DNA from: Chloroflexi bacterium OHK40
Lineage (GTDB): Bacteria; Chloroflexota; Chloroflexia; Chloroflexales; Chloroflexaceae
Length of the DNA: 64,000 nucleotides
NCBI GenBank assembly: GCA_004367505.1
Contig: SFCB01000201.1
Coordinates: 1-64,000 of the forward strand
Direction of reading: 5' to 3'
The position numbers and the translations under genes were made by a program. Below the pieces are notes generated by a model. That model searched no databases. It was not told the origin of the DNA and saw only the letters and a list, made by a program, of their open reading frames with translations. Positions within the stretch are counted from its first letter, which is position 1. Every line of letters starts with the position of its first letter. Shown in pieces: positions 1 through 64,000 of the stretch.

Positions 1-754
1 GCTCAGGCTCCAGGTCGCCGCGATTGCGCAGGGCCTCCAGCTGCTCGTCGGCGGCTTCGAGGTTGAGCGCGGCCTGTAAGGCCCGGGCGCGCAAATACTG
101 CACCCAGCGGCGCTCGCGGGGGCCGAGGGGGGCCTCGCCAGCCATCTGCAGGAGCAGTTCGGCCTCGGCGAGGCGGTGCGCCTCCTCCAGGTAGGCATAG
201 TTGCTGCGCAGCTCTTCAAGACCGCGCTCGGCATCCAGGTGGAGCAGGTGGTAGATCGCCTCACGCCGCAGCAGGTCGGCCTGGCCGCTCATCGGCACCA
301 CACTGATCAGCGTGCTGTCGGGCATCAGCGGCATGGCGCGCCCGGCGGAACCCGGGGGGGTGGTGCGCTGGCTGAAGTGCTGGTAGAGCTGGCGGTGCAG
401 TTGCCGGAGCTCGTCGGGGCGCTCGCGCCGCCACTCGTCGAGGAGTGTCTTGCGCACCTCGTCGTGGTAGGCGAGCCGTCCGTCCCCCAGGTCGCGCACA
501 AAGCTGTAGTCGCGCAGCATCTCGAGCACCCGCTCGTTGCCGTCGCCGCTCTCGCGCAGCACCCGGAGGACACTCGCGTCCACCCAGCGTGGCACCGCCA
601 CCCGCCGCAGCACCTCGGCCTGGCGCGGGCCGGCCCTGGCGAGGACCTGGTCGATGGTATACACGAGCAACTCGTCGCCGCTTTTGCTTCTGGCGGCGCC
701 GAGCATGGTGCTGAGATAGCTGTGGATGTCTCCAGGCATACGCCATTCTACCAT
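1..754 (-). CDS. C-terminal (helical/TPR-like) part of a STAND-type NTPase system, partial at window edge
   Basis: Minus-strand frame open to the window edge (MVEWRMPGDIHSYLSTMLGAARSKSGDELLVYTIDQVLARAGPARAEVLRRVAVPRW...); absent from the ORF track because it has no stop in the window. Start ATG at 754 or 739; overlaps the upstream NTPase stop. Confidence 0.6.
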   Translation of the reverse strand, partial: MVEWRMPGDIHSYLSTMLGAARSKSGDELLVYTIDQVLARAGPRQAEVLRRVAVPRWVDASVLRVLRESGDGNERVLEMLRDYSFVRDLGDGRLAYHDEVRKTLLDEWRRERPDELRQLHRQLYQHFSQRTTPPGSAGRAMPLMPDSTLISVVPMSGQADLLRREAIYHLLHLDAERGLEELRSNYAYLEEAHRLAEAELLLQMAGEAPLGPRERRWVQYLRARALQAALNLEAADEQLEALRNRGDLEPE

Positions 755-1668
755 TCGTCATCGGCGACGGGCCGCTGGGCCTGTTCCAGGTTATCGCCGA
801 TGATCCCGAGCAGCTGGGGGTTGCCCTGGATGGCACTATAGAGCGTCTGCACTTCGCCGTCGGTCAGCGCGGCGAGCTGGCGATTCTCGCGCAGATACTG
901 GGCTACGTCTTCCACCGTAAAGAGCTCGAGCGGTAGCTGGCCCACTACCCCGGCCCATTCGGCGTCGAAGCTCGGCAGGCGCCGGCCGGCCAGCACCACC
1001 ACCGTGTTCGTCAGGCGCCCGTCGCGGATGCGGCTCAGCAACTCGCGCTGAATCCAGCGGTCGGCGGCGTTGGCGACCCAGCGCTCGCCCTCCTCCTGCG
1101 AGGTGCGCTCGTAGCTGTCGAAGAGGAAGAGCGCCGAGGTAGCAGCTGTCAGATCGGCGAGGCAGGCGAAGAACGCCTGGGTCACCCGGTCTTCAATCGC
1201 CTGGAGCAGCAGCGGGTTGTCCGTCTGCACGATGAAGAGGTTATCCTTGACGATAGTGCGTCCCGCCACCTCTCCGATCGTCACATCGCCGAGTTGGGCG
1301 CCCGCAAAGTTGAGCTGGGCGCCAGGCCCGGGCTCACCATCGTCGCTGATCACCAGTCGTGGTGCCGTGGCCTCGTTGATCGCGGCGGTGAGGCGGTTAA
1401 AGTACTCGGGGCCCAGGGCGTCGCGGAAGCGTCGCACCAGGGTGAGCACATCATAGGCCTGGCCGTCGCTAAAATCGAGCAGCACCGACCGGGCGCCCCG
1501 GGCACTGGACTCCTGGACGAAGCGGCGCAGCAGCCAGGATTTGCCCATCCCCGGGCCGGCGGCGACGAGGATGATCTTCCGACCGCTCGACCCCTCCAGG
1601 CTTTTGCGGAAGCGCTCCAGTTGTCTTAGCCTATCCACAAACAGCTCTTGGAGCGAGCGGGTTGCCAT
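748..1668 (-). CDS. AAA/STAND-like ATP-binding protein
   Basis: ORF 748..1749; likely start MATRSLQELFVDR. Walker A GPGMGKS, Walker B-like ALFLFDSYE. Confidence 0.7.
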   Translation of the reverse strand: MATRSLQELFVDRLRQLERFRKSLEGSSGRKIILVAAGPGMGKSWLLRRFVQESSARGARSVLLDFSDGQAYDVLTLVRRFRDALGPEYFNRLTAAINEATAPRLVISDDGEPGPGAQLNFAGAQLGDVTIGEVAGRTIVKDNLFIVQTDNPLLLQAIEDRVTQAFFACLADLTAATSALFLFDSYERTSQEEGERWVANAADRWIQRELLSRIRDGRLTNTVVVLAGRRLPSFDAEWAGVVGQLPLELFTVEDVAQYLRENRQLAALTDGEVQTLYSAIQGNPQLLGIIGDNLEQAQRPVADDEW

Positions 1669-1783
1669 GTCGTTTGGATACCCGATACTGGCTGCTCGAT
1701 ACAGGGCCGAGCCACCCGCGCGGCACGGAACCGCTGGCAGGCCGAGCACAAAGCAAGGCCCCCGTCCTTGTCCCCCGTCCCCT

Positions 1784-2938
1784 CTAAATCACATTCTTCT
1801 CAGCCTGCAGCGCGCCCGCCTGGAAGCGTGTCACACGCAGTTCGTCGATGTCGATCGTGTGGGCACGGCCGTCGAGGATCTCCTCGGCGATCAGCAGGCC
1901 GGCCGCCGGTGCGTGCATAATCCCGTGGCCGCTGAATCCGCTCACATCCACATAGCCAGCGAGGGCCGGATGGCGGCCGAGGATGGGGTTATGATCGGGG
2001 GTGATCTCGTAGAGGCCCGCCCAGCACTGGCTCTCGGCGAGGCCCGCCTGCTCCAGCACCGGGAAGCGCCACAGCCCCGCCTCAAGCACCTGGTCCAACC
2101 AGTCCCAGTCGACCGTCGTCGTAAAGCTGCTCGGCTCAGCGGGGTTCGACTTACCCATCAGGATGCTCTCGCCCTCCTTGCGCATATAGAATCCGCTGGC
2201 CACGTCGATCGTCAGCGGGATGGGGCCGGGGATCTGGGGGAAGGGCGTCGTCATGTAGATATTGCGGCGATACGGGCGCACCGGCAGTTCGAGCCCGGCC
2301 ATCGCTGCTACCGTGCCGGCCCAGGGGCCGGCGGCATTCACGAGCACCTCGCAGGCCACCGGCCCCTGGCTCGTATGCACGCCACGGACGGCGCCGCCCC
2401 CCACGTCCACGCCCGTCACAGGGCTGGCCCGCCGAAGCTGGACGCCCATGCGCTGGGCGGCCCGCAGGTAGCCCAGCGCGATCCCGTACGGGTCGCAGTA
2501 GCCGTCGTCGGGGCCGAAGGTGGCGCCAATCAGATCGTCAGTGCGCATGCGCGGCACGAAGCGCGCCGCCTCCTCCGGGGTGAGCAACTCCACGCGCACG
2601 CCAAGCGCGCGCTGGAGGGCGACGTTCTGGCGGTACTGCTCCCAGGTGGCCGCATCGTTCACCAGGAAGAGGTAGCCGACCTGGTGCAGCTCGGCGTGGC
2701 CGCCCACCTCCTCGTCGAAGGTGCGGAGCTTCTCGATGCTGTAGCGGGAGAGCCGGATGTTGGTGGCGCTGGAGAACTGGTGGCGCACCCCTGCGGCCGA
2801 GCGGGCGGTGCTCCCGCTCACCTCGGCTTCCTCCTTCTCGAGCACCAGCACATCGGTGCAGCCGCGTATGGCGAGGTGGTAGGCCACGCTTGCCCCCATC
2901 ACGCCTGCACCCACGATCACCACTTGCGCGCTGGTCAT
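1784..2938 (-). CDS. FAD-dependent oxidoreductase (DadA / sarcosine oxidase beta-like)
   Basis: N-terminal Rossmann motif VVIVGAGVMGASVAYHLAIRG; C-terminal GFSGHGIMHAPAAG. Confidence 0.85.
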   Translation of the reverse strand: MTSAQVVIVGAGVMGASVAYHLAIRGCTDVLVLEKEEAEVSGSTARSAAGVRHQFSSATNIRLSRYSIEKLRTFDEEVGGHAELHQVGYLFLVNDAATWEQYRQNVALQRALGVRVELLTPEEAARFVPRMRTDDLIGATFGPDDGYCDPYGIALGYLRAAQRMGVQLRRASPVTGVDVGGGAVRGVHTSQGPVACEVLVNAAGPWAGTVAAMAGLELPVRPYRRNIYMTTPFPQIPGPIPLTIDVASGFYMRKEGESILMGKSNPAEPSSFTTTVDWDWLDQVLEAGLWRFPVLEQAGLAESQCWAGLYEITPDHNPILGRHPALAGYVDVSGFSGHGIMHAPAAGLLIAEEILDGRAHTIDIDELRVTRFQAGALQAEKNVI

Positions 2939-3184
2939 CGCCGTTCGCCCCGAATCTACCCTGCCTCCAGGGCTTCATTATACACGACACTCATGCGCCG
3001 GTACGCGCCTGTGGTACCATTTCGTCGCTCCAGGCGCGCCTGGTTCGATGCCTCCCTCGTGTGGGAAGGTGGTGCCGGAACAGATGGGCGCGCGATGATT
3101 CGTGGCCTCCCCGGAGTTGTGTCATCCCGACCCACGCAGGCCCCCGGCCCGTGGCTTGCAGATCATTCTCAAGGAGCGCTGAGC

Positions 3185-3703
3185 ATGCGTCACTCGTCAG
3201 ATGGTATGAGCATCGACCACGTCGTCCTGGCGATCCTCCGGCGCCACGACCAGGTTGTCATGGTCCAGCAGCACATGCCCCGCACCGGGCAGCCGTACTG
3301 GCTCCTCCCGGGAGGGCTCGTCGAAGCTGGCGAACTGCTCAGCGACGCCCTCATCCGTGAGGTGGCCGAGGAGGCAGGGGTGGCGGTCACAGCGCTTGGC
3401 CCCCTGGTGCTATGCTCCCAGATCGATCGCCCGGCACGGGCTACCCAGGCGCTATTCTTTGTCTTCGAAGTGACGAACTGGCAGGGCGAGCTCCAGAGCC
3501 GCGACCCGGACGGCGAGGTAAGCCGGGCGGAGCTTGTCGCCTATCCTGAGGCGCTCCGGCGCCTGGAGACAAACGGGGGCTGGCTCGGGGTGCAGGAGCC
3601 GCTCCTGGCCTATCTCCGGGGCGGCGCCGCAGGAACGATCTGGTTCTACCGCGAGGATGGGGACCAGCAACACCGGGTGGGCGTGCTTCAGGCCAGCGCA
3701 TAG
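3185..3703 (+). CDS. NUDIX hydrolase
   Basis: Nudix box-like GGLVEAGELLSDALIREVAEEAGV; ATG at 3185. Confidence 0.85.
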   Translation: MRHSSDGMSIDHVVLAILRRHDQVVMVQQHMPRTGQPYWLLPGGLVEAGELLSDALIREVAEEAGVAVTALGPLVLCSQIDRPARATQALFFVFEVTNWQGELQSRDPDGEVSRAELVAYPEALRRLETNGGWLGVQEPLLAYLRGGAAGTIWFYREDGDQQHRVGVLQASA

Positions 3704-3800
3704 TCTCGGGGGCGCTGGCCTGAAGCCCTGGCGCGCCTTCCTATCCTCACAGGCATGCCCTGGAGGCCGGTCACTGGCTCGCTCCTGGCCACCCTTGCCT

Positions 3801-5303
3801 TCAGCGGCGCGCTTTCCCGCGTGAGCGTGGCGCTGGGGGCTGGGGAGGAGTCTCCGGAACCTCCTGCGACTCCTCGCCCGGCGCCAACTCCTCGATCTCC
3901 GCCCGCGCGGCATCTTCCCGGGGGCCACTTTCGCGTCTTGCGCGTGGCCCCCCTTCACGCGCTTCCCGTGGCCCGATTACACGTTCCAGCCGCTCGCGCA
4001 CCAGGCTCTCGAAGCCGTTCCCGGTGGGCTCATAGTAGATCCGGCCCTCAAGGTTGGGGGGCAGGTGCGCCTGATCCGATCGGCCCTCCGGCAGGTCGTG
4101 GGCGTACTGATAGCCCTTGCCGTAGCCCAGGCTCTTCATCAAGCGGGTGGGGGCATTGCGCAGGTGCAGTGGCACGGGCTCGTTGCGCGTCTCGGCCACG
4201 TCCTGCATGACGGCGCCATAGGCTCGGTAGACGGCGTTGCTCTTGGGGGCCTGGCAGAGGTAGACTACGGCCTGGGCGAGGGCGAGCTCCCCCTCGGGCT
4301 GGCCGAGAAAATGGACCGCCTGCTGGGCGGCGATCGTCTGGGGCAGAGCGCCTGGATCAGCCAGGCCGATATCCTCCACGGCCATGCGCACCAGGCGCCG
4401 GGCGATGTAGAGCGGATCCTCACCACCGTCGAGCATGCGGCCAAGCCAGTAGAGCGCGCCGTCAGGGTCGCTGTCGCGCACGCTCTTATGCAGCGCCGAG
4501 ATCGCGTCGTAGTGGAGTTCGCCGTTCTTATCATAGCGCGTGGCCCGGCCCTGGAGCGCGTCGCGGATGTCGTCGAGGGTGATCAGGCGTTTGTCGCCAA
4601 TGGCGGGCGGTTTGGCGCTGGCGGCGGCCTCAAGGGCGTTCAGGGCGGTACGAGCGTCGCCGTTGGCCATATTCACAAGGTAGCCACGGGCATCGGCGGC
4701 GAGCATCACGTTCAGGTTGCCGAGCCCACGTTCGCGGTCGGCAATGGCCCGATCCACCAGCCGGCCTACGGCCTCGACGCTCAGCGCCTCAAGGGTAAAC
4801 ACCCGGGCCCGCGAGAGGAGCGCGCTGTTCACCTCGAAGGAGGGGTTCTCGGTGGTCGCGCCGATCAGGATCACCGTGCCGTCCTCGACGTAGGGGAGCA
4901 CCGCATCCTGCTGGCTCTTGTTAAAGCGGTGGATCTCGTCGATGAAGAGGACGGTGCGCTGCTGGAACATACCAAGCCGGTCCTGGGCCTCCTGGATCAC
5001 CCGCCGCAAATCGGCCACGCCGGCGCTCACGGCGCTGAGGGGCTCGAAGTGAGCGTTGGTGCTGGCGGCGATGATCTGAGCCAGCGTCGTCTTGCCGCTG
5101 CCTGGCGGCCCCCAGAGGATGATCGAGAACAGCTGATCGCTGGTGATCGCCCGCCGCAGCAGCTTGCCCTCGCCGACGATATGCTCCTGGCCGAGGTACT
5201 CCTCCAGCGTGCGTGGGCGCATGCGGGCCGCCAGGGGCGCCTGGCTCTGGAGCACCTGGGTCCGCTGGGTGTCGAAGAGGGTTGGGCCGCGTTTGGGTGG
5301 CAT
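3801..5303 (-). CDS. rarA: Replication-associated recombination protein A (MgsA/RarA AAA ATPase)
   Basis: [81 protein letters not shown]. Confidence 0.93.
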
Positions 5304-5382
5304 GGCAGTGGGCAGTTCTGGCCGGCAGGGTCTGAACAGGGGCGCTTCGCTGCAAGAAACCGGCTGGCGATCGTTCTCCTAA

Positions 5383-5388
5383 ATTGTA
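5383..5388 (-). promoter_or_regulatory. Putative -10 box for rarA
   Basis: TACAAT on minus strand (attgta on plus), ~80 bp upstream of the rarA start. Confidence 0.4.
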
Positions 5389-5458
5389 GCACGGGTCATC
5401 CGCTGTCCCAGTACCAGCAGCGCCGAACGGCCCATTCGCACAGGGGAGAAAGGGACTA

Positions 5459-5488
5459 TTGAGTCGCCCGGCGACTCTCCCGTATGCT
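5459..5488 (+). promoter_or_regulatory. Putative sigma70-type promoter for the candidate ncRNA
   Basis: TTGAGT - 18 nt - TATGCT, reading + and divergent from rarA. Confidence 0.45.
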
Positions 5489-5491
5489 ACA

Positions 5492-5690
5492 GTCAACAGA
5501 AGAGCGCGGCCCCAGAGGACGACGGTTGGCGAATAAGTCCCCGGACCGACATCCCGCACTTATTCCCCCAATTCCGCCCGCCCCCCCTTTTTCCCCGCGC
5601 CGCTTGCCGAAAGGCCCGCGGGGCAGCGCACCTTCTTGTAACCCCTGACGAGCGTGGCGGCCAGTGCTGGCCGCCGCTTCGTTTTTTCGG
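5492..5690 (+). ncRNA. Candidate structured non-coding RNA (6S-like possibility) ending in an intrinsic terminator
   Basis: Closing stem 5496-5513/5620-5639 (ACAGAAG.A.GCGC.G.GCCCC with GGGGC.A.GCGC.AC.CTTC.T.TGT), internal hairpin 5523-5538/5558-5576 (CGG.TTGG.GAATAAGT with ACTTATTC.CCAA.CCG), GCC-GAAA-GGC hairpin 5606-5615, then terminator. Confidence 0.55.
5656..5687 (+). terminator. Rho-independent terminator
   Basis: GGCGGCCAG-TG-CTGGCCGCC perfect 9-bp stem followed by GCTTCGTTTTTT. Confidence 0.85.
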
Positions 5691-5794
5691 TACGCCTCAG
5701 GCCAGAGCCCCTCCCAATTCGTACATTTTATCCCTATCGGCGCCCCCCGCTATCCGCTATACTAGCAAGGTACAGGTTTGCAAAAGGTGTTCAG

Positions 5795-6505
5795 ATGAGT
5801 GATGCGGCAGGGCCGCCGGTGATCCAGTTCGAGGGTGTGAGCAAGCGCTACGAGGAGGGAGGTCGCTCCCGGGTCGTTCTCGATGATGTCTGGGCGACGT
5901 TTGGCCAGGGTGAACTGGTTGTGCTCCTGGGCAAGAGCGGGAGCGGGAAAAGCACCGTGCTGAACCTGGCCAGCGGAATCGACCTGCCGACGAGCGGTGA
6001 GATCCGGGTGGCGGGCCGCTCGCTCACGCGGATGAGCGAGCGGGAGCGGACGCTCTTCCGCCGGCGGAACGTGGGCTTCGTGTTCCAGTTTTTCAACCTG
6101 GTGCCCACGCTGACGGTGCTGGAGAATGTGCTGTTGCCCCTGGAGCTGAACGGTGTCGGCGGCCCTCAAGCCCGGGCGGCCGCTGAGGCCATGCTTGGTG
6201 AGGTCAGGCTCGCCGACCGGGCCAGCAGCTACCCCGACCGGCTCAGCGGTGGGGAGCAGCAGCGGGTGGCGATCGCCAGAGCGCTCGTACACAATCCGGG
6301 CATCATTCTGGCCGATGAGCCCACCGGGAACCTCGATGCCGAGACCGGTCAGCACGTGCTCACCCTGCTCGATCGGCTCACGCGCCAGGCCGGTAAGACG
6401 CTCCTGATGGTCACCCACAGCCCCGAGATGGTCGGCGTGGCCGACCGGGTTCTCCGGATGCGCGAGGGCCAGCTAGTGGAGGAGGCACCGCTGCTGGCCG
6501 GATGA
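5795..6505 (+). CDS. ABC transporter ATP-binding protein (LolD/MacB-type)
   Basis: Walker [10 protein letters not shown], signature [17 protein letters not shown], Walker [13 protein letters not shown]. Start [25 protein letters not shown] -10-like box at 5758-5763. Confidence 0.9.
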
Positions 6506-6733
6506 GCCAATTGTCAGAGCCCGGGCCCGCCGGCGACAGCCCATCGTCACCGGGGTGCGCTATGCTCAATCTACCCGAACCTGTACCCATGGCCGCTTGT
6601 GGTCGGCCACGGTGATGATGCGGGATGGCAGGGCGCCCACCAGAGGCGCTCCGATACCCCCATCCGGCGCCAGTAGCGTGGTGGGCCGCTCGAATCCGAT
6701 GCATTGTCACAGATTGAAAGCGAGAGCAAAGCG

Positions 6734-6928
6734 ATGAGCACGTTGATCGATCCCAAAATCTATAAGGCGCCCCGCTGGATTACGACTGAGGCTGGCCAGT
6801 GGGCCTACCTGAGCAACGCCGAGTGGCGCACCACGGCCGACCGGGCCTTTGAGGTGAGCGAGCGCCGCCGCCTGCTGGACGAGGCCGAGCATCTGCGCCA
6901 GCGCCATGCGGGCGAGGCCGCGATGTAG
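6734..6928 (+). CDS. Small uncharacterised protein (64 aa)
   Basis: MSTLIDPKIYKAPRWITTEAGQWAYLSNAEWRTTADRAFEVSERRRLLDEAEHLRQRHAGEAAM; coding-like codon usage. Confidence 0.5.
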   Translation: MSTLIDPKIYKAPRWITTEAGQWAYLSNAEWRTTADRAFEVSERRRLLDEAEHLRQRHAGEAAM

Positions 6929-6944
6929 CGACCCTGCGTGGCGG

Positions 6945-8741
6945 CTACTCTCCCCGCTTGACACCGAGCACGATCGCGCTGCCGCGCGGTACGTAGTCGC
7001 CGTTGCTCAGCCCTGTGGCTGCACCTTCGACGGTGGCGCTCACGACCTCGCCGACCGCGTAGCGATCATAGTCGGGTAGCCGGTCGCGCCCCTGCTCGTC
7101 GACAAAAACAAGCCGTAGCCCGGGGGTATTGGCGAGGATCTGCTCGGCCTGCTCGCGCTGGAGCCCGATCACATCCGGAAAACGCACCACATCGCCCCGG
7201 CTCACGCGGATCGTTGCCACCGTGCCCTGAGGCACGCGGAGCCCGGCGCTCGGCGCCTGCGCGATCACATAGCCGGCGTCGACCGTGGTGCTCGGCTCCT
7301 CAACGACTTCGACCGGGAACCCGGCGGTGACCAGGCGATCCCGGGCAAAGGTGATAGGCGTACGCGTGACGTCGGGCATCTCCACGAGCAGCGGGCCAAG
7401 GCTGACGGTGTACGTCACTGGCTGTCCAGGGAGGAGCATGGTGCCGGGAGGCACCTCCTGGCTAATCACCTGGCTGAAGGCGATCACTGGATCGTTGCGC
7501 TCCTGCCGAACCGGTACGAGCCGGGATTGCCGCAGGGTGGCGTCAGCCGTATCACCGGTGAGGCCGGCGAGGTCGGGCACGGCCACCGTCTGCTCGACGG
7601 TTGTGGTCGGCGCGCCGGGCGCGAGGGTTGCGGTGGGGAAAGCCTGGCCGCCGCTCGATCCACCGCCGCCAGGGCCGGCGATGAGTTGCCCAAGGGCGCC
7701 ACTGCTGACGAGGGCGGCCAGCCCGAGCACCCCGGCGAGCACGAGCATTCCAACGAGAAAGACCCCACAGCCCAGGCCGTCCTGGCGGGGAGCCCGGACG
7801 GGCGTGGGGCGGGGTGGGGGGATGGGTACGCGGCCCGTCCCGGCCATGGCCGGTTGGGGCCGGGGTTGCGCAGCTGGCGCGGCCGAGCGGGGCAGGGCCG
7901 GGTTGATCACCGTCTCCTGCTGGGCAACCTGGTCGTAGCTGGCGAGCAGTTGCGCGAACTGCTGAGCGCCCTGGGGCCGCTGCGAGGGATCTTTGGCCAG
8001 CGCGCGGAGCACGAGTGCCTCAAGGCCCAGCGGAATCTGCGGGTTGAGGCGTCGCGGCGGCGGCGGTGGCTCCGTCACGTGCTTCATGGCGACGGCGACG
8101 GAGCTGTCGCCGGTGAAGGGCAGGCGGCCAGTGAGCATCTCGTAGAGCACAACGCCGAGGGCGTAGACATCGGACTGGGGCGTGGCGGGGCGGCCCTGGG
8201 CCTGCTCCGGAGAGAGATAGTCCACCGTCCCGAAGGAGACACCCGTCTCGGTGAGGGCGGTGGAGAGGTGGCTCTTGGCCACCCCGAAGTCGGTGATGTG
8301 GGCGCGACCATCAGGCGTGACGATCACGTTCTGGGGCTTGATGTCGCGGTGGACCATCCCGGCGCGGTGGGCGGCGTGCAGGCCAGCGGCGATCTGCTGG
8401 GCAAGGCCAACCGCACGGGCCACCGCGAGCGGCGCCTCGCGGTTGATGATCGTCTTGAGGTCGGTGCCCTCGACGAACTCCATCACGATGTAGTGGATGT
8501 CGCCGTCGCGGCCGACATCGTAGACATCGACGATGTTGGGGTGGGTGAGCATCGCGGCCGCCTGAGCCTCGTGCCGGAAGCGCTCGAGGAAGTCGGGCTC
8601 GCTGAGGTAGTGGCTATGGGGGATCTTGATGGCCACGCGGCGGTTCAGGCGCAAGTCGCGGCCGGCGTAGATGCGGGCCATGCCGCCCTCGCCGATCTTG
8701 CGCTCAAGCTCGTAGCGGCCATCGAGGACTTTCTGCTGCAT
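6945..8741 (-). CDS. Ser/Thr protein kinase with extracellular PASTA repeats (PknB-type)
   Basis: GEGGMARIY, HRDIKPQNV, DFGVAK; a TM segment; about three PASTA-like repeats. Confidence 0.92.
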   Translation of the reverse strand: MQQKVLDGRYELERKIGEGGMARIYAGRDLRLNRRVAIKIPHSHYLSEPDFLERFRHEAQAAAMLTHPNIVDVYDVGRDGDIHYIVMEFVEGTDLKTIINREAPLAVARAVGLAQQIAAGLHAAHRAGMVHRDIKPQNVIVTPDGRAHITDFGVAKSHLSTALTETGVSFGTVDYLSPEQAQGRPATPQSDVYALGVVLYEMLTGRLPFTGDSSVAVAMKHVTEPPPPPRRLNPQIPLGLEALVLRALAKDPSQRPQGAQQFAQLLASYDQVAQQETVINPALPRSAAPAAQPRPQPAMAGTGRVPIPPPRPTPVRAPRQDGLGCGVFLVGMLVLAGVLGLAALVSSGALGQLIAGPGGGGSSGGQAFPTATLAPGAPTTTVEQTVAVPDLAGLTGDTADATLRQSRLVPVRQERNDPVIAFSQVISQEVPPGTMLLPGQPVTYTVSLGPLLVEMPDVTRTPITFARDRLVTAGFPVEVVEEPSTTVDAGYVIAQAPSAGLRVPQGTVATIRVSRGDVVRFPDVIGLQREQAEQILANTPGLRLVFVDEQGRDRLPDYDRYAVGEVVSATVEGAATGLSNGDYVPRGSAIVLGVKRGE

Positions 8742-8754
8742 TGGACGAACTCGG

Positions 8755-9261
8755 CTACTCCATCAGCACGTGCAGGCCGGGGGCGGGTGCGTCAACGGCG
8801 CGGCCATCGAGCAGGGCTTCAAGCGTCGCCAGGTTGACCACGTCCTCGTAGTTGTATGCGAGCAGGGTCGCCAGGGCGGATCGGTCGCTGTACATCTCGA
8901 AGCGGCTCCAGAGGCGCGGGGCGTCCCACCCGGAGATGCCGGCCGTGGAGCGGGCGATGCCAAGGCGTTCCTCGACCACCTTCAGACCACCGCGAAGACC
9001 ACGCTTGCGGCAGACATACAGCAGGTCGCGGTGCGCGAATTCGGCTTTCAAATCGGCGAGGAGCCGTTTCCGGATCACCGGCAGGTCAAAACAACTGCCG
9101 TTGAAGGTGACGATCGTTGTCACGCCGTCGAGGGCTCCGTAGAGATTCAGGTCGTTCACACCGCCACCAACAAGCTGCACCGTGCCGGAGCCGGCACGGT
9201 AGATGCCGATGACGCTGATGCTCCCGCTGAAGGTCGTCTCGATATCGAGGTAGGCGCGCAT
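8755..9261 (-). CDS. Ribonuclease H-like (3'-5' exonuclease/YprB-like) domain protein
   Basis: YLDIETTFSGSISVIGIY, TFNGSCFDLPVI, YNYEDVVNLATLEAL. Confidence 0.75.
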   Translation of the reverse strand: MRAYLDIETTFSGSISVIGIYRAGSGTVQLVGGGVNDLNLYGALDGVTTIVTFNGSCFDLPVIRKRLLADLKAEFAHRDLLYVCRKRGLRGGLKVVEERLGIARSTAGISGWDAPRLWSRFEMYSDRSALATLLAYNYEDVVNLATLEALLDGRAVDAPAPGLHVLME

Positions 9262-9479
9262 CGGCAGCTCCCGGCGGCCCTGGCGGGGCGCTCACGGCCT
9301 CATTATGACACGGTGCGCTGTGAGCGTCAATTTGCGGATGTGCTATAGTAGCCCATCCTCCGCGGCGCAGGTGGCCTGGAGCACCCCGGGCGCTGCCATC
9401 CCGGGTGGTGCCATGTCGGCGCCGCAAGGCCGGTCACGGTTGTCGATTCTATCTCGCACTCGTCATTCCTGGAGCCGCA

Positions 9480-10442
9480 ATGTCACCCGTATCGACGCCT
9501 CGGCGCGTGCTGCTCGATACCGACCCCGGCATCGATGATGCCCTGGCGATCCTGCTCGGCCTGGCCTCACCCGAGATCGAGTTGGCCGCTCTCACCGTCG
9601 TCCATGGCAACTGCACCCTGTCGGAAGCCGTCGCAAATGCGCTGGCGGTGCTCGAACTGGGCGGCGCCCCCGGGCTGCCCGTGGCCGTCGGCTGCGACCG
9701 CCCGCTCCTCCGCCCGCCCTACACCGCTCCGGAGACCCACGGCATGACCGGCCTGGGCTACGCCCGGCTGCCGGTCGCCGGCGCCACGCCTGTGGCGGAG
9801 CATGCAGTGGACCTGCTGATCCGCGAGATCATGGCCGCACCGGGCGAGGTGACGCTCGTCGCCGTCGGGCCGCTGACGAATGTGGCCCTGGCCCTGCGCA
9901 AGGAGCCGCGCATCGCCGGGGCGGTGCGCGACTGTATCGTAATGGGTGGCGCCTTCCACTGCGATGGCAACACCATCCCGCTCGCCGAGTTCAACATCTA
10001 CGTGGATCCACACGCCGCGCAGATCGTGCTCGACAGCGGCATGCCGCTCACCCTCATGCCCTGGGATATCACCAGCCGGGTGCAGCTGATGCAGTCCGAC
10101 GTCGATCGGCTGCTGGCCCGTGGCGGCCCGATCGCGGCATTCATCGCTGAGGCTACCCGTTTCTACATCGAGTTCCACCGCAGCCACTTCGGCTGGGTGG
10201 GCTGTTCGATCAACGACCCAGCAGCGCTGGCGCTGCTGTGGTGGCCGGAACTGGCCCGTGTGCGCGAGCTGCACGTGGCGGTGGAGCTGACGAGCGAGCT
10301 GACGATGGGCCAGACGGTGGGGGATTTCCTCGGCAAGGCCGGGCGGGCGCCGAATGTGCGTCTGGTCGAGCAGTTCGACGGCCCCGAGTTCGTGCGGCGC
10401 TTCGTTGAGCGCATGGAGGCGCTGATCGACCGGGTGCGTTGA
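9480..10442 (+). CDS. Nucleoside hydrolase (inosine-uridine preferring type)
   Basis: RVLLDTDPGIDDALAILL, VAVGPLTNVALAL, EFNIYVDPHAAQIV. Confidence 0.92.
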   Translation: MSPVSTPRRVLLDTDPGIDDALAILLGLASPEIELAALTVVHGNCTLSEAVANALAVLELGGAPGLPVAVGCDRPLLRPPYTAPETHGMTGLGYARLPVAGATPVAEHAVDLLIREIMAAPGEVTLVAVGPLTNVALALRKEPRIAGAVRDCIVMGGAFHCDGNTIPLAEFNIYVDPHAAQIVLDSGMPLTLMPWDITSRVQLMQSDVDRLLARGGPIAAFIAEATRFYIEFHRSHFGWVGCSINDPAALALLWWPELARVRELHVAVELTSELTMGQTVGDFLGKAGRAPNVRLVEQFDGPEFVRRFVERMEALIDRVR

Positions 10443-10457
10443 GCCGCCTGGTGCCGG

Positions 10458-12026
10458 TTAGCCCGTCGGCTGGCGCCCCACCCGCGCCCGCAGTGCCCCG
10501 AGGAAGAAGCCCAGGGCCTCGAGGCGGAGGGCCACGCAGAGCCCGAAGTAGGCGGCGGCGCCGGTGGCGGCCGCCAGGGGCACCAGGGCCGCAGCGGGGA
10601 GTCCGGCGCCGATGGCTGTGACCCCGAGCACCGCCAGGGCCATCAGCGTGCTGGCCAGCAGGCCCTTGAGGGCCGCCTCGCCGAGCCGCAGGCCGCTCAG
10701 AGGCACCTCACGCCGGAGCAGCGCATAGGTGATCAGCGCGTGGCCGATCCACTGGGCCGAGTTGGCGGCCACCAGGGCGAGGAAACTATCGGTGAGCCAG
10801 AGCAACGGCAGCGCTGCCAGCAGATAGCAGCCGATTGCTGCTCCCTGGATCAGGTTGGGCGTGAGCGTATTCTTGCGGGCGTAGAATGCAAAGATCAGCA
10901 CCTGGTCCAGCGCGGCCGCCGGTAGCCCCGGCAGATACCAGAGCAGTGCCAGCGCGGTGACCGTAGTGTCCGTTGCGACGAAGGCGCCACGCTCGAAGAC
11001 CAGGGCAGTGATCGGGCCAGCCAGGGCCGCCAACCCGGCGGTTGCCGGGAGGATCAGCAGGAGCACCACCTTCAGGCCCATCGCCAGGGTGGCGCGAAAG
11101 CTCGCCTCGTCGCCTGTGGCGCTCTGCCGCGCGAGGGTGGGCAGCACTGCCAGCGACACCGCCGAGGCCACCAGCCCGAGCGGGAACTGGATGAGCGTCG
11201 TGGCATAGCGCATCGTCGCGAGGGCCGCCGTGTACCCGGAGGCCAGCCAGCGGTCAACAAGCGTGCCGAGGATGGAAAAGCCGATGCCCAGGGCCACCGG
11301 CGCGTAGAGGCGAACGATCCGTCGCACCGCCGGATGGCGGGTGCCCGGGCCGCGCCGCAGCCGGGCGCCACGCAGCCCCGGAAGTTGCAGCGCGACCTGG
11401 CCAAGCGCCCCGATCAGCGCGCCGGCCGCCAGGCTGTTGATCCCAAGCCTGTCCTGCAGGAGCACGACCCCCAGCACCATGCCCAGGTTGAAGACAACCA
11501 TCACGAAGGCTGGCAGCAGGAAGCGTCGCTGAGCGTGGAGTACCGCAGTGGCCAGGCCGCTGATCCCCATCAGCAGCACGGCGGGCATGAGCAGACGCAC
11601 CAGGGGGGTAGCCAGCGCGCGCAGCTCGCCCTGCTCCGGGCGCGTGAGCAGCGCCACAAGCGTGGGCGCCTGCCAGACAGCCAGTGCCGTGAGCGCCGTC
11701 AGGGCCGCCAGGGCGATCGTCAGCACCCCGGAGACAATGCGCCAGAACTCATCGGGCTCGCCTTCGGCGTACTCCGAGAAGACCGGAACGAGGGCCGCGC
11801 TGACTGCGCCGGCGATCAGCAGATCGTAGACGGTATTGGGCACCGTCCACGCGATCTGGAAGGCGTCCACCTCGACGCCGCGCCCGAAGTAGTAGGCGAT
11901 GATCGGCTCGCGCACGAAGCCCACCGCCCGGCTGGCGATATTGCCCACCGCGATCAGCAGCGCGGCCACAGCCACCCCGCGCATCGCGCTGGCCGGCCGG
12001 GTCGTCGGGGCGCCTGGCTCCCTCAC
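10458..12026 (-). CDS. murJ: Lipid II flippase MurJ/MviN family
   Basis: IASRAVGFVREPIIAYYFGRGVEVDAFQIAWTVPN; multiple TM segments; ~522 aa. Confidence 0.88.
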   Translation of the reverse strand: MREPGAPTTRPASAMRGVAVAALLIAVGNIASRAVGFVREPIIAYYFGRGVEVDAFQIAWTVPNTVYDLLIAGAVSAALVPVFSEYAEGEPDEFWRIVSGVLTIALAALTALTALAVWQAPTLVALLTRPEQGELRALATPLVRLLMPAVLLMGISGLATAVLHAQRRFLLPAFVMVVFNLGMVLGVVLLQDRLGINSLAAGALIGALGQVALQLPGLRGARLRRGPGTRHPAVRRIVRLYAPVALGIGFSILGTLVDRWLASGYTAALATMRYATTLIQFPLGLVASAVSLAVLPTLARQSATGDEASFRATLAMGLKVVLLLILPATAGLAALAGPITALVFERGAFVATDTTVTALALLWYLPGLPAAALDQVLIFAFYARKNTLTPNLIQGAAIGCYLLAALPLLWLTDSFLALVAANSAQWIGHALITYALLRREVPLSGLRLGEAALKGLLASTLMALAVLGVTAIGAGLPAAALVPLAAATGAAAYFGLCVALRLEALGFFLGALRARVGRQPTG

Positions 12027-12135
12027 GGCACTGTCGCTCGGATGGCTTCACGCCTGCGCGCAGGGCGCGGCCACCGTGATGGCAGCAGCATGCCCTGACG
12101 CACGCGTGCCCTTGCCGTGGAATAGGCCCGGATGC

Positions 12136-13236
12136 TCATTCGCCGCCAGCGGTCGAGATCGCGCTACCGGTGAACTGGCTCACGAGGCGCCGTAGCGCTC
12201 TCGGCTCCGCCGCAAAGGTCGCCGGGTCGCGCAGTTCGACGATCGCGCTCGAATCAATCGCGTAGCGCAACACATCGTCGGGGCTGACGCCGCGCGCAAA
12301 CCCGGCAACTTCGAGCATGCGGCTGCGGCTCAGATCAGTTTGCACATAGCCCCGCAGGGCGCCCGTATAGTCGTCGAGGCTGGTCAGCTGCTGGAGGAGG
12401 CCCCGCTCGCGAATGCGGTCGAAGATCGCCATCAGCACGAGTTGCTGGCGCTGATTGCGCCCGAAGTCGCTGTCGGCGTGGCGGGTGCGGGCGTAGATCA
12501 GCGCGCGCTCGCCGTCCATATGCTGGGGGCCCGCGCGAAAGCGAACCTCGATCGTCTGGTAGTCGGCGGTTGGGTAGGCCGGATCGTACAGCGCCTCAGG
12601 GACATCGACCGTGATCCCGCCGAGTTGGTCGATCAGCGTCTCGAAGCCCTGGAAGTTGATCAGCACAAAGTTGTCGACATCGACGCCGACGAGGCGGGCG
12701 ACAGTGGCCTTGGCTACTACCGCGCCACCGCCAGGACCGTAGCGCTTCTCGCCGATGGCGTACGCGGCATTGATCCGGCCCTCGCCGCCCCCGGCGTAGG
12801 GTACCCACAGGTCCCGGGGGATCGAGAGCATGCTCACCCGGCCAGTGTCGCGGGCGATCCGCACCAGCACGATCGCGTCGGTGCGCGTGGGCTCCGTGTC
12901 TTCGGCGCGAGCATCGGTGCCGAGCAGCAGGACGCTGAGCGTCTCGGTGCTCAGACCCGGGGCCTCGTCGGGCGGGCTGGAGGCTACTGACTGCGGGACG
13001 GTAGGCGGCGCCGAAACGGGCGCCTCGGTTGCCGGTGTGCCATCGGCTGGGACGACCGGATCGGCGGCGAGGGGCAGTTCAGTGGGCAGGTCAATGGCGG
13101 CGGGGGTGACGATCATCGAGTCAAGATCCGCGAGTGCCTGTCGCCATTCCAGGGCGAGGCGCAGCATCGTGGCCGCCAGTATCAGGCTGACTGCGAGGAC
13201 GGCGCCAAGCGCGAGGCGCCTGCGAAGTGGGGGCAT
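12136..13236 (-). CDS. LytR-CpsA-Psr (LCP) family cell-envelope transferase
   Basis: VLLLGTDARAEDTEPTRTDAIVLVRI, SIPRDLWVPYAGGGEGRINAAYAIG, GGITVDVPEALYDP; start MPPLRRRLALG. Confidence 0.9.
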   Translation of the reverse strand: MPPLRRRLALGAVLAVSLILAATMLRLALEWRQALADLDSMIVTPAAIDLPTELPLAADPVVPADGTPATEAPVSAPPTVPQSVASSPPDEAPGLSTETLSVLLLGTDARAEDTEPTRTDAIVLVRIARDTGRVSMLSIPRDLWVPYAGGGEGRINAAYAIGEKRYGPGGGAVVAKATVARLVGVDVDNFVLINFQGFETLIDQLGGITVDVPEALYDPAYPTADYQTIEVRFRAGPQHMDGERALIYARTRHADSDFGRNQRQQLVLMAIFDRIRERGLLQQLTSLDDYTGALRGYVQTDLSRSRMLEVAGFARGVSPDDVLRYAIDSSAIVELRDPATFAAEPRALRRLVSQFTGSAISTAGGE

Positions 13237-13434
13237 ACCTCCTGATCTCCACCCTACAGAGCAGCGATTACGAACTACTATACCATAGTTCCTCAGGCCC
13301 CCAACGGCCGGGGGACTGAAATTGGGCTGACGGCCCGCTGAGCCTTCCGGGCCTGAAGCAACCCCTGCCGAGCCGAGCGCAGGCGCGGCCACAGGGCGAC
13401 GCGGTGCTGGCTGCATGCCGTGGATCGGCCCGCG

Positions 13435-14259
13435 CTACGCGAGCAAGCCAACATCCCCCGCCGATACGGTTCGCAGCGCGCCCGTTGCCTCCCGTACCAG
13501 GAGTGACCCACGGGCATCGACGTCTTCGGCCAGGCCGCGTACCGGGCCTCCGGGCGTCTCGACGAGCACCTCCTGGCCGATGGTGCTCAGGCGGCCGCGC
13601 CAGGCGGCAAAGAGCCCATCGCGTTCGCCCCGAGCCAGCCGGGCGTGCCAGGCGTCGAGCCGGCGCAGCAGTGCGCGGAGCAACTCCAGGCGCGAGACGG
13701 GCCTCCCGCTCGCGGCAACGAGGCTGGTGGCCGGGTAGCGCAGTCGCTCGCTGGGAGGGGCCGCGCTCACGTTCACCCCACAGCCGATGATCGCCCACTC
13801 GATCCCGGCGGCGCCGGTACTCACCTCGAGCAGCAATCCCGCCGCCTTGGCCAAGCCCCCCCCCTGCTGTGCCAGCATCACGTCGTTGGGCCACTTCAGA
13901 CTCGGGCGGAGCGGCCCGATCATCTCGATGGCCTCGCACAGGGCCACGGCGGCCATCCAGACGAGGGCCGGCCCGTGCTCTGGCGGCAGCCAGGTGGGGC
14001 GGAAGGCGAGCGACATCAGCAGCGCCGACCCGGCTGGCGCCTCCCACGGGCGCCCCATCCGCCCACGGCCAGCGGTCTGTACATCTGCCACCACCAGCAG
14101 CGGTAGCGCATCTGCCGGAAGGGTCCGCAGCAAGTCGCGTGCCACATCCATCGTCGAGCCGACGGCCTCATAGCAGCGGATCGTCTGTGGTAGCGCCGCT
14201 GTGCGAAGATCTTCCGCAATCGCCGTTGGATCAAGTGTTTCACTAGTCATCGTCCTCAT
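13435..14259 (-). CDS. birA: Biotin--[acetyl-CoA carboxylase] ligase
   Basis: [51 protein letters not shown]. Confidence 0.88.
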
Positions 14260-14298
14260 TGTACCAGCCCGAGGTACGCTCAGGAAGGAGCAGCGCCT

Positions 14299-17200
14299 GT
14301 GGAGCAGCCGGTCGATATCCTCTGGGTTGTCCTCTGTGCCGGCCTCGTCTTCACTATGCAGGCGGGCTTTATGTGCCTGGAGGCGGGAGTCACGCGGCGC
14401 AAGAACAATATCAACGTCGCGATGAAGAACCTCACCGACTTCGGTATCTCGACGCTGGTCTACTGGCTCTTTGGCTTCGGGCTGATGTTTGGCGTAAGCC
14501 TGGGCGGCCTGATCGGCAGCAGCCAGTTTGCCCCTGATCTAGGAGTTGTCGGCCCGCAGTTCGCGGCCTTCGCTCTTTTCCAGGCGATGTTCTGCGGCAC
14601 CGCCGCCACCATCCTCGCGGGGGCCGTGGCCGAGCGCATGCGCTTCAGCGCCTACCTGGTGCTGATGGTGATCGTAGCCGGCCTGACCTACCCGATCTTC
14701 GGCCACTGGGCCTGGAACCCGGGATCGCCCGGCGCCGACGGCTGGCTCAAGCAGCTGGGATTCGTGGATTTCGCCGGCTCGTCGGTGGTCCACAGCTTTG
14801 CCGGTTGGACCTCTCTGGCCGCAGTGCTGGTGCTTGGGCCACGGCTCGGGCGCTTCCCCAAGGACGGCCCGCCGGCCCGCATGCAGGGCGCCGATATTCC
14901 CCTCGCCACGCTCGGTACGCTCATCCTCTGGTTCGGGTGGTTCGGTTTCAATGGCGGTAGCACCCTGGCCTTCACCGAGCGGGTGCCGGCGGTGCTGGTC
15001 AACACCGCGATTGCCGGATCGGCTGGCCTCACCGCCACACTGCTGGTAGGCTGGCGCCTGCGGGGCCGCGCCGAGGTCGATCTGGCCCTCAACGGTGCTC
15101 TCGCCGGGCTAGTCGCGGTGACGGCAAATGCCCACGTCGTCTCCACCGCCGAGGCGCTGCTGGTTGGCGCCGTGGGCGGTGTGCTGATGCTCGCCTGCGA
15201 CTACCTGCTGCTGTGGCTGCGTATCGACGATGCCGTCGGCGCCATTCCCGTCCATCTGGCTGCTGGCATCTGGGGTACGCTGGCGGTGGCCCTCTTCGGC
15301 GACCCGGCCCTGCTCGGTACCGGCCGCTCCTGGGTGGAGCAGTTCGGCGTGCAGTTGCTGGGCGTGGTCATTTGTGCCGTCTGGACCTTCCCCGTCACCT
15401 ACCTGCTCATGCGCCTGCTCGACCGGGTCTTCCCCTTCCGCGCGCCGCCCGGCGATGAAGAGCTCGGCCTGAATGTCTCCGAACACGGCGCCACCACCGA
15501 TCTGCTGGAGCTCTTCATGGTCATGGATCGCCAGCAGCGCACGGGCGATCTGAGCCTGCGCGTGCCGGTGGAGCCTTTTACCGAGGTGGGGCAGATCGCC
15601 GCGCGCTACAACAGCGTCATGGAGACCCTCGAGCGGGCGATTGCTCGCACCGAGACGATCGTCAAGACGGCCATGGACGGCATCATCACCTTCGGCAAGG
15701 ACAACCTGGGGATCATCACGCTCAACCCGGCCGCCGAGATGATCTTCGGGCTTGGCGCCGCCGGTGCGGTGGGCCGGCCGGTGCTGAGCCTGCTGGCTCC
15801 GGGCCAGCCGGTGGACGCGGCGGCGATCGCCGAAACGGCGGCCAGTGGCGCCCGGCGCGAGGTGCTGGGCCAGCGCGCCGATGGCAGCACCTTCCCCCTG
15901 GAAGTGGTGGTGACGGAGGCCCGGGTGGGCAAGGAGCCCTTCTACACGGGCACCTTCCGCGACATAACCGAGCGCAAACGCTACGAGGCGGCGCTCGTGC
16001 GAGCTAAAGAGGACGCCGAGGCCGCCAGCCGGGCCAAGAGTACCTTCCTTGCCAACATGAGCCACGAGCTGCGTACGCCGCTCAACGCGATCATCGGCTA
16101 CTCCGAGATGTTGCGGGAGGAGGCCGAGGATCTGGGCTACGAAGATCTGGCCCCCGATCTGGAGAAGATCGGCACGGCTGGTAAGCACCTGCTCGAGCTG
16201 ATCAATAACATCCTCGACCTCTCCAAGATCGAGGCGGGCCGCATGGATCTCTTCTACGAGCGCTTCCCGGTGGCGCGGGTGATCGACGAAGTGGTTGCCA
16301 CCGCTACCCCGCTGGTAGAGCGTAACCACAGCCGGCTCGTGGTCGAGCAGAGCGGCGATCTGGGTAGCATGCACGCCGACCTGACCAAAGTGCGCCAGGT
16401 GCTGCTCAACCTACTCTCGAATGCCGCCAAGTTTACCGATGAGGGCGTGGTGACCCTGCGCGTCGCCCGGGCGGCCATGGCCGGCGACGGGCGCGCGGCG
16501 ATCATCTTCACCGTGAGCGACACCGGGATCGGCATGACGCCCGAGCAACTTGGCCGGCTCTTCCAGGACTTCACGCAGGCCGACGCCAGCACCACACGCA
16601 GATACGGCGGCACCGGTCTGGGCCTGAGCATCAGCCGGCGCTTCTGCCAGATGATGGGCGGCGATATTACCGTGGCCAGCGAGCCGGGCCAGGGCTCGAC
16701 CTTTACCGTCGTGTTGCCTGCCGGGGCGGATGCGAGCGCCGATGGAGCCGCGAGTGCCAGCCAGAGTGCCCCGGCGACCATGGGCGGAACGGGGGCCGTT
16801 GTTCTGGTGATCGACGACGACCCCCTGGCTCGCGAGCTGATCGAGCGTACCCTGGCCCGCGAGGGCCTGCACGTGCTAACGGCGGCCAGCGGCGAGGAGG
16901 GGCTGGCGCTGGCCCGGGCCTACATGCCCCAGGCAATCACACTCGATGTGATGATGCCCACCATGGATGGCTGGAGCGTGCTCGCCGAGCTCAAGGCCGA
17001 CCCCCAGCTCGCGGCCATCCCGGTGATCATGCTGACGATGGTGGATGACAAACAACGGGGCTTTGCGCTCGGGGCCGCCGAATACCTGATGAAGCCGATC
17101 GAGCGCGAGCACCTCGTGCGCGTGGTGTCGGCCATCTGTGCGCCGCCGGAGGGTGATGGGACCGCCCCGCACATTCTGGTGGTGGAGGACGATGCGACCA

Positions 17201-17553
17201 CGCGGGAGATGCTGCGGCGCTTGCTGGAGCGCGAAGGCTGGGTGGTGAGCGATGCCGAGAATGGCGAGGTGGCCCTCGGGCGTATGGCCGAGCAGCGGCC
17301 CGATATGATCCTGCTCGACTTGATGATGCCGCGCATGGACGGTTTCGAGCTGATCAGTGCGTTACGCTCGACCACCCTCTGGCGCTCGATTCCGATCGTC
17401 GTGCTCACCGCGATGGATCTGAGCTCCGCCGACCGGCTGCGCCTCAATGGGTATGTGGAGAAGGTGCTGCAAAAGGGCGCCTACCACCACGAGGAGTTGC
17501 TCGACGACGTGCGCAGCCTGGTGCTCGGCTATGTGCGACGACAGCGGCGGTGA
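14299..17553 (+). CDS. Ammonium transporter-PAS-histidine kinase-REC-REC fusion protein
   Basis: Amt domain with [13 protein letters not shown] and [13 protein letters not shown] and HisKA ([20 protein letters not shown]); HATPase; two receivers ([38 protein letters not shown]). GTG start after AGGAAGGAG. Confidence 0.93.
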
Positions 17554-17717
17554 GGAGCCTCGGGACGGGGGATCGGCGCGTCAAGGTAGCCTGTACAACG
17601 CCGCCTCGTGGCGCGCGGTGCGCGGTGTGCTATCCTTGTCGCAGCGGCGGCATACAGGGATGCGATGCTCCCGGCGCATGCTGCCCGGCGCGCGTTAGAC
17701 GTGTCAGGGAGGCCCAC

Positions 17718-18287
17718 ATGAGCGATGAGCGGATCTCGCGGCTGCCCGTGCCCGAGGAGTCGGAGTTGCCCGAGGACATTCAGGAGTTGTTTGCAAAGAA
17801 CCGTGAGAAGCCAGGCTTTGTGCCGAATGTCTTCCGGGCCTACAGCCTGCGGCCAGCGGCGCTGCGCGGCTTCGTGGCGCTCTACGACGCGCTGATGGCC
17901 AGCGAGAGTGGGTTGAGCAAGGCTGAGCGTGAAATGATCGCCGTGGTCGTCTCGGCGCTCAACAGCTGCCACTACTGTCTCATCAGCCATGGCGCGGTGT
18001 TGCGGGTGCGCACCAGAGATCCCCGGCTCGCCGATACGATCGCCGCCAACTACCGGGCCGCCGCGCTCACGCCTCGCCAGCGGGCCATGCTCGACTACGC
18101 CGTGAAGGTGACACGGGCCTCGGCCGAGATCGGCGATGGCGATCTGGAGTTGCTGCGCGAGCATGGCTTCAGCGACGAGGAGATCTTCGATATCACGCAG
18201 ATCGCCGCCTTCTTCAACTACAGCAACCGCGTTGCCTCGGCCCTCGGCCAGCGTCCGAACGAGGAGTTCTACGGGATGGCTCGCTGA
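17718..18287 (+). CDS. Carboxymuconolactone decarboxylase/AhpD-like peroxidase-related protein
   Basis: EREMIAVVVSALNSCHYCLISHGAVL (CxxC..H motif). Confidence 0.85.
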   Translation: MSDERISRLPVPEESELPEDIQELFAKNREKPGFVPNVFRAYSLRPAALRGFVALYDALMASESGLSKAEREMIAVVVSALNSCHYCLISHGAVLRVRTRDPRLADTIAANYRAAALTPRQRAMLDYAVKVTRASAEIGDGDLELLREHGFSDEEIFDITQIAAFFNYSNRVASALGQRPNEEFYGMAR

Positions 18288-18332
18288 ACACCTGCGTATG
18301 GAGTGCGCGGCGGTGAGCCCGGAGCCTGCGCG

Positions 18333-19253
18333 CTATCGAACGAGGCTCTCCCGGTCCAGGGTCTGGTCGGCGAAGGAGTCCGGGTCCTCGATCGGCTCAA
18401 GGTGCGTAAAGACGGTGGTATTGGCGAGGGCGGCGCGCACATCATGCTCGATCCGCTCGAGCAGGATGTGCCCACGCTGCACGCTCCACGAGCCGGGCAC
18501 GAGGATGTGTACCGAGACGAAGCGCCTGGCGCCGGCCTGGCGGGTGCGCAGGGCGTGGTACTGGACGCCCTCGCGCTCGCTGTATGCCTGGAGCACGGCG
18601 ATCACCCGGTCGCGCTCGGCGGCTGGCAGCGCGGTGTCGAGCAGGCCGAGGACCGAGCGCTGGATGATCCGCGCGCCAGACCAGATGATATTGGCGGCGA
18701 CGATCAGCGCGATGATCGGGTCGAGCCGCTGCCAGCCGGTCAGGGCTACGGCGGCCACGCCGAGCACCACGCCCACCGACGTCCAGACGTCGGTCATGAG
18801 GTGGTGGGCGTCGGCTTCGAGCGTGATCGAACGGTAGTGGCGGCCCGCCTGGAGGAGCACGCGAGCAACGAGCAGATTGATCGCGGAGGCGGCCACGGAG
18901 ATTGCGAGGCCGAGCCCCACCTGCTCGATCGGCTCGGGGCTGCGCAGGCGCCCGATGGCAGTGTAGGCGATACTCCCCGCTGCCAGCAGGATCAGGCCAC
19001 CCTCCACGCCGCTGGAGAAATACTCGGCCTTGTCGTGGCCATAGGCGTGGTCCTCGTCGGGCGGTCGGGCAGCCACGCTCAGCACCACCAGAGCCACCAG
19101 GGCCGCCACGAGGTTGACGAGCGACTCCAGGGCGTCGGAGAGCAGGCCTACCGAGCCCGTGATCAGGTAGGCGCCCGCCTTCAGACTGATCGTTGCCAGG
19201 GCGGCGCCGATCGAGAGCCAGGCATAACGCGCCAGCGAGGCCCGGCCCGTCAC
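18333..19253 (-). CDS. Cation diffusion facilitator transporter
   Basis: [66 protein letters not shown]. Confidence 0.92.
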
Positions 19254-20431
19254 ACCGCCTCGATTGCCAGCGCCACCGCCTCGCCGCCGCCCAGGCAGAG
19301 CGAGGCGATGCCCCGATGGCCGCCGCGTTGGCGCAGGGCGTAGAGCAAGGTCACAAGCACGCGCGCGCCACTGGCGCCGATCGGGTGGCCGAGGGCGATC
19401 GCGCCGCCGTGAACATTCACCCGGTCGGGGTCGAGGCCAGCGGCGCGGATGTTGGCGACAACCTGGGCGGCGAAGGCCTCGTTGATCTCGAAGAGGTCGT
19501 AGTCGTCGATCGTCGTGCCGGCCCGATCCATCAGGCGGGCAATGGCGAGGGGCGGCGCCGTGAAAAGCTCCAGGGGCGCCACGGCGGCCTGGGCGGCGTG
19601 ATCCACCCGGCCCAGCGGGCGGAGGCCGAGCCGGGTGGCACGGCGCTCACTCATCAGCAGGAGGGCCGCCGCGCCATCGGTGATCCCGGGGGCGTTGCCA
19701 GCGGTGACGGAGCCATCCTCGGCGAAGGCCGGGCGAAGCTTGGCGAGGGCCTGCAGGCTGGTGTCCCGGCGGGGGCCTTCGTCGGCGGTGACCACGGTGA
19801 GCTTGCCCTTCGGGCCGGGTACCTGCACCGGCACAAGCTCATCGGCGAAAAGGCCAGCGTCCTGAGCGGCGATCGCCCGCTCGTGGGAGCTGAGCGCGTA
19901 GGTGTCCTGGTGCTGGCGGCTAACGTGCTGGGTGCGGGCGATCCACTCGGCGCTGTTCCCCATGTGGTGATGCTCAAAGGCGCACCAGAGCCCATCGTGC
20001 ACCACGGCATCGAGCAGTTCGCCGTGGCCGAGGCGGTAGCCGTGGCGGGCGCCGGGCAACAGGTAGGGGGCGCCGCTCATATGCTCCATACCGCCGGCGA
20101 TGATCGCCTCGGCCTCGCCGCTGCGGATGAGGGCCGCGCCGAGCATCACGGCCTTGAGGCCGCTGCCGCAGACCTTGTTGATCGTGAGGGCGCCCACGCT
20201 GCTGGGCAGGCCGCCCCGGAGCGCGGCCTGGCGTGCCGGGGCCTGGCCGAGCCCGGCGCTCACGACGTTGCCCATAATGCACTCGTCGATGCCCGCCGGA
20301 TCTACCCCGGCCCGCTCGACCACGGCCCGCACCACAGCCGCGCCGAGGTCGGCGGCGCCGAGGCCCGCGTAGGCCCCGTTGAACTTGCCGATCGGCGTGC
20401 GCGCCGCAGCCACGATCACCACATCCTGCAT
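19250..20431 (-). CDS. Acetyl-CoA C-acetyltransferase (thiolase)
   Basis: [60 protein letters not shown]. Confidence 0.93.
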
Positions 20432-20783
20432 ACGCCCTCCTGATGCCGGCCACTTCCTTCCGCTATTATACCGCGCTCACTCGCGGCGCTGTGCGCTGGC
20501 CACACCGGGGCTGATGCACCGCTCACCGGCTCCTCGCCTGCGCGAGAGCAGGGTGCCTCCGTAACACACCTCTGGCTCCACCATCCCACCGCCTCGTGTG
20601 GGGTCGTAGCTACCGGGTCTCCCTGGGATGGCACCCCTCGACCGATAATCCGGCCCCCGGGGTTGTGGCCCTTTTACGCTGCCCCGGTCGTGCGGGTGCT
20701 ATAGTACGGCTCTGGCGGGGCCTGGATCGCTCCGCGCCGAGGGTCTGTGCCTTGTGTAGCACGTGGTCTACAAGGAGGTAGCC

Positions 20784-21452
20784 ATGGTTGTCGGCGAACG
20801 TATGTCGCGCCCGGTGATCACCGTCGCGCCGGAGACTCCATTGCACGACGCGCTGCAACTGATGCGCTCCGAGCGCATCCGCCGCGCCCCGGTTGTGGCT
20901 CATGGCCGGCTGGTCGGGATCGTCTCGATGAAGGATTTGCTCAACGCTTCGCCCTCGCAAGCTACCACTCTGAGCGTCTGGGAGCTCAACTACCTCCTGA
21001 GCAAGCTGACGGTGGAGCCGATCATGACCCGCACCGTGCATACCGTCACCGAGGACGCACCGATCGAAGAGGCGGCGCGGCTGATGGTCGATAAGCGGGT
21101 GGGTGGGCTGCCGGTGCTGCGGGGCGGCGAGGTGGTGGGAATAATCACCGAGACCGATCTGTTCAAGCTCTTTCTGGAGTTGATGGGCGCCCGCGAAAGT
21201 GGCGTGCGGTGCGAGGTGCGCGTCGCCGACCAGCCAGGGGCCCTCGCGCAGCTGACGGGGGCGATCGCGGGGGCGGGCGGGAACATGCTCGCGCTTGGCA
21301 CCTTCGCCGGCGAGAGCCCGGGCCATCGCACCGTCACCTTCAAGGTGGCTGGCCTCGCTCCCGAGGAGCTGCGCAGGCTGGTGCAGCCGCTGGTGGAGCG
21401 TGTGGTGGACGTGCGAGTGAGCCATCCTGCTGGCGCCGCGCAGAGCGAGTGA
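20784..21452 (+). CDS. CBS-domain pair with C-terminal ACT domain (AcuB-like)
   Basis: Two CBS motifs (MSRPVITVAPETPLHDALQLM; IMTRTVHTVTEDAPIEEAARLM) then ACT-like RVADQPGALAQLTGAIAGAGGNML. Confidence 0.85.
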   Translation: MVVGERMSRPVITVAPETPLHDALQLMRSERIRRAPVVAHGRLVGIVSMKDLLNASPSQATTLSVWELNYLLSKLTVEPIMTRTVHTVTEDAPIEEAARLMVDKRVGGLPVLRGGEVVGIITETDLFKLFLELMGARESGVRCEVRVADQPGALAQLTGAIAGAGGNMLALGTFAGESPGHRTVTFKVAGLAPEELRRLVQPLVERVVDVRVSHPAGAAQSE

Positions 21453-21700
21453 GCGCAGTGGGGAGCGTGCGGTGGCGCGCTCCCCTGACTCACGCCTGGG
21501 TCAGGGTGGACCGAGCAGGTGGCGGATGCCGCAGGCATTGGGCGGCGGCATCGGCGCCTCAACCCCGCCAACGCGGAGTGGAACCTCGCAGGCCCGAGGG
21601 GCGGGTTGCGCTCCAGCGGAGTTGCCTGCATCATGGAAAGGGGGTCCGTCGCACGTTTCGGCCAGAGAGATCGTACAGGCGTATGGCCGGAGGAGCACCG

Positions 21701-23401
<1,701 letters not shown>

Positions 23402-23414
23402 CGCCGTCTCACAG

Positions 23415-25730
23415 CTACTGCCCGCCCCGCGCCGCGCGCCAGACCTTCTCAGGCCGCAGAGGGATGTCGATGTGGCGCACGCCGAGGTGGGCCAGGGCGT
23501 CGATCACGGCGTTGGCAATCGCCGGAGTGGAGCCGATCGTAGCAGCCTCGCCGATCCCCTTCACCCCGAGCGGGTTGAGTGTCGTAGGCGTGACAGTCTT
23601 GTCCAGCGTGAAGATCGGGAAGAGGTTGGCCCGTGGCACCGCATAGTCCATCAGCGAGCCGCTGAGGAGTTGACCGGCGCCATCGTAGACCACCTCTTCG
23701 AGCAGGGCCTGGGCGATGCCCTGGGCCAGACCGCCGTGAACCTGGCCAGCCACGATCACCGGGCTGATTCGTGGGCCGCAGTCGTCCACCGAATAGTAGG
23801 CGCGGATGCGCACCTCACCCGTCTCGATATCGACCTCCACCACCGCCACGTGGGCGCCGAAGGGGTACGTCAGCTCGGCGGGGCGAAAGAAGTCGGTGGC
23901 CTCCAGGCCCGTCTCGATCTCCGGGGGCAGGTTGCGGCTGTAGGCGCGCCTGGCGATCTCGGCCAGGGTAAGGGCGCTATCGGGCGCGCCGCGCACCTGG
24001 TAGCGCCCATCGATCAGTTCGATATCATCGACGTTGGCTTCCAGGTCGTAGGCGGCGATCTGCCGGGCCTTCTCGCGTACTTTGGCGGCGGCGCGCACCA
24101 GGGCGGCCCCACCCACGGCGAGCGAGCGCGAGCCCATGGTGCCAATGCCCATCGGCGTGCTGGCGGTATCGCCGTGGCGCACCACAATCCGTTCGAAGTC
24201 GGCCCCGATCTGGTCGGCCACGATCTGGGCGAAGGTGGTGCCGGTGCCCTGGCCGTGGGGCGAGATCCCGGTGGTGACGGTCACCGCGCCGCTGGGCTCA
24301 ACCTTGATCTGGGCGCTCTCGTAGGGGCCGAAGCCGCACATCTCTACATAGCAGGCAATGCCGATGCCGAGCAGGGCAGGGTGCCCCTCGGCGCGCCGCC
24401 TGGCCTGCTCGGCACGTAGCTCCTCATAGCCCGCGATCTCCAGCGCCCGGGTGAGGGCCCGGTCATACTCGCCGCTATCGTAGATCAGGCCCGTCGGCGT
24501 CTTGTAGGGGAAGGCGTCGGGGGGGATAAAGTTGGCCCGGCGCACGGCGACCGGGTCGAGCCCGAGCTCGGCGGCCACCCGGTCCATCATCCGCTCGATA
24601 TAGTAGGCGGCCTCGGGGCGGCCGGCGCCACGATAGGCGGCCACGGGCGTCGTGTTGGTATAGACGCTGGTAGCCTCCAGATCCACGGTAGGGATCTTAT
24701 AGACGCCGACGCCCATGGCGGTAGTGAGGTCGGGCAGGCCGGGAGCGAGAGGGTAGGCGCCGAGGTCGGCGACGACGCGCATCTTCAGGGCGGTGATCGT
24801 ACCGTCGGGTTCTACGGCGGCCTCCATCTCGCAGACCTGGCCACGGCCGTGGGTGGTAGCCAGCACATGCTCCAGGCGGTCTTCCACCCAGCGAATGGGC
24901 GCACCGAAACGCAGAGCCAGGGCACCGCAGAGCACATCCTCAGGGTAGATCCCGATCTTGACGCCGAAACCGCCACCGACATCGGGGGCGATCACGCGCA
25001 CCTGGCTTTCGCTGAGGCGCAGGGCCGTTGCCAGTTCACCGCGGATCTGGTGGGGCGTCTGGGTGCTAGTGTAGAGCGTCACACCGCCGGTGGCCGGGTC
25101 GGGCGCGGCCAGCACTGCCCGGCCCTCCATGGGCATCCCGAAGAGGCGCTGGTTGGCCATACGCATGCGCACGACGCGGTGGGCGGCGGCGAAGGCGGCC
25201 TCGGCGTCGCCGCGCTTGCGCCGGCGGGTATGGTCGATGTTACTGGCCATCCCGTCAAAGATGACAGGCGCGTCCGGGTCGGCGGCCCGCAGAAAGTCGG
25301 CCACGGCGGGGAGGGGCTCATACTCCACCTCGACGGCCTGGGCTCCATCGATCGCGGCCTCGAAGTGCTCGGCCACCACGGCTGCGAGGGCCTCACCCAC
25401 GTGGCGCACGCGCTCGACGGCCAGGGTATGGCGGACGCGACCGGCGTACTTGCCGCCGTTACCGCCGCCCTCGCCGGAGCTGGCCAGGGGGAGCGGCTCC
25501 ACGGCGCCAAGCAACTCGCGCCCGGTGATGACCGCGAGCACACCGGGGATGGCCATGGCCGCCTCGACGTTGATCGCGCCGATGCGGGCATGAGCATGGG
25601 GGCTACGCACGAGGGCCACGTGAAGGGTGCCGGGCAGTTTGATATCGCTCACATACGAGCCGGCGCCACGGATGAGGCGCGGATCCTCTTTGCGCTTCAC
25701 CTCGGCGCCCATCAGCGCTGCATAGGCCAT
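23415..25730 (-). CDS. Xanthine dehydrogenase/CO dehydrogenase-family molybdopterin-binding large subunit
   Basis: GEALAAVVAEHFEAA, RVIAPDVGGGFGVKIGIYPE, AYRGAGRPEAAYYIERMMD (form II-like AYRGAGR), GQGTGTTFAQI, GVKGIGEA. Confidence 0.9.
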   Translation of the reverse strand: MAYAALMGAEVKRKEDPRLIRGAGSYVSDIKLPGTLHVALVRSPHAHARIGAINVEAAMAIPGVLAVITGRELLGAVEPLPLASSGEGGGNGGKYAGRVRHTLAVERVRHVGEALAAVVAEHFEAAIDGAQAVEVEYEPLPAVADFLRAADPDAPVIFDGMASNIDHTRRRKRGDAEAAFAAAHRVVRMRMANQRLFGMPMEGRAVLAAPDPATGGVTLYTSTQTPHQIRGELATALRLSESQVRVIAPDVGGGFGVKIGIYPEDVLCGALALRFGAPIRWVEDRLEHVLATTHGRGQVCEMEAAVEPDGTITALKMRVVADLGAYPLAPGLPDLTTAMGVGVYKIPTVDLEATSVYTNTTPVAAYRGAGRPEAAYYIERMMDRVAAELGLDPVAVRRANFIPPDAFPYKTPTGLIYDSGEYDRALTRALEIAGYEELRAEQARRRAEGHPALLGIGIACYVEMCGFGPYESAQIKVEPSGAVTVTTGISPHGQGTGTTFAQIVADQIGADFERIVVRHGDTASTPMGIGTMGSRSLAVGGAALVRAAAKVREKARQIAAYDLEANVDDIELIDGRYQVRGAPDSALTLAEIARRAYSRNLPPEIETGLEATDFFRPAELTYPFGAHVAVVEVDIETGEVRIRAYYSVDDCGPRISPVIVAGQVHGGLAQGIAQALLEEVVYDGAGQLLSGSLMDYAVPRANLFPIFTLDKTVTPTTLNPLGVKGIGEAATIGSTPAIANAVIDALAHLGVRHIDIPLRPEKVWRAARGGQ

Positions 25731-25923
25731 GGGGAGAACCTTTCAGGTGCTCACATGAGCGCGATGATCCTCTGGCGGAGGATCGGCGCGCCCGATCAAT
25801 TGGGATCGTCCACGGGGCTCTTACACATCTTAACCGGACTCGAACAATTCAACAATATCATGCGCCCGCCGGAAGCAGGCGTGGGGCCGGCGGCGTCCTG
25901 TCGCACGGCTGACGAAATTGTAA

Positions 25924-25952
25924 TTGCATTTCCATGCATGGCTGGCTATCCT
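25924..25952 (+). promoter_or_regulatory. Putative sigma70 promoter of the polysaccharide locus
   Basis: TTGCAT - 17 nt - TATCCT, 40 bp upstream of the Wzm-like start. Confidence 0.45.
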
Positions 25953-25991
25953 AACACTACCGCTTCTAGTGGACAGGTGGCACCGTGTGTC

Positions 25992-26924
25992 ATGGAATGG
26001 CACGCCCGGGCCTATTGCCGCCGCGCCATAGCTGAAAGGTGTGTCCATCCAGTGGCTGTGATCGATACCGATCGGCCCGCGCCGACAGTGCGCACGCCCC
26101 CGCTGCAACAGCCCCTGATCGTCATTAGCGCTCAGCGCGGCCCCCTGGCACTCCGCTGGCGCGACCTATGGGAGTATCGGGAGCTCTTTTTCTTCCTCGT
26201 CTGGCGTGATGTGAAGGTGCGCTACAAGCAGACGCTGCTCGGGGCCGCCTGGGCCATCCTCCAGCCCGTCATGGCGATGGTAATCTTCTCGGTTTTCTTC
26301 GGCGGGTTGGCGAAGATCTCATCGGACGGATTCCCCTACCCGGTCTTTGCCTATGCAGCGCTCTTGCCGTGGCAACTCTTCGCTACCGCGCTCACCACAT
26401 CGGCCAATAGCCTGATCGCCAGTTCGAGTATGGTGCGCAAGGTCTACTTCCCGCGGATCGCTCTGCCCGTCGCGGGGGTACTGGCAAGCCTGGTCGACTT
26501 TGCGATCGCCTTTGTGGTCCTGATCGGGCTGATGGCCTGGTACCGGCTGGTTCCAACACCGGCGGTGCTGCTGCTGCCCCTTTTCCTCGCCCAGGCGGTG
26601 CTCACAGCTCTTGGGGTTGGCCTCTGGCTTTCGGCGCTGAACGCCCGCTACCGGGATGTGCGCCATGCCCTGCCGTTTGTGGTACAGTTCTGGCTCTTTG
26701 CCACGCCGGTGGTCTATCCGAGCAGCTTGCTGCCAGAGCCGTGGCGCACGCTCTTCGGCCTCAACCCGATGGTCGGCGTGGTCGAGGGGTTCCGCTGGGC
26801 GCTGCTCGGCAGCAGCCCACCCAGCCTGATGATCGGCTTTTCGGCGCTGGTCTCACTCATGCTAGTGATCACCGGGGTGATCTACTTCCAGTCGGTGGAG
26901 CGCAAGTTCGCCGATGTCATCTAG
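25992..26924 (+). CDS. Polysaccharide ABC exporter permease (Wzm/TagG type)
   Basis: ELFFFLVWRDVKVRYKQTLLGAAWAILQPVMAMVIFSVFFGGLAKI; FATPVVYPSSLLPEPWR; GTG 26058 is an alternative start. Confidence 0.9.
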   Translation: MEWHARAYCRRAIAERCVHPVAVIDTDRPAPTVRTPPLQQPLIVISAQRGPLALRWRDLWEYRELFFFLVWRDVKVRYKQTLLGAAWAILQPVMAMVIFSVFFGGLAKISSDGFPYPVFAYAALLPWQLFATALTTSANSLIASSSMVRKVYFPRIALPVAGVLASLVDFAIAFVVLIGLMAWYRLVPTPAVLLLPLFLAQAVLTALGVGLWLSALNARYRDVRHALPFVVQFWLFATPVVYPSSLLPEPWRTLFGLNPMVGVVEGFRWALLGSSPPSLMIGFSALVSLMLVITGVIYFQSVERKFADVI

Positions 26925-27193
26925 ATGCTTTCCAAAAGCAGGTGCGGGAGGTGGGCTTCAGGCCCTCACTTCCGCCGCTGTCGCGGCTTCCCCCGCTTCC
27001 GTGCGCGGGCAGTGAACCAGGGGGCGAGAGGAACGCGGCTTCAACCTGGATGCAGGGAGCGCACACCGGGGCATCCCGAGTGGCGGGGAGGTAGTTCCAC
27101 CGTCCGGGCCCGTGCCGACGACGGGGGATACCGCAGGGTCTGGCCCGGGCAGTGCGGGCTGTAAGGATGAGGGCGCTACCAACGGGGCAACCG

Positions 27194-28462
27194 ATGACAT
27201 ACGCGATCCGCGCGCAAGGGCTGGCCAAGCTCTACCACATTGGCCAGCAGCAGGAGCAGGCCCGTTACACCACCCTGCGGGACACGCTTGCAGGGGCGTT
27301 CCGGCGGCCCTTTGGCCGGCGCCGGGGGCCAGCCCAGGAGCTCTGGGCGCTCAATGGGGTCTCCTTTGATGTGCGGCCGGGCGAGGTGGTTGGGATCATC
27401 GGGCGCAATGGCGCCGGGAAGAGCACCCTGCTCAAGGTGCTCTCGCGCATCACCGATCCATCGCGGGGCCGGGCTGAGCTCTACGGCCGGGTGGCCTCGC
27501 TCCTGGAAGTGGGCACGGGGTTCCACCCCGAGCTCACGGGGCGCGAGAACGTCTTCCTGAACGGCGCCATTCTCGGCATGCGCCGGCGTGAGATCGAGCG
27601 CAACTTCGACGAGATCGTCGCGTTCGCCGAGGTGGAGAAGTTTATCGATACCCCGGTCAAGTTCTACTCGAGCGGGATGTATGTGCGCCTCGCCTTTGCG
27701 GTGGCCGCCCATCTCAACCCCGAGATCCTGATCGTGGACGAGGTGCTTGCCGTGGGTGACGCGCGCTTCCAGAAGAAGTGCCTCAACAAGATGCAGGATG
27801 TTGGCCAGCAAGGCCGTACCGTGCTCTTCGTCTCCCACAGTATGCAGGCGATCTTGCGCATGTGCGAGCGAACCATTCTGCTCGACGCGGGCACAGTGCT
27901 CGATGATGGGCCCTCGCAGAAGGTTATCAACACCTACCTCGGGCGCGACTTTGGCGCGATGGGGCAGCGCGTCTGGGCGGATGCGGCCCGCGCTCCCGGT
28001 GGCGAGGTGGCCCGCCTGCGGGCGGTGCGCGTGCGTGATGAGGATGGCACGACGACCGATGCGGTGGATATTCGCCGGCCGGTGCGGTTGGAGATGGAGT
28101 TTGAGGTGCTGCAGGATGGCTATGTGCTGCTGCCCCACTTCAAGCTTGCCAACGAAGACAATGTGCGCCTCTTTACCACGGTAGACACCGACCCGCAATG
28201 GCGGCGCCGCCCGCGCCCCTGTGGCCGCTATGTCAGCGTCGTGACGGTGCCCGGTAACCTGCTCGCTGAGGGCACGATCTTCGTGGATGCCGCGATGACT
28301 ACATTGGATCCGCAGATCACCCAGTTCTACGAGCGTGATGTGACCGCCTTCCAGGTCTTCGATCGGCTGGAAGACGACACGGCCCGTGGCGATTGGACGG
28401 GCACCCTGCCGGGTGTACTGCGGCCCAGGCTGGATTGGAGTACCACCTACTCGCAGGTGTGA
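27194..28462 (+). CDS. Polysaccharide ABC exporter ATPase (Wzt/TagH type) with C-terminal Wzt-like domain
   Basis: GIIGRNGAGKSTLLKVLSRI, FYSSGMYVRLAFAVAAHL, ILIVDEVLAVGD; ~170-aa C-terminal extension. Confidence 0.92.
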   Translation: MTYAIRAQGLAKLYHIGQQQEQARYTTLRDTLAGAFRRPFGRRRGPAQELWALNGVSFDVRPGEVVGIIGRNGAGKSTLLKVLSRITDPSRGRAELYGRVASLLEVGTGFHPELTGRENVFLNGAILGMRRREIERNFDEIVAFAEVEKFIDTPVKFYSSGMYVRLAFAVAAHLNPEILIVDEVLAVGDARFQKKCLNKMQDVGQQGRTVLFVSHSMQAILRMCERTILLDAGTVLDDGPSQKVINTYLGRDFGAMGQRVWADAARAPGGEVARLRAVRVRDEDGTTTDAVDIRRPVRLEMEFEVLQDGYVLLPHFKLANEDNVRLFTTVDTDPQWRRRPRPCGRYVSVVTVPGNLLAEGTIFVDAAMTTLDPQITQFYERDVTAFQVFDRLEDDTARGDWTGTLPGVLRPRLDWSTTYSQV

Positions 28463-28544
28463 AGGCCGTTTTGTGGTACGCTCTGATCGGCTGGCAGGAT
28501 GTCGGCGCCTGGAGCGCCACGATCGGGCAGAGGGTTCTGAGCCT

Positions 28545-29876
28545 ATGGATCGTTTTCGAGATGATCTGATCGCACGAATCAGCGAGCGCCGTGCCGTCGT
28601 CGGCGTGATCGGTCTGGGCTACGTGGGGCTCCCGCTGGCGGTCCGGGCCGCTGGCCTGGGCTTCCCGGTGATCGGCTTCGAGGTGAGCGCGGCGAAGGTG
28701 GCGCAGATTAATCGTGGTGAGAGCTATATCGGCGATGTGCCTTCCGAGCAACTTGCCCCGCTGACACGGTGTGGCGCCCTTCTGGCCACCACCGATGCTG
28801 CCCGGATGGCCGAGTGCGACCTACTGGTGATCTGTGTGCCCACCCCGCTCAATGTCACCCGTGACCCCGACCTGAGCTATATCGAGTCGGCCGCCACGAT
28901 GATCGCCGCGAGCCTGCGCCCCGGGCAACTGGTGATCCTGGAGAGTACTACCTACCCGGGCACCACTCGCGAGGTGGTCTGGCCCCGGCTCCAGGGGCGT
29001 GGGCTTGCCCCTGGCACCGAGATCTTTCTGGCCTTCTCTCCCGAGCGCATCGACCCCGGGCAGACTAGCAGCAAAGGTTGGGGGGTGGAAAACACACCCA
29101 AGGTGGTAGGTGGATTGACCCCGGCCTGCGCTGAACTGACGGCCGCCTTCTACCGCCATATCACCAACCAGGTTGTCTGCGTGAGCTCGCCCGATGCCGC
29201 CGAGCTCACCAAGCTCTTCGAGAATATCTTCCGGGCGGTCAATATCGCCCTGGTGAACGAACTGGCACTGCTCTGTGATCGGATGGGGCTCAATGTGTGG
29301 GAGGTGATCGACGCGGCGGCCACAAAGCCATACGGCTTTATGCGCTTTACGCCTGGCCCCGGCCTGGGTGGCCACTGCATTCCGATCGATCCCTTTTACC
29401 TTACCTGGAAGGCCCGCGAGTTAGATCTGACCACCCGATTCATTGAGCTCGCCGGTGAGATCAATACCCAGATGCCACGCCACGTCCACGATCTCGTCGT
29501 GCGGGCGCTCAATCGCCAGAAGAAGGCCCTGAATGGCTCTACCGTGCTGCTGCTTGGCGTGGCCTACAAACCCGATGTGAACGACTACCGCGAGTCGCCC
29601 GCCTTTAAGGTGTATGACCTGCTGGCCGCCGATGGTGCCCGTGTGTTCACCTGCGATCCGCACGTACCTAGCTTCGAACTGCACGATGGCCAGGTGATCA
29701 CGACCATGCCTCTCAGTGATGATCTCCTCGCCAGCTGCGACTGCGCGGTGATTATTACGGACCACCGGGCCTTCGACTACCAGCAGATTGTGACGCTGGC
29801 GCCGGCAGTGGTCGATACGCGCAATGCTACCCGCGCGATCGAAGGCCCCCTTCGCGCGAAGATCACGCTGCTCTAG
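28545..29876 (+). CDS. UDP-N-acetyl-hexosamine 6-dehydrogenase (WbpA/WecC-like)
   Basis: GVIGLGYVGLPLAVRAA, ESTTYPGTT, PGPGLGGHCIPIDPFYLTWKA, GVAYKPDVNDYRESPA. Confidence 0.9.
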   Translation: MDRFRDDLIARISERRAVVGVIGLGYVGLPLAVRAAGLGFPVIGFEVSAAKVAQINRGESYIGDVPSEQLAPLTRCGALLATTDAARMAECDLLVICVPTPLNVTRDPDLSYIESAATMIAASLRPGQLVILESTTYPGTTREVVWPRLQGRGLAPGTEIFLAFSPERIDPGQTSSKGWGVENTPKVVGGLTPACAELTAAFYRHITNQVVCVSSPDAAELTKLFENIFRAVNIALVNELALLCDRMGLNVWEVIDAAATKPYGFMRFTPGPGLGGHCIPIDPFYLTWKARELDLTTRFIELAGEINTQMPRHVHDLVVRALNRQKKALNGSTVLLLGVAYKPDVNDYRESPAFKVYDLLAADGARVFTCDPHVPSFELHDGQVITTMPLSDDLLASCDCAVIITDHRAFDYQQIVTLAPAVVDTRNATRAIEGPLRAKITLL

Positions 29877-29975
29877 GCGGCTATCCGATAGACGTGCCAG
29901 CGCCCGTCGCCTCCACCAGCCTTCTCGCCCGGTATTGGCACGCACTGTAGACCCTGGAAATGGTGCGAGGATGCC

Positions 29976-30908
29976 ATGGCTGCGGTTCCCGGGGGCGCTC
30001 GCAAACGTGCACGAGCGGTCGGCGATGTTGTACAAACGCTCCATGCGCTGCCATTCGTGAGTGTGATCGTGCCGACCTACAACGGTGCGGGTACGCTGGA
30101 TGCTCAACTGGCTGCGCTCTATGCCCAACGCTACGCCGGCCCCTGGGAGGTGATTGTCGTCGATAATCGCTCAACGGACGCAACCGTGCAGATCGTAGGG
30201 GAGTGGCTCGACCGGATGCCCAACCTGCGGCTGGTGCCAGCCTATGAGCGGCAGGGGCGCGGCTACGCGCTCAACTGTGGTGCCCGCGCTGCCCGGGGCG
30301 AGATCTTTCTCTTCTGCGACTGTGACGATGTGGCGGGTGAGGGCTGGGTTGCCGCAATGGCCGAAGCCCTTTGTGCTCACGCGGTGGTTGTTGGGCTGAC
30401 GGAGATTGAGCGACTGAACCAGCGGCGCCCCGGCGCGATCAAGCCCTATAATAGTGCCTCGCACGTGAGCCTCGACTTTCTTCCCCACGCTACTGGCTGT
30501 AACTCGGGCGTCACCCGCGAGGCTTTTGAGGCGGTGGGTGGCTTCGAGGAACGTTCGCAGCGAGCCCAGGATATCGACTTCTCCTGGCGCTTGCAGCTTG
30601 CCGGCTACAAGATTTTCGACGCGCCGGATGCGGTGCTCCACTACCGCTATCGTGAGGGGCTCCGGTCCGTGTGGCGCCAGACGGTGCATAACGCTATTGC
30701 CCACGCCTGGCTCTACCGGCGCTTTCGCTCCCAGGGCATGCCACGCTCATCCTGGCGTGCAGCACTGCGAGACTATCTCTGGTTAGTGCGCTACGCCCGT
30801 ATTCTCCCGGTGCGCCCCTACGAGTTCCGCGTCGCCTGGGTGTACCGCGCCGGGTTACGCTGGGGCCGGCTTCTTGGATCGCTCATCTATCGCGTGTGGT
30901 ATCCCTAG
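29976..30908 (+). CDS. Glycosyltransferase family 2
   Basis: VSVIVPTYNGAGTLDAQLAAL, EVIVVDNRSTDATV, FLFCDCDDV. Confidence 0.88.
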   Translation: MAAVPGGARKRARAVGDVVQTLHALPFVSVIVPTYNGAGTLDAQLAALYAQRYAGPWEVIVVDNRSTDATVQIVGEWLDRMPNLRLVPAYERQGRGYALNCGARAARGEIFLFCDCDDVAGEGWVAAMAEALCAHAVVVGLTEIERLNQRRPGAIKPYNSASHVSLDFLPHATGCNSGVTREAFEAVGGFEERSQRAQDIDFSWRLQLAGYKIFDAPDAVLHYRYREGLRSVWRQTVHNAIAHAWLYRRFRSQGMPRSSWRAALRDYLWLVRYARILPVRPYEFRVAWVYRAGLRWGRLLGSLIYRVWYP

Positions 30909-30916
30909 TCGTCCAT

Positions 30917-31045
30917 CCGAGCTCTGCTGCGGAGTCCCGATGCCCCACCGGGGCGGCTCAACAGGATCGCGAACCGGCGACATAATCATGGTGATCCACT
31001 AACCGTCCGAGCTCCGCTGCGGGGTACACACGTCCCACCGGGGCG
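30917..31045. repeat. Two-copy imperfect direct repeat (~39 bp, 90-bp period)
   Basis: CCGAGCTCTGCTGCGGAGT..CCCACCGGGGCG at 30917-30955 and CCGAGCTCCGCTGCGGGGT..CCCACCGGGGCG at 31007-31045, intergenic. Confidence 0.7.
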
Positions 31046-31111
31046 TCTGTGCAGGCTGATCCGGCGTGTGGACCGGATTCTGGTAAGCGTTGCCTCCCTT
31101 TCCTTCAGCCT

Positions 31112-31990
31112 ATGGATCTTTCTGTTATCATCCCCTGCTACAACGCGGCCGACACGATCGGTGACCAGCTTGAGGCTCTGGCTGCCCAGCAGTGGGCGCG
31201 GCCCTGGGAGGTGATCGTGGCGGATAACGGCTCGCGGGACGGCTCCCGCCAGGTGGTCGCGGGCTTCACTGGTCGGGTGCCGGGGCTGCGGATCGTGGAT
31301 GCTTCGGCGCGGCGCGGCGGGGCCTTCGCGCGCAACCAGGCCGCTCGCCTCGCCCATGGCGCGGCACTGGCCTTTGTCGACGCGGACGATGTGGTAGCGC
31401 CCGGCTGGGTGGCGGCCATCGGTACGGCACTCGCGGAGCGACCCTTCGTCGCCTCGCGCTTCGATATCGAGCGGCTCAACCGCGACTCGTGGGTGAGCCG
31501 GACGCGCACCAATCCGCAGGCGGATGGCCTGCAGCGGATCAGCTACCCGCCGCACTTGCTCCACGCTGGCGGTTGTGGTCTCGGTATCAGGCGAGAGCTC
31601 CACGAGCATGTCGGCGGTTTTGATGAGCAGTTGCTGCGCCTGATGGATACGGACTACTGCTTCAGGGTGCAGCTGCAGTGCGGCGTGGAGTTGGCCTTTG
31701 TACCCGAGGCTGTGGTGTATGTGCGCTATCGCGACACCCTGAGGGGCATGTTCCGGCAGACCCGCGAGCGAGCCGCCTACAATGTCTATCTCGCCAAGCG
31801 CTACTGGCCAGCCGGGAAGCCGCACAAGCCCCTGCGCTCATGGTACCTCTTTGGCCGGCGCTGGCTCCGCCATGCGCTTCGTCTCGGTCGGGTGCGTTCG
31901 CGCGAGCAGTTCGCCGAGTGGCTGCGCACGCTCGGTTGGCACGTCGGCATCCTCCAGGGCAGCATTCAGTATAAGGCGCCGCCGCTGTGA
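31112..31990 (+). CDS. Glycosyltransferase family 2
   Basis: LSVIIPCYNAADTIGDQLEAL, EVIVADNGSRDGS, FVDADDVVAPGW. Confidence 0.88.
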   Translation: MDLSVIIPCYNAADTIGDQLEALAAQQWARPWEVIVADNGSRDGSRQVVAGFTGRVPGLRIVDASARRGGAFARNQAARLAHGAALAFVDADDVVAPGWVAAIGTALAERPFVASRFDIERLNRDSWVSRTRTNPQADGLQRISYPPHLLHAGGCGLGIRRELHEHVGGFDEQLLRLMDTDYCFRVQLQCGVELAFVPEAVVYVRYRDTLRGMFRQTRERAAYNVYLAKRYWPAGKPHKPLRSWYLFGRRWLRHALRLGRVRSREQFAEWLRTLGWHVGILQGSIQYKAPPL

Positions 31991-32709
31991 GTCACCTGAC
32001 CCGCTCCCAACCCGGGCCGCTACGCCTCGCCATGGCTAGTGCAAAGCGCCGCCTGCTCGGTACGATCGTAGGTGTCGCTACCGATGCGCCGCTCGCCGCG
32101 CTCACGTTCGATGATGGCCCCGACCCCGAGTTTACGCCGCAGCTCCTCGCGGTGCTCGAGCGCCATCACGCGCGCGGCACTTTCTTCATGCTCGGCCAGC
32201 AGGCCGCCGACCATCCTACGCTGCTGGACCGGGTGGCGGCGGGAGGACACACAATCGGCAACCATACCTTCGACCACGTCCGGCTGCCGCAGACCCCGCG
32301 TGGCGAGCGCCTGCGCCAGCTGTGGCGCTGTCGGGCAGCCCTCAGACCCTACGGCGCGCCGATCTTCCGCCCTCCCTACGGCGGTCAGAGCGTTGGCTCG
32401 CGCATTGATGCGCTCCTGCTCGGCTACGCCGTAGTCGCCTGGAGCGCCCACGTTGAGGATTGGCTTCCCCAGACGCCAGAGGCCCTGGCTCGGCGTATCG
32501 AGGATCAGCTTCGTCCTGGCGCGATCCTGCTCCTCCACGATCGGCTCCATCACCCACGGGTGCCCGCTGCCGCCGACCGCCGCCCGCTCATTGCCGCCCT
32601 CGATCTGGTCCTTGGTCGGCTGGGCGAGCGCTTCCGTTTTGTGACGGTGACCGAGTTGCTGCGTAGCGGGCGCCCCCTGCGGACGAGTTGGTTCCGCCCC
32701 GCCCTCTAG
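31987..32709 (+). CDS. Polysaccharide deacetylase (NodB homology, CE4)
   Basis: ALTFDDGPDPEFTPQLLAVL, IGNHTFDHVRL, IFRPPYGG; overlaps previous stop by 4 nt. Confidence 0.9.
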   Translation: MSHLTRSQPGPLRLAMASAKRRLLGTIVGVATDAPLAALTFDDGPDPEFTPQLLAVLERHHARGTFFMLGQQAADHPTLLDRVAAGGHTIGNHTFDHVRLPQTPRGERLRQLWRCRAALRPYGAPIFRPPYGGQSVGSRIDALLLGYAVVAWSAHVEDWLPQTPEALARRIEDQLRPGAILLLHDRLHHPRVPAAADRRPLIAALDLVLGRLGERFRFVTVTELLRSGRPLRTSWFRPAL

Positions 32710-32738
32710 CGCCGCAGAATGCCCAACGCGAGGTTGTT

Positions 32739-33458
32739 ATGGGATTCGTCCACCAGATCCGCCAGCGCTGGACTGACTTGCTCATGCGGCGCGCGGGCTA
32801 CGATAGGCTGGGCCGCCTGGCAACCTGGCTTGCTACGTGCTATATCCGGCCGTACAAGGCCCGCGTAGGGGTGGCTCACCGTTATCCCCGTGGTTACATC
32901 GCGCCGAGCGCCGAGATCGCCCATACCCAGCTGCGGCTCGGACGGCACGTGTTTATCGGCGATCGGGTGGTGATCTTTCAGCGCCATAAGGCGGGGCCCG
33001 TCGAGTTGGGCGACTATGTAGAGCTGCACCGCGACGTGATCATTGAGAATGGCGCCGGCGGGAGCCTCCAGATCGGCGAGCGCACCGGCGTCCAGCCTCG
33101 CTGCCAGTTTTCGGCCTATGTGGCGCCCATCAGCATCGGCCGGCGCGTGCAGATCGCGCCCGCATGCGCCTTTTACCCCTATGACCATGGTATGGCGCCG
33201 GGCGTGCCGATGCTGGAGCAGCCGCTCACGAGTCGTGGCCCGATCGTGATTGAGGATGATGTCTGGCTCGGCTATGGCGTGGTCGTTCTTTCCGGAGTGC
33301 GAATTGGCGCGGGTGCCGTTATCGGTGCGGGCGCCGTTGTTACACGTGATCTTCCGGCTGGTGCAGTAGCGGTTGGTGCGCCCGCGAGAGTAGTGAAGAT
33401 GCGCGATGAGCTCACGTCACACGAAGCGGCCGTTGCTTTCGTTGCGCCCCATCAGTGA
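32739..33458 (+). CDS. Hexapeptide-repeat (LbH) acyltransferase
   Basis: IVIEDDVWLGYGVVVLSGVRIGAGAVIGAGAVVTRDLPAGAVAVGAPARVVK. Confidence 0.88.
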   Translation: MGFVHQIRQRWTDLLMRRAGYDRLGRLATWLATCYIRPYKARVGVAHRYPRGYIAPSAEIAHTQLRLGRHVFIGDRVVIFQRHKAGPVELGDYVELHRDVIIENGAGGSLQIGERTGVQPRCQFSAYVAPISIGRRVQIAPACAFYPYDHGMAPGVPMLEQPLTSRGPIVIEDDVWLGYGVVVLSGVRIGAGAVIGAGAVVTRDLPAGAVAVGAPARVVKMRDELTSHEAAVAFVAPHQ

Positions 33459-33499
33459 GCGATACACCCGTGTCGAACAAGGGCAGGAGGTGAGGTGCA

Positions 33500-34495
33500 A
33501 TGGCTCCCCTGGTGACCGTCGCCATTCCCGTCTATAAGCGACTCGGCTACCTGCCGGGGGCTTTGCGTTCGGTGGCCGCGCAGGACTATCCGGAGATCGA
33601 GCTGATCGTCTCGGACAACGGTGAGCATGGGGCGACCCTCGATGCGCTCGTGGCCGCCCACTATCCGCGCCCCTACAGGCTGCGCCGTAACCAGCGCTCG
33701 GTGCCGATCGTCGAGCACTTCAATCAGCTGATAGACTCGGCGAGCGGGGTTTACTATGCCATGCTCAGCGATGATGACGAGATCAGCCCGACATTCATCG
33801 GGGAGTTGGTGAGGCTGCTCGAGCGCTACCCGGAGGCGACGGCAGCGCTGGCTCGCGTCGAAGCCTTTAGCGAAGATGGGGCGCGGGTGCTCGCTGCCAC
33901 CGACGATGCCCCGCTGCCGCCTGAGTTGATGAGCGGCATGGCGTTCGTGCGGGCCTGGTGCACCCACCAGCATAAGTTTATCAGCTTCACCACTAACCTC
34001 TCGCGCACAGCCGACTTGCGGGCGGCCGGTGGCTACCCGCCGATCGAGCGGGCCAACGGCTCCGACAATGCCCTGTTGATCAAGCAGAGCCTCGGGCGGG
34101 CGATTGCCTTCAGTGCCCGGTGCACCTTCCGTCACCGGATGCACGCCACAAGCTTCGGCAAAGCTGCCGAGATCGAAAGCCTTGCCCGCTCCAGCCGGCA
34201 GTTCCTGGCCTGGCTGGCCGAAGATCCGGGGCTGCGTGCCTGGGGTCAGCAGCACGCCGCCGAGTATGCCGAGCTGCGGGAGTTGGCCGCTGGCCTGGCC
34301 TACGGCACCTACCTGGCGCGCTGGCGTGGCCTCTACCGGGGCCAGATCTCTGGCTTACGCTGGGTCCTGGCCGGATTCCGTCTGCCCTTCCATCCGCGTT
34401 ACACTCGGCAGGCTGCGGCAACGGTGCTTTATAGCCTGCCCGGGCTCGATCGCCTGGCACGGCGCCACAAGCGCCCGAGGCTGGCGAACCGCTAA
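33500..34495 (+). CDS. Glycosyltransferase family 2
   Basis: LVTVAIPVYKRLGYLPGALRSVAAQDYPEIELIVSDNGE, AMLSDDDEISP. Confidence 0.87.
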   Translation: MAPLVTVAIPVYKRLGYLPGALRSVAAQDYPEIELIVSDNGEHGATLDALVAAHYPRPYRLRRNQRSVPIVEHFNQLIDSASGVYYAMLSDDDEISPTFIGELVRLLERYPEATAALARVEAFSEDGARVLAATDDAPLPPELMSGMAFVRAWCTHQHKFISFTTNLSRTADLRAAGGYPPIERANGSDNALLIKQSLGRAIAFSARCTFRHRMHATSFGKAAEIESLARSSRQFLAWLAEDPGLRAWGQQHAAEYAELRELAAGLAYGTYLARWRGLYRGQISGLRWVLAGFRLPFHPRYTRQAAATVLYSLPGLDRLARRHKRPRLANR

Positions 34496-34525
34496 TCCTG
34501 CTGGCACGCCAGTGAGATCGAGACA

Positions 34526-35836
34526 ATGCCAACGATGAACGTCCTCCATATCAGTACCAGCGATCTCGCGGGCGGTGCCGCACGGGCGGCCTACCGCCTC
34601 CATACCGGCTTGTGCCGGAGTGGTGTCAGTTCCCGCATGCTGGTTGCCAAAGCGCTCAGTGGCGACCCGACCGTAGCTACGATCGAGGGCGGGCGGGGGT
34701 TGCTTGGCAACCTGCAGGGCAAGCTCCGCGCCCGGCAGATCCGGGCCGACTTTTCGGCCTATACCCGTACCCGTGCGGCTGGCCACGAGCCCTTCAGCGA
34801 CGACCGGAGCCGCTTCGGGGCGGCGCTGGCACGGGCTGCCTCCTCGGCCGACGTTGTAACGCTTCACTGGGTGGCGGGACTGCTGGACTACCAGGCCTTC
34901 TTTTCGGCGCTGCCTTCCTCCATCCCGGTTGCCTGGCGGCTCTCCGACATGAACCCATTTACCGGTGGCTGCCACTACGACGAGGGCTGTGGCCGGTGGG
35001 CAACCGGCTGTGGGGCCTGTCCACAGCTCGGCTCGGCGCGGGCCGATGACCTGTCGCGGCAGGTCTGGCGGCGAAAACAGGCTGCCCTGGCTCAACTCGG
35101 TGCCGGGCGCTTGCGGGTAGTAGCGCTGAATGGCTGGATGGCCGAGCAGGTGCGGCAGAGCCCCTTGTTGGGCCGCTTTGCGGTCACGGTGATCCCCAAC
35201 GGTGTGGATCCTGATGTCTTCGCGCCTCGTGATCGGCGGGCGGCGCGGGATGTGCTCGGCATCCCCCAGGACGCGCGGGTGGTGCTCTTCGTGGCCATGG
35301 CTACGACGAATCGGCGCAAGGGCTTCCGCCTGCTCATCGAGGCCCTGGGAGGCCTGGGTGAGGTGCCGGGCCTCGTGCTTGTCTCGATCGGTCGCTCCCG
35401 GGCGATGCCTGAGCTCGGTCTCCCCCACCTGGCACTCGGCGAGCTGCAACAGGAGCGGCTCCTCTCGCTCGTCTACAGCGCGGCCGACGTGTATGTCATT
35501 CCATCATTACAGGATAATCAGCCCAACACGGTGCTGGAGGCCATGGCCTGTGCGGTGCCGGTGGTCGGGTTCGCTGCCGGCGGTGTCGGCGAGATGGTGC
35601 GCCCGGGGGTAACGGGCGAACTGGTGCCAGTCGGGGATGTGGCCGCCCTCCGCGCTGCGATTGCGACGCTGCTTGCCGATGATCAGCGGCGCCACGCTCT
35701 GGGCGAGCAGGCCCGGGCCACTGTCCTGGCTGAGTATCGGCAGGATGTACAGGTGCAACGCTACCGTGAGCTCTACGCCGAGCTTGTTACCGCCGGTGCC
35801 GGGGCCAGGGCGGCGGCTGTGAGCGTGGTGAGATAA
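34526..35836 (+). CDS. Glycosyltransferase family 4
   Basis: HISTSDLAGGAARAAYRLHTGL; VIPNGVDPDVFAP; VIPSLQDNQPNTVLEAMACAVPVVGFAAGGVGEMV. Confidence 0.9.
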   Translation: MPTMNVLHISTSDLAGGAARAAYRLHTGLCRSGVSSRMLVAKALSGDPTVATIEGGRGLLGNLQGKLRARQIRADFSAYTRTRAAGHEPFSDDRSRFGAALARAASSADVVTLHWVAGLLDYQAFFSALPSSIPVAWRLSDMNPFTGGCHYDEGCGRWATGCGACPQLGSARADDLSRQVWRRKQAALAQLGAGRLRVVALNGWMAEQVRQSPLLGRFAVTVIPNGVDPDVFAPRDRRAARDVLGIPQDARVVLFVAMATTNRRKGFRLLIEALGGLGEVPGLVLVSIGRSRAMPELGLPHLALGELQQERLLSLVYSAADVYVIPSLQDNQPNTVLEAMACAVPVVGFAAGGVGEMVRPGVTGELVPVGDVAALRAAIATLLADDQRRHALGEQARATVLAEYRQDVQVQRYRELYAELVTAGAGARAAAVSVVR

Positions 35837-36096
35837 CGGTTTGTTCATCACGAGATGAAACAGGAGACATCCAGCTTTCATTTCCAACGGGTACAAGTTA
35901 GGGTACGATAGTAGGTAGGCTATAGTGTGCTCAACCCCCATCCTCCCGTATCGTCGTGCACATATAGCCGAGCCGGGGGGATGTTCCATCGCCGGACAGG
36001 GCCTCGACGAGGTAGTCTGGCTAGCCTCACCATCGCGGTGAGGTTAGTTGAGGCTTGCGTCTAAGGCAGCGCTGTCAGTGGAGAAAGGCGACGCTG

Positions 36097-37512
36097 TTGG
36101 AGCTCAAAGACTACATCCGCTTCATCGCGCGATGGTGGTGGTTGTGTGCGCTGGCGGCGGCCATCGGAGCCGTCGGTGCGTATCTGATCACTAGCCGGGA
36201 GACGCGCGTCTACGCGGCGACCACGAAGCTGCTGGTCAATCAGAACCAGGGGCAGTTTGCCCGCCCCACAACCACCTATGACGATCTCCGGACGCGGGAA
36301 CGGCTTGCGCAGACGTACATGGAGCTGCTGCGGTCTCGCCCGGTGATGCAACGCGCTATCGCTAATCTTGGTCTCGAGATGGAGCCCAAGTCGCTTGCGG
36401 GGAGGGTTGCCACCGAAGGCCTGAACGAGACCGAGCTGATCGAGTTAACGGTGCGCGACCCGGACCCGGAGCGGGCGGAGCGCATGGCCGACGCGGTGGT
36501 ACAGGCCTTTCAGGAGTTGGAGCGAGATCTGCTCTCCAACCCGTTCGCCTCGGATTCGAGCCTCGTCGTGATTGAGACGGCTCAGGCCTCCCGGCAGCCA
36601 GTCAGCCCGAATATCAACCGCAGTATGATTATTGCGGCGGTGATCGGCCTGTTCCTGGCGATGCTGCTCGGGTTTCTTCGGGACTATTTCGATGACTCGA
36701 TGGGCGGCGGCGGTGATATGGAACGGCGTACTGGTCTCACCCCGCTCACGACCATCGGGGTCATCAGTGGCGCCAACAAGCTGATCACCCAGCGCGATCC
36801 GTACCACCCCATCGCGGAGCAGTACCGCCTGCTGCGAACCCAGATCGATGCCTTTCCCCTCGGGCGGCCGCTCAAGACCCTTGTGGTGACCAGCCCGCGT
36901 CCCGCCGATGGAAAGACGACCACGGCCGCCAACCTGGCGATCGCCCTGGCGCAGACTGGCCGTTCCGTCATACTTGTCGACGCTGATCTCCGTGCACCGC
37001 GACTCCATCGCCTCTTCGGGCAGGAAAACACAACGGGCCTGGCCCACCTGCTTTCCCATGGCGGAGCCTCCGGTGTCATTAGCACGTTCCTGCGCCCCAC
37101 GAATGTAGAGCGGCTGCGCTTGCTGCCTGCGGGAACCTCGGATGCGCACCCGGCTCAGCTGCTCGGTGGGAGCCACCTGGTTGAGTTGACCGCGGCCCTG
37201 ACGGCCGAGGCCGACATGGTGATCTTCGATACGCCGGCCCTGCTTACGGTCGTGGATCCGGCGCTGATCCTGCGGGCGGCCGATGCGGCGCTGCTGGTGG
37301 TGGGCGCAGGAGTCAGTACGGGCGTTGAGGTGCGCCGGGCGTACGGCGAGCTGCAGCAGCTCAACGCCAATCTGCTGGGCATCCTGCTCAACAAGGCGCG
37401 CATGGCGCACATAGTCAGCCAGTCAGCGCTGGCGCCAATCACAGCCGTCAAGGCGCCGCCTCAGCCCACACGGCTTGGCGCCGAGAATGAGGCGCACAAG
37501 CTGCAGCCTTAG
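36097..37512 (+). CDS. Wzz-type chain-length domain fused to bacterial tyrosine (BY) kinase-like ATPase
   Basis: Wzz-like N-terminus LKDYIRFIARWWWLCALAAAIGAVGAYLI; Walker A SPRPADGKTTTAANLA, Walker A' SVILVDADLRAPRLHRLFG, Walker B DMVIFDTPA. TTG start at 36097 fits the RBS better than TTG 36055. Confidence 0.88.
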   Translation: MELKDYIRFIARWWWLCALAAAIGAVGAYLITSRETRVYAATTKLLVNQNQGQFARPTTTYDDLRTRERLAQTYMELLRSRPVMQRAIANLGLEMEPKSLAGRVATEGLNETELIELTVRDPDPERAERMADAVVQAFQELERDLLSNPFASDSSLVVIETAQASRQPVSPNINRSMIIAAVIGLFLAMLLGFLRDYFDDSMGGGGDMERRTGLTPLTTIGVISGANKLITQRDPYHPIAEQYRLLRTQIDAFPLGRPLKTLVVTSPRPADGKTTTAANLAIALAQTGRSVILVDADLRAPRLHRLFGQENTTGLAHLLSHGGASGVISTFLRPTNVERLRLLPAGTSDAHPAQLLGGSHLVELTAALTAEADMVIFDTPALLTVVDPALILRAADAALLVVGAGVSTGVEVRRAYGELQQLNANLLGILLNKARMAHIVSQSALAPITAVKAPPQPTRLGAENEAHKLQP

Positions 37513-37527
37513 TGCGGAGAACAGCAG

Positions 37528-39075
37528 ATGGATCGTTACTCTCAGCGCCGCCTCTGGGCACTGTTTATCGGCTGCGCCTTACTGTCGGCCTGTAGCAGCG
37601 CGCCGCCGACCGCCGAGCAGGCCGCCCCAACCAGTGAGCCCGTACCGGCGGTCACCGCCGAGGCTCGTACGCCCGCGCCCCAGCCCGCCAGTGCCGGTCT
37701 CCAGAACGGGGTGGTTGTCGTCAACGGGCGTGTGTTGCCGCGTACCAGCGCCGAGCTACTCCTGCCGAGCGGCGCGGTCATCGAAGAGGTGCTTGTCAGC
37801 GAGGGCGACTCTGTGGCCGAAGGCCAGCCGCTGGTACGCCTGGATATGCGCACGATCGAGCTGCGGATCAAAGAGGCGGAGACGAATCTGGCCGAGGCTC
37901 GTGCCGCCTATGAGTTGCTTGTGGCCGACGCAACACCGGCTCAGATGGCACAGGCGTCGGCTCGGATTGAGCAGGCGCGCGCCAATTTACGCCAGGTGAC
38001 GGGCCGGGTCTCTGAGGAAGATATCGCCGCAGCTCGCCAGGAGGTCGAGGCGGCCAGGGCCGCGCTCGATGAACTGCTGGCTGGTCCCAAGGCCGAGGAT
38101 GTGGCGATCGCCCAGTCGGAGGTGGAGCGTACCCAGGCGGAGTTGCGCCGCGTTCGTGATGCGGCCGCAGGCGAGAAGATTCTGGCAGAGTCGCGCGTGG
38201 AGCGGCTCGCCAACGCGCTTCGCGACAGCCAGGCCTACTACGAGCGGGTCTACTGGGATAATCGCCAGCGCTACGGGGAGGGCGAGTTGCCTGCAGAGGC
38301 GGCCGCTAATGAGGCCGCCGCGTTGCGGGCGGTGCAGAATGCTGAGTTGGTGCTGAATGAGGGCCGGATCGAGTTTGAGCAGGCTCAGAAGAATGAGCGT
38401 AACCTGATCGCGGCGGCCGAAGCCGAGGTGGTTGAAGCTGAGGCGCGCCTGCGCCGGCTGCTGGCCCCCCCGGATGCCTCGCGGGTTGCCGATGCCCAGA
38501 GCCGCCTGAGTGCGGCGAACGCCTACCTGGTTCAGCTCTCGGGCCAGGCCCGCGCGGGCGCCATCGAGCTCGCCGAGGCCGAGCTCGCCGAGGCCGAGGC
38601 GGCCTACGCAGGCCTCGTGGCTGACCCGACGACGCCCGAGTTGGCCCTGGCCGAGGCCCGTGTGCATCGGGCTGAGCTCCAGCTTGAGCAGGAGCAGCTG
38701 CGCCGTGAGCAGGCCGTGCTGCTGGCCCCCTTCGCCGGCGTCGTTGCTGATGTGACTGTCGAGCCCGGGATCACGATCGGCGATGCACGGGTGGCCGTGG
38801 TGCTCGCCGATTTTAGCTCCTGGCAGATCGAGACCGATAGCCTGAACGAGCTCAGTGTTGTTCACGTGCGTGAGGGCGATAAGGCCCGGATAACGTTCTT
38901 CGCTCTGCCCGGCTTTGAGATCCCTGGCGTCGTCACCCACATCACGACCATCGGAAAGACGGATTCGCCGAGCGAGCTGACGACAAATTATCGGCTGACC
39001 GTCACGCCGGATTACTGGGATGAGCGGCTGCGCTGGAATATGACCGCGACGGTGGCGATCATCCCGCAGAACTAG
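37528..39075 (+). CDS. HlyD/MacA-like membrane-fusion (adaptor) lipoprotein with long coiled coil
   Basis: Lipobox LLSACSS; biotinyl-lipoyl-like GAVIEEVLVSEGDSVAEGQPLVRLD; Ala/Glu-rich coiled coil; VLLAPFAGVVADVTVEPGITI. Confidence 0.82.
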   Translation: MDRYSQRRLWALFIGCALLSACSSAPPTAEQAAPTSEPVPAVTAEARTPAPQPASAGLQNGVVVVNGRVLPRTSAELLLPSGAVIEEVLVSEGDSVAEGQPLVRLDMRTIELRIKEAETNLAEARAAYELLVADATPAQMAQASARIEQARANLRQVTGRVSEEDIAAARQEVEAARAALDELLAGPKAEDVAIAQSEVERTQAELRRVRDAAAGEKILAESRVERLANALRDSQAYYERVYWDNRQRYGEGELPAEAAANEAAALRAVQNAELVLNEGRIEFEQAQKNERNLIAAAEAEVVEAEARLRRLLAPPDASRVADAQSRLSAANAYLVQLSGQARAGAIELAEAELAEAEAAYAGLVADPTTPELALAEARVHRAELQLEQEQLRREQAVLLAPFAGVVADVTVEPGITIGDARVAVVLADFSSWQIETDSLNELSVVHVREGDKARITFFALPGFEIPGVVTHITTIGKTDSPSELTTNYRLTVTPDYWDERLRWNMTATVAIIPQN

Positions 39076-39085
39076 ACTTTGCCGA

Positions 39086-39757
39086 TTGAAGGCTTCGGCC
39101 ACATTCGCCATGACGATGCAGCAGCTCAAGGGTGGCGTGCGGCCGCTCTATCGCGCCGCCCGCAATCATCTCGATCGGTTGAGTCTCAAGCGCCGGATTG
39201 CCCACGCCCCTCGCCCGCTGCGGTTGGTCATCGGTGCGGGGCGGACCAGCCAGCCCGGCTGGATCGCCACTAACATCCAGCAGTTGAATGTGCTGGTGCC
39301 CGCCGACTGGCGGCGCTACTTCAGAGGGCCGACTGTCGATGCGCTGCTGGCCGAGCACGTCTGGGAGCACCTGACGCTTGATGAGGGGCTCGCGGCAGCT
39401 CGCCTGTGCTTTGCTTATCTTCGGCCCGGCGGCTACCTGCGGCTTGCCGTGCCCGATGGGCTGCACCCCGACCCGGCCTACCGCGAGCATGTGCGACCCC
39501 AGGGAAGTGGTCCAGGCGCCGACGATCATAAGGTGCTATATACTTATCGATCGTTGGGCGCGCTGCTCGCCAGGGCCGGCTTCAGCGTTGAAGCGCTCGA
39601 GTACTTCGATGAGACGGGAGTCTTCCACCATCGGCCCTGGGAGCCTGACGATGGGTTGATCAGGCGCTCGCTACGCTATGACCCCCGCAATCAGGACGGT
39701 CGCCCGACGTACACCTCGCTGCTGGTTGATGCCCGCAAGGGACCGGCGGCGAGCTGA
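39086..39757 (+). CDS. SAM-dependent methyltransferase-like protein
   Basis: LRLVIGAGRTSQPGWIATNIQ, VDALLAEHVWEHLTLDEGLAAARLCFAYLRPGGYLRLAVPDG. Confidence 0.75.
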   Translation: MKASATFAMTMQQLKGGVRPLYRAARNHLDRLSLKRRIAHAPRPLRLVIGAGRTSQPGWIATNIQQLNVLVPADWRRYFRGPTVDALLAEHVWEHLTLDEGLAAARLCFAYLRPGGYLRLAVPDGLHPDPAYREHVRPQGSGPGADDHKVLYTYRSLGALLARAGFSVEALEYFDETGVFHHRPWEPDDGLIRRSLRYDPRNQDGRPTYTSLLVDARKGPAAS

Positions 39758-39771
39758 TGTTCGCCAGGTGA

Positions 39772-40833
<1,062 letters not shown>

Positions 40834-40848
40834 CACCTGGAGTGAGCG

Positions 40849-41742
40849 ATGCAGCCCCCCCGCCTGGAGCACCTGCCGCCGCCACAGAAGACTGGCTGGC
40901 CCTGGACCGACGTCCCGCCCCCGTTGGCGCCAACGATGCCTGACGGTACGCCGTGGCCCCGGATTACTGTTGTAACCCCGTCCTTCAATCAGGCAGGCTT
41001 CCTTGAGGAGACGCTGCGTTCGGTGCTGCTCCAGGGCTACCCGAACCTGGAGTATATCGTGATGGATGGCGGCAGCACCGATGGGAGCGTTGAGATCATC
41101 GAGCGCTACGCTCCCTGGCTCAGCTTCTGGCAGTCCCAGCCGGATGGCGGCCAGTCGGCAGCGATCCGCGCCGGGTTTGCCCGGGCTACCGGCTCGGTGC
41201 TGGCCTGGCTCAACTCCGATGATCGCTACCAGCCCCATGCGCTAGCACGGGTGGGGCGCTTCTTCGCTCGCCATCCACGGGTGGTGTTCGCGACCAGCGA
41301 TGTGAACCATATTGACGCCGCAGGCGGGGTGATCAAGCGTGGCTATGTGGCCGGCCCCGCCTTCGTGATTACCGCCAACATCGGGCTGCACAATATGGTG
41401 CAGCCGGGTTGCTTCTGGCGGCGCGAGACCTATGAGCGGGTGGGGGGTCTGGACCCGTCGTTGCGCTTCTGTATGGACCGGGACCTGTTCCTACGCCTGC
41501 TCCAGGCCGGGCCTGCCCGCCGGATGCCGGGCCCCCCGACCGCCGACTTCCGGCACCACCCCGAGGCGAAGTCGTCGACGATCCGCCATGTGGCCGCAGA
41601 GGAAGGCGAGACGCTGATCGCCCGCTACGGTTCCTGGTACCTGCGCCCGCTGCGACGCCCTCTGGCCCATCTCTGGGAGCTGATGAAGTGGCCGGCGAAG
41701 ACGCGGAGCTGGCTCCATCGTCGCTGGGGCGTTGAGCTCTAG
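40849..41742 (+). CDS. Glycosyltransferase family 2
   Basis: ITVVTPSFNQAGFLEETLRSVLLQGYPNLEYIVMDGGSTDGSVEIIERY. Confidence 0.9.
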   Translation: MQPPRLEHLPPPQKTGWPWTDVPPPLAPTMPDGTPWPRITVVTPSFNQAGFLEETLRSVLLQGYPNLEYIVMDGGSTDGSVEIIERYAPWLSFWQSQPDGGQSAAIRAGFARATGSVLAWLNSDDRYQPHALARVGRFFARHPRVVFATSDVNHIDAAGGVIKRGYVAGPAFVITANIGLHNMVQPGCFWRRETYERVGGLDPSLRFCMDRDLFLRLLQAGPARRMPGPPTADFRHHPEAKSSTIRHVAAEEGETLIARYGSWYLRPLRRPLAHLWELMKWPAKTRSWLHRRWGVEL

Positions 41743-41833
41743 GGGTGCTCCGTTGACCGGGCGCCGCCGGTTGCTGTTCCCCCAGACGCCCCGACGCCCA
41801 TCGCTGGGACGCGGGAGAAGGGATGTACACGTT

Positions 41834-43093
41834 ATGCCTGGCAGTACGTTGAAGCAGCAGCTGCGCCGCCTGCGCGTGGTACGCTACACCATGGCCCCAC
41901 AGGTGCGGCAGGTTGCCTTCGCGTGGCGCCGCTTGCGGGCCGAGCGAGCACGTTTTACACCGGTTGATGACCTGAAGCTCCTCGCGACCGAGCGCGGCTG
42001 GCCATACACCACACTGGCGCCGCCCTCCGTCCAGCAGGCGCTGCCCTCCAGGGCTGTCCCCGAAGACGCGAGCCTGCTCCTGCGGCGCGGTGTGGCCTTC
42101 GCCCGGTTGCACGATCAGCATGTGCAGAAGGGCGTGGATCAGGTCGAACAGCTCTGGTTTGCGAATCTGGCAGCCGTTACACGCTATCCCATCGCTGAGA
42201 CGTTTACCTGCGAGGTCCCGGGCGTGATGATCCAGGCGCCGGATGGCGCCGTGGTGACCGACCGCTTCGAGGCCCTCATTCAGTCGTCGCGCCTGGATTG
42301 GGATCGGGTGATGATGCCGCGTGTGCCGACCGGGCCGCCTGTTTCCGGGCTTGCCCTCTCGCTGCTCGGCTGGTCGGTGCAGAACTATAGCCACTGGCTG
42401 GTAGACATTCTGCCGCGCACGATGCCGGTGCGTGAACGATTGAGCGAGTTGCGCCTGCTCGTGCCTGCCACCCTCAAGCGCCACCACCGCGAGAGCCTGG
42501 CGTTGCTCGGGGTGGCCCCGGAACAGTTGGTACCGCTGGCGCCCGGGTGGCACCGCCTTGAGCGGCTGCTGATCAGCCATACCGCTCAGCGCCTGATGCT
42601 GCCGAGCCGGGCGCACCTGATCGCCCTGCGCGATGCGCTCTGGGCAGCTGCTTTCGGTGGGGAAGCTCGCCCCACGCCCTGGCGCCACGTCTTTGTGAGC
42701 CGCGCCCGAACTGGCCGGCACATCCTGAACGAGGACGCATTGCTGCCAATCCTGCGCGAGTACGGGGTGGAAGTTGTGTTTGGCGAAGAGTTGAGCCTGC
42801 GTGAGCAGATCCGGCTCTTTGCCGAGACGAAGGTGCTGATCGGGCCTCACGGCTCCGGTCTGAACAATAGTCTCTTTATGCCTTCGGGCGGGAAGCTGCT
42901 GGAGATCTACAATCCCCTGCGCTGGAACTATTGTGTGCGCAATGTCGCCAACACCCTTGGTCATCTACACTGGTACCTCTTCGGTGAGCCGGGGGACGGC
43001 CCCAGCTTTAACTTCCGCGTCGATCCGAAGAAGTTCGCAAAGTTTCTCGCCTATGCCTTTGAACGCGACACGGTGCTCGAAGACCGCTACTAG
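41834..43093 (+). CDS. Glycosyltransferase family 61-like protein
   Basis: NYSHWLVDILPRTMPV; VFVSRARTGRHILNE; VLIGPHGSGLNNSLFMPSGGKLLEIYNP. Confidence 0.85.
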   Translation: MPGSTLKQQLRRLRVVRYTMAPQVRQVAFAWRRLRAERARFTPVDDLKLLATERGWPYTTLAPPSVQQALPSRAVPEDASLLLRRGVAFARLHDQHVQKGVDQVEQLWFANLAAVTRYPIAETFTCEVPGVMIQAPDGAVVTDRFEALIQSSRLDWDRVMMPRVPTGPPVSGLALSLLGWSVQNYSHWLVDILPRTMPVRERLSELRLLVPATLKRHHRESLALLGVAPEQLVPLAPGWHRLERLLISHTAQRLMLPSRAHLIALRDALWAAAFGGEARPTPWRHVFVSRARTGRHILNEDALLPILREYGVEVVFGEELSLREQIRLFAETKVLIGPHGSGLNNSLFMPSGGKLLEIYNPLRWNYCVRNVANTLGHLHWYLFGEPGDGPSFNFRVDPKKFAKFLAYAFERDTVLEDRY

Positions 43094-43113
43094 CCGCCGA
43101 CAAGCGATCTCCT

Positions 43114-44196
43114 ATGGCTGCATTGCCCCGCATCACGTTTGGAATCATCGTGCTGAATGGCGAGCCGTTCACACGCTATAACTTGCGGGCCCTCTATCCC
43201 TTTGCCGCCCAGATCATTGTGGTAGAGGGCGCGAGCCCCCACGCGGCAAGCAGTGCTACCCCCGATGGCCACTCGGTTGATGGGACGCTCGCCGTGCTGC
43301 GGCGCTTCCAGCAGGAAGAGGATCCCGAGGGCAAGCTGCTGGTGGTGACAGCCGAGGACGAGGGCCATCCGAATGGTTTCTGGCCCGGGGAGAAGGACGA
43401 GATGAGCCGGGCCTATGCCGCTCGCGCTACCGGCGACTGGCTCTGGCAGATTGATATCGATGAGTTCTACCAGCCCGCTGAGATGGCGCGGGTCTGTGCG
43501 ATGCTCGCCAACAACCCGGCCCTTGCGACGGTCTCGTTCCGGACCCTGACCTTCTGGGGTGGGCTCACCTATCACGTCGATGGCTGGTTCCTACGCCACC
43601 GCCGCGAGGAGCAGTTTCATCGGCTCTTCCGCTGGGGCCCCGGCTATACCTATGCAACCCATCGCCCGCCGACAGTGCTCGACCCCCAGGGAGTGAACCT
43701 GCGCAAGCTCGGTTGGAAGCAGGGCTACGATCTGGCCCGCGAGGAGGGGATCTTCCTCTACCACTATTCGCTGGTCTTCCCGTTTCAGGTGCAGCGTAAA
43801 GGCGACTACTACAGTTCCTACTTCAAGCGTAGCCCCGATTGGGCTGCCAGCACGTATATGACCCTCGCCCGCCCCTTCCGCGTCCATGCGGTGCATCGCT
43901 ACCCTAGCTGGCTCGACCAGTACCGTGGGAGCCATCCCCCGGCGGTGCTCGCGATGTGGGAGGATGTGCGCGCCGGCGTGTTTCCGCACATCCAGATTCG
44001 GCAGACCTCTGATGTGGATCAGCTGCTGGCCTCACCGCGCTACCGCCTGGGCCGGTTGGGGTTGAAACTCAGCGGCCACGTGATCTATGGTCTGCGCCGG
44101 TCTGCGCTCCGCGCCTTCCGCAAACTGCCGCCGCCGACCCAGCAGTTCCTCAAGCACCACGTGCCGGTTCTCCACCGGCTGGCCACGGCTACCTGA
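43114..44196 (+). CDS. Glycosyltransferase family 2-like protein
   Basis: ITFGIIVLNGEPFTRYNLRALYPFAAQIIVVEGA; DWLWQIDIDEFYQP. Confidence 0.78.
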   Translation: MAALPRITFGIIVLNGEPFTRYNLRALYPFAAQIIVVEGASPHAASSATPDGHSVDGTLAVLRRFQQEEDPEGKLLVVTAEDEGHPNGFWPGEKDEMSRAYAARATGDWLWQIDIDEFYQPAEMARVCAMLANNPALATVSFRTLTFWGGLTYHVDGWFLRHRREEQFHRLFRWGPGYTYATHRPPTVLDPQGVNLRKLGWKQGYDLAREEGIFLYHYSLVFPFQVQRKGDYYSSYFKRSPDWAASTYMTLARPFRVHAVHRYPSWLDQYRGSHPPAVLAMWEDVRAGVFPHIQIRQTSDVDQLLASPRYRLGRLGLKLSGHVIYGLRRSALRAFRKLPPPTQQFLKHHVPVLHRLATAT

Positions 44197-44245
44197 GGCT
44201 GTGGCGGCTCCTAGCGCTGGGGCTGGCCCCGGCTTACCCGATTCT

Positions 44246-46045
44246 ATGGCGTACACACCATCCTGGTTTGCAGCCCAGATCTCCAGCGTCACCGCTGCGC
44301 CGGTGAGCGCCACTGCGGGCCAGCAGGTGGTGGTCGCCGGGCCACTCTGTGTGCGCCTGTCCGTCGCGCCAGGCACCGATGTGGCCGTGAGTCGGGACGG
44401 TGCTGTGACATTGGTGCTCCACGGCGATCTGGTTTCGCCACGGCCAGGTATCACGGCTGTCGATCTGCTTGCATGGTACCTGGCCCGTGGTCTCGCCTGG
44501 GTGGCGGAGCTCGATGGATCCTACGCCCTGCTGATCATCGATGGGCGCGATGGTGCCGTGGTGACCGTTACCGATCGCCTGGGTTCCCGGCGGGTCTATG
44601 GTGGGCGCTGCGACGGTGGCTATGGCCTCGCCTCCTCCCTCGGGCTGCTCCCCTGGGAGGATGAGGCGCTTGATCGGATCGCCCTGGCCGGCTATCTGGT
44701 CAACGGGGTGGTGCACAACAACCGTACGCTCCTGGCCGGCGTGCGCGTGCTCGAACGGGCCTGTGTGCACCGGGTGGGGCCTTCCGGCGTCGAGGCCACG
44801 CCCTACTGGGAGTACGTTTTTGATGATAGCGCCCGTGACACTCCGGTGGAGGAGCTCCAGCGCGAGCTTGCGGCCCTGGTGGTGGAGGCCGTGCGCCGGC
44901 GGCTGCCCGCCAGCGGGGCGCTCTACCTGAGCTTGAGCGCTGGCTACGATGCTACGGGCATTCTCGGCGCGCTGGGATTCGCGCTGCAAGTGCCCGGTGT
45001 GCGGTGCGTCTCCTACTCGCTTGGTGGTGATCACCCCGACGATGATGCGGTGATCAGCCGGGCAATGGCGGCGGTTGCTGGCTATGAGCACCGCGTCATT
45101 CCGAGCTATACCGGCGACCTGTTGCAGGTTCTGGCCCACAATGTGGCTCTGGGCCAGGGGCAGGCCCACTTCTGCGATGAGGTACAGTACTGGACCACGA
45201 TCGGGCCCGAGCTCCAGGCTGAAGCCGGGGCGCTCTTCGTTGGCGATCAAGCCTTCGGCTTTACGACCCCCGCACCTCCGCGCTCATACGCGGAGGTGCT
45301 ACGCAAAGTGTACATCGCCAGCTTCGCCGATCTGCCGGTGCTCGCAGCGTGGCTTCCCGCGCCGCTGTTCCGCGAACTGAGCGAGGCCTGGGGCGCCGAG
45401 CTCGAACGGATCGTTGCCACGTGCCCCGCAAGCGCGCAACTCGAAGACGTAAGGGACTACCTATACCTCGATCAGCGGGTGAGCCACCTTATCCTTCCCT
45501 GGCGCGAGCGATTCGCCGGCACATGGGCGCTCGTGCGCTTCCCGCTGCTCGACCGCACCATCCTCGACTTTAATCGGCGGCTGCCGCCCGAGTTGCGTCG
45601 CAGTAAGGCCCTCTGGAAGGCGACCAGCCGCAGTTCCTACCCTGACCTTTTCACCCAGCCCCGGGGCCGGTCGCGTTATCAACCGGCCTGGTCGGAAGAA
45701 TATGCTCGCGCTGCGCCCGCGCTCGCCGCGTTGATCGATGCCCATGATAGCCCTCTCGACGCACTGATACCGCCTGAACTGCTGCTCGGGCTGCTGGACG
45801 CTCACAGTAACACCCATCGGGCGGCGGGAAGCCTGCCTGCCCGTGCGCGGTGGCTGGCTGAGAAGGCCTTGGGGCGGCTCCGGCGATCGCTGGGGCAGGC
45901 CCCCGGTGCCAGGAGCCAGCCGGAGGGTCCGCAGCATGCCTTACTCCTTCAACGCCTGCTGGTGCTGCGTGAGTACCTGCGTCAGCGGGCTGCTCATGCC
46001 TCTCGACCGGTGGCCTACATCCACGGAGATGCCGATGATGTGTGA
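44246..46045 (+). CDS. Asparagine synthase-related protein, no N-terminal Cys nucleophile
   Basis: GATase2-like LDGSYALLIIDGRDGAVVTVTDRLGSRRVYGG; PP-loop-like LSLSAGYDATGIL; Asn-synthase-like C-terminal half. Start ATG ~44246 (MAYTPSW). Confidence 0.78.
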   Translation: MAYTPSWFAAQISSVTAAPVSATAGQQVVVAGPLCVRLSVAPGTDVAVSRDGAVTLVLHGDLVSPRPGITAVDLLAWYLARGLAWVAELDGSYALLIIDGRDGAVVTVTDRLGSRRVYGGRCDGGYGLASSLGLLPWEDEALDRIALAGYLVNGVVHNNRTLLAGVRVLERACVHRVGPSGVEATPYWEYVFDDSARDTPVEELQRELAALVVEAVRRRLPASGALYLSLSAGYDATGILGALGFALQVPGVRCVSYSLGGDHPDDDAVISRAMAAVAGYEHRVIPSYTGDLLQVLAHNVALGQGQAHFCDEVQYWTTIGPELQAEAGALFVGDQAFGFTTPAPPRSYAEVLRKVYIASFADLPVLAAWLPAPLFRELSEAWGAELERIVATCPASAQLEDVRDYLYLDQRVSHLILPWRERFAGTWALVRFPLLDRTILDFNRRLPPELRRSKALWKATSRSSYPDLFTQPRGRSRYQPAWSEEYARAAPALAALIDAHDSPLDALIPPELLLGLLDAHSNTHRAAGSLPARARWLAEKALGRLRRSLGQAPGARSQPEGPQHALLLQRLLVLREYLRQRAAHASRPVAYIHGDADDV

Positions 46046-46865
46046 ACCCGACGCGCCACCGCGCTTTTCGATCGTCACGATTACGCTGAATAGTGCCGAT
46101 GCTGCCGAGCGCACCGCCCGAAGCGTGCTGGCCCAGCGCGGTGCCACCTTCGAGTATATCGTCAAGGATGGTGGCTCCCACGACGATACGGTGAGCCGCC
46201 TGCGCACCCTCGGGGTGGAGCAGTTGGTGGTCACGCCAGATCGTGGTATCTATGATGCGATGAACCAGGGCCTGGCACGCTGCCGGGGCGACTACGTCTG
46301 CCTGATGAATGCCGGTGACACCTTCGCCGGCCCTGATGTGCTCGCCACGGTGGCGGCCCATCTCGTCCGGCTCGGCGAGCCCGAATTCGCCTACGGCGAC
46401 ATTCGCAGCCTGGTGCGCCATCCGCATCTGCGCGATGAGGATCAGCAGGGCGGGCGGCTCATCCGCTACCCGGAGCGCCTCAGCCGCTTCTGGCTCTACC
46501 GCAAGATGATCTGCCACCAGGCCTGGTTTGTGCGGCGCGAGCTCTATACAGCCGTGCCCTACGATCCAGATTACGCCATTCTGGCTGATTACAGCTACCT
46601 GCTCGATATGCTCCTCCGGCGGCGTGTGCGCTACGCCCACATCCCGGAGGTGGTGGCGATCTTCGATGCGGGCGGCCTCAGCACCAGGCGCAGCGAGCAG
46701 CAGCGGCTGGAGCGCCAGCGGGTTCATCGGGCAACCTTTAGCGCCCCGGAGCGATGGCTGTATGGCGGCCTCTTTCAGAGTATCGGGTGGCTCAACCGGC
46801 GTTTTGTGTACCGCCTCTACCCACTCCTGCCTGAGCCGGTGCGCGGGCGGCTCGGCGGCCTGTAG
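46029..46865 (+). CDS. Glycosyltransferase family 2 (WcaA-like)
   Basis: FSIVTITLNSADAAERTARSVLAQRGATFEYIVKDGGSHDDTV, TPDRGIYDAMNQGLARCRGDYVCLMNAGDTF. Confidence 0.9.
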   Translation: MPMMCEPDAPPRFSIVTITLNSADAAERTARSVLAQRGATFEYIVKDGGSHDDTVSRLRTLGVEQLVVTPDRGIYDAMNQGLARCRGDYVCLMNAGDTFAGPDVLATVAAHLVRLGEPEFAYGDIRSLVRHPHLRDEDQQGGRLIRYPERLSRFWLYRKMICHQAWFVRRELYTAVPYDPDYAILADYSYLLDMLLRRRVRYAHIPEVVAIFDAGGLSTRRSEQQRLERQRVHRATFSAPERWLYGGLFQSIGWLNRRFVYRLYPLLPEPVRGRLGGL

Positions 46866-46895
46866 GCCCGCTAGCCCGCAGCCGACAACCAGACC

Positions 46896-48041
46896 ATGAC
46901 GACCATCGCCCACATCTCAACGGTTCATCAGCCCTTCGACCAGCGGATCTTCCACCGGGAGTGCGCCAGCCTCGCACGGGCGGGCTATCGGACCCACCTG
47001 CTGGTGCAGCTCGCTGAGCCGTATCGGCAGGTGAATGGAGTGCATGTGCACGCCGTCGATCGACCGCAGCCAAACCGGCTGGGGCTGCACCTTGGCCGGC
47101 GTCTGCGCCGGCTGCTGACGACGGCGCAGGCGGCGCGACGTCTGGAGGCTCGGGTGTACCACCTGCACGACCCGGAGCTGATCCCGCTGGGCCTCTGGCT
47201 CAAGGCCCGCACTGGGGCGCGGGTGATCTTCGACTGCCACGAGAATAATACCGCCTATCTGCGGCAGAAACGCTATTTGCATCCGCTCATACGACGCGGG
47301 CTGACGATCAGCATGGCCGGGGCAGAGTGGCTGGCGGGCCGCTGCTTCGACGCCATCGTGACTGCCGACCGGGGCGTGGCCGAGCTCTACCGGCGGCGGT
47401 TCGGCGCCCGGCGGGTGGTCACGGTGCACAATTTTCCGCACCTCGATCTGTTCCTGCGCCAGCCAGCGGGTGATGACAGCGCACGACCGTACGACCTTGT
47501 CTACCACGGGACGATCCCGCGCTATCACCTTGAGGTGGCCTTTGCGGTAGCCGAGGCCCTGCGCCGGCGCGGGGCCCGTGCGCGCTGGCTTTTCTTCGGG
47601 CGCTGCCCCGAACTGGCCTGGGCCCGCGCTGAGGCCACACGGCGTGGCCTGGCCGAGGACTTCACGCTTGATGACCAGCTTATCCCTCACGAGCAGGTGG
47701 CCGCCCGGGTGCTGCAGGGCCGCGTGGGCTTCATCCCGCTGCCGGATCTGCCGAAGTTCCAGCACAATATTCCCACCAAGCTGTTTGAGTTTATGGCTCT
47801 GTCGATGCCGACGGTCCTCAGTGACTTGCCACCCAGCCGGCCCTTCGTTGGGGATGGCGCATGCGCGATTATGGTCCCCCCCGATGATACAGAGGCTTAT
47901 GCCGATGCCATCCTGCGCCTGCTGAACAATCCAGCGCTACGCCACCGCATGGGTGCGGAAGGACGCCGGCGTGTCGAGGGCGAGTTCAACTGGCAGCACG
48001 AGGCGCAGCGTCTGCTCGATCTTTACGCGGAACTGCTATGA
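46896..48041 (+). CDS. Glycosyltransferase family 4
   Basis: IAHISTVHQPFDQRIFHRECASLARAGY; HNFPHLDLF; NIPTKLFEFMALSMPTVLSDLPP. Confidence 0.88.
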   Translation: MTTIAHISTVHQPFDQRIFHRECASLARAGYRTHLLVQLAEPYRQVNGVHVHAVDRPQPNRLGLHLGRRLRRLLTTAQAARRLEARVYHLHDPELIPLGLWLKARTGARVIFDCHENNTAYLRQKRYLHPLIRRGLTISMAGAEWLAGRCFDAIVTADRGVAELYRRRFGARRVVTVHNFPHLDLFLRQPAGDDSARPYDLVYHGTIPRYHLEVAFAVAEALRRRGARARWLFFGRCPELAWARAEATRRGLAEDFTLDDQLIPHEQVAARVLQGRVGFIPLPDLPKFQHNIPTKLFEFMALSMPTVLSDLPPSRPFVGDGACAIMVPPDDTEAYADAILRLLNNPALRHRMGAEGRRRVEGEFNWQHEAQRLLDLYAELL

Positions 48042-48952
48042 GCACCAAACGTCTGATCGTGACCGCCGACGACTACGGCCTCTGCCCACCGGTGAATGAG
48101 GCGATCGACGAGTGCCTGGCGGCTGGCACACTACGAGCTACCTGTGTGATGACGAATATGCCCGAAGCGGCAGCCGCCCTCACCTTCCGCCAGCGCTTCC
48201 CCAGCGCCTCGCTCGGACTCCACTGGACGCTCAGCCTGGGCCGGCCGGTGTTGCCACCAGGACAGGTGGCGAGCCTGGTTGGCCCCGACGGCGAGTTTTT
48301 GCCCCAGCCGGAATTGCGCCGGCGGATTATGGCCCGCCGTTACAACCCAGCCCATGTGCGCGCCGAACTGACGGCCCAGTACGAGCGCTTTCGTGAGTTG
48401 GCCGGCGAGCCAGACTTCTGGAATACGCACCAGAATGTACACGTGGCCCCCGGTATGTTCGAGCTCTGCAGCGATCTGGCGTGGGAGCTGGGTGTGCGGG
48501 CTATGCGCGCCCACCGGCGCATCACGGTGCCACGGCGTGGCAATGCGACCACCTACAACATGCGCCACCCGCTCTACTGGCTCAAAGCACGCCTGATTGA
48601 CCGGTGGACGGTCCGGCTTGAGCGCCAGGGCGTGCTTCTGCCCGATGGGATCGTGCATCTGCCGGGCTACCAGGAGGGCAAAGCGGCGATCGAAGCGGTG
48701 GTTGGCCGGCTCCCGTGGCGCTCGCTGCGCCGCGCGGCTGAGTGGATTATTCATCCGTCAACCAGTGCCGACGACAAACTACTCGGTCGGCTGACTGCCT
48801 CTCGGGTGCGGGAGTATGCCGTGTTCCGCGACCCGCAGCTCCGGCAACGGCTGGCCGCTCGTGGGGTGGAGGCCGTGGGCTTCGAGACCCTCGGCGCGGT
48901 GGCGCGACCCGAAGTGACACACGGAAACGACGCTCATGGTCATCACGTATAG
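48038..48952 (+). CDS. ChbG/YdjC-type carbohydrate deacetylase
   Basis: LIVTADDYGLCPPVNEAIDECLAAG, SLGLHWTLSLGRPV, FWNTHQNVHVAPGMF; 4-nt overlap with previous gene. Confidence 0.87.
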   Translation: MSTKRLIVTADDYGLCPPVNEAIDECLAAGTLRATCVMTNMPEAAAALTFRQRFPSASLGLHWTLSLGRPVLPPGQVASLVGPDGEFLPQPELRRRIMARRYNPAHVRAELTAQYERFRELAGEPDFWNTHQNVHVAPGMFELCSDLAWELGVRAMRAHRRITVPRRGNATTYNMRHPLYWLKARLIDRWTVRLERQGVLLPDGIVHLPGYQEGKAAIEAVVGRLPWRSLRRAAEWIIHPSTSADDKLLGRLTASRVREYAVFRDPQLRQRLAARGVEAVGFETLGAVARPEVTHGNDAHGHHV

Positions 48953-50276
48953 CCAGATCTACCCCGGCCCGATCTGGACAGCCCTGCTCGTTCTGCTGTT
49001 TCTGTACACCATCCTGCGGGGTCGGCCCGAGTGGGCGCTGGGGATGTTCTTTGCGATGTCCGGGTGGGGCCGCAACCTCTGGGTTGGCCCGATGCTCTAC
49101 CTCTACGCCCTGCTCGCCACGGCATACGCCGCGGCCTTTGTGGATCTGCAGGTGCGCCTGCGCCGTGGTGAACAGGTTCGATTTTTTCCTCAGCACGACC
49201 GAAGCATTCTCGTTTTGCTCGGCTGCTGGTGGTTCTGGATGCTGCTGCTCATTCAGCTGTTCATGCCCGATAATGGGCCGGCCCTGCGGCGCAATCTGGT
49301 GCTGATCATCATTGCTGGCATTCCAGCACTGTTTCTCTTCGGCCAGGATCCACGGCGGGTGCGCGGCTTTGCCCTCGCCTATATCGGCTCGGCGATCGCC
49401 GGCGGCTGGATCGCCCTCACTGCCTACGGGATTCCGATCACGGCGCTGCTCACCGACCCGAGCCTCGGCAGCTACGGGCTCTCGAACCTGGGTATTCCGA
49501 ACTACCACGCGATCGCGTGGACCTTCGGCTGCGCACTGATTATGGTGATGGCGCTCTACCTGCAGGCGCGTAGCCTGTTCTCCCTCGCTGGCTACATGCT
49601 CCTCGCTGTGCTGTGTGTGCACTTCTTGATGCTCTCCCTCTCGCGCCAATCGATGGCCGCAAGCATCATCTGCCTTATGCTCTTTGCGATCTGGGCGCTC
49701 TTCAGCCGGACAACCCCCAAGCTCCGTGTGCTCACCCTGCTCGTCGGGGTGATCGGGATGGTCGTGATCCTCTATCAGGTCTCGCCGAGTCTGGTGGTGC
49801 GCCAGAATGAGAGCGGCCTGCTGGAGTCCTTCGACCTGGTGGGGGAGCGCAGCCAGTACTGGCTCTATGGCTGGGCCGTCTTCGTCGAGGCGCCGCTGAC
49901 GGGCAGCGGGATGTCGACAACGTATACCCATAACCTCGCGCTAGGAACCCTCGCCGAGCAGGGCCTGGTCGGTGGCTTCTTCCTGGTGGCTTACCTCGCC
50001 TTTGTCCTGCGTCAGGGGCAGGCGATCCTCTACGGACACGGTGACCCGCAACGGGCTCCGTGGCAGGTGGCTTTCTTTCTGATCGTGCTCTTCTTCCTGA
50101 TCCATAGTATGGCCTCGGGTACAGCGACCAATGGCCGCCACCTCTACTGGGCCGGGCTGTTGCTCTGGTGCCAGTCCGTGCTTGTGCAGCCGGCGCCGGT
50201 GCCGGTCCTGCCTGTGCCAACGCGCCTGATCGCCCGCCCCGCATCGTTCGTGGCGGCGCACCAGGCCGCCGAGTAG
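48936..50276 (+). CDS. O-antigen ligase/polymerase-like (Wzy/WaaL) membrane protein
   Basis: About ten hydrophobic segments; MLSLSRQSMAASIICLMLF; GSGMSTTYTHNLALGTLAEQGLVGGFF. Confidence 0.8.
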   Translation: MVITYSQIYPGPIWTALLVLLFLYTILRGRPEWALGMFFAMSGWGRNLWVGPMLYLYALLATAYAAAFVDLQVRLRRGEQVRFFPQHDRSILVLLGCWWFWMLLLIQLFMPDNGPALRRNLVLIIIAGIPALFLFGQDPRRVRGFALAYIGSAIAGGWIALTAYGIPITALLTDPSLGSYGLSNLGIPNYHAIAWTFGCALIMVMALYLQARSLFSLAGYMLLAVLCVHFLMLSLSRQSMAASIICLMLFAIWALFSRTTPKLRVLTLLVGVIGMVVILYQVSPSLVVRQNESGLLESFDLVGERSQYWLYGWAVFVEAPLTGSGMSTTYTHNLALGTLAEQGLVGGFFLVAYLAFVLRQGQAILYGHGDPQRAPWQVAFFLIVLFFLIHSMASGTATNGRHLYWAGLLLWCQSVLVQPAPVPVLPVPTRLIARPASFVAAHQAAE

Positions 50277-50286
50277 AAGGCTCACC

Positions 50287-51681
50287 TTGCCCATGGCCGT
50301 TCCGTTGATTCGCCGCCTCCCAACCCAGCAGCAACTCTTCGACCTCGCCCCGCCTCCGGTCAGGCGCGTGCTGGTGAATCTGGAAGCTGCCCGCCGTGAA
50401 TGGTTCCGGCGTCACGGCGATTACCGGGCCCTTGTGGCCCGCCACGATCCGGCCTTCTACCGGCGCCCCCTGGCCGAGCAGGAGGCTTACCAGCTCGCCG
50501 AACTGCGGCGGCTCCTCGAAGGTGCTCGCCGCGATGTGCCACACTATCGGGCTTCGTTGCCGCCGGACCCGCTCGCAACCCTGGCCGATTTGCGGAGCCT
50601 CCCCACCCTCGAGAAGGGCATGTTGCGCCGGGACCCCTTCGCCTTTGTGAGCGAGCGGCTTCCTCGCCGCCAGCTCTGGGCCCGCAAAACGAGCGGCTCG
50701 ACGGGAACCCCCCTCACGTTCCACCTGGATCGTGAGGCGACCCGGCATCAACAGGCGGCCGCCGATGCCATGCTCGCCGCCTACGGGTGCCCCTTCGGCG
50801 AGCGCCGGGCCCGATTCTCCGGTGCCTATGTGGCGCCGTACGCCAGAACCACTCCGCCCTTCTGGATCTGGATCGATAGCTACCGCCAGCTCCAGTGCTC
50901 GGCCTATCACCTCGCTCCGCCGTTCTTCGACCACTACCTTCAGGCTATCCGCGCGGCGCGGGTGGCCTATGGTACCGGCTACCCCAGCGCCTGGTACCTG
51001 CTGGCGTGCCACGTGCTCGAACGGGGCGGGGCGCCGCCCGGGTTACGGGCGATTATCACCGATAGCGAGGGCGTGAGCCTCGACCAGCAGGCGGTGATCG
51101 AACACGCCTTCGGTTGCCCCGTCTACCAGACCTACGGCACTGGTGAGATAGGGCAGGTCGCCTGGCAGTGTCGTGAGCGGCGCTACCATGTGCTTACCCG
51201 CATTGTTGTGATCGAACTGCTCGACGCAGCGGGCAACCCTGTGGCGCCTGGCGAAGCGGGAGAGGTGGTGGCAACCAGCCTGGCGGGTGCCAACACTCCG
51301 TTTATCCGCTACCGGACCGGCGATCTGGCAATTGCCGCCACTGACCCGTGCCCCTGCGGGCTGCAAAGCCCCGCCCTGTTGAGCATCGAGGGCCGGCTCG
51401 ACGACTACATCCAGACACCCGACGGGCGTACGGTGGGGCGCCTGAGCCACGTGACGAAGCCTGGCAGAGGGATCCGTGAGAGCCAGATTGCCCAGGTCGC
51501 CCGCGATCAGGTCGTCATCCGGGTGGTGCCAGACGCCGACTTTGATCCTGCGTCGATGGCGGCCGTGGTGGCGGCGGCCCACCGCTACCTTGGCGCCGGG
51601 ATGCAGGTGCGCTGGGAGCGCGTTGAGCGGTTGCCGCGCACCAGGGCTGGCAAGCTGCGGCACGTGGTTCGCGAATTGTAA
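50287..51681 (+). CDS. CapK/PaaK-like AMP-dependent ligase
   Basis: KTSGSTGTPLTFHLDREAT; ITDSEGVSLDQQAVIEHAFGCPVYQTYGTGEIG; FIRYRTGDLA; RLDDYIQTPDGRTVGRLSH. Confidence 0.87.
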   Translation: MPMAVPLIRRLPTQQQLFDLAPPPVRRVLVNLEAARREWFRRHGDYRALVARHDPAFYRRPLAEQEAYQLAELRRLLEGARRDVPHYRASLPPDPLATLADLRSLPTLEKGMLRRDPFAFVSERLPRRQLWARKTSGSTGTPLTFHLDREATRHQQAAADAMLAAYGCPFGERRARFSGAYVAPYARTTPPFWIWIDSYRQLQCSAYHLAPPFFDHYLQAIRAARVAYGTGYPSAWYLLACHVLERGGAPPGLRAIITDSEGVSLDQQAVIEHAFGCPVYQTYGTGEIGQVAWQCRERRYHVLTRIVVIELLDAAGNPVAPGEAGEVVATSLAGANTPFIRYRTGDLAIAATDPCPCGLQSPALLSIEGRLDDYIQTPDGRTVGRLSHVTKPGRGIRESQIAQVARDQVVIRVVPDADFDPASMAAVVAAAHRYLGAGMQVRWERVERLPRTRAGKLRHVVREL

Positions 51682-51691
51682 GGGCCGTTGC

Positions 51692-53518
51692 ATGGATCTG
51701 CGCGAGGCGCCCCCCCAATCATTTTGCAGCTTCCTGGCCGCGTTTGGCCCCGCGATCGATGAGGAGGCCTTTGAACGTGCGGCCGCCCGGTTGCCCCATT
51801 ATCGCCCGACACCCACTACCCTCACGCTCGACGGGTTGCGACTCTGCTGGTATGCACCCGAGCGCAACCCGCTCCATCGCTGGGTACTCCACCGCGCCGG
51901 GCAGGTGCTCCTGCTCGTCCAGGGCGACTTCTACGGCCCGCTTGACGAAGGCGCGCTCGCTGCGACGATCGCCGGTGGGCAGATCGACCGGCAGGCCCTC
52001 ACGACAGCCCTGGCCAGGCTGCGCGGCGTCTTCAACGGCTTCGTCATCAACCAGGCCGACCACTCGTGCCTCGCCTTCGTTGACCGGCTTGGCTTTACTT
52101 TCCTCTACCATTGTGCAACGGGCCCCACAACCTGGCTCTCCTCGTCGCTGTGGCCGCTGCTGCGCCTGAGGCCGCAGGCCCCGCTCGCGCCCGAGGCCGT
52201 CGAGGACATGGTGCTGTTCGGCTTCCCGACCGGGAACCGCACCATCCTCCGGGATGTGTTTACCATTCAGCCAGGCCGCATCGTCGCGATGCGTGCTGGC
52301 CATAGCAGCGCCGTACGGTACGTCCCGCCGATCGATCGGCGCCTGTGCAGGCTCGATCTGGCCCTGGACGAGTTTCGCGGCGCATTCGGCTCGCACTTCG
52401 ACTATGTGCGCAGCCTGATCCCGGTCGACCGTTTTGTGACGACCCTGACGGGCGGCCACGATACGCGCGTCATCCTTAATGCCATGCTTGCCAACGCGAT
52501 CGTGCCGACATGCCTTACCGGCACCGATCGCGGTATGACCGGCGATGTTCGCCGCAGCGCACAGATCGCCAGGATTGCCGGCGCGCCTCTGCAAATTGCT
52601 AACTATGGCGAGGCTGATCCCGCGCTCCACGCCGATGCCTTTTTTATGAGCGAGGGTACGGGTACCGGGCTGTGGATGGCCCGGCTCAGCGAGGTGGCCC
52701 GGCTCCACGGCGACGTGGCCTACTTTGGATTCTCCGGCGATATTCTCTCGGGCAGCGGCACGGTTACACTCGGCCTGCTGCGCGGCGATGACGACGCCGA
52801 TGCCCTGGTGCGCAAAGCCTGCCTCTTCAACTACGAATACCGGACCGACCCGGAGACGCTCTGCCGGACCCTCTTCGGGCATGGCTTCGACACGGTGCTC
52901 GAACGCTATGCCGCAACGTTTGCGCCATACCAGGGGTTGGACCGCTACGGCATGTTTGTACAACAGCGGATCGACGACCGGAACTTCCGGCGCATCGGCG
53001 GCTTTGCCCACGCGGCCCAGACGGCTCTGCCAGCCGTGCACTTCTTTCACGACCCGCGCATCGCCGAGCTCTACCTCAGCCTCGATGAAGGGTTGCTGCT
53101 CGGCCGCAAGCTCCACTGCCGCCTCTGCTACGATGCCATTCCCGCGATGGCCTGGGTTCCGGGCAATCCCTGGCATGTGCCGCTCTGGCTGGAGCCGGCG
53201 GCGCTGCACCACGTGCGCGCCGCCGGCAAGTTCGTCCAGCGGCTGCGGCGCGCACCCGCCCGCGCGGTGGCATCTTCACCACCCGATGCGCGGCTGCAGG
53301 CGGCGCTGGCCATGCACGAGGGGCTCGACGCCGTAGATCTCGACGCGCTCCGCGCCCTGGCCGCCCAGGAGGCCGGCTCGCCGCGCGCTCACCTGCTCGC
53401 CCTGCGCGTCGCCACCCTGGCCCGGCTGCTGCGCTTTGCCCGCGGCCAGCCCATCGTGGAGGAACAGCATGCCCGTCTCTTTGCGCGCCGCGAGCAGGGC
53501 GCCGTCGTCGCACGCTGA
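51692..53518 (+). CDS. Asparagine synthase-like protein, no N-terminal Cys nucleophile
   Basis: Degenerate GATase2-like N-terminus (FNGFVINQADHSCLAFVDRLGFTFLYHC), PP-loop TLTGGHDTRVIL. Confidence 0.72.
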   Translation: MDLREAPPQSFCSFLAAFGPAIDEEAFERAAARLPHYRPTPTTLTLDGLRLCWYAPERNPLHRWVLHRAGQVLLLVQGDFYGPLDEGALAATIAGGQIDRQALTTALARLRGVFNGFVINQADHSCLAFVDRLGFTFLYHCATGPTTWLSSSLWPLLRLRPQAPLAPEAVEDMVLFGFPTGNRTILRDVFTIQPGRIVAMRAGHSSAVRYVPPIDRRLCRLDLALDEFRGAFGSHFDYVRSLIPVDRFVTTLTGGHDTRVILNAMLANAIVPTCLTGTDRGMTGDVRRSAQIARIAGAPLQIANYGEADPALHADAFFMSEGTGTGLWMARLSEVARLHGDVAYFGFSGDILSGSGTVTLGLLRGDDDADALVRKACLFNYEYRTDPETLCRTLFGHGFDTVLERYAATFAPYQGLDRYGMFVQQRIDDRNFRRIGGFAHAAQTALPAVHFFHDPRIAELYLSLDEGLLLGRKLHCRLCYDAIPAMAWVPGNPWHVPLWLEPAALHHVRAAGKFVQRLRRAPARAVASSPPDARLQAALAMHEGLDAVDLDALRALAAQEAGSPRAHLLALRVATLARLLRFARGQPIVEEQHARLFARREQGAVVAR

Positions 53519-54167
53519 GCGGCAGCACCGGACGGGGGCCGCCAGTGGGCTTGTCTGGCCCCGGCCGCGCGGGCCGGGCGGTTGCCTGATCTATCTCATC
53601 CTCGTGGGTGCTCCACTTCTAGCTCTGCTCTGCATTGTTCTCGGCCGCTGGCTCAGCTATCCGCCAGACCCGCGCCGTGCCGATGCGCTGGTTGTCCTTG
53701 GTGGTGGCAACCCGGGGCGGATCGAACAGGCCATCGCGCTCTATCAGCGCGGCCTGGCCCGAGAGCTCTGGCACACCGGTGATGTGCCGCCGCCCGGGGC
53801 TAAACTCTCCCAGGCCGACCGGGCGGCCCGGCTGGCGGTCGAGCGCGGCCTGCCCGCCGAGGCCATCCAGTTGCTGGCCACCCGCTCGACGTGGGAGGAT
53901 GGCCTCGCGATCGCCGAGTTGGCCCGTGCCTCCGGCGTCCGCCGCATTCTGGTTGTTACGGACTGGCCCCATAGCCGGCGTGCGATCTGCACCATTCGTA
54001 AGGCCGCTGGTGATGCCGTGGAGGTAAGCTACGCCCCACCTCCCCCCGCCGGCTATGGCCCTGCCACCTGGTGGTTCTCGCCAAGTGGCCTCTGGGACTT
54101 GCGGCGGGAGCTTGCGGCCGTTCTCTACTACTGGACGTACTATGGGGTTAATCCGCTGGGATGTTAG
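53469..54167 (+). CDS. YdcF/SanA-like (DUF218) membrane-anchored protein
   Basis: ADALVVLGGGNPGRIEQAIALYQRGLARELWHTGD; STWEDGLAIAELARASGVRRILVVTDWPHSRRA. Confidence 0.82.
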   Translation: MPVSLRAASRAPSSHAERQHRTGAASGLVWPRPRGPGGCLIYLILVGAPLLALLCIVLGRWLSYPPDPRRADALVVLGGGNPGRIEQAIALYQRGLARELWHTGDVPPPGAKLSQADRAARLAVERGLPAEAIQLLATRSTWEDGLAIAELARASGVRRILVVTDWPHSRRAICTIRKAAGDAVEVSYAPPPPAGYGPATWWFSPSGLWDLRRELAAVLYYWTYYGVNPLGC

Positions 54168-54168
54168 T

Positions 54169-55428
54169 ATGGTAGCTTCTCTGGCGCGGCGCCTCGAACG
54201 CCGGAGCGCGCCTGTGGGTCTGGCGGTGGCGGCTGTGGCCGTCCTGCTGACACTGCTCTTCTGGGTGCTGCTCCCCGAGCAGCTGCGCGCCAATACCAAC
54301 AGCGACTACTGGAACTTTTACGAGCCGGTTGCACGCAACATCCTCGCCGGTGAGGGCCTCACGACTGCCGACGGGCGACCAGCCCTGCGCTACCCGCCTG
54401 GCTACCCGCTGCTGCTGGCCGCCGTGTTCGGGATTGCTAACGCCCTCGGCGTGCCTGATCTCGTGGCCCTGGCCATCTTTACCTTGCTGTGCGTTGCCCT
54501 GAGTGCGGCGCTGGTGTACGTGATTGCGCGGATGCTCTGGGGGCCGCTGCCTGCGGCGATCGCGGGCCTGCTGTGGATGACCTACCCGCCGGTGTTGTGG
54601 AGTACCAAGCAGCCCAACAGCGAGACGCCCTTCAGTGTCTGTTTTTACGCGGGTGTGGCCATCTTCTGGTACGCCTACAGTCGCCGGACGCGCTCCTGGC
54701 CGCTCTACCTCGCGGCGGGAGTGTGCATCGGCTGCTCGATGCTCATCCGGCCCCTGGCGCTGAGTATTCCCCCGGCACTGGCGCTCTTTGTGCTCCTGGG
54801 TCGCGCCCAGCCGGGCGGGTTGCTGCGCCTGGGACTGGTCGGGGCCTTGCTCGTCGGGTGCGCCCTGCCGGTGCTGCCGTGGCAGGGTTGGATGTACGCG
54901 CAGAGTGGCGCCTGGCATCTCCTGAGCAGCGGCGGGCCATCGAGCATGCGCGATGGCCTCACCTTTGCGGTAGACCGGCGCGACCGTCGGGTTGGCAACC
55001 CGGTTCCTTCCGATGTCCTCGCCACCATGGAGCGCTTGCGCGAGCGGGGCGGCGAGATGCGCTCCTTCGGTTCCGTGGTGCGGATCGTTGGTGAAGAGCT
55101 AGCGCGCGACCCCCCGGCGATGCTCAAGCTGCTCGCCATCAAGGCGATGCGTAGTCTCTACGCGATGGATAGCGAGCGCTACGACACGCTAAGCATCCTG
55201 ATGCAGTGCTTCTACCTCGGGCTGATCGGGTTCGGCGCCTGGCACGCCTGGCGAGGTGATGGCCTACCCCGGGACTACGTGCTGATGACAGGCTTGCTGC
55301 TGCTCGGCTTCTGGGGGATCACCTTCCTGGTATTGTCCATCCTGCGCTACACCGCGCCGATGATCGCCCTGGCCCTGACGCTCGTGCCGGCCCTTCTCCC
55401 GCCTGCAATCCGCAGGCCGCCGTCCTGA
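54169..55428 (+). CDS. Glycosyltransferase family 39-like (ArnT/PMT-type) membrane protein
   Basis: SDYWNFYEPVARNILAGEGLTTADGRPALRYPPGYPLLLAAVF; many TM helices; ATG 54142 is an alternative start. Confidence 0.8.
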   Translation: MVASLARRLERRSAPVGLAVAAVAVLLTLLFWVLLPEQLRANTNSDYWNFYEPVARNILAGEGLTTADGRPALRYPPGYPLLLAAVFGIANALGVPDLVALAIFTLLCVALSAALVYVIARMLWGPLPAAIAGLLWMTYPPVLWSTKQPNSETPFSVCFYAGVAIFWYAYSRRTRSWPLYLAAGVCIGCSMLIRPLALSIPPALALFVLLGRAQPGGLLRLGLVGALLVGCALPVLPWQGWMYAQSGAWHLLSSGGPSSMRDGLTFAVDRRDRRVGNPVPSDVLATMERLRERGGEMRSFGSVVRIVGEELARDPPAMLKLLAIKAMRSLYAMDSERYDTLSILMQCFYLGLIGFGAWHAWRGDGLPRDYVLMTGLLLLGFWGITFLVLSILRYTAPMIALALTLVPALLPPAIRRPPS

Positions 55429-55539
55429 TCTGAGCCCTGTAGCCGCCCCCGGGAGCGATGGCAGATCCGGGCCTATGCGGAAGGCATCTTCGCCTCTTGT
55501 TCCATACGTATTGTTTCGGTCGAGCGCAAGGAAGCCACA

Positions 55540-56847
55540 ATGCAGATCAGTATTTTTGGCCTTGGCTATGTGGGAACGGTCACTGCGGCCTGCCTGGCCG
55601 CTCGGGGCCACCGAGTCATCGGGGTGGATGTGGCCGCAGGCAAGGTTGAACTGCTCAACAAGGGCCGCTCCCCGATTGTTGAGCCCGGCCTCGACGCCCT
55701 CGTGGCGGATGTGCGTGCCCGGGAGCTGATCGAGGCCACCACCGATGTTGCCGCAGCCGTGGCCGCCACCGATCTCGCCCTGATCTGCGTCGGCACACCG
55801 TCGCTGGAGCGGGGCGGCCTAGATGTTCAGTATGTCGAGCGGGTCATGGACCAGATCGGCGCCGCCCTGATGGGCCGCGCCCGCCCCTTCCTGATTGTGC
55901 TGCGCAGTACGGTGCTGCCGGGGACGACGCGCCAGTGCGTGCTACCAACCCTTGAGCGGGCCTCCGGGCGGCCCCTCGGCGATGGCTACGAAGTGCTCTA
56001 TCACCCTGAGTTTCTCCGCGAGGGAAGCTCCCTGCGCGACTTTGACCAGCCGGCCTTGATCGTCATCGGTGAAGCGCGCCCTGGCACCGCCGGCCCCTTG
56101 ATCGACCTCTACGGGGGCGTCGAGGCGCCCCGTTTCGTCACGAGCCTCGAAGGCGCCGAGATGATCAAGTATGCCAATAACGCCTTTCACGCCGTGAAGA
56201 TCACCTTCGCCAACGAGATCGGCCAGTTGTGCCAGAGCGTTGGGGTCGATAGTCACGAGGTGATGGAGATGTTTGTGGCCGACCGGCAGTTGAATATCTC
56301 CCCGGCGTACCTGCGGCCGGGCTTCGCCTTTGGCGGCTCCTGCCTGCCGAAGGATCTGCGCGCCCTCACGCGCTTCGCTCGCCACCAGGATCTCAGCCTG
56401 CCGCTGCTAGAGAGCGCCCTACCGAGCAATGGCCTGCAGATCGAGCGGGCGTTGCAGCGGGTTGAAGCCCACCGCCGCCAGCGTATTGGCATGGTAGGCC
56501 TGGCGTTTAAGCCGCACACCGACGATCTGCGCGAGAGCCCGCTGGTGATCCTGGCCGAGCGGCTGCTCGGCAAAGGGTACGCACTCAGTATCTACGACCC
56601 TCAGGTGCAGCTGGCGGCCCTGGTGGGCGGTAACCTCGCCTATGTGCAAGAACGCCTGCCCCACCTCTCACGCCTCTTGTTGCCCGGTCTGGCCGATCTC
56701 GCGGCGTGCGAACTGATCGTGATCGGCCACCCCCTGGCCGAGCCCGCCGTGATTGAGCACTGGCTCACGAGTGGTATTCAGGTGCTGGACCTTGTTGGGC
56801 GTGGCACGCGTCTGGCCCATCCGAACTACGAGGGACTCTACTGGTAA
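55540..56847 (+). CDS. GDP-mannose/UDP-glucose 6-dehydrogenase, closest by eye to AlgD
   Basis: MQISIFGLGYVGTVTAACLAARGHRVIGVDV, GRSPIVEPGLDALV, VLRSTVLPGTT, YLRPGFAFGGSCLPKDLRALT, GLAFKPHTDDLRESPLV. Confidence 0.88.
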   Translation: MQISIFGLGYVGTVTAACLAARGHRVIGVDVAAGKVELLNKGRSPIVEPGLDALVADVRARELIEATTDVAAAVAATDLALICVGTPSLERGGLDVQYVERVMDQIGAALMGRARPFLIVLRSTVLPGTTRQCVLPTLERASGRPLGDGYEVLYHPEFLREGSSLRDFDQPALIVIGEARPGTAGPLIDLYGGVEAPRFVTSLEGAEMIKYANNAFHAVKITFANEIGQLCQSVGVDSHEVMEMFVADRQLNISPAYLRPGFAFGGSCLPKDLRALTRFARHQDLSLPLLESALPSNGLQIERALQRVEAHRRQRIGMVGLAFKPHTDDLRESPLVILAERLLGKGYALSIYDPQVQLAALVGGNLAYVQERLPHLSRLLLPGLADLAACELIVIGHPLAEPAVIEHWLTSGIQVLDLVGRGTRLAHPNYEGLYW

Positions 56848-56850
56848 GCC

Positions 56851-58137
56851 ATGCACATTCTCTACCTCCATCAATATTTCACGACCCGCAATGGCGTGGG
56901 CGGTACGCGCTCTTACGAGTTTGCGCGCTATCTGCTCAGCCAGGGCCACAAAGTTACCATGGTCACCGCCGCTGATCCGCAGCTGCCCTGGCAGCGGGGC
57001 CTGCTCCGCCACCGGCAGGTGGACGGCATCGATGTGGTGGAGCTACGGGCTGGCTCGTCCGACTACCAGAGCGGCACGGCTGTGGGTTATGGCCAGCGCA
57101 TCGTTGCCTTCGTGCTCTTCGCCCTGGCGAGTGTCGTTGCCGTGCTACGCGCTCGCCGCCCCGATCTGGTCTTTGCAACGTCGACCCCGCTCACGATCGG
57201 TATCCCCGGCGCGATCGCCAGCGCCTGGCACCGGGTTCCGATGGTCTTCGAGGTGCGCGATCTCTGGCCAGAAGCGCCCATCCAGATGGGCGCCCTGCGC
57301 CATCCGGCGGCTATTCTGTTGGCGCGCTGGCTCGAGCGGGCGATCTACCGTCGCGCCGCCCACGTGGTGGCCCTCTCCCCGGGCATGCGCGCTGGGGTGA
57401 TCGACGCAGGGGTGCCGCCCGAGCGGGTGACGGTCATTCCGAACGCCTCGGATCTCGATCTCTTCTCGCCTGAGATCGATGGTAGCGCCTTCCGGGAGAC
57501 TTACGGCCTCGTGGGGAAGTTCGTCTGCTTATATTTTGGCACCATGGGCGAGGCGAATGATCTCTTTCAGGTGGTGCGAGCGGCCCGGGTGCTGCACGAG
57601 CGGGGCGAGGAGCGGATCGTCTTCGTGCTCCACGGCAGAGGTCGCCAGCGGCCTGAACTGGAAGCCTTCGTGAGCGCCCATGGTCTGCGCAATGTCGTCT
57701 TTTCATCGGCCCTTCCCGACAAGTCGGCGGTGGCGCGCCTGGTAGCGGCCGCCGATGTGGGAATGACCATCTATAAGAATCTGCCCATCCTGGCGACCTG
57801 TTCGCCCAATAAGCTCTTTGATACGTTAGCTGCCGGGCGTGCCGTGCTGGTCAATACCCCGGGCTGGCTGCGGGAGCTTGTCCTCACCCATGAGTGCGGC
57901 GTCGCGGTGCGCCCCGACGACCCCTACGATCTGGCCGATAGCGTGACGGCCCTTTGCAACGATCCTGAGCGGGTTGTCCGTTACGGGCGCAATGCCCGCC
58001 GTCTGGCCGAGCAGTCCTTCGACCGGCGCGCCCTCGGTGCCCAGTTGCTAGCGCTGTTCGAGCAGGTGGTGTTGGCCTCCCGCCAGGTCGCCCAATCCCC
58101 ATCTTCGACAACGGCGCCGCGCGAAATGGGACGATAG
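56851..58137 (+). CDS. Glycosyltransferase family 4 (WbuB-like)
   Basis: MHILYLHQYFTTRNGVGGTRSYEFARYLLSQGHKVTMVTA; VFEVRDLWPEAPIQMG; NKLFDTLAAGRAVLVNTPGWL. Confidence 0.9.
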   Translation: MHILYLHQYFTTRNGVGGTRSYEFARYLLSQGHKVTMVTAADPQLPWQRGLLRHRQVDGIDVVELRAGSSDYQSGTAVGYGQRIVAFVLFALASVVAVLRARRPDLVFATSTPLTIGIPGAIASAWHRVPMVFEVRDLWPEAPIQMGALRHPAAILLARWLERAIYRRAAHVVALSPGMRAGVIDAGVPPERVTVIPNASDLDLFSPEIDGSAFRETYGLVGKFVCLYFGTMGEANDLFQVVRAARVLHERGEERIVFVLHGRGRQRPELEAFVSAHGLRNVVFSSALPDKSAVARLVAAADVGMTIYKNLPILATCSPNKLFDTLAAGRAVLVNTPGWLRELVLTHECGVAVRPDDPYDLADSVTALCNDPERVVRYGRNARRLAEQSFDRRALGAQLLALFEQVVLASRQVAQSPSSTTAPREMGR

Positions 58138-58240
58138 CCGGCGTTCGGTCGCGGGGGCAGGGATCCTGCCTGCTGCGGCTCCGACGTACCGAAGCGCAAC
58201 GTCGTTCCATGTCTACGTGGGAACTCCTGTTCAGCGCTGC

Positions 58241-58268
58241 GGGGAGGGTTTGACCCTCCCCGTTTGTT
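58241..58268 (+). terminator. Rho-independent terminator
   Basis: GGGGAGGGT-TTG-ACCCTCCCC perfect 9-bp stem followed by GTTTGTTG. Confidence 0.75.
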
Positions 58269-58541
58269 GTGCTGCCTGAACAACCGCCACGCCAGAGCGC
58301 TCGTGTACGGTAGGCCGCAAAACCGACCGGGGAATGAGTGAGCGGTGAGCGGTGCGAATGACGGGATTGTCATATCGTGGCCATCGCTACACCTCCGGGC
58401 GAGGCCGCCCAGTCTGTTTGCTGGTGTCGTGATGTGCCGTAAGTCACCACCTGGCTACGCTGCCCAGTGCGTCAGGATCGGATTCGGCTGGATCACCCAC
58501 GTGTTGGGGGCACTTGAATAGATGATTACTTTGCTATCTCA

Positions 58542-58598
58542 AAGACTACAGTCTTGTCGTGAATTATTCATTGGCTGTACATCTAGGCCCCTTATGAT
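58542..58598 (+). promoter_or_regulatory. AT-rich promoter region with operator-like palindrome
   Basis: Palindrome AAGACT-AC-AGTCTT (58542-58555), then TTGGCT - 16 nt - TATGAT (58571-58598). Confidence 0.4.
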
Positions 58599-58935
58599 GC
58601 TGGCTAGTACCGCATGTCCATTCATATGTGCGCGTTGCGAGGCAGTGTAGCCGGGCCTTTTTCTCGCACGCGGCAACATCTGGCCGCTCGTTGGGCAGCT
58701 GTGTCGCCGTCCCATTCGGGCATACGCCGGTCATACCACACGGAGGTGGCCATACCGCAGCGCACGGCCACAGCAGGCGTGGCGAAGTAGTGGGGTTGTG
58801 GGAACTGAGCCCACGTGGGGCCGTTACCGCATGCGTGGCCGTACGGTGGTTCTCGGTTCTGCCGGGTTGCTCATTTCACCTCAGGGCTTGCGGGTTGTGA
58901 AGGCGTGCAGCCAGACGATCTGGCTGGAGGGTGTC

Positions 58936-59583
58936 ATGTATCGCCGCGTTGGGAAACGCTGTCTTGATCTGCTTATCGCGGGGGCAGGGCTGATCTTACT
59001 CCTTCCGCTGATCCTCTGCATCGCGCTACTGGTCCGGATCTACCTCGGGCCGGGGGTTATCTTCAGCCAGGTGCGGCCGGGCCTCCATGGGCGGCCCTTC
59101 AGGCTATACAAGTTTCGCACGATGACCGACGCGCGTACTCCGAGCGGCGAGTTGCGCCCCGATGCGGAGCGGCTCACCTCGTTTGGCAAGCTGCTCCGAA
59201 GCACCAGCCTGGACGAGCTCCCCGGCCTGATTAACGTCATCCGGGGGGAGATGAGCCTGGTCGGGCCGCGCCCACTGCTCATGGCCTATCTGGAGCGCTA
59301 CTCGCCGCAGCAGCGTCGGCGCCACGAGGTGCTCCCGGGAATCACCGGCTGGGCGCAGGTCAACGGGCGCAACGCGATCAGCTGGGAGGAGCGCTTCGCG
59401 CTGGACGTATGGTATGTCGAGCACTGCTCGCTGTGGGTCGATCTGAAGATCCTCGGCCTGACTCTGGTCAAAGTGCTCCGGCGCGCGGATATCACTCAGC
59501 ATGGCCATGCGACGGTCGAGGAGTTCCGTGGCGCGCCGGGGCTCTATGAAGCCCACCGCCATGAGGCAGAGTCGGGCGCATAG
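58936..59583 (+). CDS. pglC: Initiating sugar phosphate transferase (PglC/WcaJ-type phosphoglycosyltransferase)
   Basis: MYRRVGKRCLDLLIAGAGLILLLPLIL; FRLYKFRTMTD; LRSTSLDELPGLINVIRGEMSLVGPRPLLM; PGITGWAQVNGRNAISWEERFALDVWYVE. Confidence 0.88.
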   Translation: MYRRVGKRCLDLLIAGAGLILLLPLILCIALLVRIYLGPGVIFSQVRPGLHGRPFRLYKFRTMTDARTPSGELRPDAERLTSFGKLLRSTSLDELPGLINVIRGEMSLVGPRPLLMAYLERYSPQQRRRHEVLPGITGWAQVNGRNAISWEERFALDVWYVEHCSLWVDLKILGLTLVKVLRRADITQHGHATVEEFRGAPGLYEAHRHEAESGA

Positions 59584-59624
59584 TGGCTGCCTGGCCCCGT
59601 GGTTGGGGAATAAGCTGAGGCGGT

Positions 59625-60260
59625 ATGCAACGGGTACTCATCGTCGGGGCGGGCGGGCATGCCCAGGTTGTGGCCGACATCCTTCTCCTACTCGCGGCCA
59701 GCGGTGACTGGATCCCCGTAGGTTACCTCGACGATAACCCCGAGCTGCGAGGTCGCTCGCTGCTCGGGTTGCCTGTGCTCGGCCCCCTGTACGAGCGCCC
59801 GGCGTTCCCCCACGACGCGCTGGTGATCGCCGTCGGGCGGAATGATCTGCGGCAGCGGCTTTACGGCATGCTGCGCGCCGAAGGCGCTCACTTTGCGACG
59901 CTTGTCCACCCTCGGGCGACCATTGCCCACGATGTGGTGATCGGTCCAGGCTCAGTGATCTGCGCTGGCGCAGTGGTCGGCCCAGGCGCCCGTCTTGGCT
60001 GCAATGTAATCATCAATACGGCCGCCACGGTTGACCATCACAACCGGATCGGCGACCACTGCCATATCGCGCCGGGCGCTCACCTCGGCGGCGATGTGCA
60101 GATCGGCGATGGCTGTCTCGTGGGCCTGGGTGCCCTGATAATGCCTCAGCGCTCGGTCGGCGCCTGGAGCATCGTTGGAGCCGGGGCGCTGGTGCACCGC
60201 AGCCTCCCTTCCGGCGTGACCGCCGTTGGTACGCCGGCCCGCGTCATCCGTGAGCACTGA
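59625..60260 (+). CDS. pglD: PglD/NeuD-family sugar O/N-acetyltransferase
   Basis: VLIVGAGGHAQVVADIL N-terminal domain; LbH C-terminus with NTAATVDHHNRIGDHCHIAPGAHLGGDVQIGD. Confidence 0.87.
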   Translation: MQRVLIVGAGGHAQVVADILLLLAASGDWIPVGYLDDNPELRGRSLLGLPVLGPLYERPAFPHDALVIAVGRNDLRQRLYGMLRAEGAHFATLVHPRATIAHDVVIGPGSVICAGAVVGPGARLGCNVIINTAATVDHHNRIGDHCHIAPGAHLGGDVQIGDGCLVGLGALIMPQRSVGAWSIVGAGALVHRSLPSGVTAVGTPARVIREH

Positions 60261-60274
60261 AGGAACCCGGTACG

Positions 60275-61450
60275 ATGCGCATTCCCATGTCGAGCCCCGA
60301 CATTACCGAGGCCGAGTTGGCCGCGGTGACCGCCGTTCTCCGCACCCCGACACTCAGTATCGGCCCGCAAATTGTGGCCTTTGAGCAAGCCTGCGCCGCC
60401 TATGTTGGCGCCCGCCACGCCGCTGGTGTCAATTCTGGGACGAGTGGCCTGCACCTCTGCATGATCGCCGCCGGGGTTGGGCCCGGCGATCTGGTGCTTA
60501 CTTCGTCGTTCTCGTTTATCGCGTCGGCGAATGCTGTGCTCTACGAGCGCGCCATCCCCGTCTTTGTGGACGTGGACCGCGCCACTGGGAACCTCAGCCC
60601 CGCCCTGGTGGCCGAGGCGGCCCACGATCTCGCAACGGGTGGCACGGCGGCGGCGCGCTGGCTGCCCCGCGGGGTGGACGCTGCTGCCGTGGGCCAGCTG
60701 CGGGCGATCCTGCCGGTGCACGCCTTTGGCCAGCCTGCCGACATGGATCCGATCATGGAAACTGCCCGCACCTACGGCCTTGCAGTGATCGAGGACGCCT
60801 GCGAAGCGATCGGGGCAGAGTACCGTGGGCGACGGGCCGGAACTATCGGGGATGCCGGAGTCTTCGCATTCTATCCGAACAAGCAGATGACGACCGGCGA
60901 GGGTGGGATGATCGTCTGCGATCGGGACGATTGGCTCCCGCTCTTCCGCTCGCTCCGGAACCAGGGCCGCGATGTGTTCGACAGCTGGCTGAACCACACT
61001 CGGCTCGGCTATAACTACCGGCTCGACGAGTTGAGTGCCGCCCTGGGCCTGGCTCAGCTGCGGCGGATCGACGAGCTCCTGGCCAAGCGTGACCGTGTGG
61101 CGCGCTGGTACCACGAGCGTCTCGCCGGGTTGGAGCTCGTTGAGCGGCCATGGGTGGCCGAGAGTACCACCCGCATGAGCTGGTTCGTCTATGTGGTCCG
61201 AATCCGGCCGCCCGCCGACCGCGATCAGGTGATGGCACGGCTTGCGGAAGTGGGCATCCCGAGCCGGCCTTACTTCACCCCAATCCACCTCCAGCCCTTC
61301 TACCGCGATCGCTTCGGCTATCGCCGGGCGGATCTGCCGGTGACCGAACAACTCGGCGACTGTTCGCTCGCCCTGCCCTTCTCCAGCGTCATGCAGGAGT
61401 CCCAGGTTGACGAAGTCTGCGCACAGCTTCGTCGGGCCGTTGCCGCTTGA
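60275..61450 (+). CDS. pglE: DegT/DnrJ/EryC1/StrS PLP aminotransferase (PglE-like)
   Basis: VNSGTSGLHLCMIAAGVGPGDLVLTSSFSFIASANAVLY; VIEDACEAIGAEYRGRRAGTIGDAGVFAFYPNKQMTTGEGGMI. Confidence 0.88.
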   Translation: MRIPMSSPDITEAELAAVTAVLRTPTLSIGPQIVAFEQACAAYVGARHAAGVNSGTSGLHLCMIAAGVGPGDLVLTSSFSFIASANAVLYERAIPVFVDVDRATGNLSPALVAEAAHDLATGGTAAARWLPRGVDAAAVGQLRAILPVHAFGQPADMDPIMETARTYGLAVIEDACEAIGAEYRGRRAGTIGDAGVFAFYPNKQMTTGEGGMIVCDRDDWLPLFRSLRNQGRDVFDSWLNHTRLGYNYRLDELSAALGLAQLRRIDELLAKRDRVARWYHERLAGLELVERPWVAESTTRMSWFVYVVRIRPPADRDQVMARLAEVGIPSRPYFTPIHLQPFYRDRFGYRRADLPVTEQLGDCSLALPFSSVMQESQVDEVCAQLRRAVAA

Positions 61451-61793
61451 GCCGCCATCCCGCCGTCTAGCGCGCGTCGCATCTCGTCGTTGCAGCTGAG
61501 TGACGATTCATCTTTCAGGGGCTGGAAAGCTCCTGGCACGGCGTTTTCAGGCGCTGGGATGGGCTCGCTGGTGTTGGCGCCAGGGGTGAAGATGACAAAT
61601 CGCTGACAGTTTCGTTATCGCCGGACCAGGTGAATCTCTGATTCTGTCACCTGCGATTCATATCACCATAGTAGAGTGTCGCAACCGGGGGAAGAACGAA
61701 CACAACATGGCCGAAAGGTCGACAGCGGTGACACCTGCACGTCAGCGCCGGCTATGGTAGTTGGCGTGCCACTAAACCCGAAAGGAACGGGCC

Positions 61794-63755
61794 GTGCGTT
61801 TCCCTCTTGTGAACCTTCCGGTGCGCAACCGCTATTTCTTTGTCGCCGATCTCGTGCTCTTGCCGCTGGCGGCCTACGCCAGCATCGTGATCCGGCTCGA
61901 GTCGCTGAATCTCAGCCCCTTCTGGAGTGGATTCGGTATTTTCGCGCTGCTCTGCGTTGGGGTCACCTTGCTGGTGTTCTGGCGGCTAGGGATCTATGCG
62001 CGCTACTGGCGCTATGCCTCGCTCGACGAGTTGCTGCTCCTGGCCAGCGGTGTCGTGCTGGCGGATCTGATCGTGGCCGGGATCGTCCTGCTCTTGGCGG
62101 CGAGCTCGGTTAGTCTGATCGTCCCGCGCTCGGTACCGGTGATCTATGCCCTGCTGGCCCTGGTGGTAACGGCCGCTCCACGCCTCGTGGCTCGCCTGCT
62201 CGGGCGACGTTCAGCAATGCGGCGGAAGGCCGCCCGTGGGATGGCGGCCGCGAGCCGGGTGCTGATCATGGGTGCGGGGAGTGCCGGCGCGATGATGGTG
62301 CGTGAGCTTCGCGAGAATCCCCAGGTGGGCATGGAAGTGGTGGGCTTCGTCGATGATGATCCCCACAAGCGCGACGTGCGGATCCATGGTGTGCCGGTGC
62401 TGGGTGGCCAGGAGGACATTCCGCGCCTTGTGCGTCAGTATCAGGTGCAGCAGGTGATTATCGCGATGCCGAGTGTGTCCGGCAAAACGATCCGCCGGAT
62501 TGTCGAGATCTGTGAGCGTGCCGGTGTCAGCACCAAGAGCATGCCGGGCATGTACGAGTTGCTCGATGGGCGGGTGCGCGTCAGCCAGCTCCGCGATGTG
62601 CAGATCGAAGATCTGTTGCGCCGCAAGCCGGTGCGTACCAATACTGCCGCGGTTGAGCAGTTGCTGCGCGGCAAGCGGGTGCTCATTACCGGCGGTGGCG
62701 GATCGATCGGCAGCGAGCTCTGCCGCCAGGTGCTACGCTGCGAGCCCGCCGAGCTGATCGTGCTCGGCCACGGGGAGAATTCGGTCTTTAGTATCGAGCA
62801 GGAGCTGCGGCAGCATCTTTCGACGGGCACCCGGCTGAGCACCGTGATCGCCGATATCCGCTTCGCCGAACGGCTCAGTACGGTGTTCGAGCACTTCAGG
62901 CCTGATGTCGTCTTCCACGCGGCCGCCCACAAGCACGTCCCGCTGATGGAGGCGAACCCGGTTGAGGCGATCACGAACAATGTTCTCGGCACACGGAATG
63001 TGCTCCAGGCTGCCATGAGCTGCGGCGTGGGCCATTTCGTGATGATCTCGACCGATAAGGCGGTCAACCCGACGAGTGTGATGGGCGCGAGCAAGCGGAC
63101 AGCCGAGTTGCTCGTCCACCAGGCAGCCATGGCCAGCGGCAAGCCGTACGTGGCGGTGCGCTTTGGCAACGTGCTCGGTAGCCGGGGTTCGGTAGTGCTC
63201 ACCTTTAAGCAGCAGATCGCGGCGGGCGGCCCGGTGACGGTGACGCATCCGGAGATGGTACGCTACTTTATGACCATTCCCGAGGCCGTGCAGCTAGTGC
63301 TCCAGGCCGCTACCCTCGGCAAGGGCGGCGAAGTCTTCACGCTTGATATGAGCGAGCCGGTGAAGATCGTGGATCTGGCCCGTGATATGATTGAGCTTTC
63401 GGGGCTCGAGGTCGGGCGCGATATCGATATCGTCTTCACCGGGATGCGCCCTGGGGAGAAGCTGTACGAGGAGCTCTTCATCGCGGGCGAGAACTATCAG
63501 CGGACCGTCCACGAGAAGATCTTCATTGCGGCCAATGCCTCGAATCTGGTGCCCTTTGCCCTTGATGAGGGCATCCGTACCCTGGAACTGGCGGCAGCCA
63601 CCAGCGATGTCACGCTGATTGTGCGGGCGCTGAAGGCGCTGATCCCCTCTTTTCAGCACGCGAGTCTGGGGACTGTCGATGCGGCAGAGTCTGTGGCAGC
63701 GCCCGCGCTGCCCTACGAGCCACTGATCGCGCGGGCTGTCGGTAGTCATGATTAA
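61794..63755 (+). CDS. pglF: Membrane UDP-sugar 4,6-dehydratase (PglF/WbpM/CapD-type)
   Basis: N-terminal TM region; two Rossmann regions; VLITGGGGSIGSELCRQVLRCEPAELIVLGHGENSVFSIEQEL; FHAAAHKHVPLMEANPVEAITNNVLGT. GTG start. Confidence 0.9.
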   Translation: MRFPLVNLPVRNRYFFVADLVLLPLAAYASIVIRLESLNLSPFWSGFGIFALLCVGVTLLVFWRLGIYARYWRYASLDELLLLASGVVLADLIVAGIVLLLAASSVSLIVPRSVPVIYALLALVVTAAPRLVARLLGRRSAMRRKAARGMAAASRVLIMGAGSAGAMMVRELRENPQVGMEVVGFVDDDPHKRDVRIHGVPVLGGQEDIPRLVRQYQVQQVIIAMPSVSGKTIRRIVEICERAGVSTKSMPGMYELLDGRVRVSQLRDVQIEDLLRRKPVRTNTAAVEQLLRGKRVLITGGGGSIGSELCRQVLRCEPAELIVLGHGENSVFSIEQELRQHLSTGTRLSTVIADIRFAERLSTVFEHFRPDVVFHAAAHKHVPLMEANPVEAITNNVLGTRNVLQAAMSCGVGHFVMISTDKAVNPTSVMGASKRTAELLVHQAAMASGKPYVAVRFGNVLGSRGSVVLTFKQQIAAGGPVTVTHPEMVRYFMTIPEAVQLVLQAATLGKGGEVFTLDMSEPVKIVDLARDMIELSGLEVGRDIDIVFTGMRPGEKLYEELFIAGENYQRTVHEKIFIAANASNLVPFALDEGIRTLELAAATSDVTLIVRALKALIPSFQHASLGTVDAAESVAAPALPYEPLIARAVGSHD

Positions 63756-63773
63756 GCTGTGTCGCGCGCACCT

Positions 63774-64000
63774 ATGCACTCCACCACACCCATCGTCCGC
63801 CTGATCCTGATCGGGGCCTGTCTGCTGATGCTGGCCAGCGCGGCCCTTCTTCCGGCTGTGCCCCGGGTTGCGGCCCGCCAGGAGTTGCCCCGGCGGGGTC
63901 TCGTCGCTGTGGCGGAGCCTTCTGCCAGGGTGCCGGTGGTGACGCTCGAGCATGCCGAGCGCTTCCGGCTGCAGGTCGATGAGGGTGGCCTCCGGGCCTG
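63774..64000 (+). CDS. N-terminus of a secreted protein (truncated by window end)
   Basis: MHSTTPIVRLILIGACLLMLASAALLPAVPRVAARQELPRR...: signal-peptide-like; open to the edge. Confidence 0.55.
   Translation, partial: MHSTTPIVRLILIGACLLMLASAALLPAVPRVAARQELPRRGLVAVAEPSARVPVVTLEHAERFRLQVDEGGLRA

Follow-up and report, generated by a model that had tools for sequence, protein, structure and literature searches.

The window analysed here, the whole stretch of 64,000 nucleotides from Chloroflexi bacterium OHK40, contains at positions 5427-5690 a self-contained structured-RNA gene (~190 nt) composed of a promoter, a rod-forming body, a C/U-rich tract, and an intrinsic terminator. It lies between rarA, from which it diverges, and an ABC transporter gene, with the following features (window coordinates, strand, description, and basis of the assignment):

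3801-5303, minus strand: rarA/mgsA, the divergent neighbour (PF12002 MgsA_C, 2.2e-66).
5427-5435, plus strand: conserved upstream promoter element, ATGGGYCAT-like box, ACGGCCCAT in the window (homolog conservation).
5442-5461, plus strand: conserved upstream promoter element, RGGGAnnAAGGrnCTATTG (homolog conservation).
5459-5464, plus strand: -35 box, TTGAGT (sequence; TTG invariant across homologs).
5483-5488, plus strand: -10 box, TATGCT (sequence; TAT and the last T invariant across homologs).
5496-5513, plus strand: 5' arm of the closing stem (cross-lineage arm-swap test; compensatory changes in a Chloroflexus-like genus).
5523-5531, plus strand: 5' arm of a candidate second rod helix, CGGTTGGCG (partner 5601-5609; pairs kept in close relatives).
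5531-5565, plus strand: possible internal stem-loop GAATAAG...CTTATTC with inner CGG/CCG (predicted fold; kept in close relatives).
5552-5596, plus strand: G-poor tract rich in C and U, in which UUCC/UCCC motifs recur; the internal stem-loop overlaps its 5' part (composition; motif spacing).
5601-5609, plus strand: 3' arm of the candidate second rod helix, CGCTTGCCG (partner 5523-5531).
5606-5615, plus strand: possible GCC-GAAA-GGC hairpin, in competition with the second rod helix (invariant in close relatives; absent in L053).
5620-5639, plus strand: 3' arm of the closing stem, forming 16 pairs with the 5' arm (arm-swap test; compensatory changes).
5654-5687, plus strand: intrinsic terminator (terminator scan; similar hairpin in most homologs).
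5795-6505, plus strand: ABC transporter ATP-binding protein, the downstream neighbour (PF00005, 5.4e-34), with its own -10 box at 5758-5763.

An earlier note, made from the letters alone, had listed a promoter, a body, a terminator, and several stems, and all of these elements are present in the sequence where it had placed them. The -35 and -10 boxes of the window copy are separated by 18 nt and transcription is expected to start near 5494-5496; a strict sigma-70 scan gave no score for this promoter. The promoter spacer also holds an inverted repeat (5462-5478, GAGTCGCC-C-GGCGACTC) that is not seen in relatives. The terminator separates the RNA from the next gene, as had been proposed, being the sole terminator-like site within 5300-5900 and preceding the -10 box of the ABC transporter gene. 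With a conserved promoter, its own terminator, and a closing stem supported by covariation (see below), the locus has the properties of an independent sRNA gene, structured, non-coding, and divergent from rarA, in agreement with the earlier description. On the other side of the RNA promoter, between it and the rarA promoter (window ~5397-5425), most relatives, including Roseiflexus, conserve a GGTCATCC...CCCAGTAC block that resembles a regulator site.

The first homologs, from the same family as the source genome, came from a blastn search with the locus as query, and further ones were obtained from the rarA-upstream regions of relatives. They share a recurrent layout consisting of the promoter, a body of ~130-165 nt, and, in most of them, a terminator-like hairpin 110-185 nt past the start. 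The usual position is upstream of rarA and divergent from it, with two exceptions, G003, where the RNA lies ~2 kb from rarA, and G015, where it lies away from it. The most constant part is the promoter: GGGA and CTATTG are essentially invariant in 32 homologs from 12 lineages, 20-21 nt separate CTATTG from TATGCT, and the ATGGGYCAT-like element lies further upstream. Allowing up to 3 mismatches, the upstream promoter element has a single occurrence in the 6.9-Mb source genome (one found in the window, where none was expected), and no second significant promoter site was found in that genome, which speaks against a promoter regulon there. A covariance model built from the closest relatives and confined to close genera (R1) gave one strong match per genome there; because of this limited reach, we used a sequence model of the promoter to establish the distribution. 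At E<1e-6 it was positive in 38 genomes, once per genome, all belonging to two Chloroflexales families, f1 and f4; of the 158 genomes surveyed in the class, no others matched at this threshold, those of families f2 and f3 included. RNA-bearing genomes include G045, which we take to be Chloroflexus aurantiacus J-10-fl and whose copy, with an expected transcript of ~175-190 nt, lies on the minus strand near 547.4 kb, and G030, presumably Roseiflexus sp. RS-1; the element is also present at a locus (L064) of one of two Roseiflexus-named MAGs. We are nearly certain that this is a real RNA family conserved in the Chloroflexales. Although 35 of the 38 RNA-bearing genomes have reaction-centre genes, we rejected a link with phototrophy because the RNA follows phylogeny, 28 reaction-centre genomes lack a significant RNA match, and G033, which is 100% complete, has the RNA and no reaction centres.

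The unusual constancy of the promoter suggests that a dedicated activator may lie behind it. Similar promoters (ATGGGTCAT...GGGA...CTATTG...TATCAT or TATGAT) precede three Flp/Fap pilin genes in G015 (C158:4327-4391, C13:6766-6830, and C218:13214-13278; L241-L243), the pilin assignment coming from a PF04964 match (1.7e-8) for one of the three. The RNA and Flp pili may therefore share a regulator and be co-regulated.

Folding energy alone is weak evidence for structure at this locus. The segment 5494-5690 folds at -76.9 kcal/mol, while shuffled sequences average -67.1 (sd 4.1; z -2.4), but part of this stability stems from the terminator: the body without it reaches only z -1.6, and the energy is unconvincing by itself. 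The case rests on comparison, since the conservation of the upstream promoter element, the closing stem, and the C/U array sets the feature above chance. As the body is too divergent for a single alignment, we devised an arm-swap test in which the first 45 nt of each lineage were paired with the 60 nt before the terminator of every lineage. Across 18 lineages, own pairs had a mean of -37.5 kcal/mol compared with -26.9 (sd 1.14) for permuted ones (z -9.3), a value matched by none of 50,000 permutations, whereas control tests on other parts of the transcript gave z -0.5 and -1.0; lineage H (L057) was the one lineage that failed. In a Chloroflexus-like genus, 10 of the 18 closing-stem pairs are altered on both sides and 94% of cells pair, a level reached by none of 500 shuffles, compared with 31-54% in slid registers. 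The closing stem is real and confirmed by covariation. The other stems listed in the earlier note obtained less from this comparison: the internal stem (arms 5531-5537 and 5559-5565) keeps 10 of its 10 pairs in seven of eight close relatives and shows no compensatory change among the eight, while the GCC-GAAA-GGC hairpin never varies in close relatives and is hence uninformative, so that both are possible elements of the predicted fold. The candidate second rod helix, which competes with this hairpin, keeps 6-8 of its nine pairs in the eight close relatives and has counterparts in other lineages. An alternative pairing between a 5' GCGCGG and an internal CCGCGC is possible in seven of the eight and broken in L034. 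A Shine-Dalgarno-like AGGA(AA) segment (5514-5521) inside the closing stem recurs in several lineages (AAAGGAAA, AGAGGAAAC); situated in the 5' internal loop, it is able to pair with the UUCC units of the array itself.

The earlier note had suggested a 6S-like RNA, on the ground of size and of the B. subtilis 6S RNA adjoining rarA. This synteny is real for Firmicutes, where 6S RNA lies beside rarA in lactic acid bacteria and in B. subtilis (6S-1) (PMC8414754), which made the idea reasonable. The new RNA shares with 6S RNA (RF00013) its rod topology, size, and rarA neighbourhood, but differs from it in lacking a covariance-model match, in carrying a C/U array, and in coexisting with a true 6S RNA. 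A search with RF00013 was negative for 5200-5900 (E<=10) and for 18 homolog loci (E<=1), and the true 6S RNA of the source genome was found on a separate contig (G000 C251:42977-43146, L031; 65 bits), where the adjoining reading frames resemble holA and rpsT. RF00013 also matched in 34 of 61 relatives, a survey in which a negative genome does not imply absence since its stricter filters missed the source genome's own 6S RNA. About 20 genomes (19 of the 6S-positive relatives plus the source genome) carry both RNAs at separate loci. On these grounds we rejected the 6S identity. As to the 6S architecture of closing stem, large central bubble, and apical stem, the closing stem is proven here, the interior has a C/U tract, and the likeness to 6S RNA is one of overall rod topology. 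The Rfam search that had been proposed as a check was likewise negative, with no Rfam 15 family reaching its gathering score in the window element or the homolog loci; the candidates STnc450, mir-1226, HOTTIP, and ylbH in the window, and MIR6426 and DicF in the homologs, scored far below that threshold and were discarded. Chloroflexi-1 RNA (RF01698), which should be in the library searched, is also a candidate structured RNA of Chloroflexi, described from Chloroflexus aggregans (PMC2864571), but it matched neither the window nor any homolog, and the locus that is probably from C. aggregans was among those searched. That locus belongs to G061, apparently C. aggregans DSM 9485. The rarA-adjacent RNA is therefore new as a family and ordinary 6S RNA is excluded; we found no description of a rarA-adjacent CU-array RNA in the open-licence literature, although absence there is no proof of novelty. 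Overall, the observation made in the earlier note is confirmed and its interpretation partly supported.

The most distinctive trait of the transcript is its pyrimidine tract. In the window (5552-5596) it is 84% pyrimidine and 7% G (z 4.6 versus shuffles), and a G-poor tract of 35-96 nt (72-89% C+U, 2-15% G) occurs in all 32 homologs. According to the partition function, it is more open than the remaining body in 16 of 18 lineages; in the window the gap is modest (openness 0.48 versus 0.37 for the rest), and the lineage-A fold places part of the tract inside the internal stem. As in C-rich-motif sRNAs, there are several unpaired UCCC/CCUC-type motifs. WUCC/UCUCC sites number 57, compared with 39.9 in shuffles, and 28 of their 39 spacings fall at 7-12 nt (7.3 expected), but the exact significance of these values is inflated because the composite pattern was chosen after viewing the tracts. 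This effect bears less on the simpler words: CCTC, which alone of the ten most enriched 4-mers is free of purines, has 46 sites (29.1 in shuffles) and 18 of 29 spacings at 7-12 nt (3.9 expected). Both the number of motifs and their 7-12 nt spacing exceed those of mono- and dinucleotide shuffles. The tract sequence itself drifts between lineages, leaving no single target site conserved, whereas the array and its spacing persist. Upstream of 39 approximate gene starts in the window, the enriched words are GGAA, AAGG, GAAA, AGGA, and GAAG, most of which are complements of array words.

We favour, with a probability of roughly 0.45, an Hfq-independent sRNA that pairs through multiple C-rich motifs with Shine-Dalgarno regions; an anti-Shine-Dalgarno function had been the second choice of the earlier note and fits best. 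The dedicated promoter would drive a short transcript ending at its own terminator, whose 5' and 3' ends would form a rod by pairing, presumably shielding the RNA and keeping the long, G-poor C/U tract unpaired. Short motifs (WUCC, UCUCC, CCUC) would then be displayed along it roughly every 10 nt, each able to base-pair with Shine-Dalgarno sequences rich in purines (GGAA, AGGA, AAGG), and a single trans-acting RNA could in this way inhibit the initiation of translation on multiple mRNAs independently of Hfq, like the UCCC-motif sRNAs of Firmicutes. The latter are C/U-rich and pair with Shine-Dalgarno regions, and LhrC has three redundant CU-rich UCCC sites and can act on lapB without Hfq (PMC4132741). 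Our preference for Shine-Dalgarno pairing is due to the presence of the same kind of motif as in LhrC-type sRNAs and to the outcome of the Hfq search: none of the 61 Chloroflexales genomes had a match above the Pfam cut-off, as would be expected for Hfq-independent C-rich-motif sRNAs. LhrC1-5 and the other UCCC-motif sRNAs of Firmicutes (RsaE/RoxS, FsrA, SprD, and RNAIII) are likewise short and terminator-ended, with several redundant unpaired C/U-rich motifs able to pair with Shine-Dalgarno regions. The new RNA, by contrast, has no sequence kinship with them, appears in Chloroflexales only, has a long closing stem, and carries more motifs, evenly spaced at ~10 nt along its 35-96 nt tract. Several points argue against Shine-Dalgarno pairing: a protein platform would explain the regular spacing at least equally well, the drift of the tract leaves no single conserved target site, the support from Shine-Dalgarno words comes from 39 approximate starts, and the window tract is modestly open and partly inside the lineage-A internal stem.

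The strongest rival of Shine-Dalgarno pairing is a protein decoy, in which the evenly spaced C/U motifs would be bound by, and the RNA would titrate, Rho, a cold-shock protein, or ribosomal protein S1. Rho prefers C-rich, G-poor unstructured RNA, and the regular 7-12 nt spacing, the low G content and openness of the tract, and the persistence of array and spacing while the exact words drift would all suit such a protein; a YC-binding protein would not, however, require CCTC, the Shine-Dalgarno complement, to be enriched beyond composition, and we consider the decoy unlikely on balance. In its more specific form, which seems to us doubtful, the rod transcript would be a new type of decoy, offering a binding platform to a C/U-binding protein of several subunits (Rho, cold-shock, or S1-type) and setting its free level. 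The decoy RNAs CsrB and RsmZ similarly display repeated short motifs for binding, but those of the new RNA, a candidate decoy only, are C/U instead of GGA and lie in a single-stranded tract instead of hairpin loops.

Other explanations are less probable still. A 6S- or Ms1-like RNA that binds RNA polymerase would account for the rod topology with its closing stem and large internal loop, and length and rarA neighbourhood are as in Firmicutes (PMC8414754). Ms1 of Actinobacteria, a 6S-like rod that is not 6S RNA, offers a precedent for escaping the 6S model (PMC4191392, PMC9130861); the new RNA differs in lacking any Rfam match, and its binding to RNA polymerase would be hypothetical. The lack of RF00013 matches at the locus and its 18 homologs, the true 6S RNA elsewhere in the genome and the co-occurrence of both RNAs in about 20 genomes, together with an array that has no counterpart in the 6S model, make this improbable. 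We attach equally little probability to a cis role, in which either the RNA or the act of transcribing it from its strong divergent promoter would adjust rarA or the downstream ABC transporter gene; the long-standing divergent arrangement with rarA and the conserved sequence between the two promoters speak for it, but the promoter and RNA persist in G003, at a distance of ~2 kb from rarA, and in G015, away from that gene, and the terminator precedes the -10 box of the next gene. Finally, a 54-codon ORF (5484-5648) spans the body, but its start codon (ATG) falls within the -10 box, indels of 1 and 2 nt distinguish close relatives, and covariation acts at the RNA level. A small protein encoded by the transcript is thus highly implausible; we rejected the protein-coding reading, no ORF being conserved, and the earlier statement that the region has no credible ORF holds.

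These results show that the rarA neighbourhood can hold an RNA other than 6S, and synteny alone is therefore unfit for calling 6S RNA. An array whose sequence drifts while its spacing lasts raises the question of whether that spacing serves the ribosome-binding sites of mRNAs or the subunits of a protein; if the latter were true, the platform decoy would be a mirror image of CsrB in the Hfq-less Chloroflexales. Riboregulation is little known in the phylum Chloroflexi, to which this RNA adds a family without any Rfam match, and its presence in the apparent genomes of Chloroflexus aurantiacus J-10-fl and Roseiflexus sp. RS-1 makes it directly testable.
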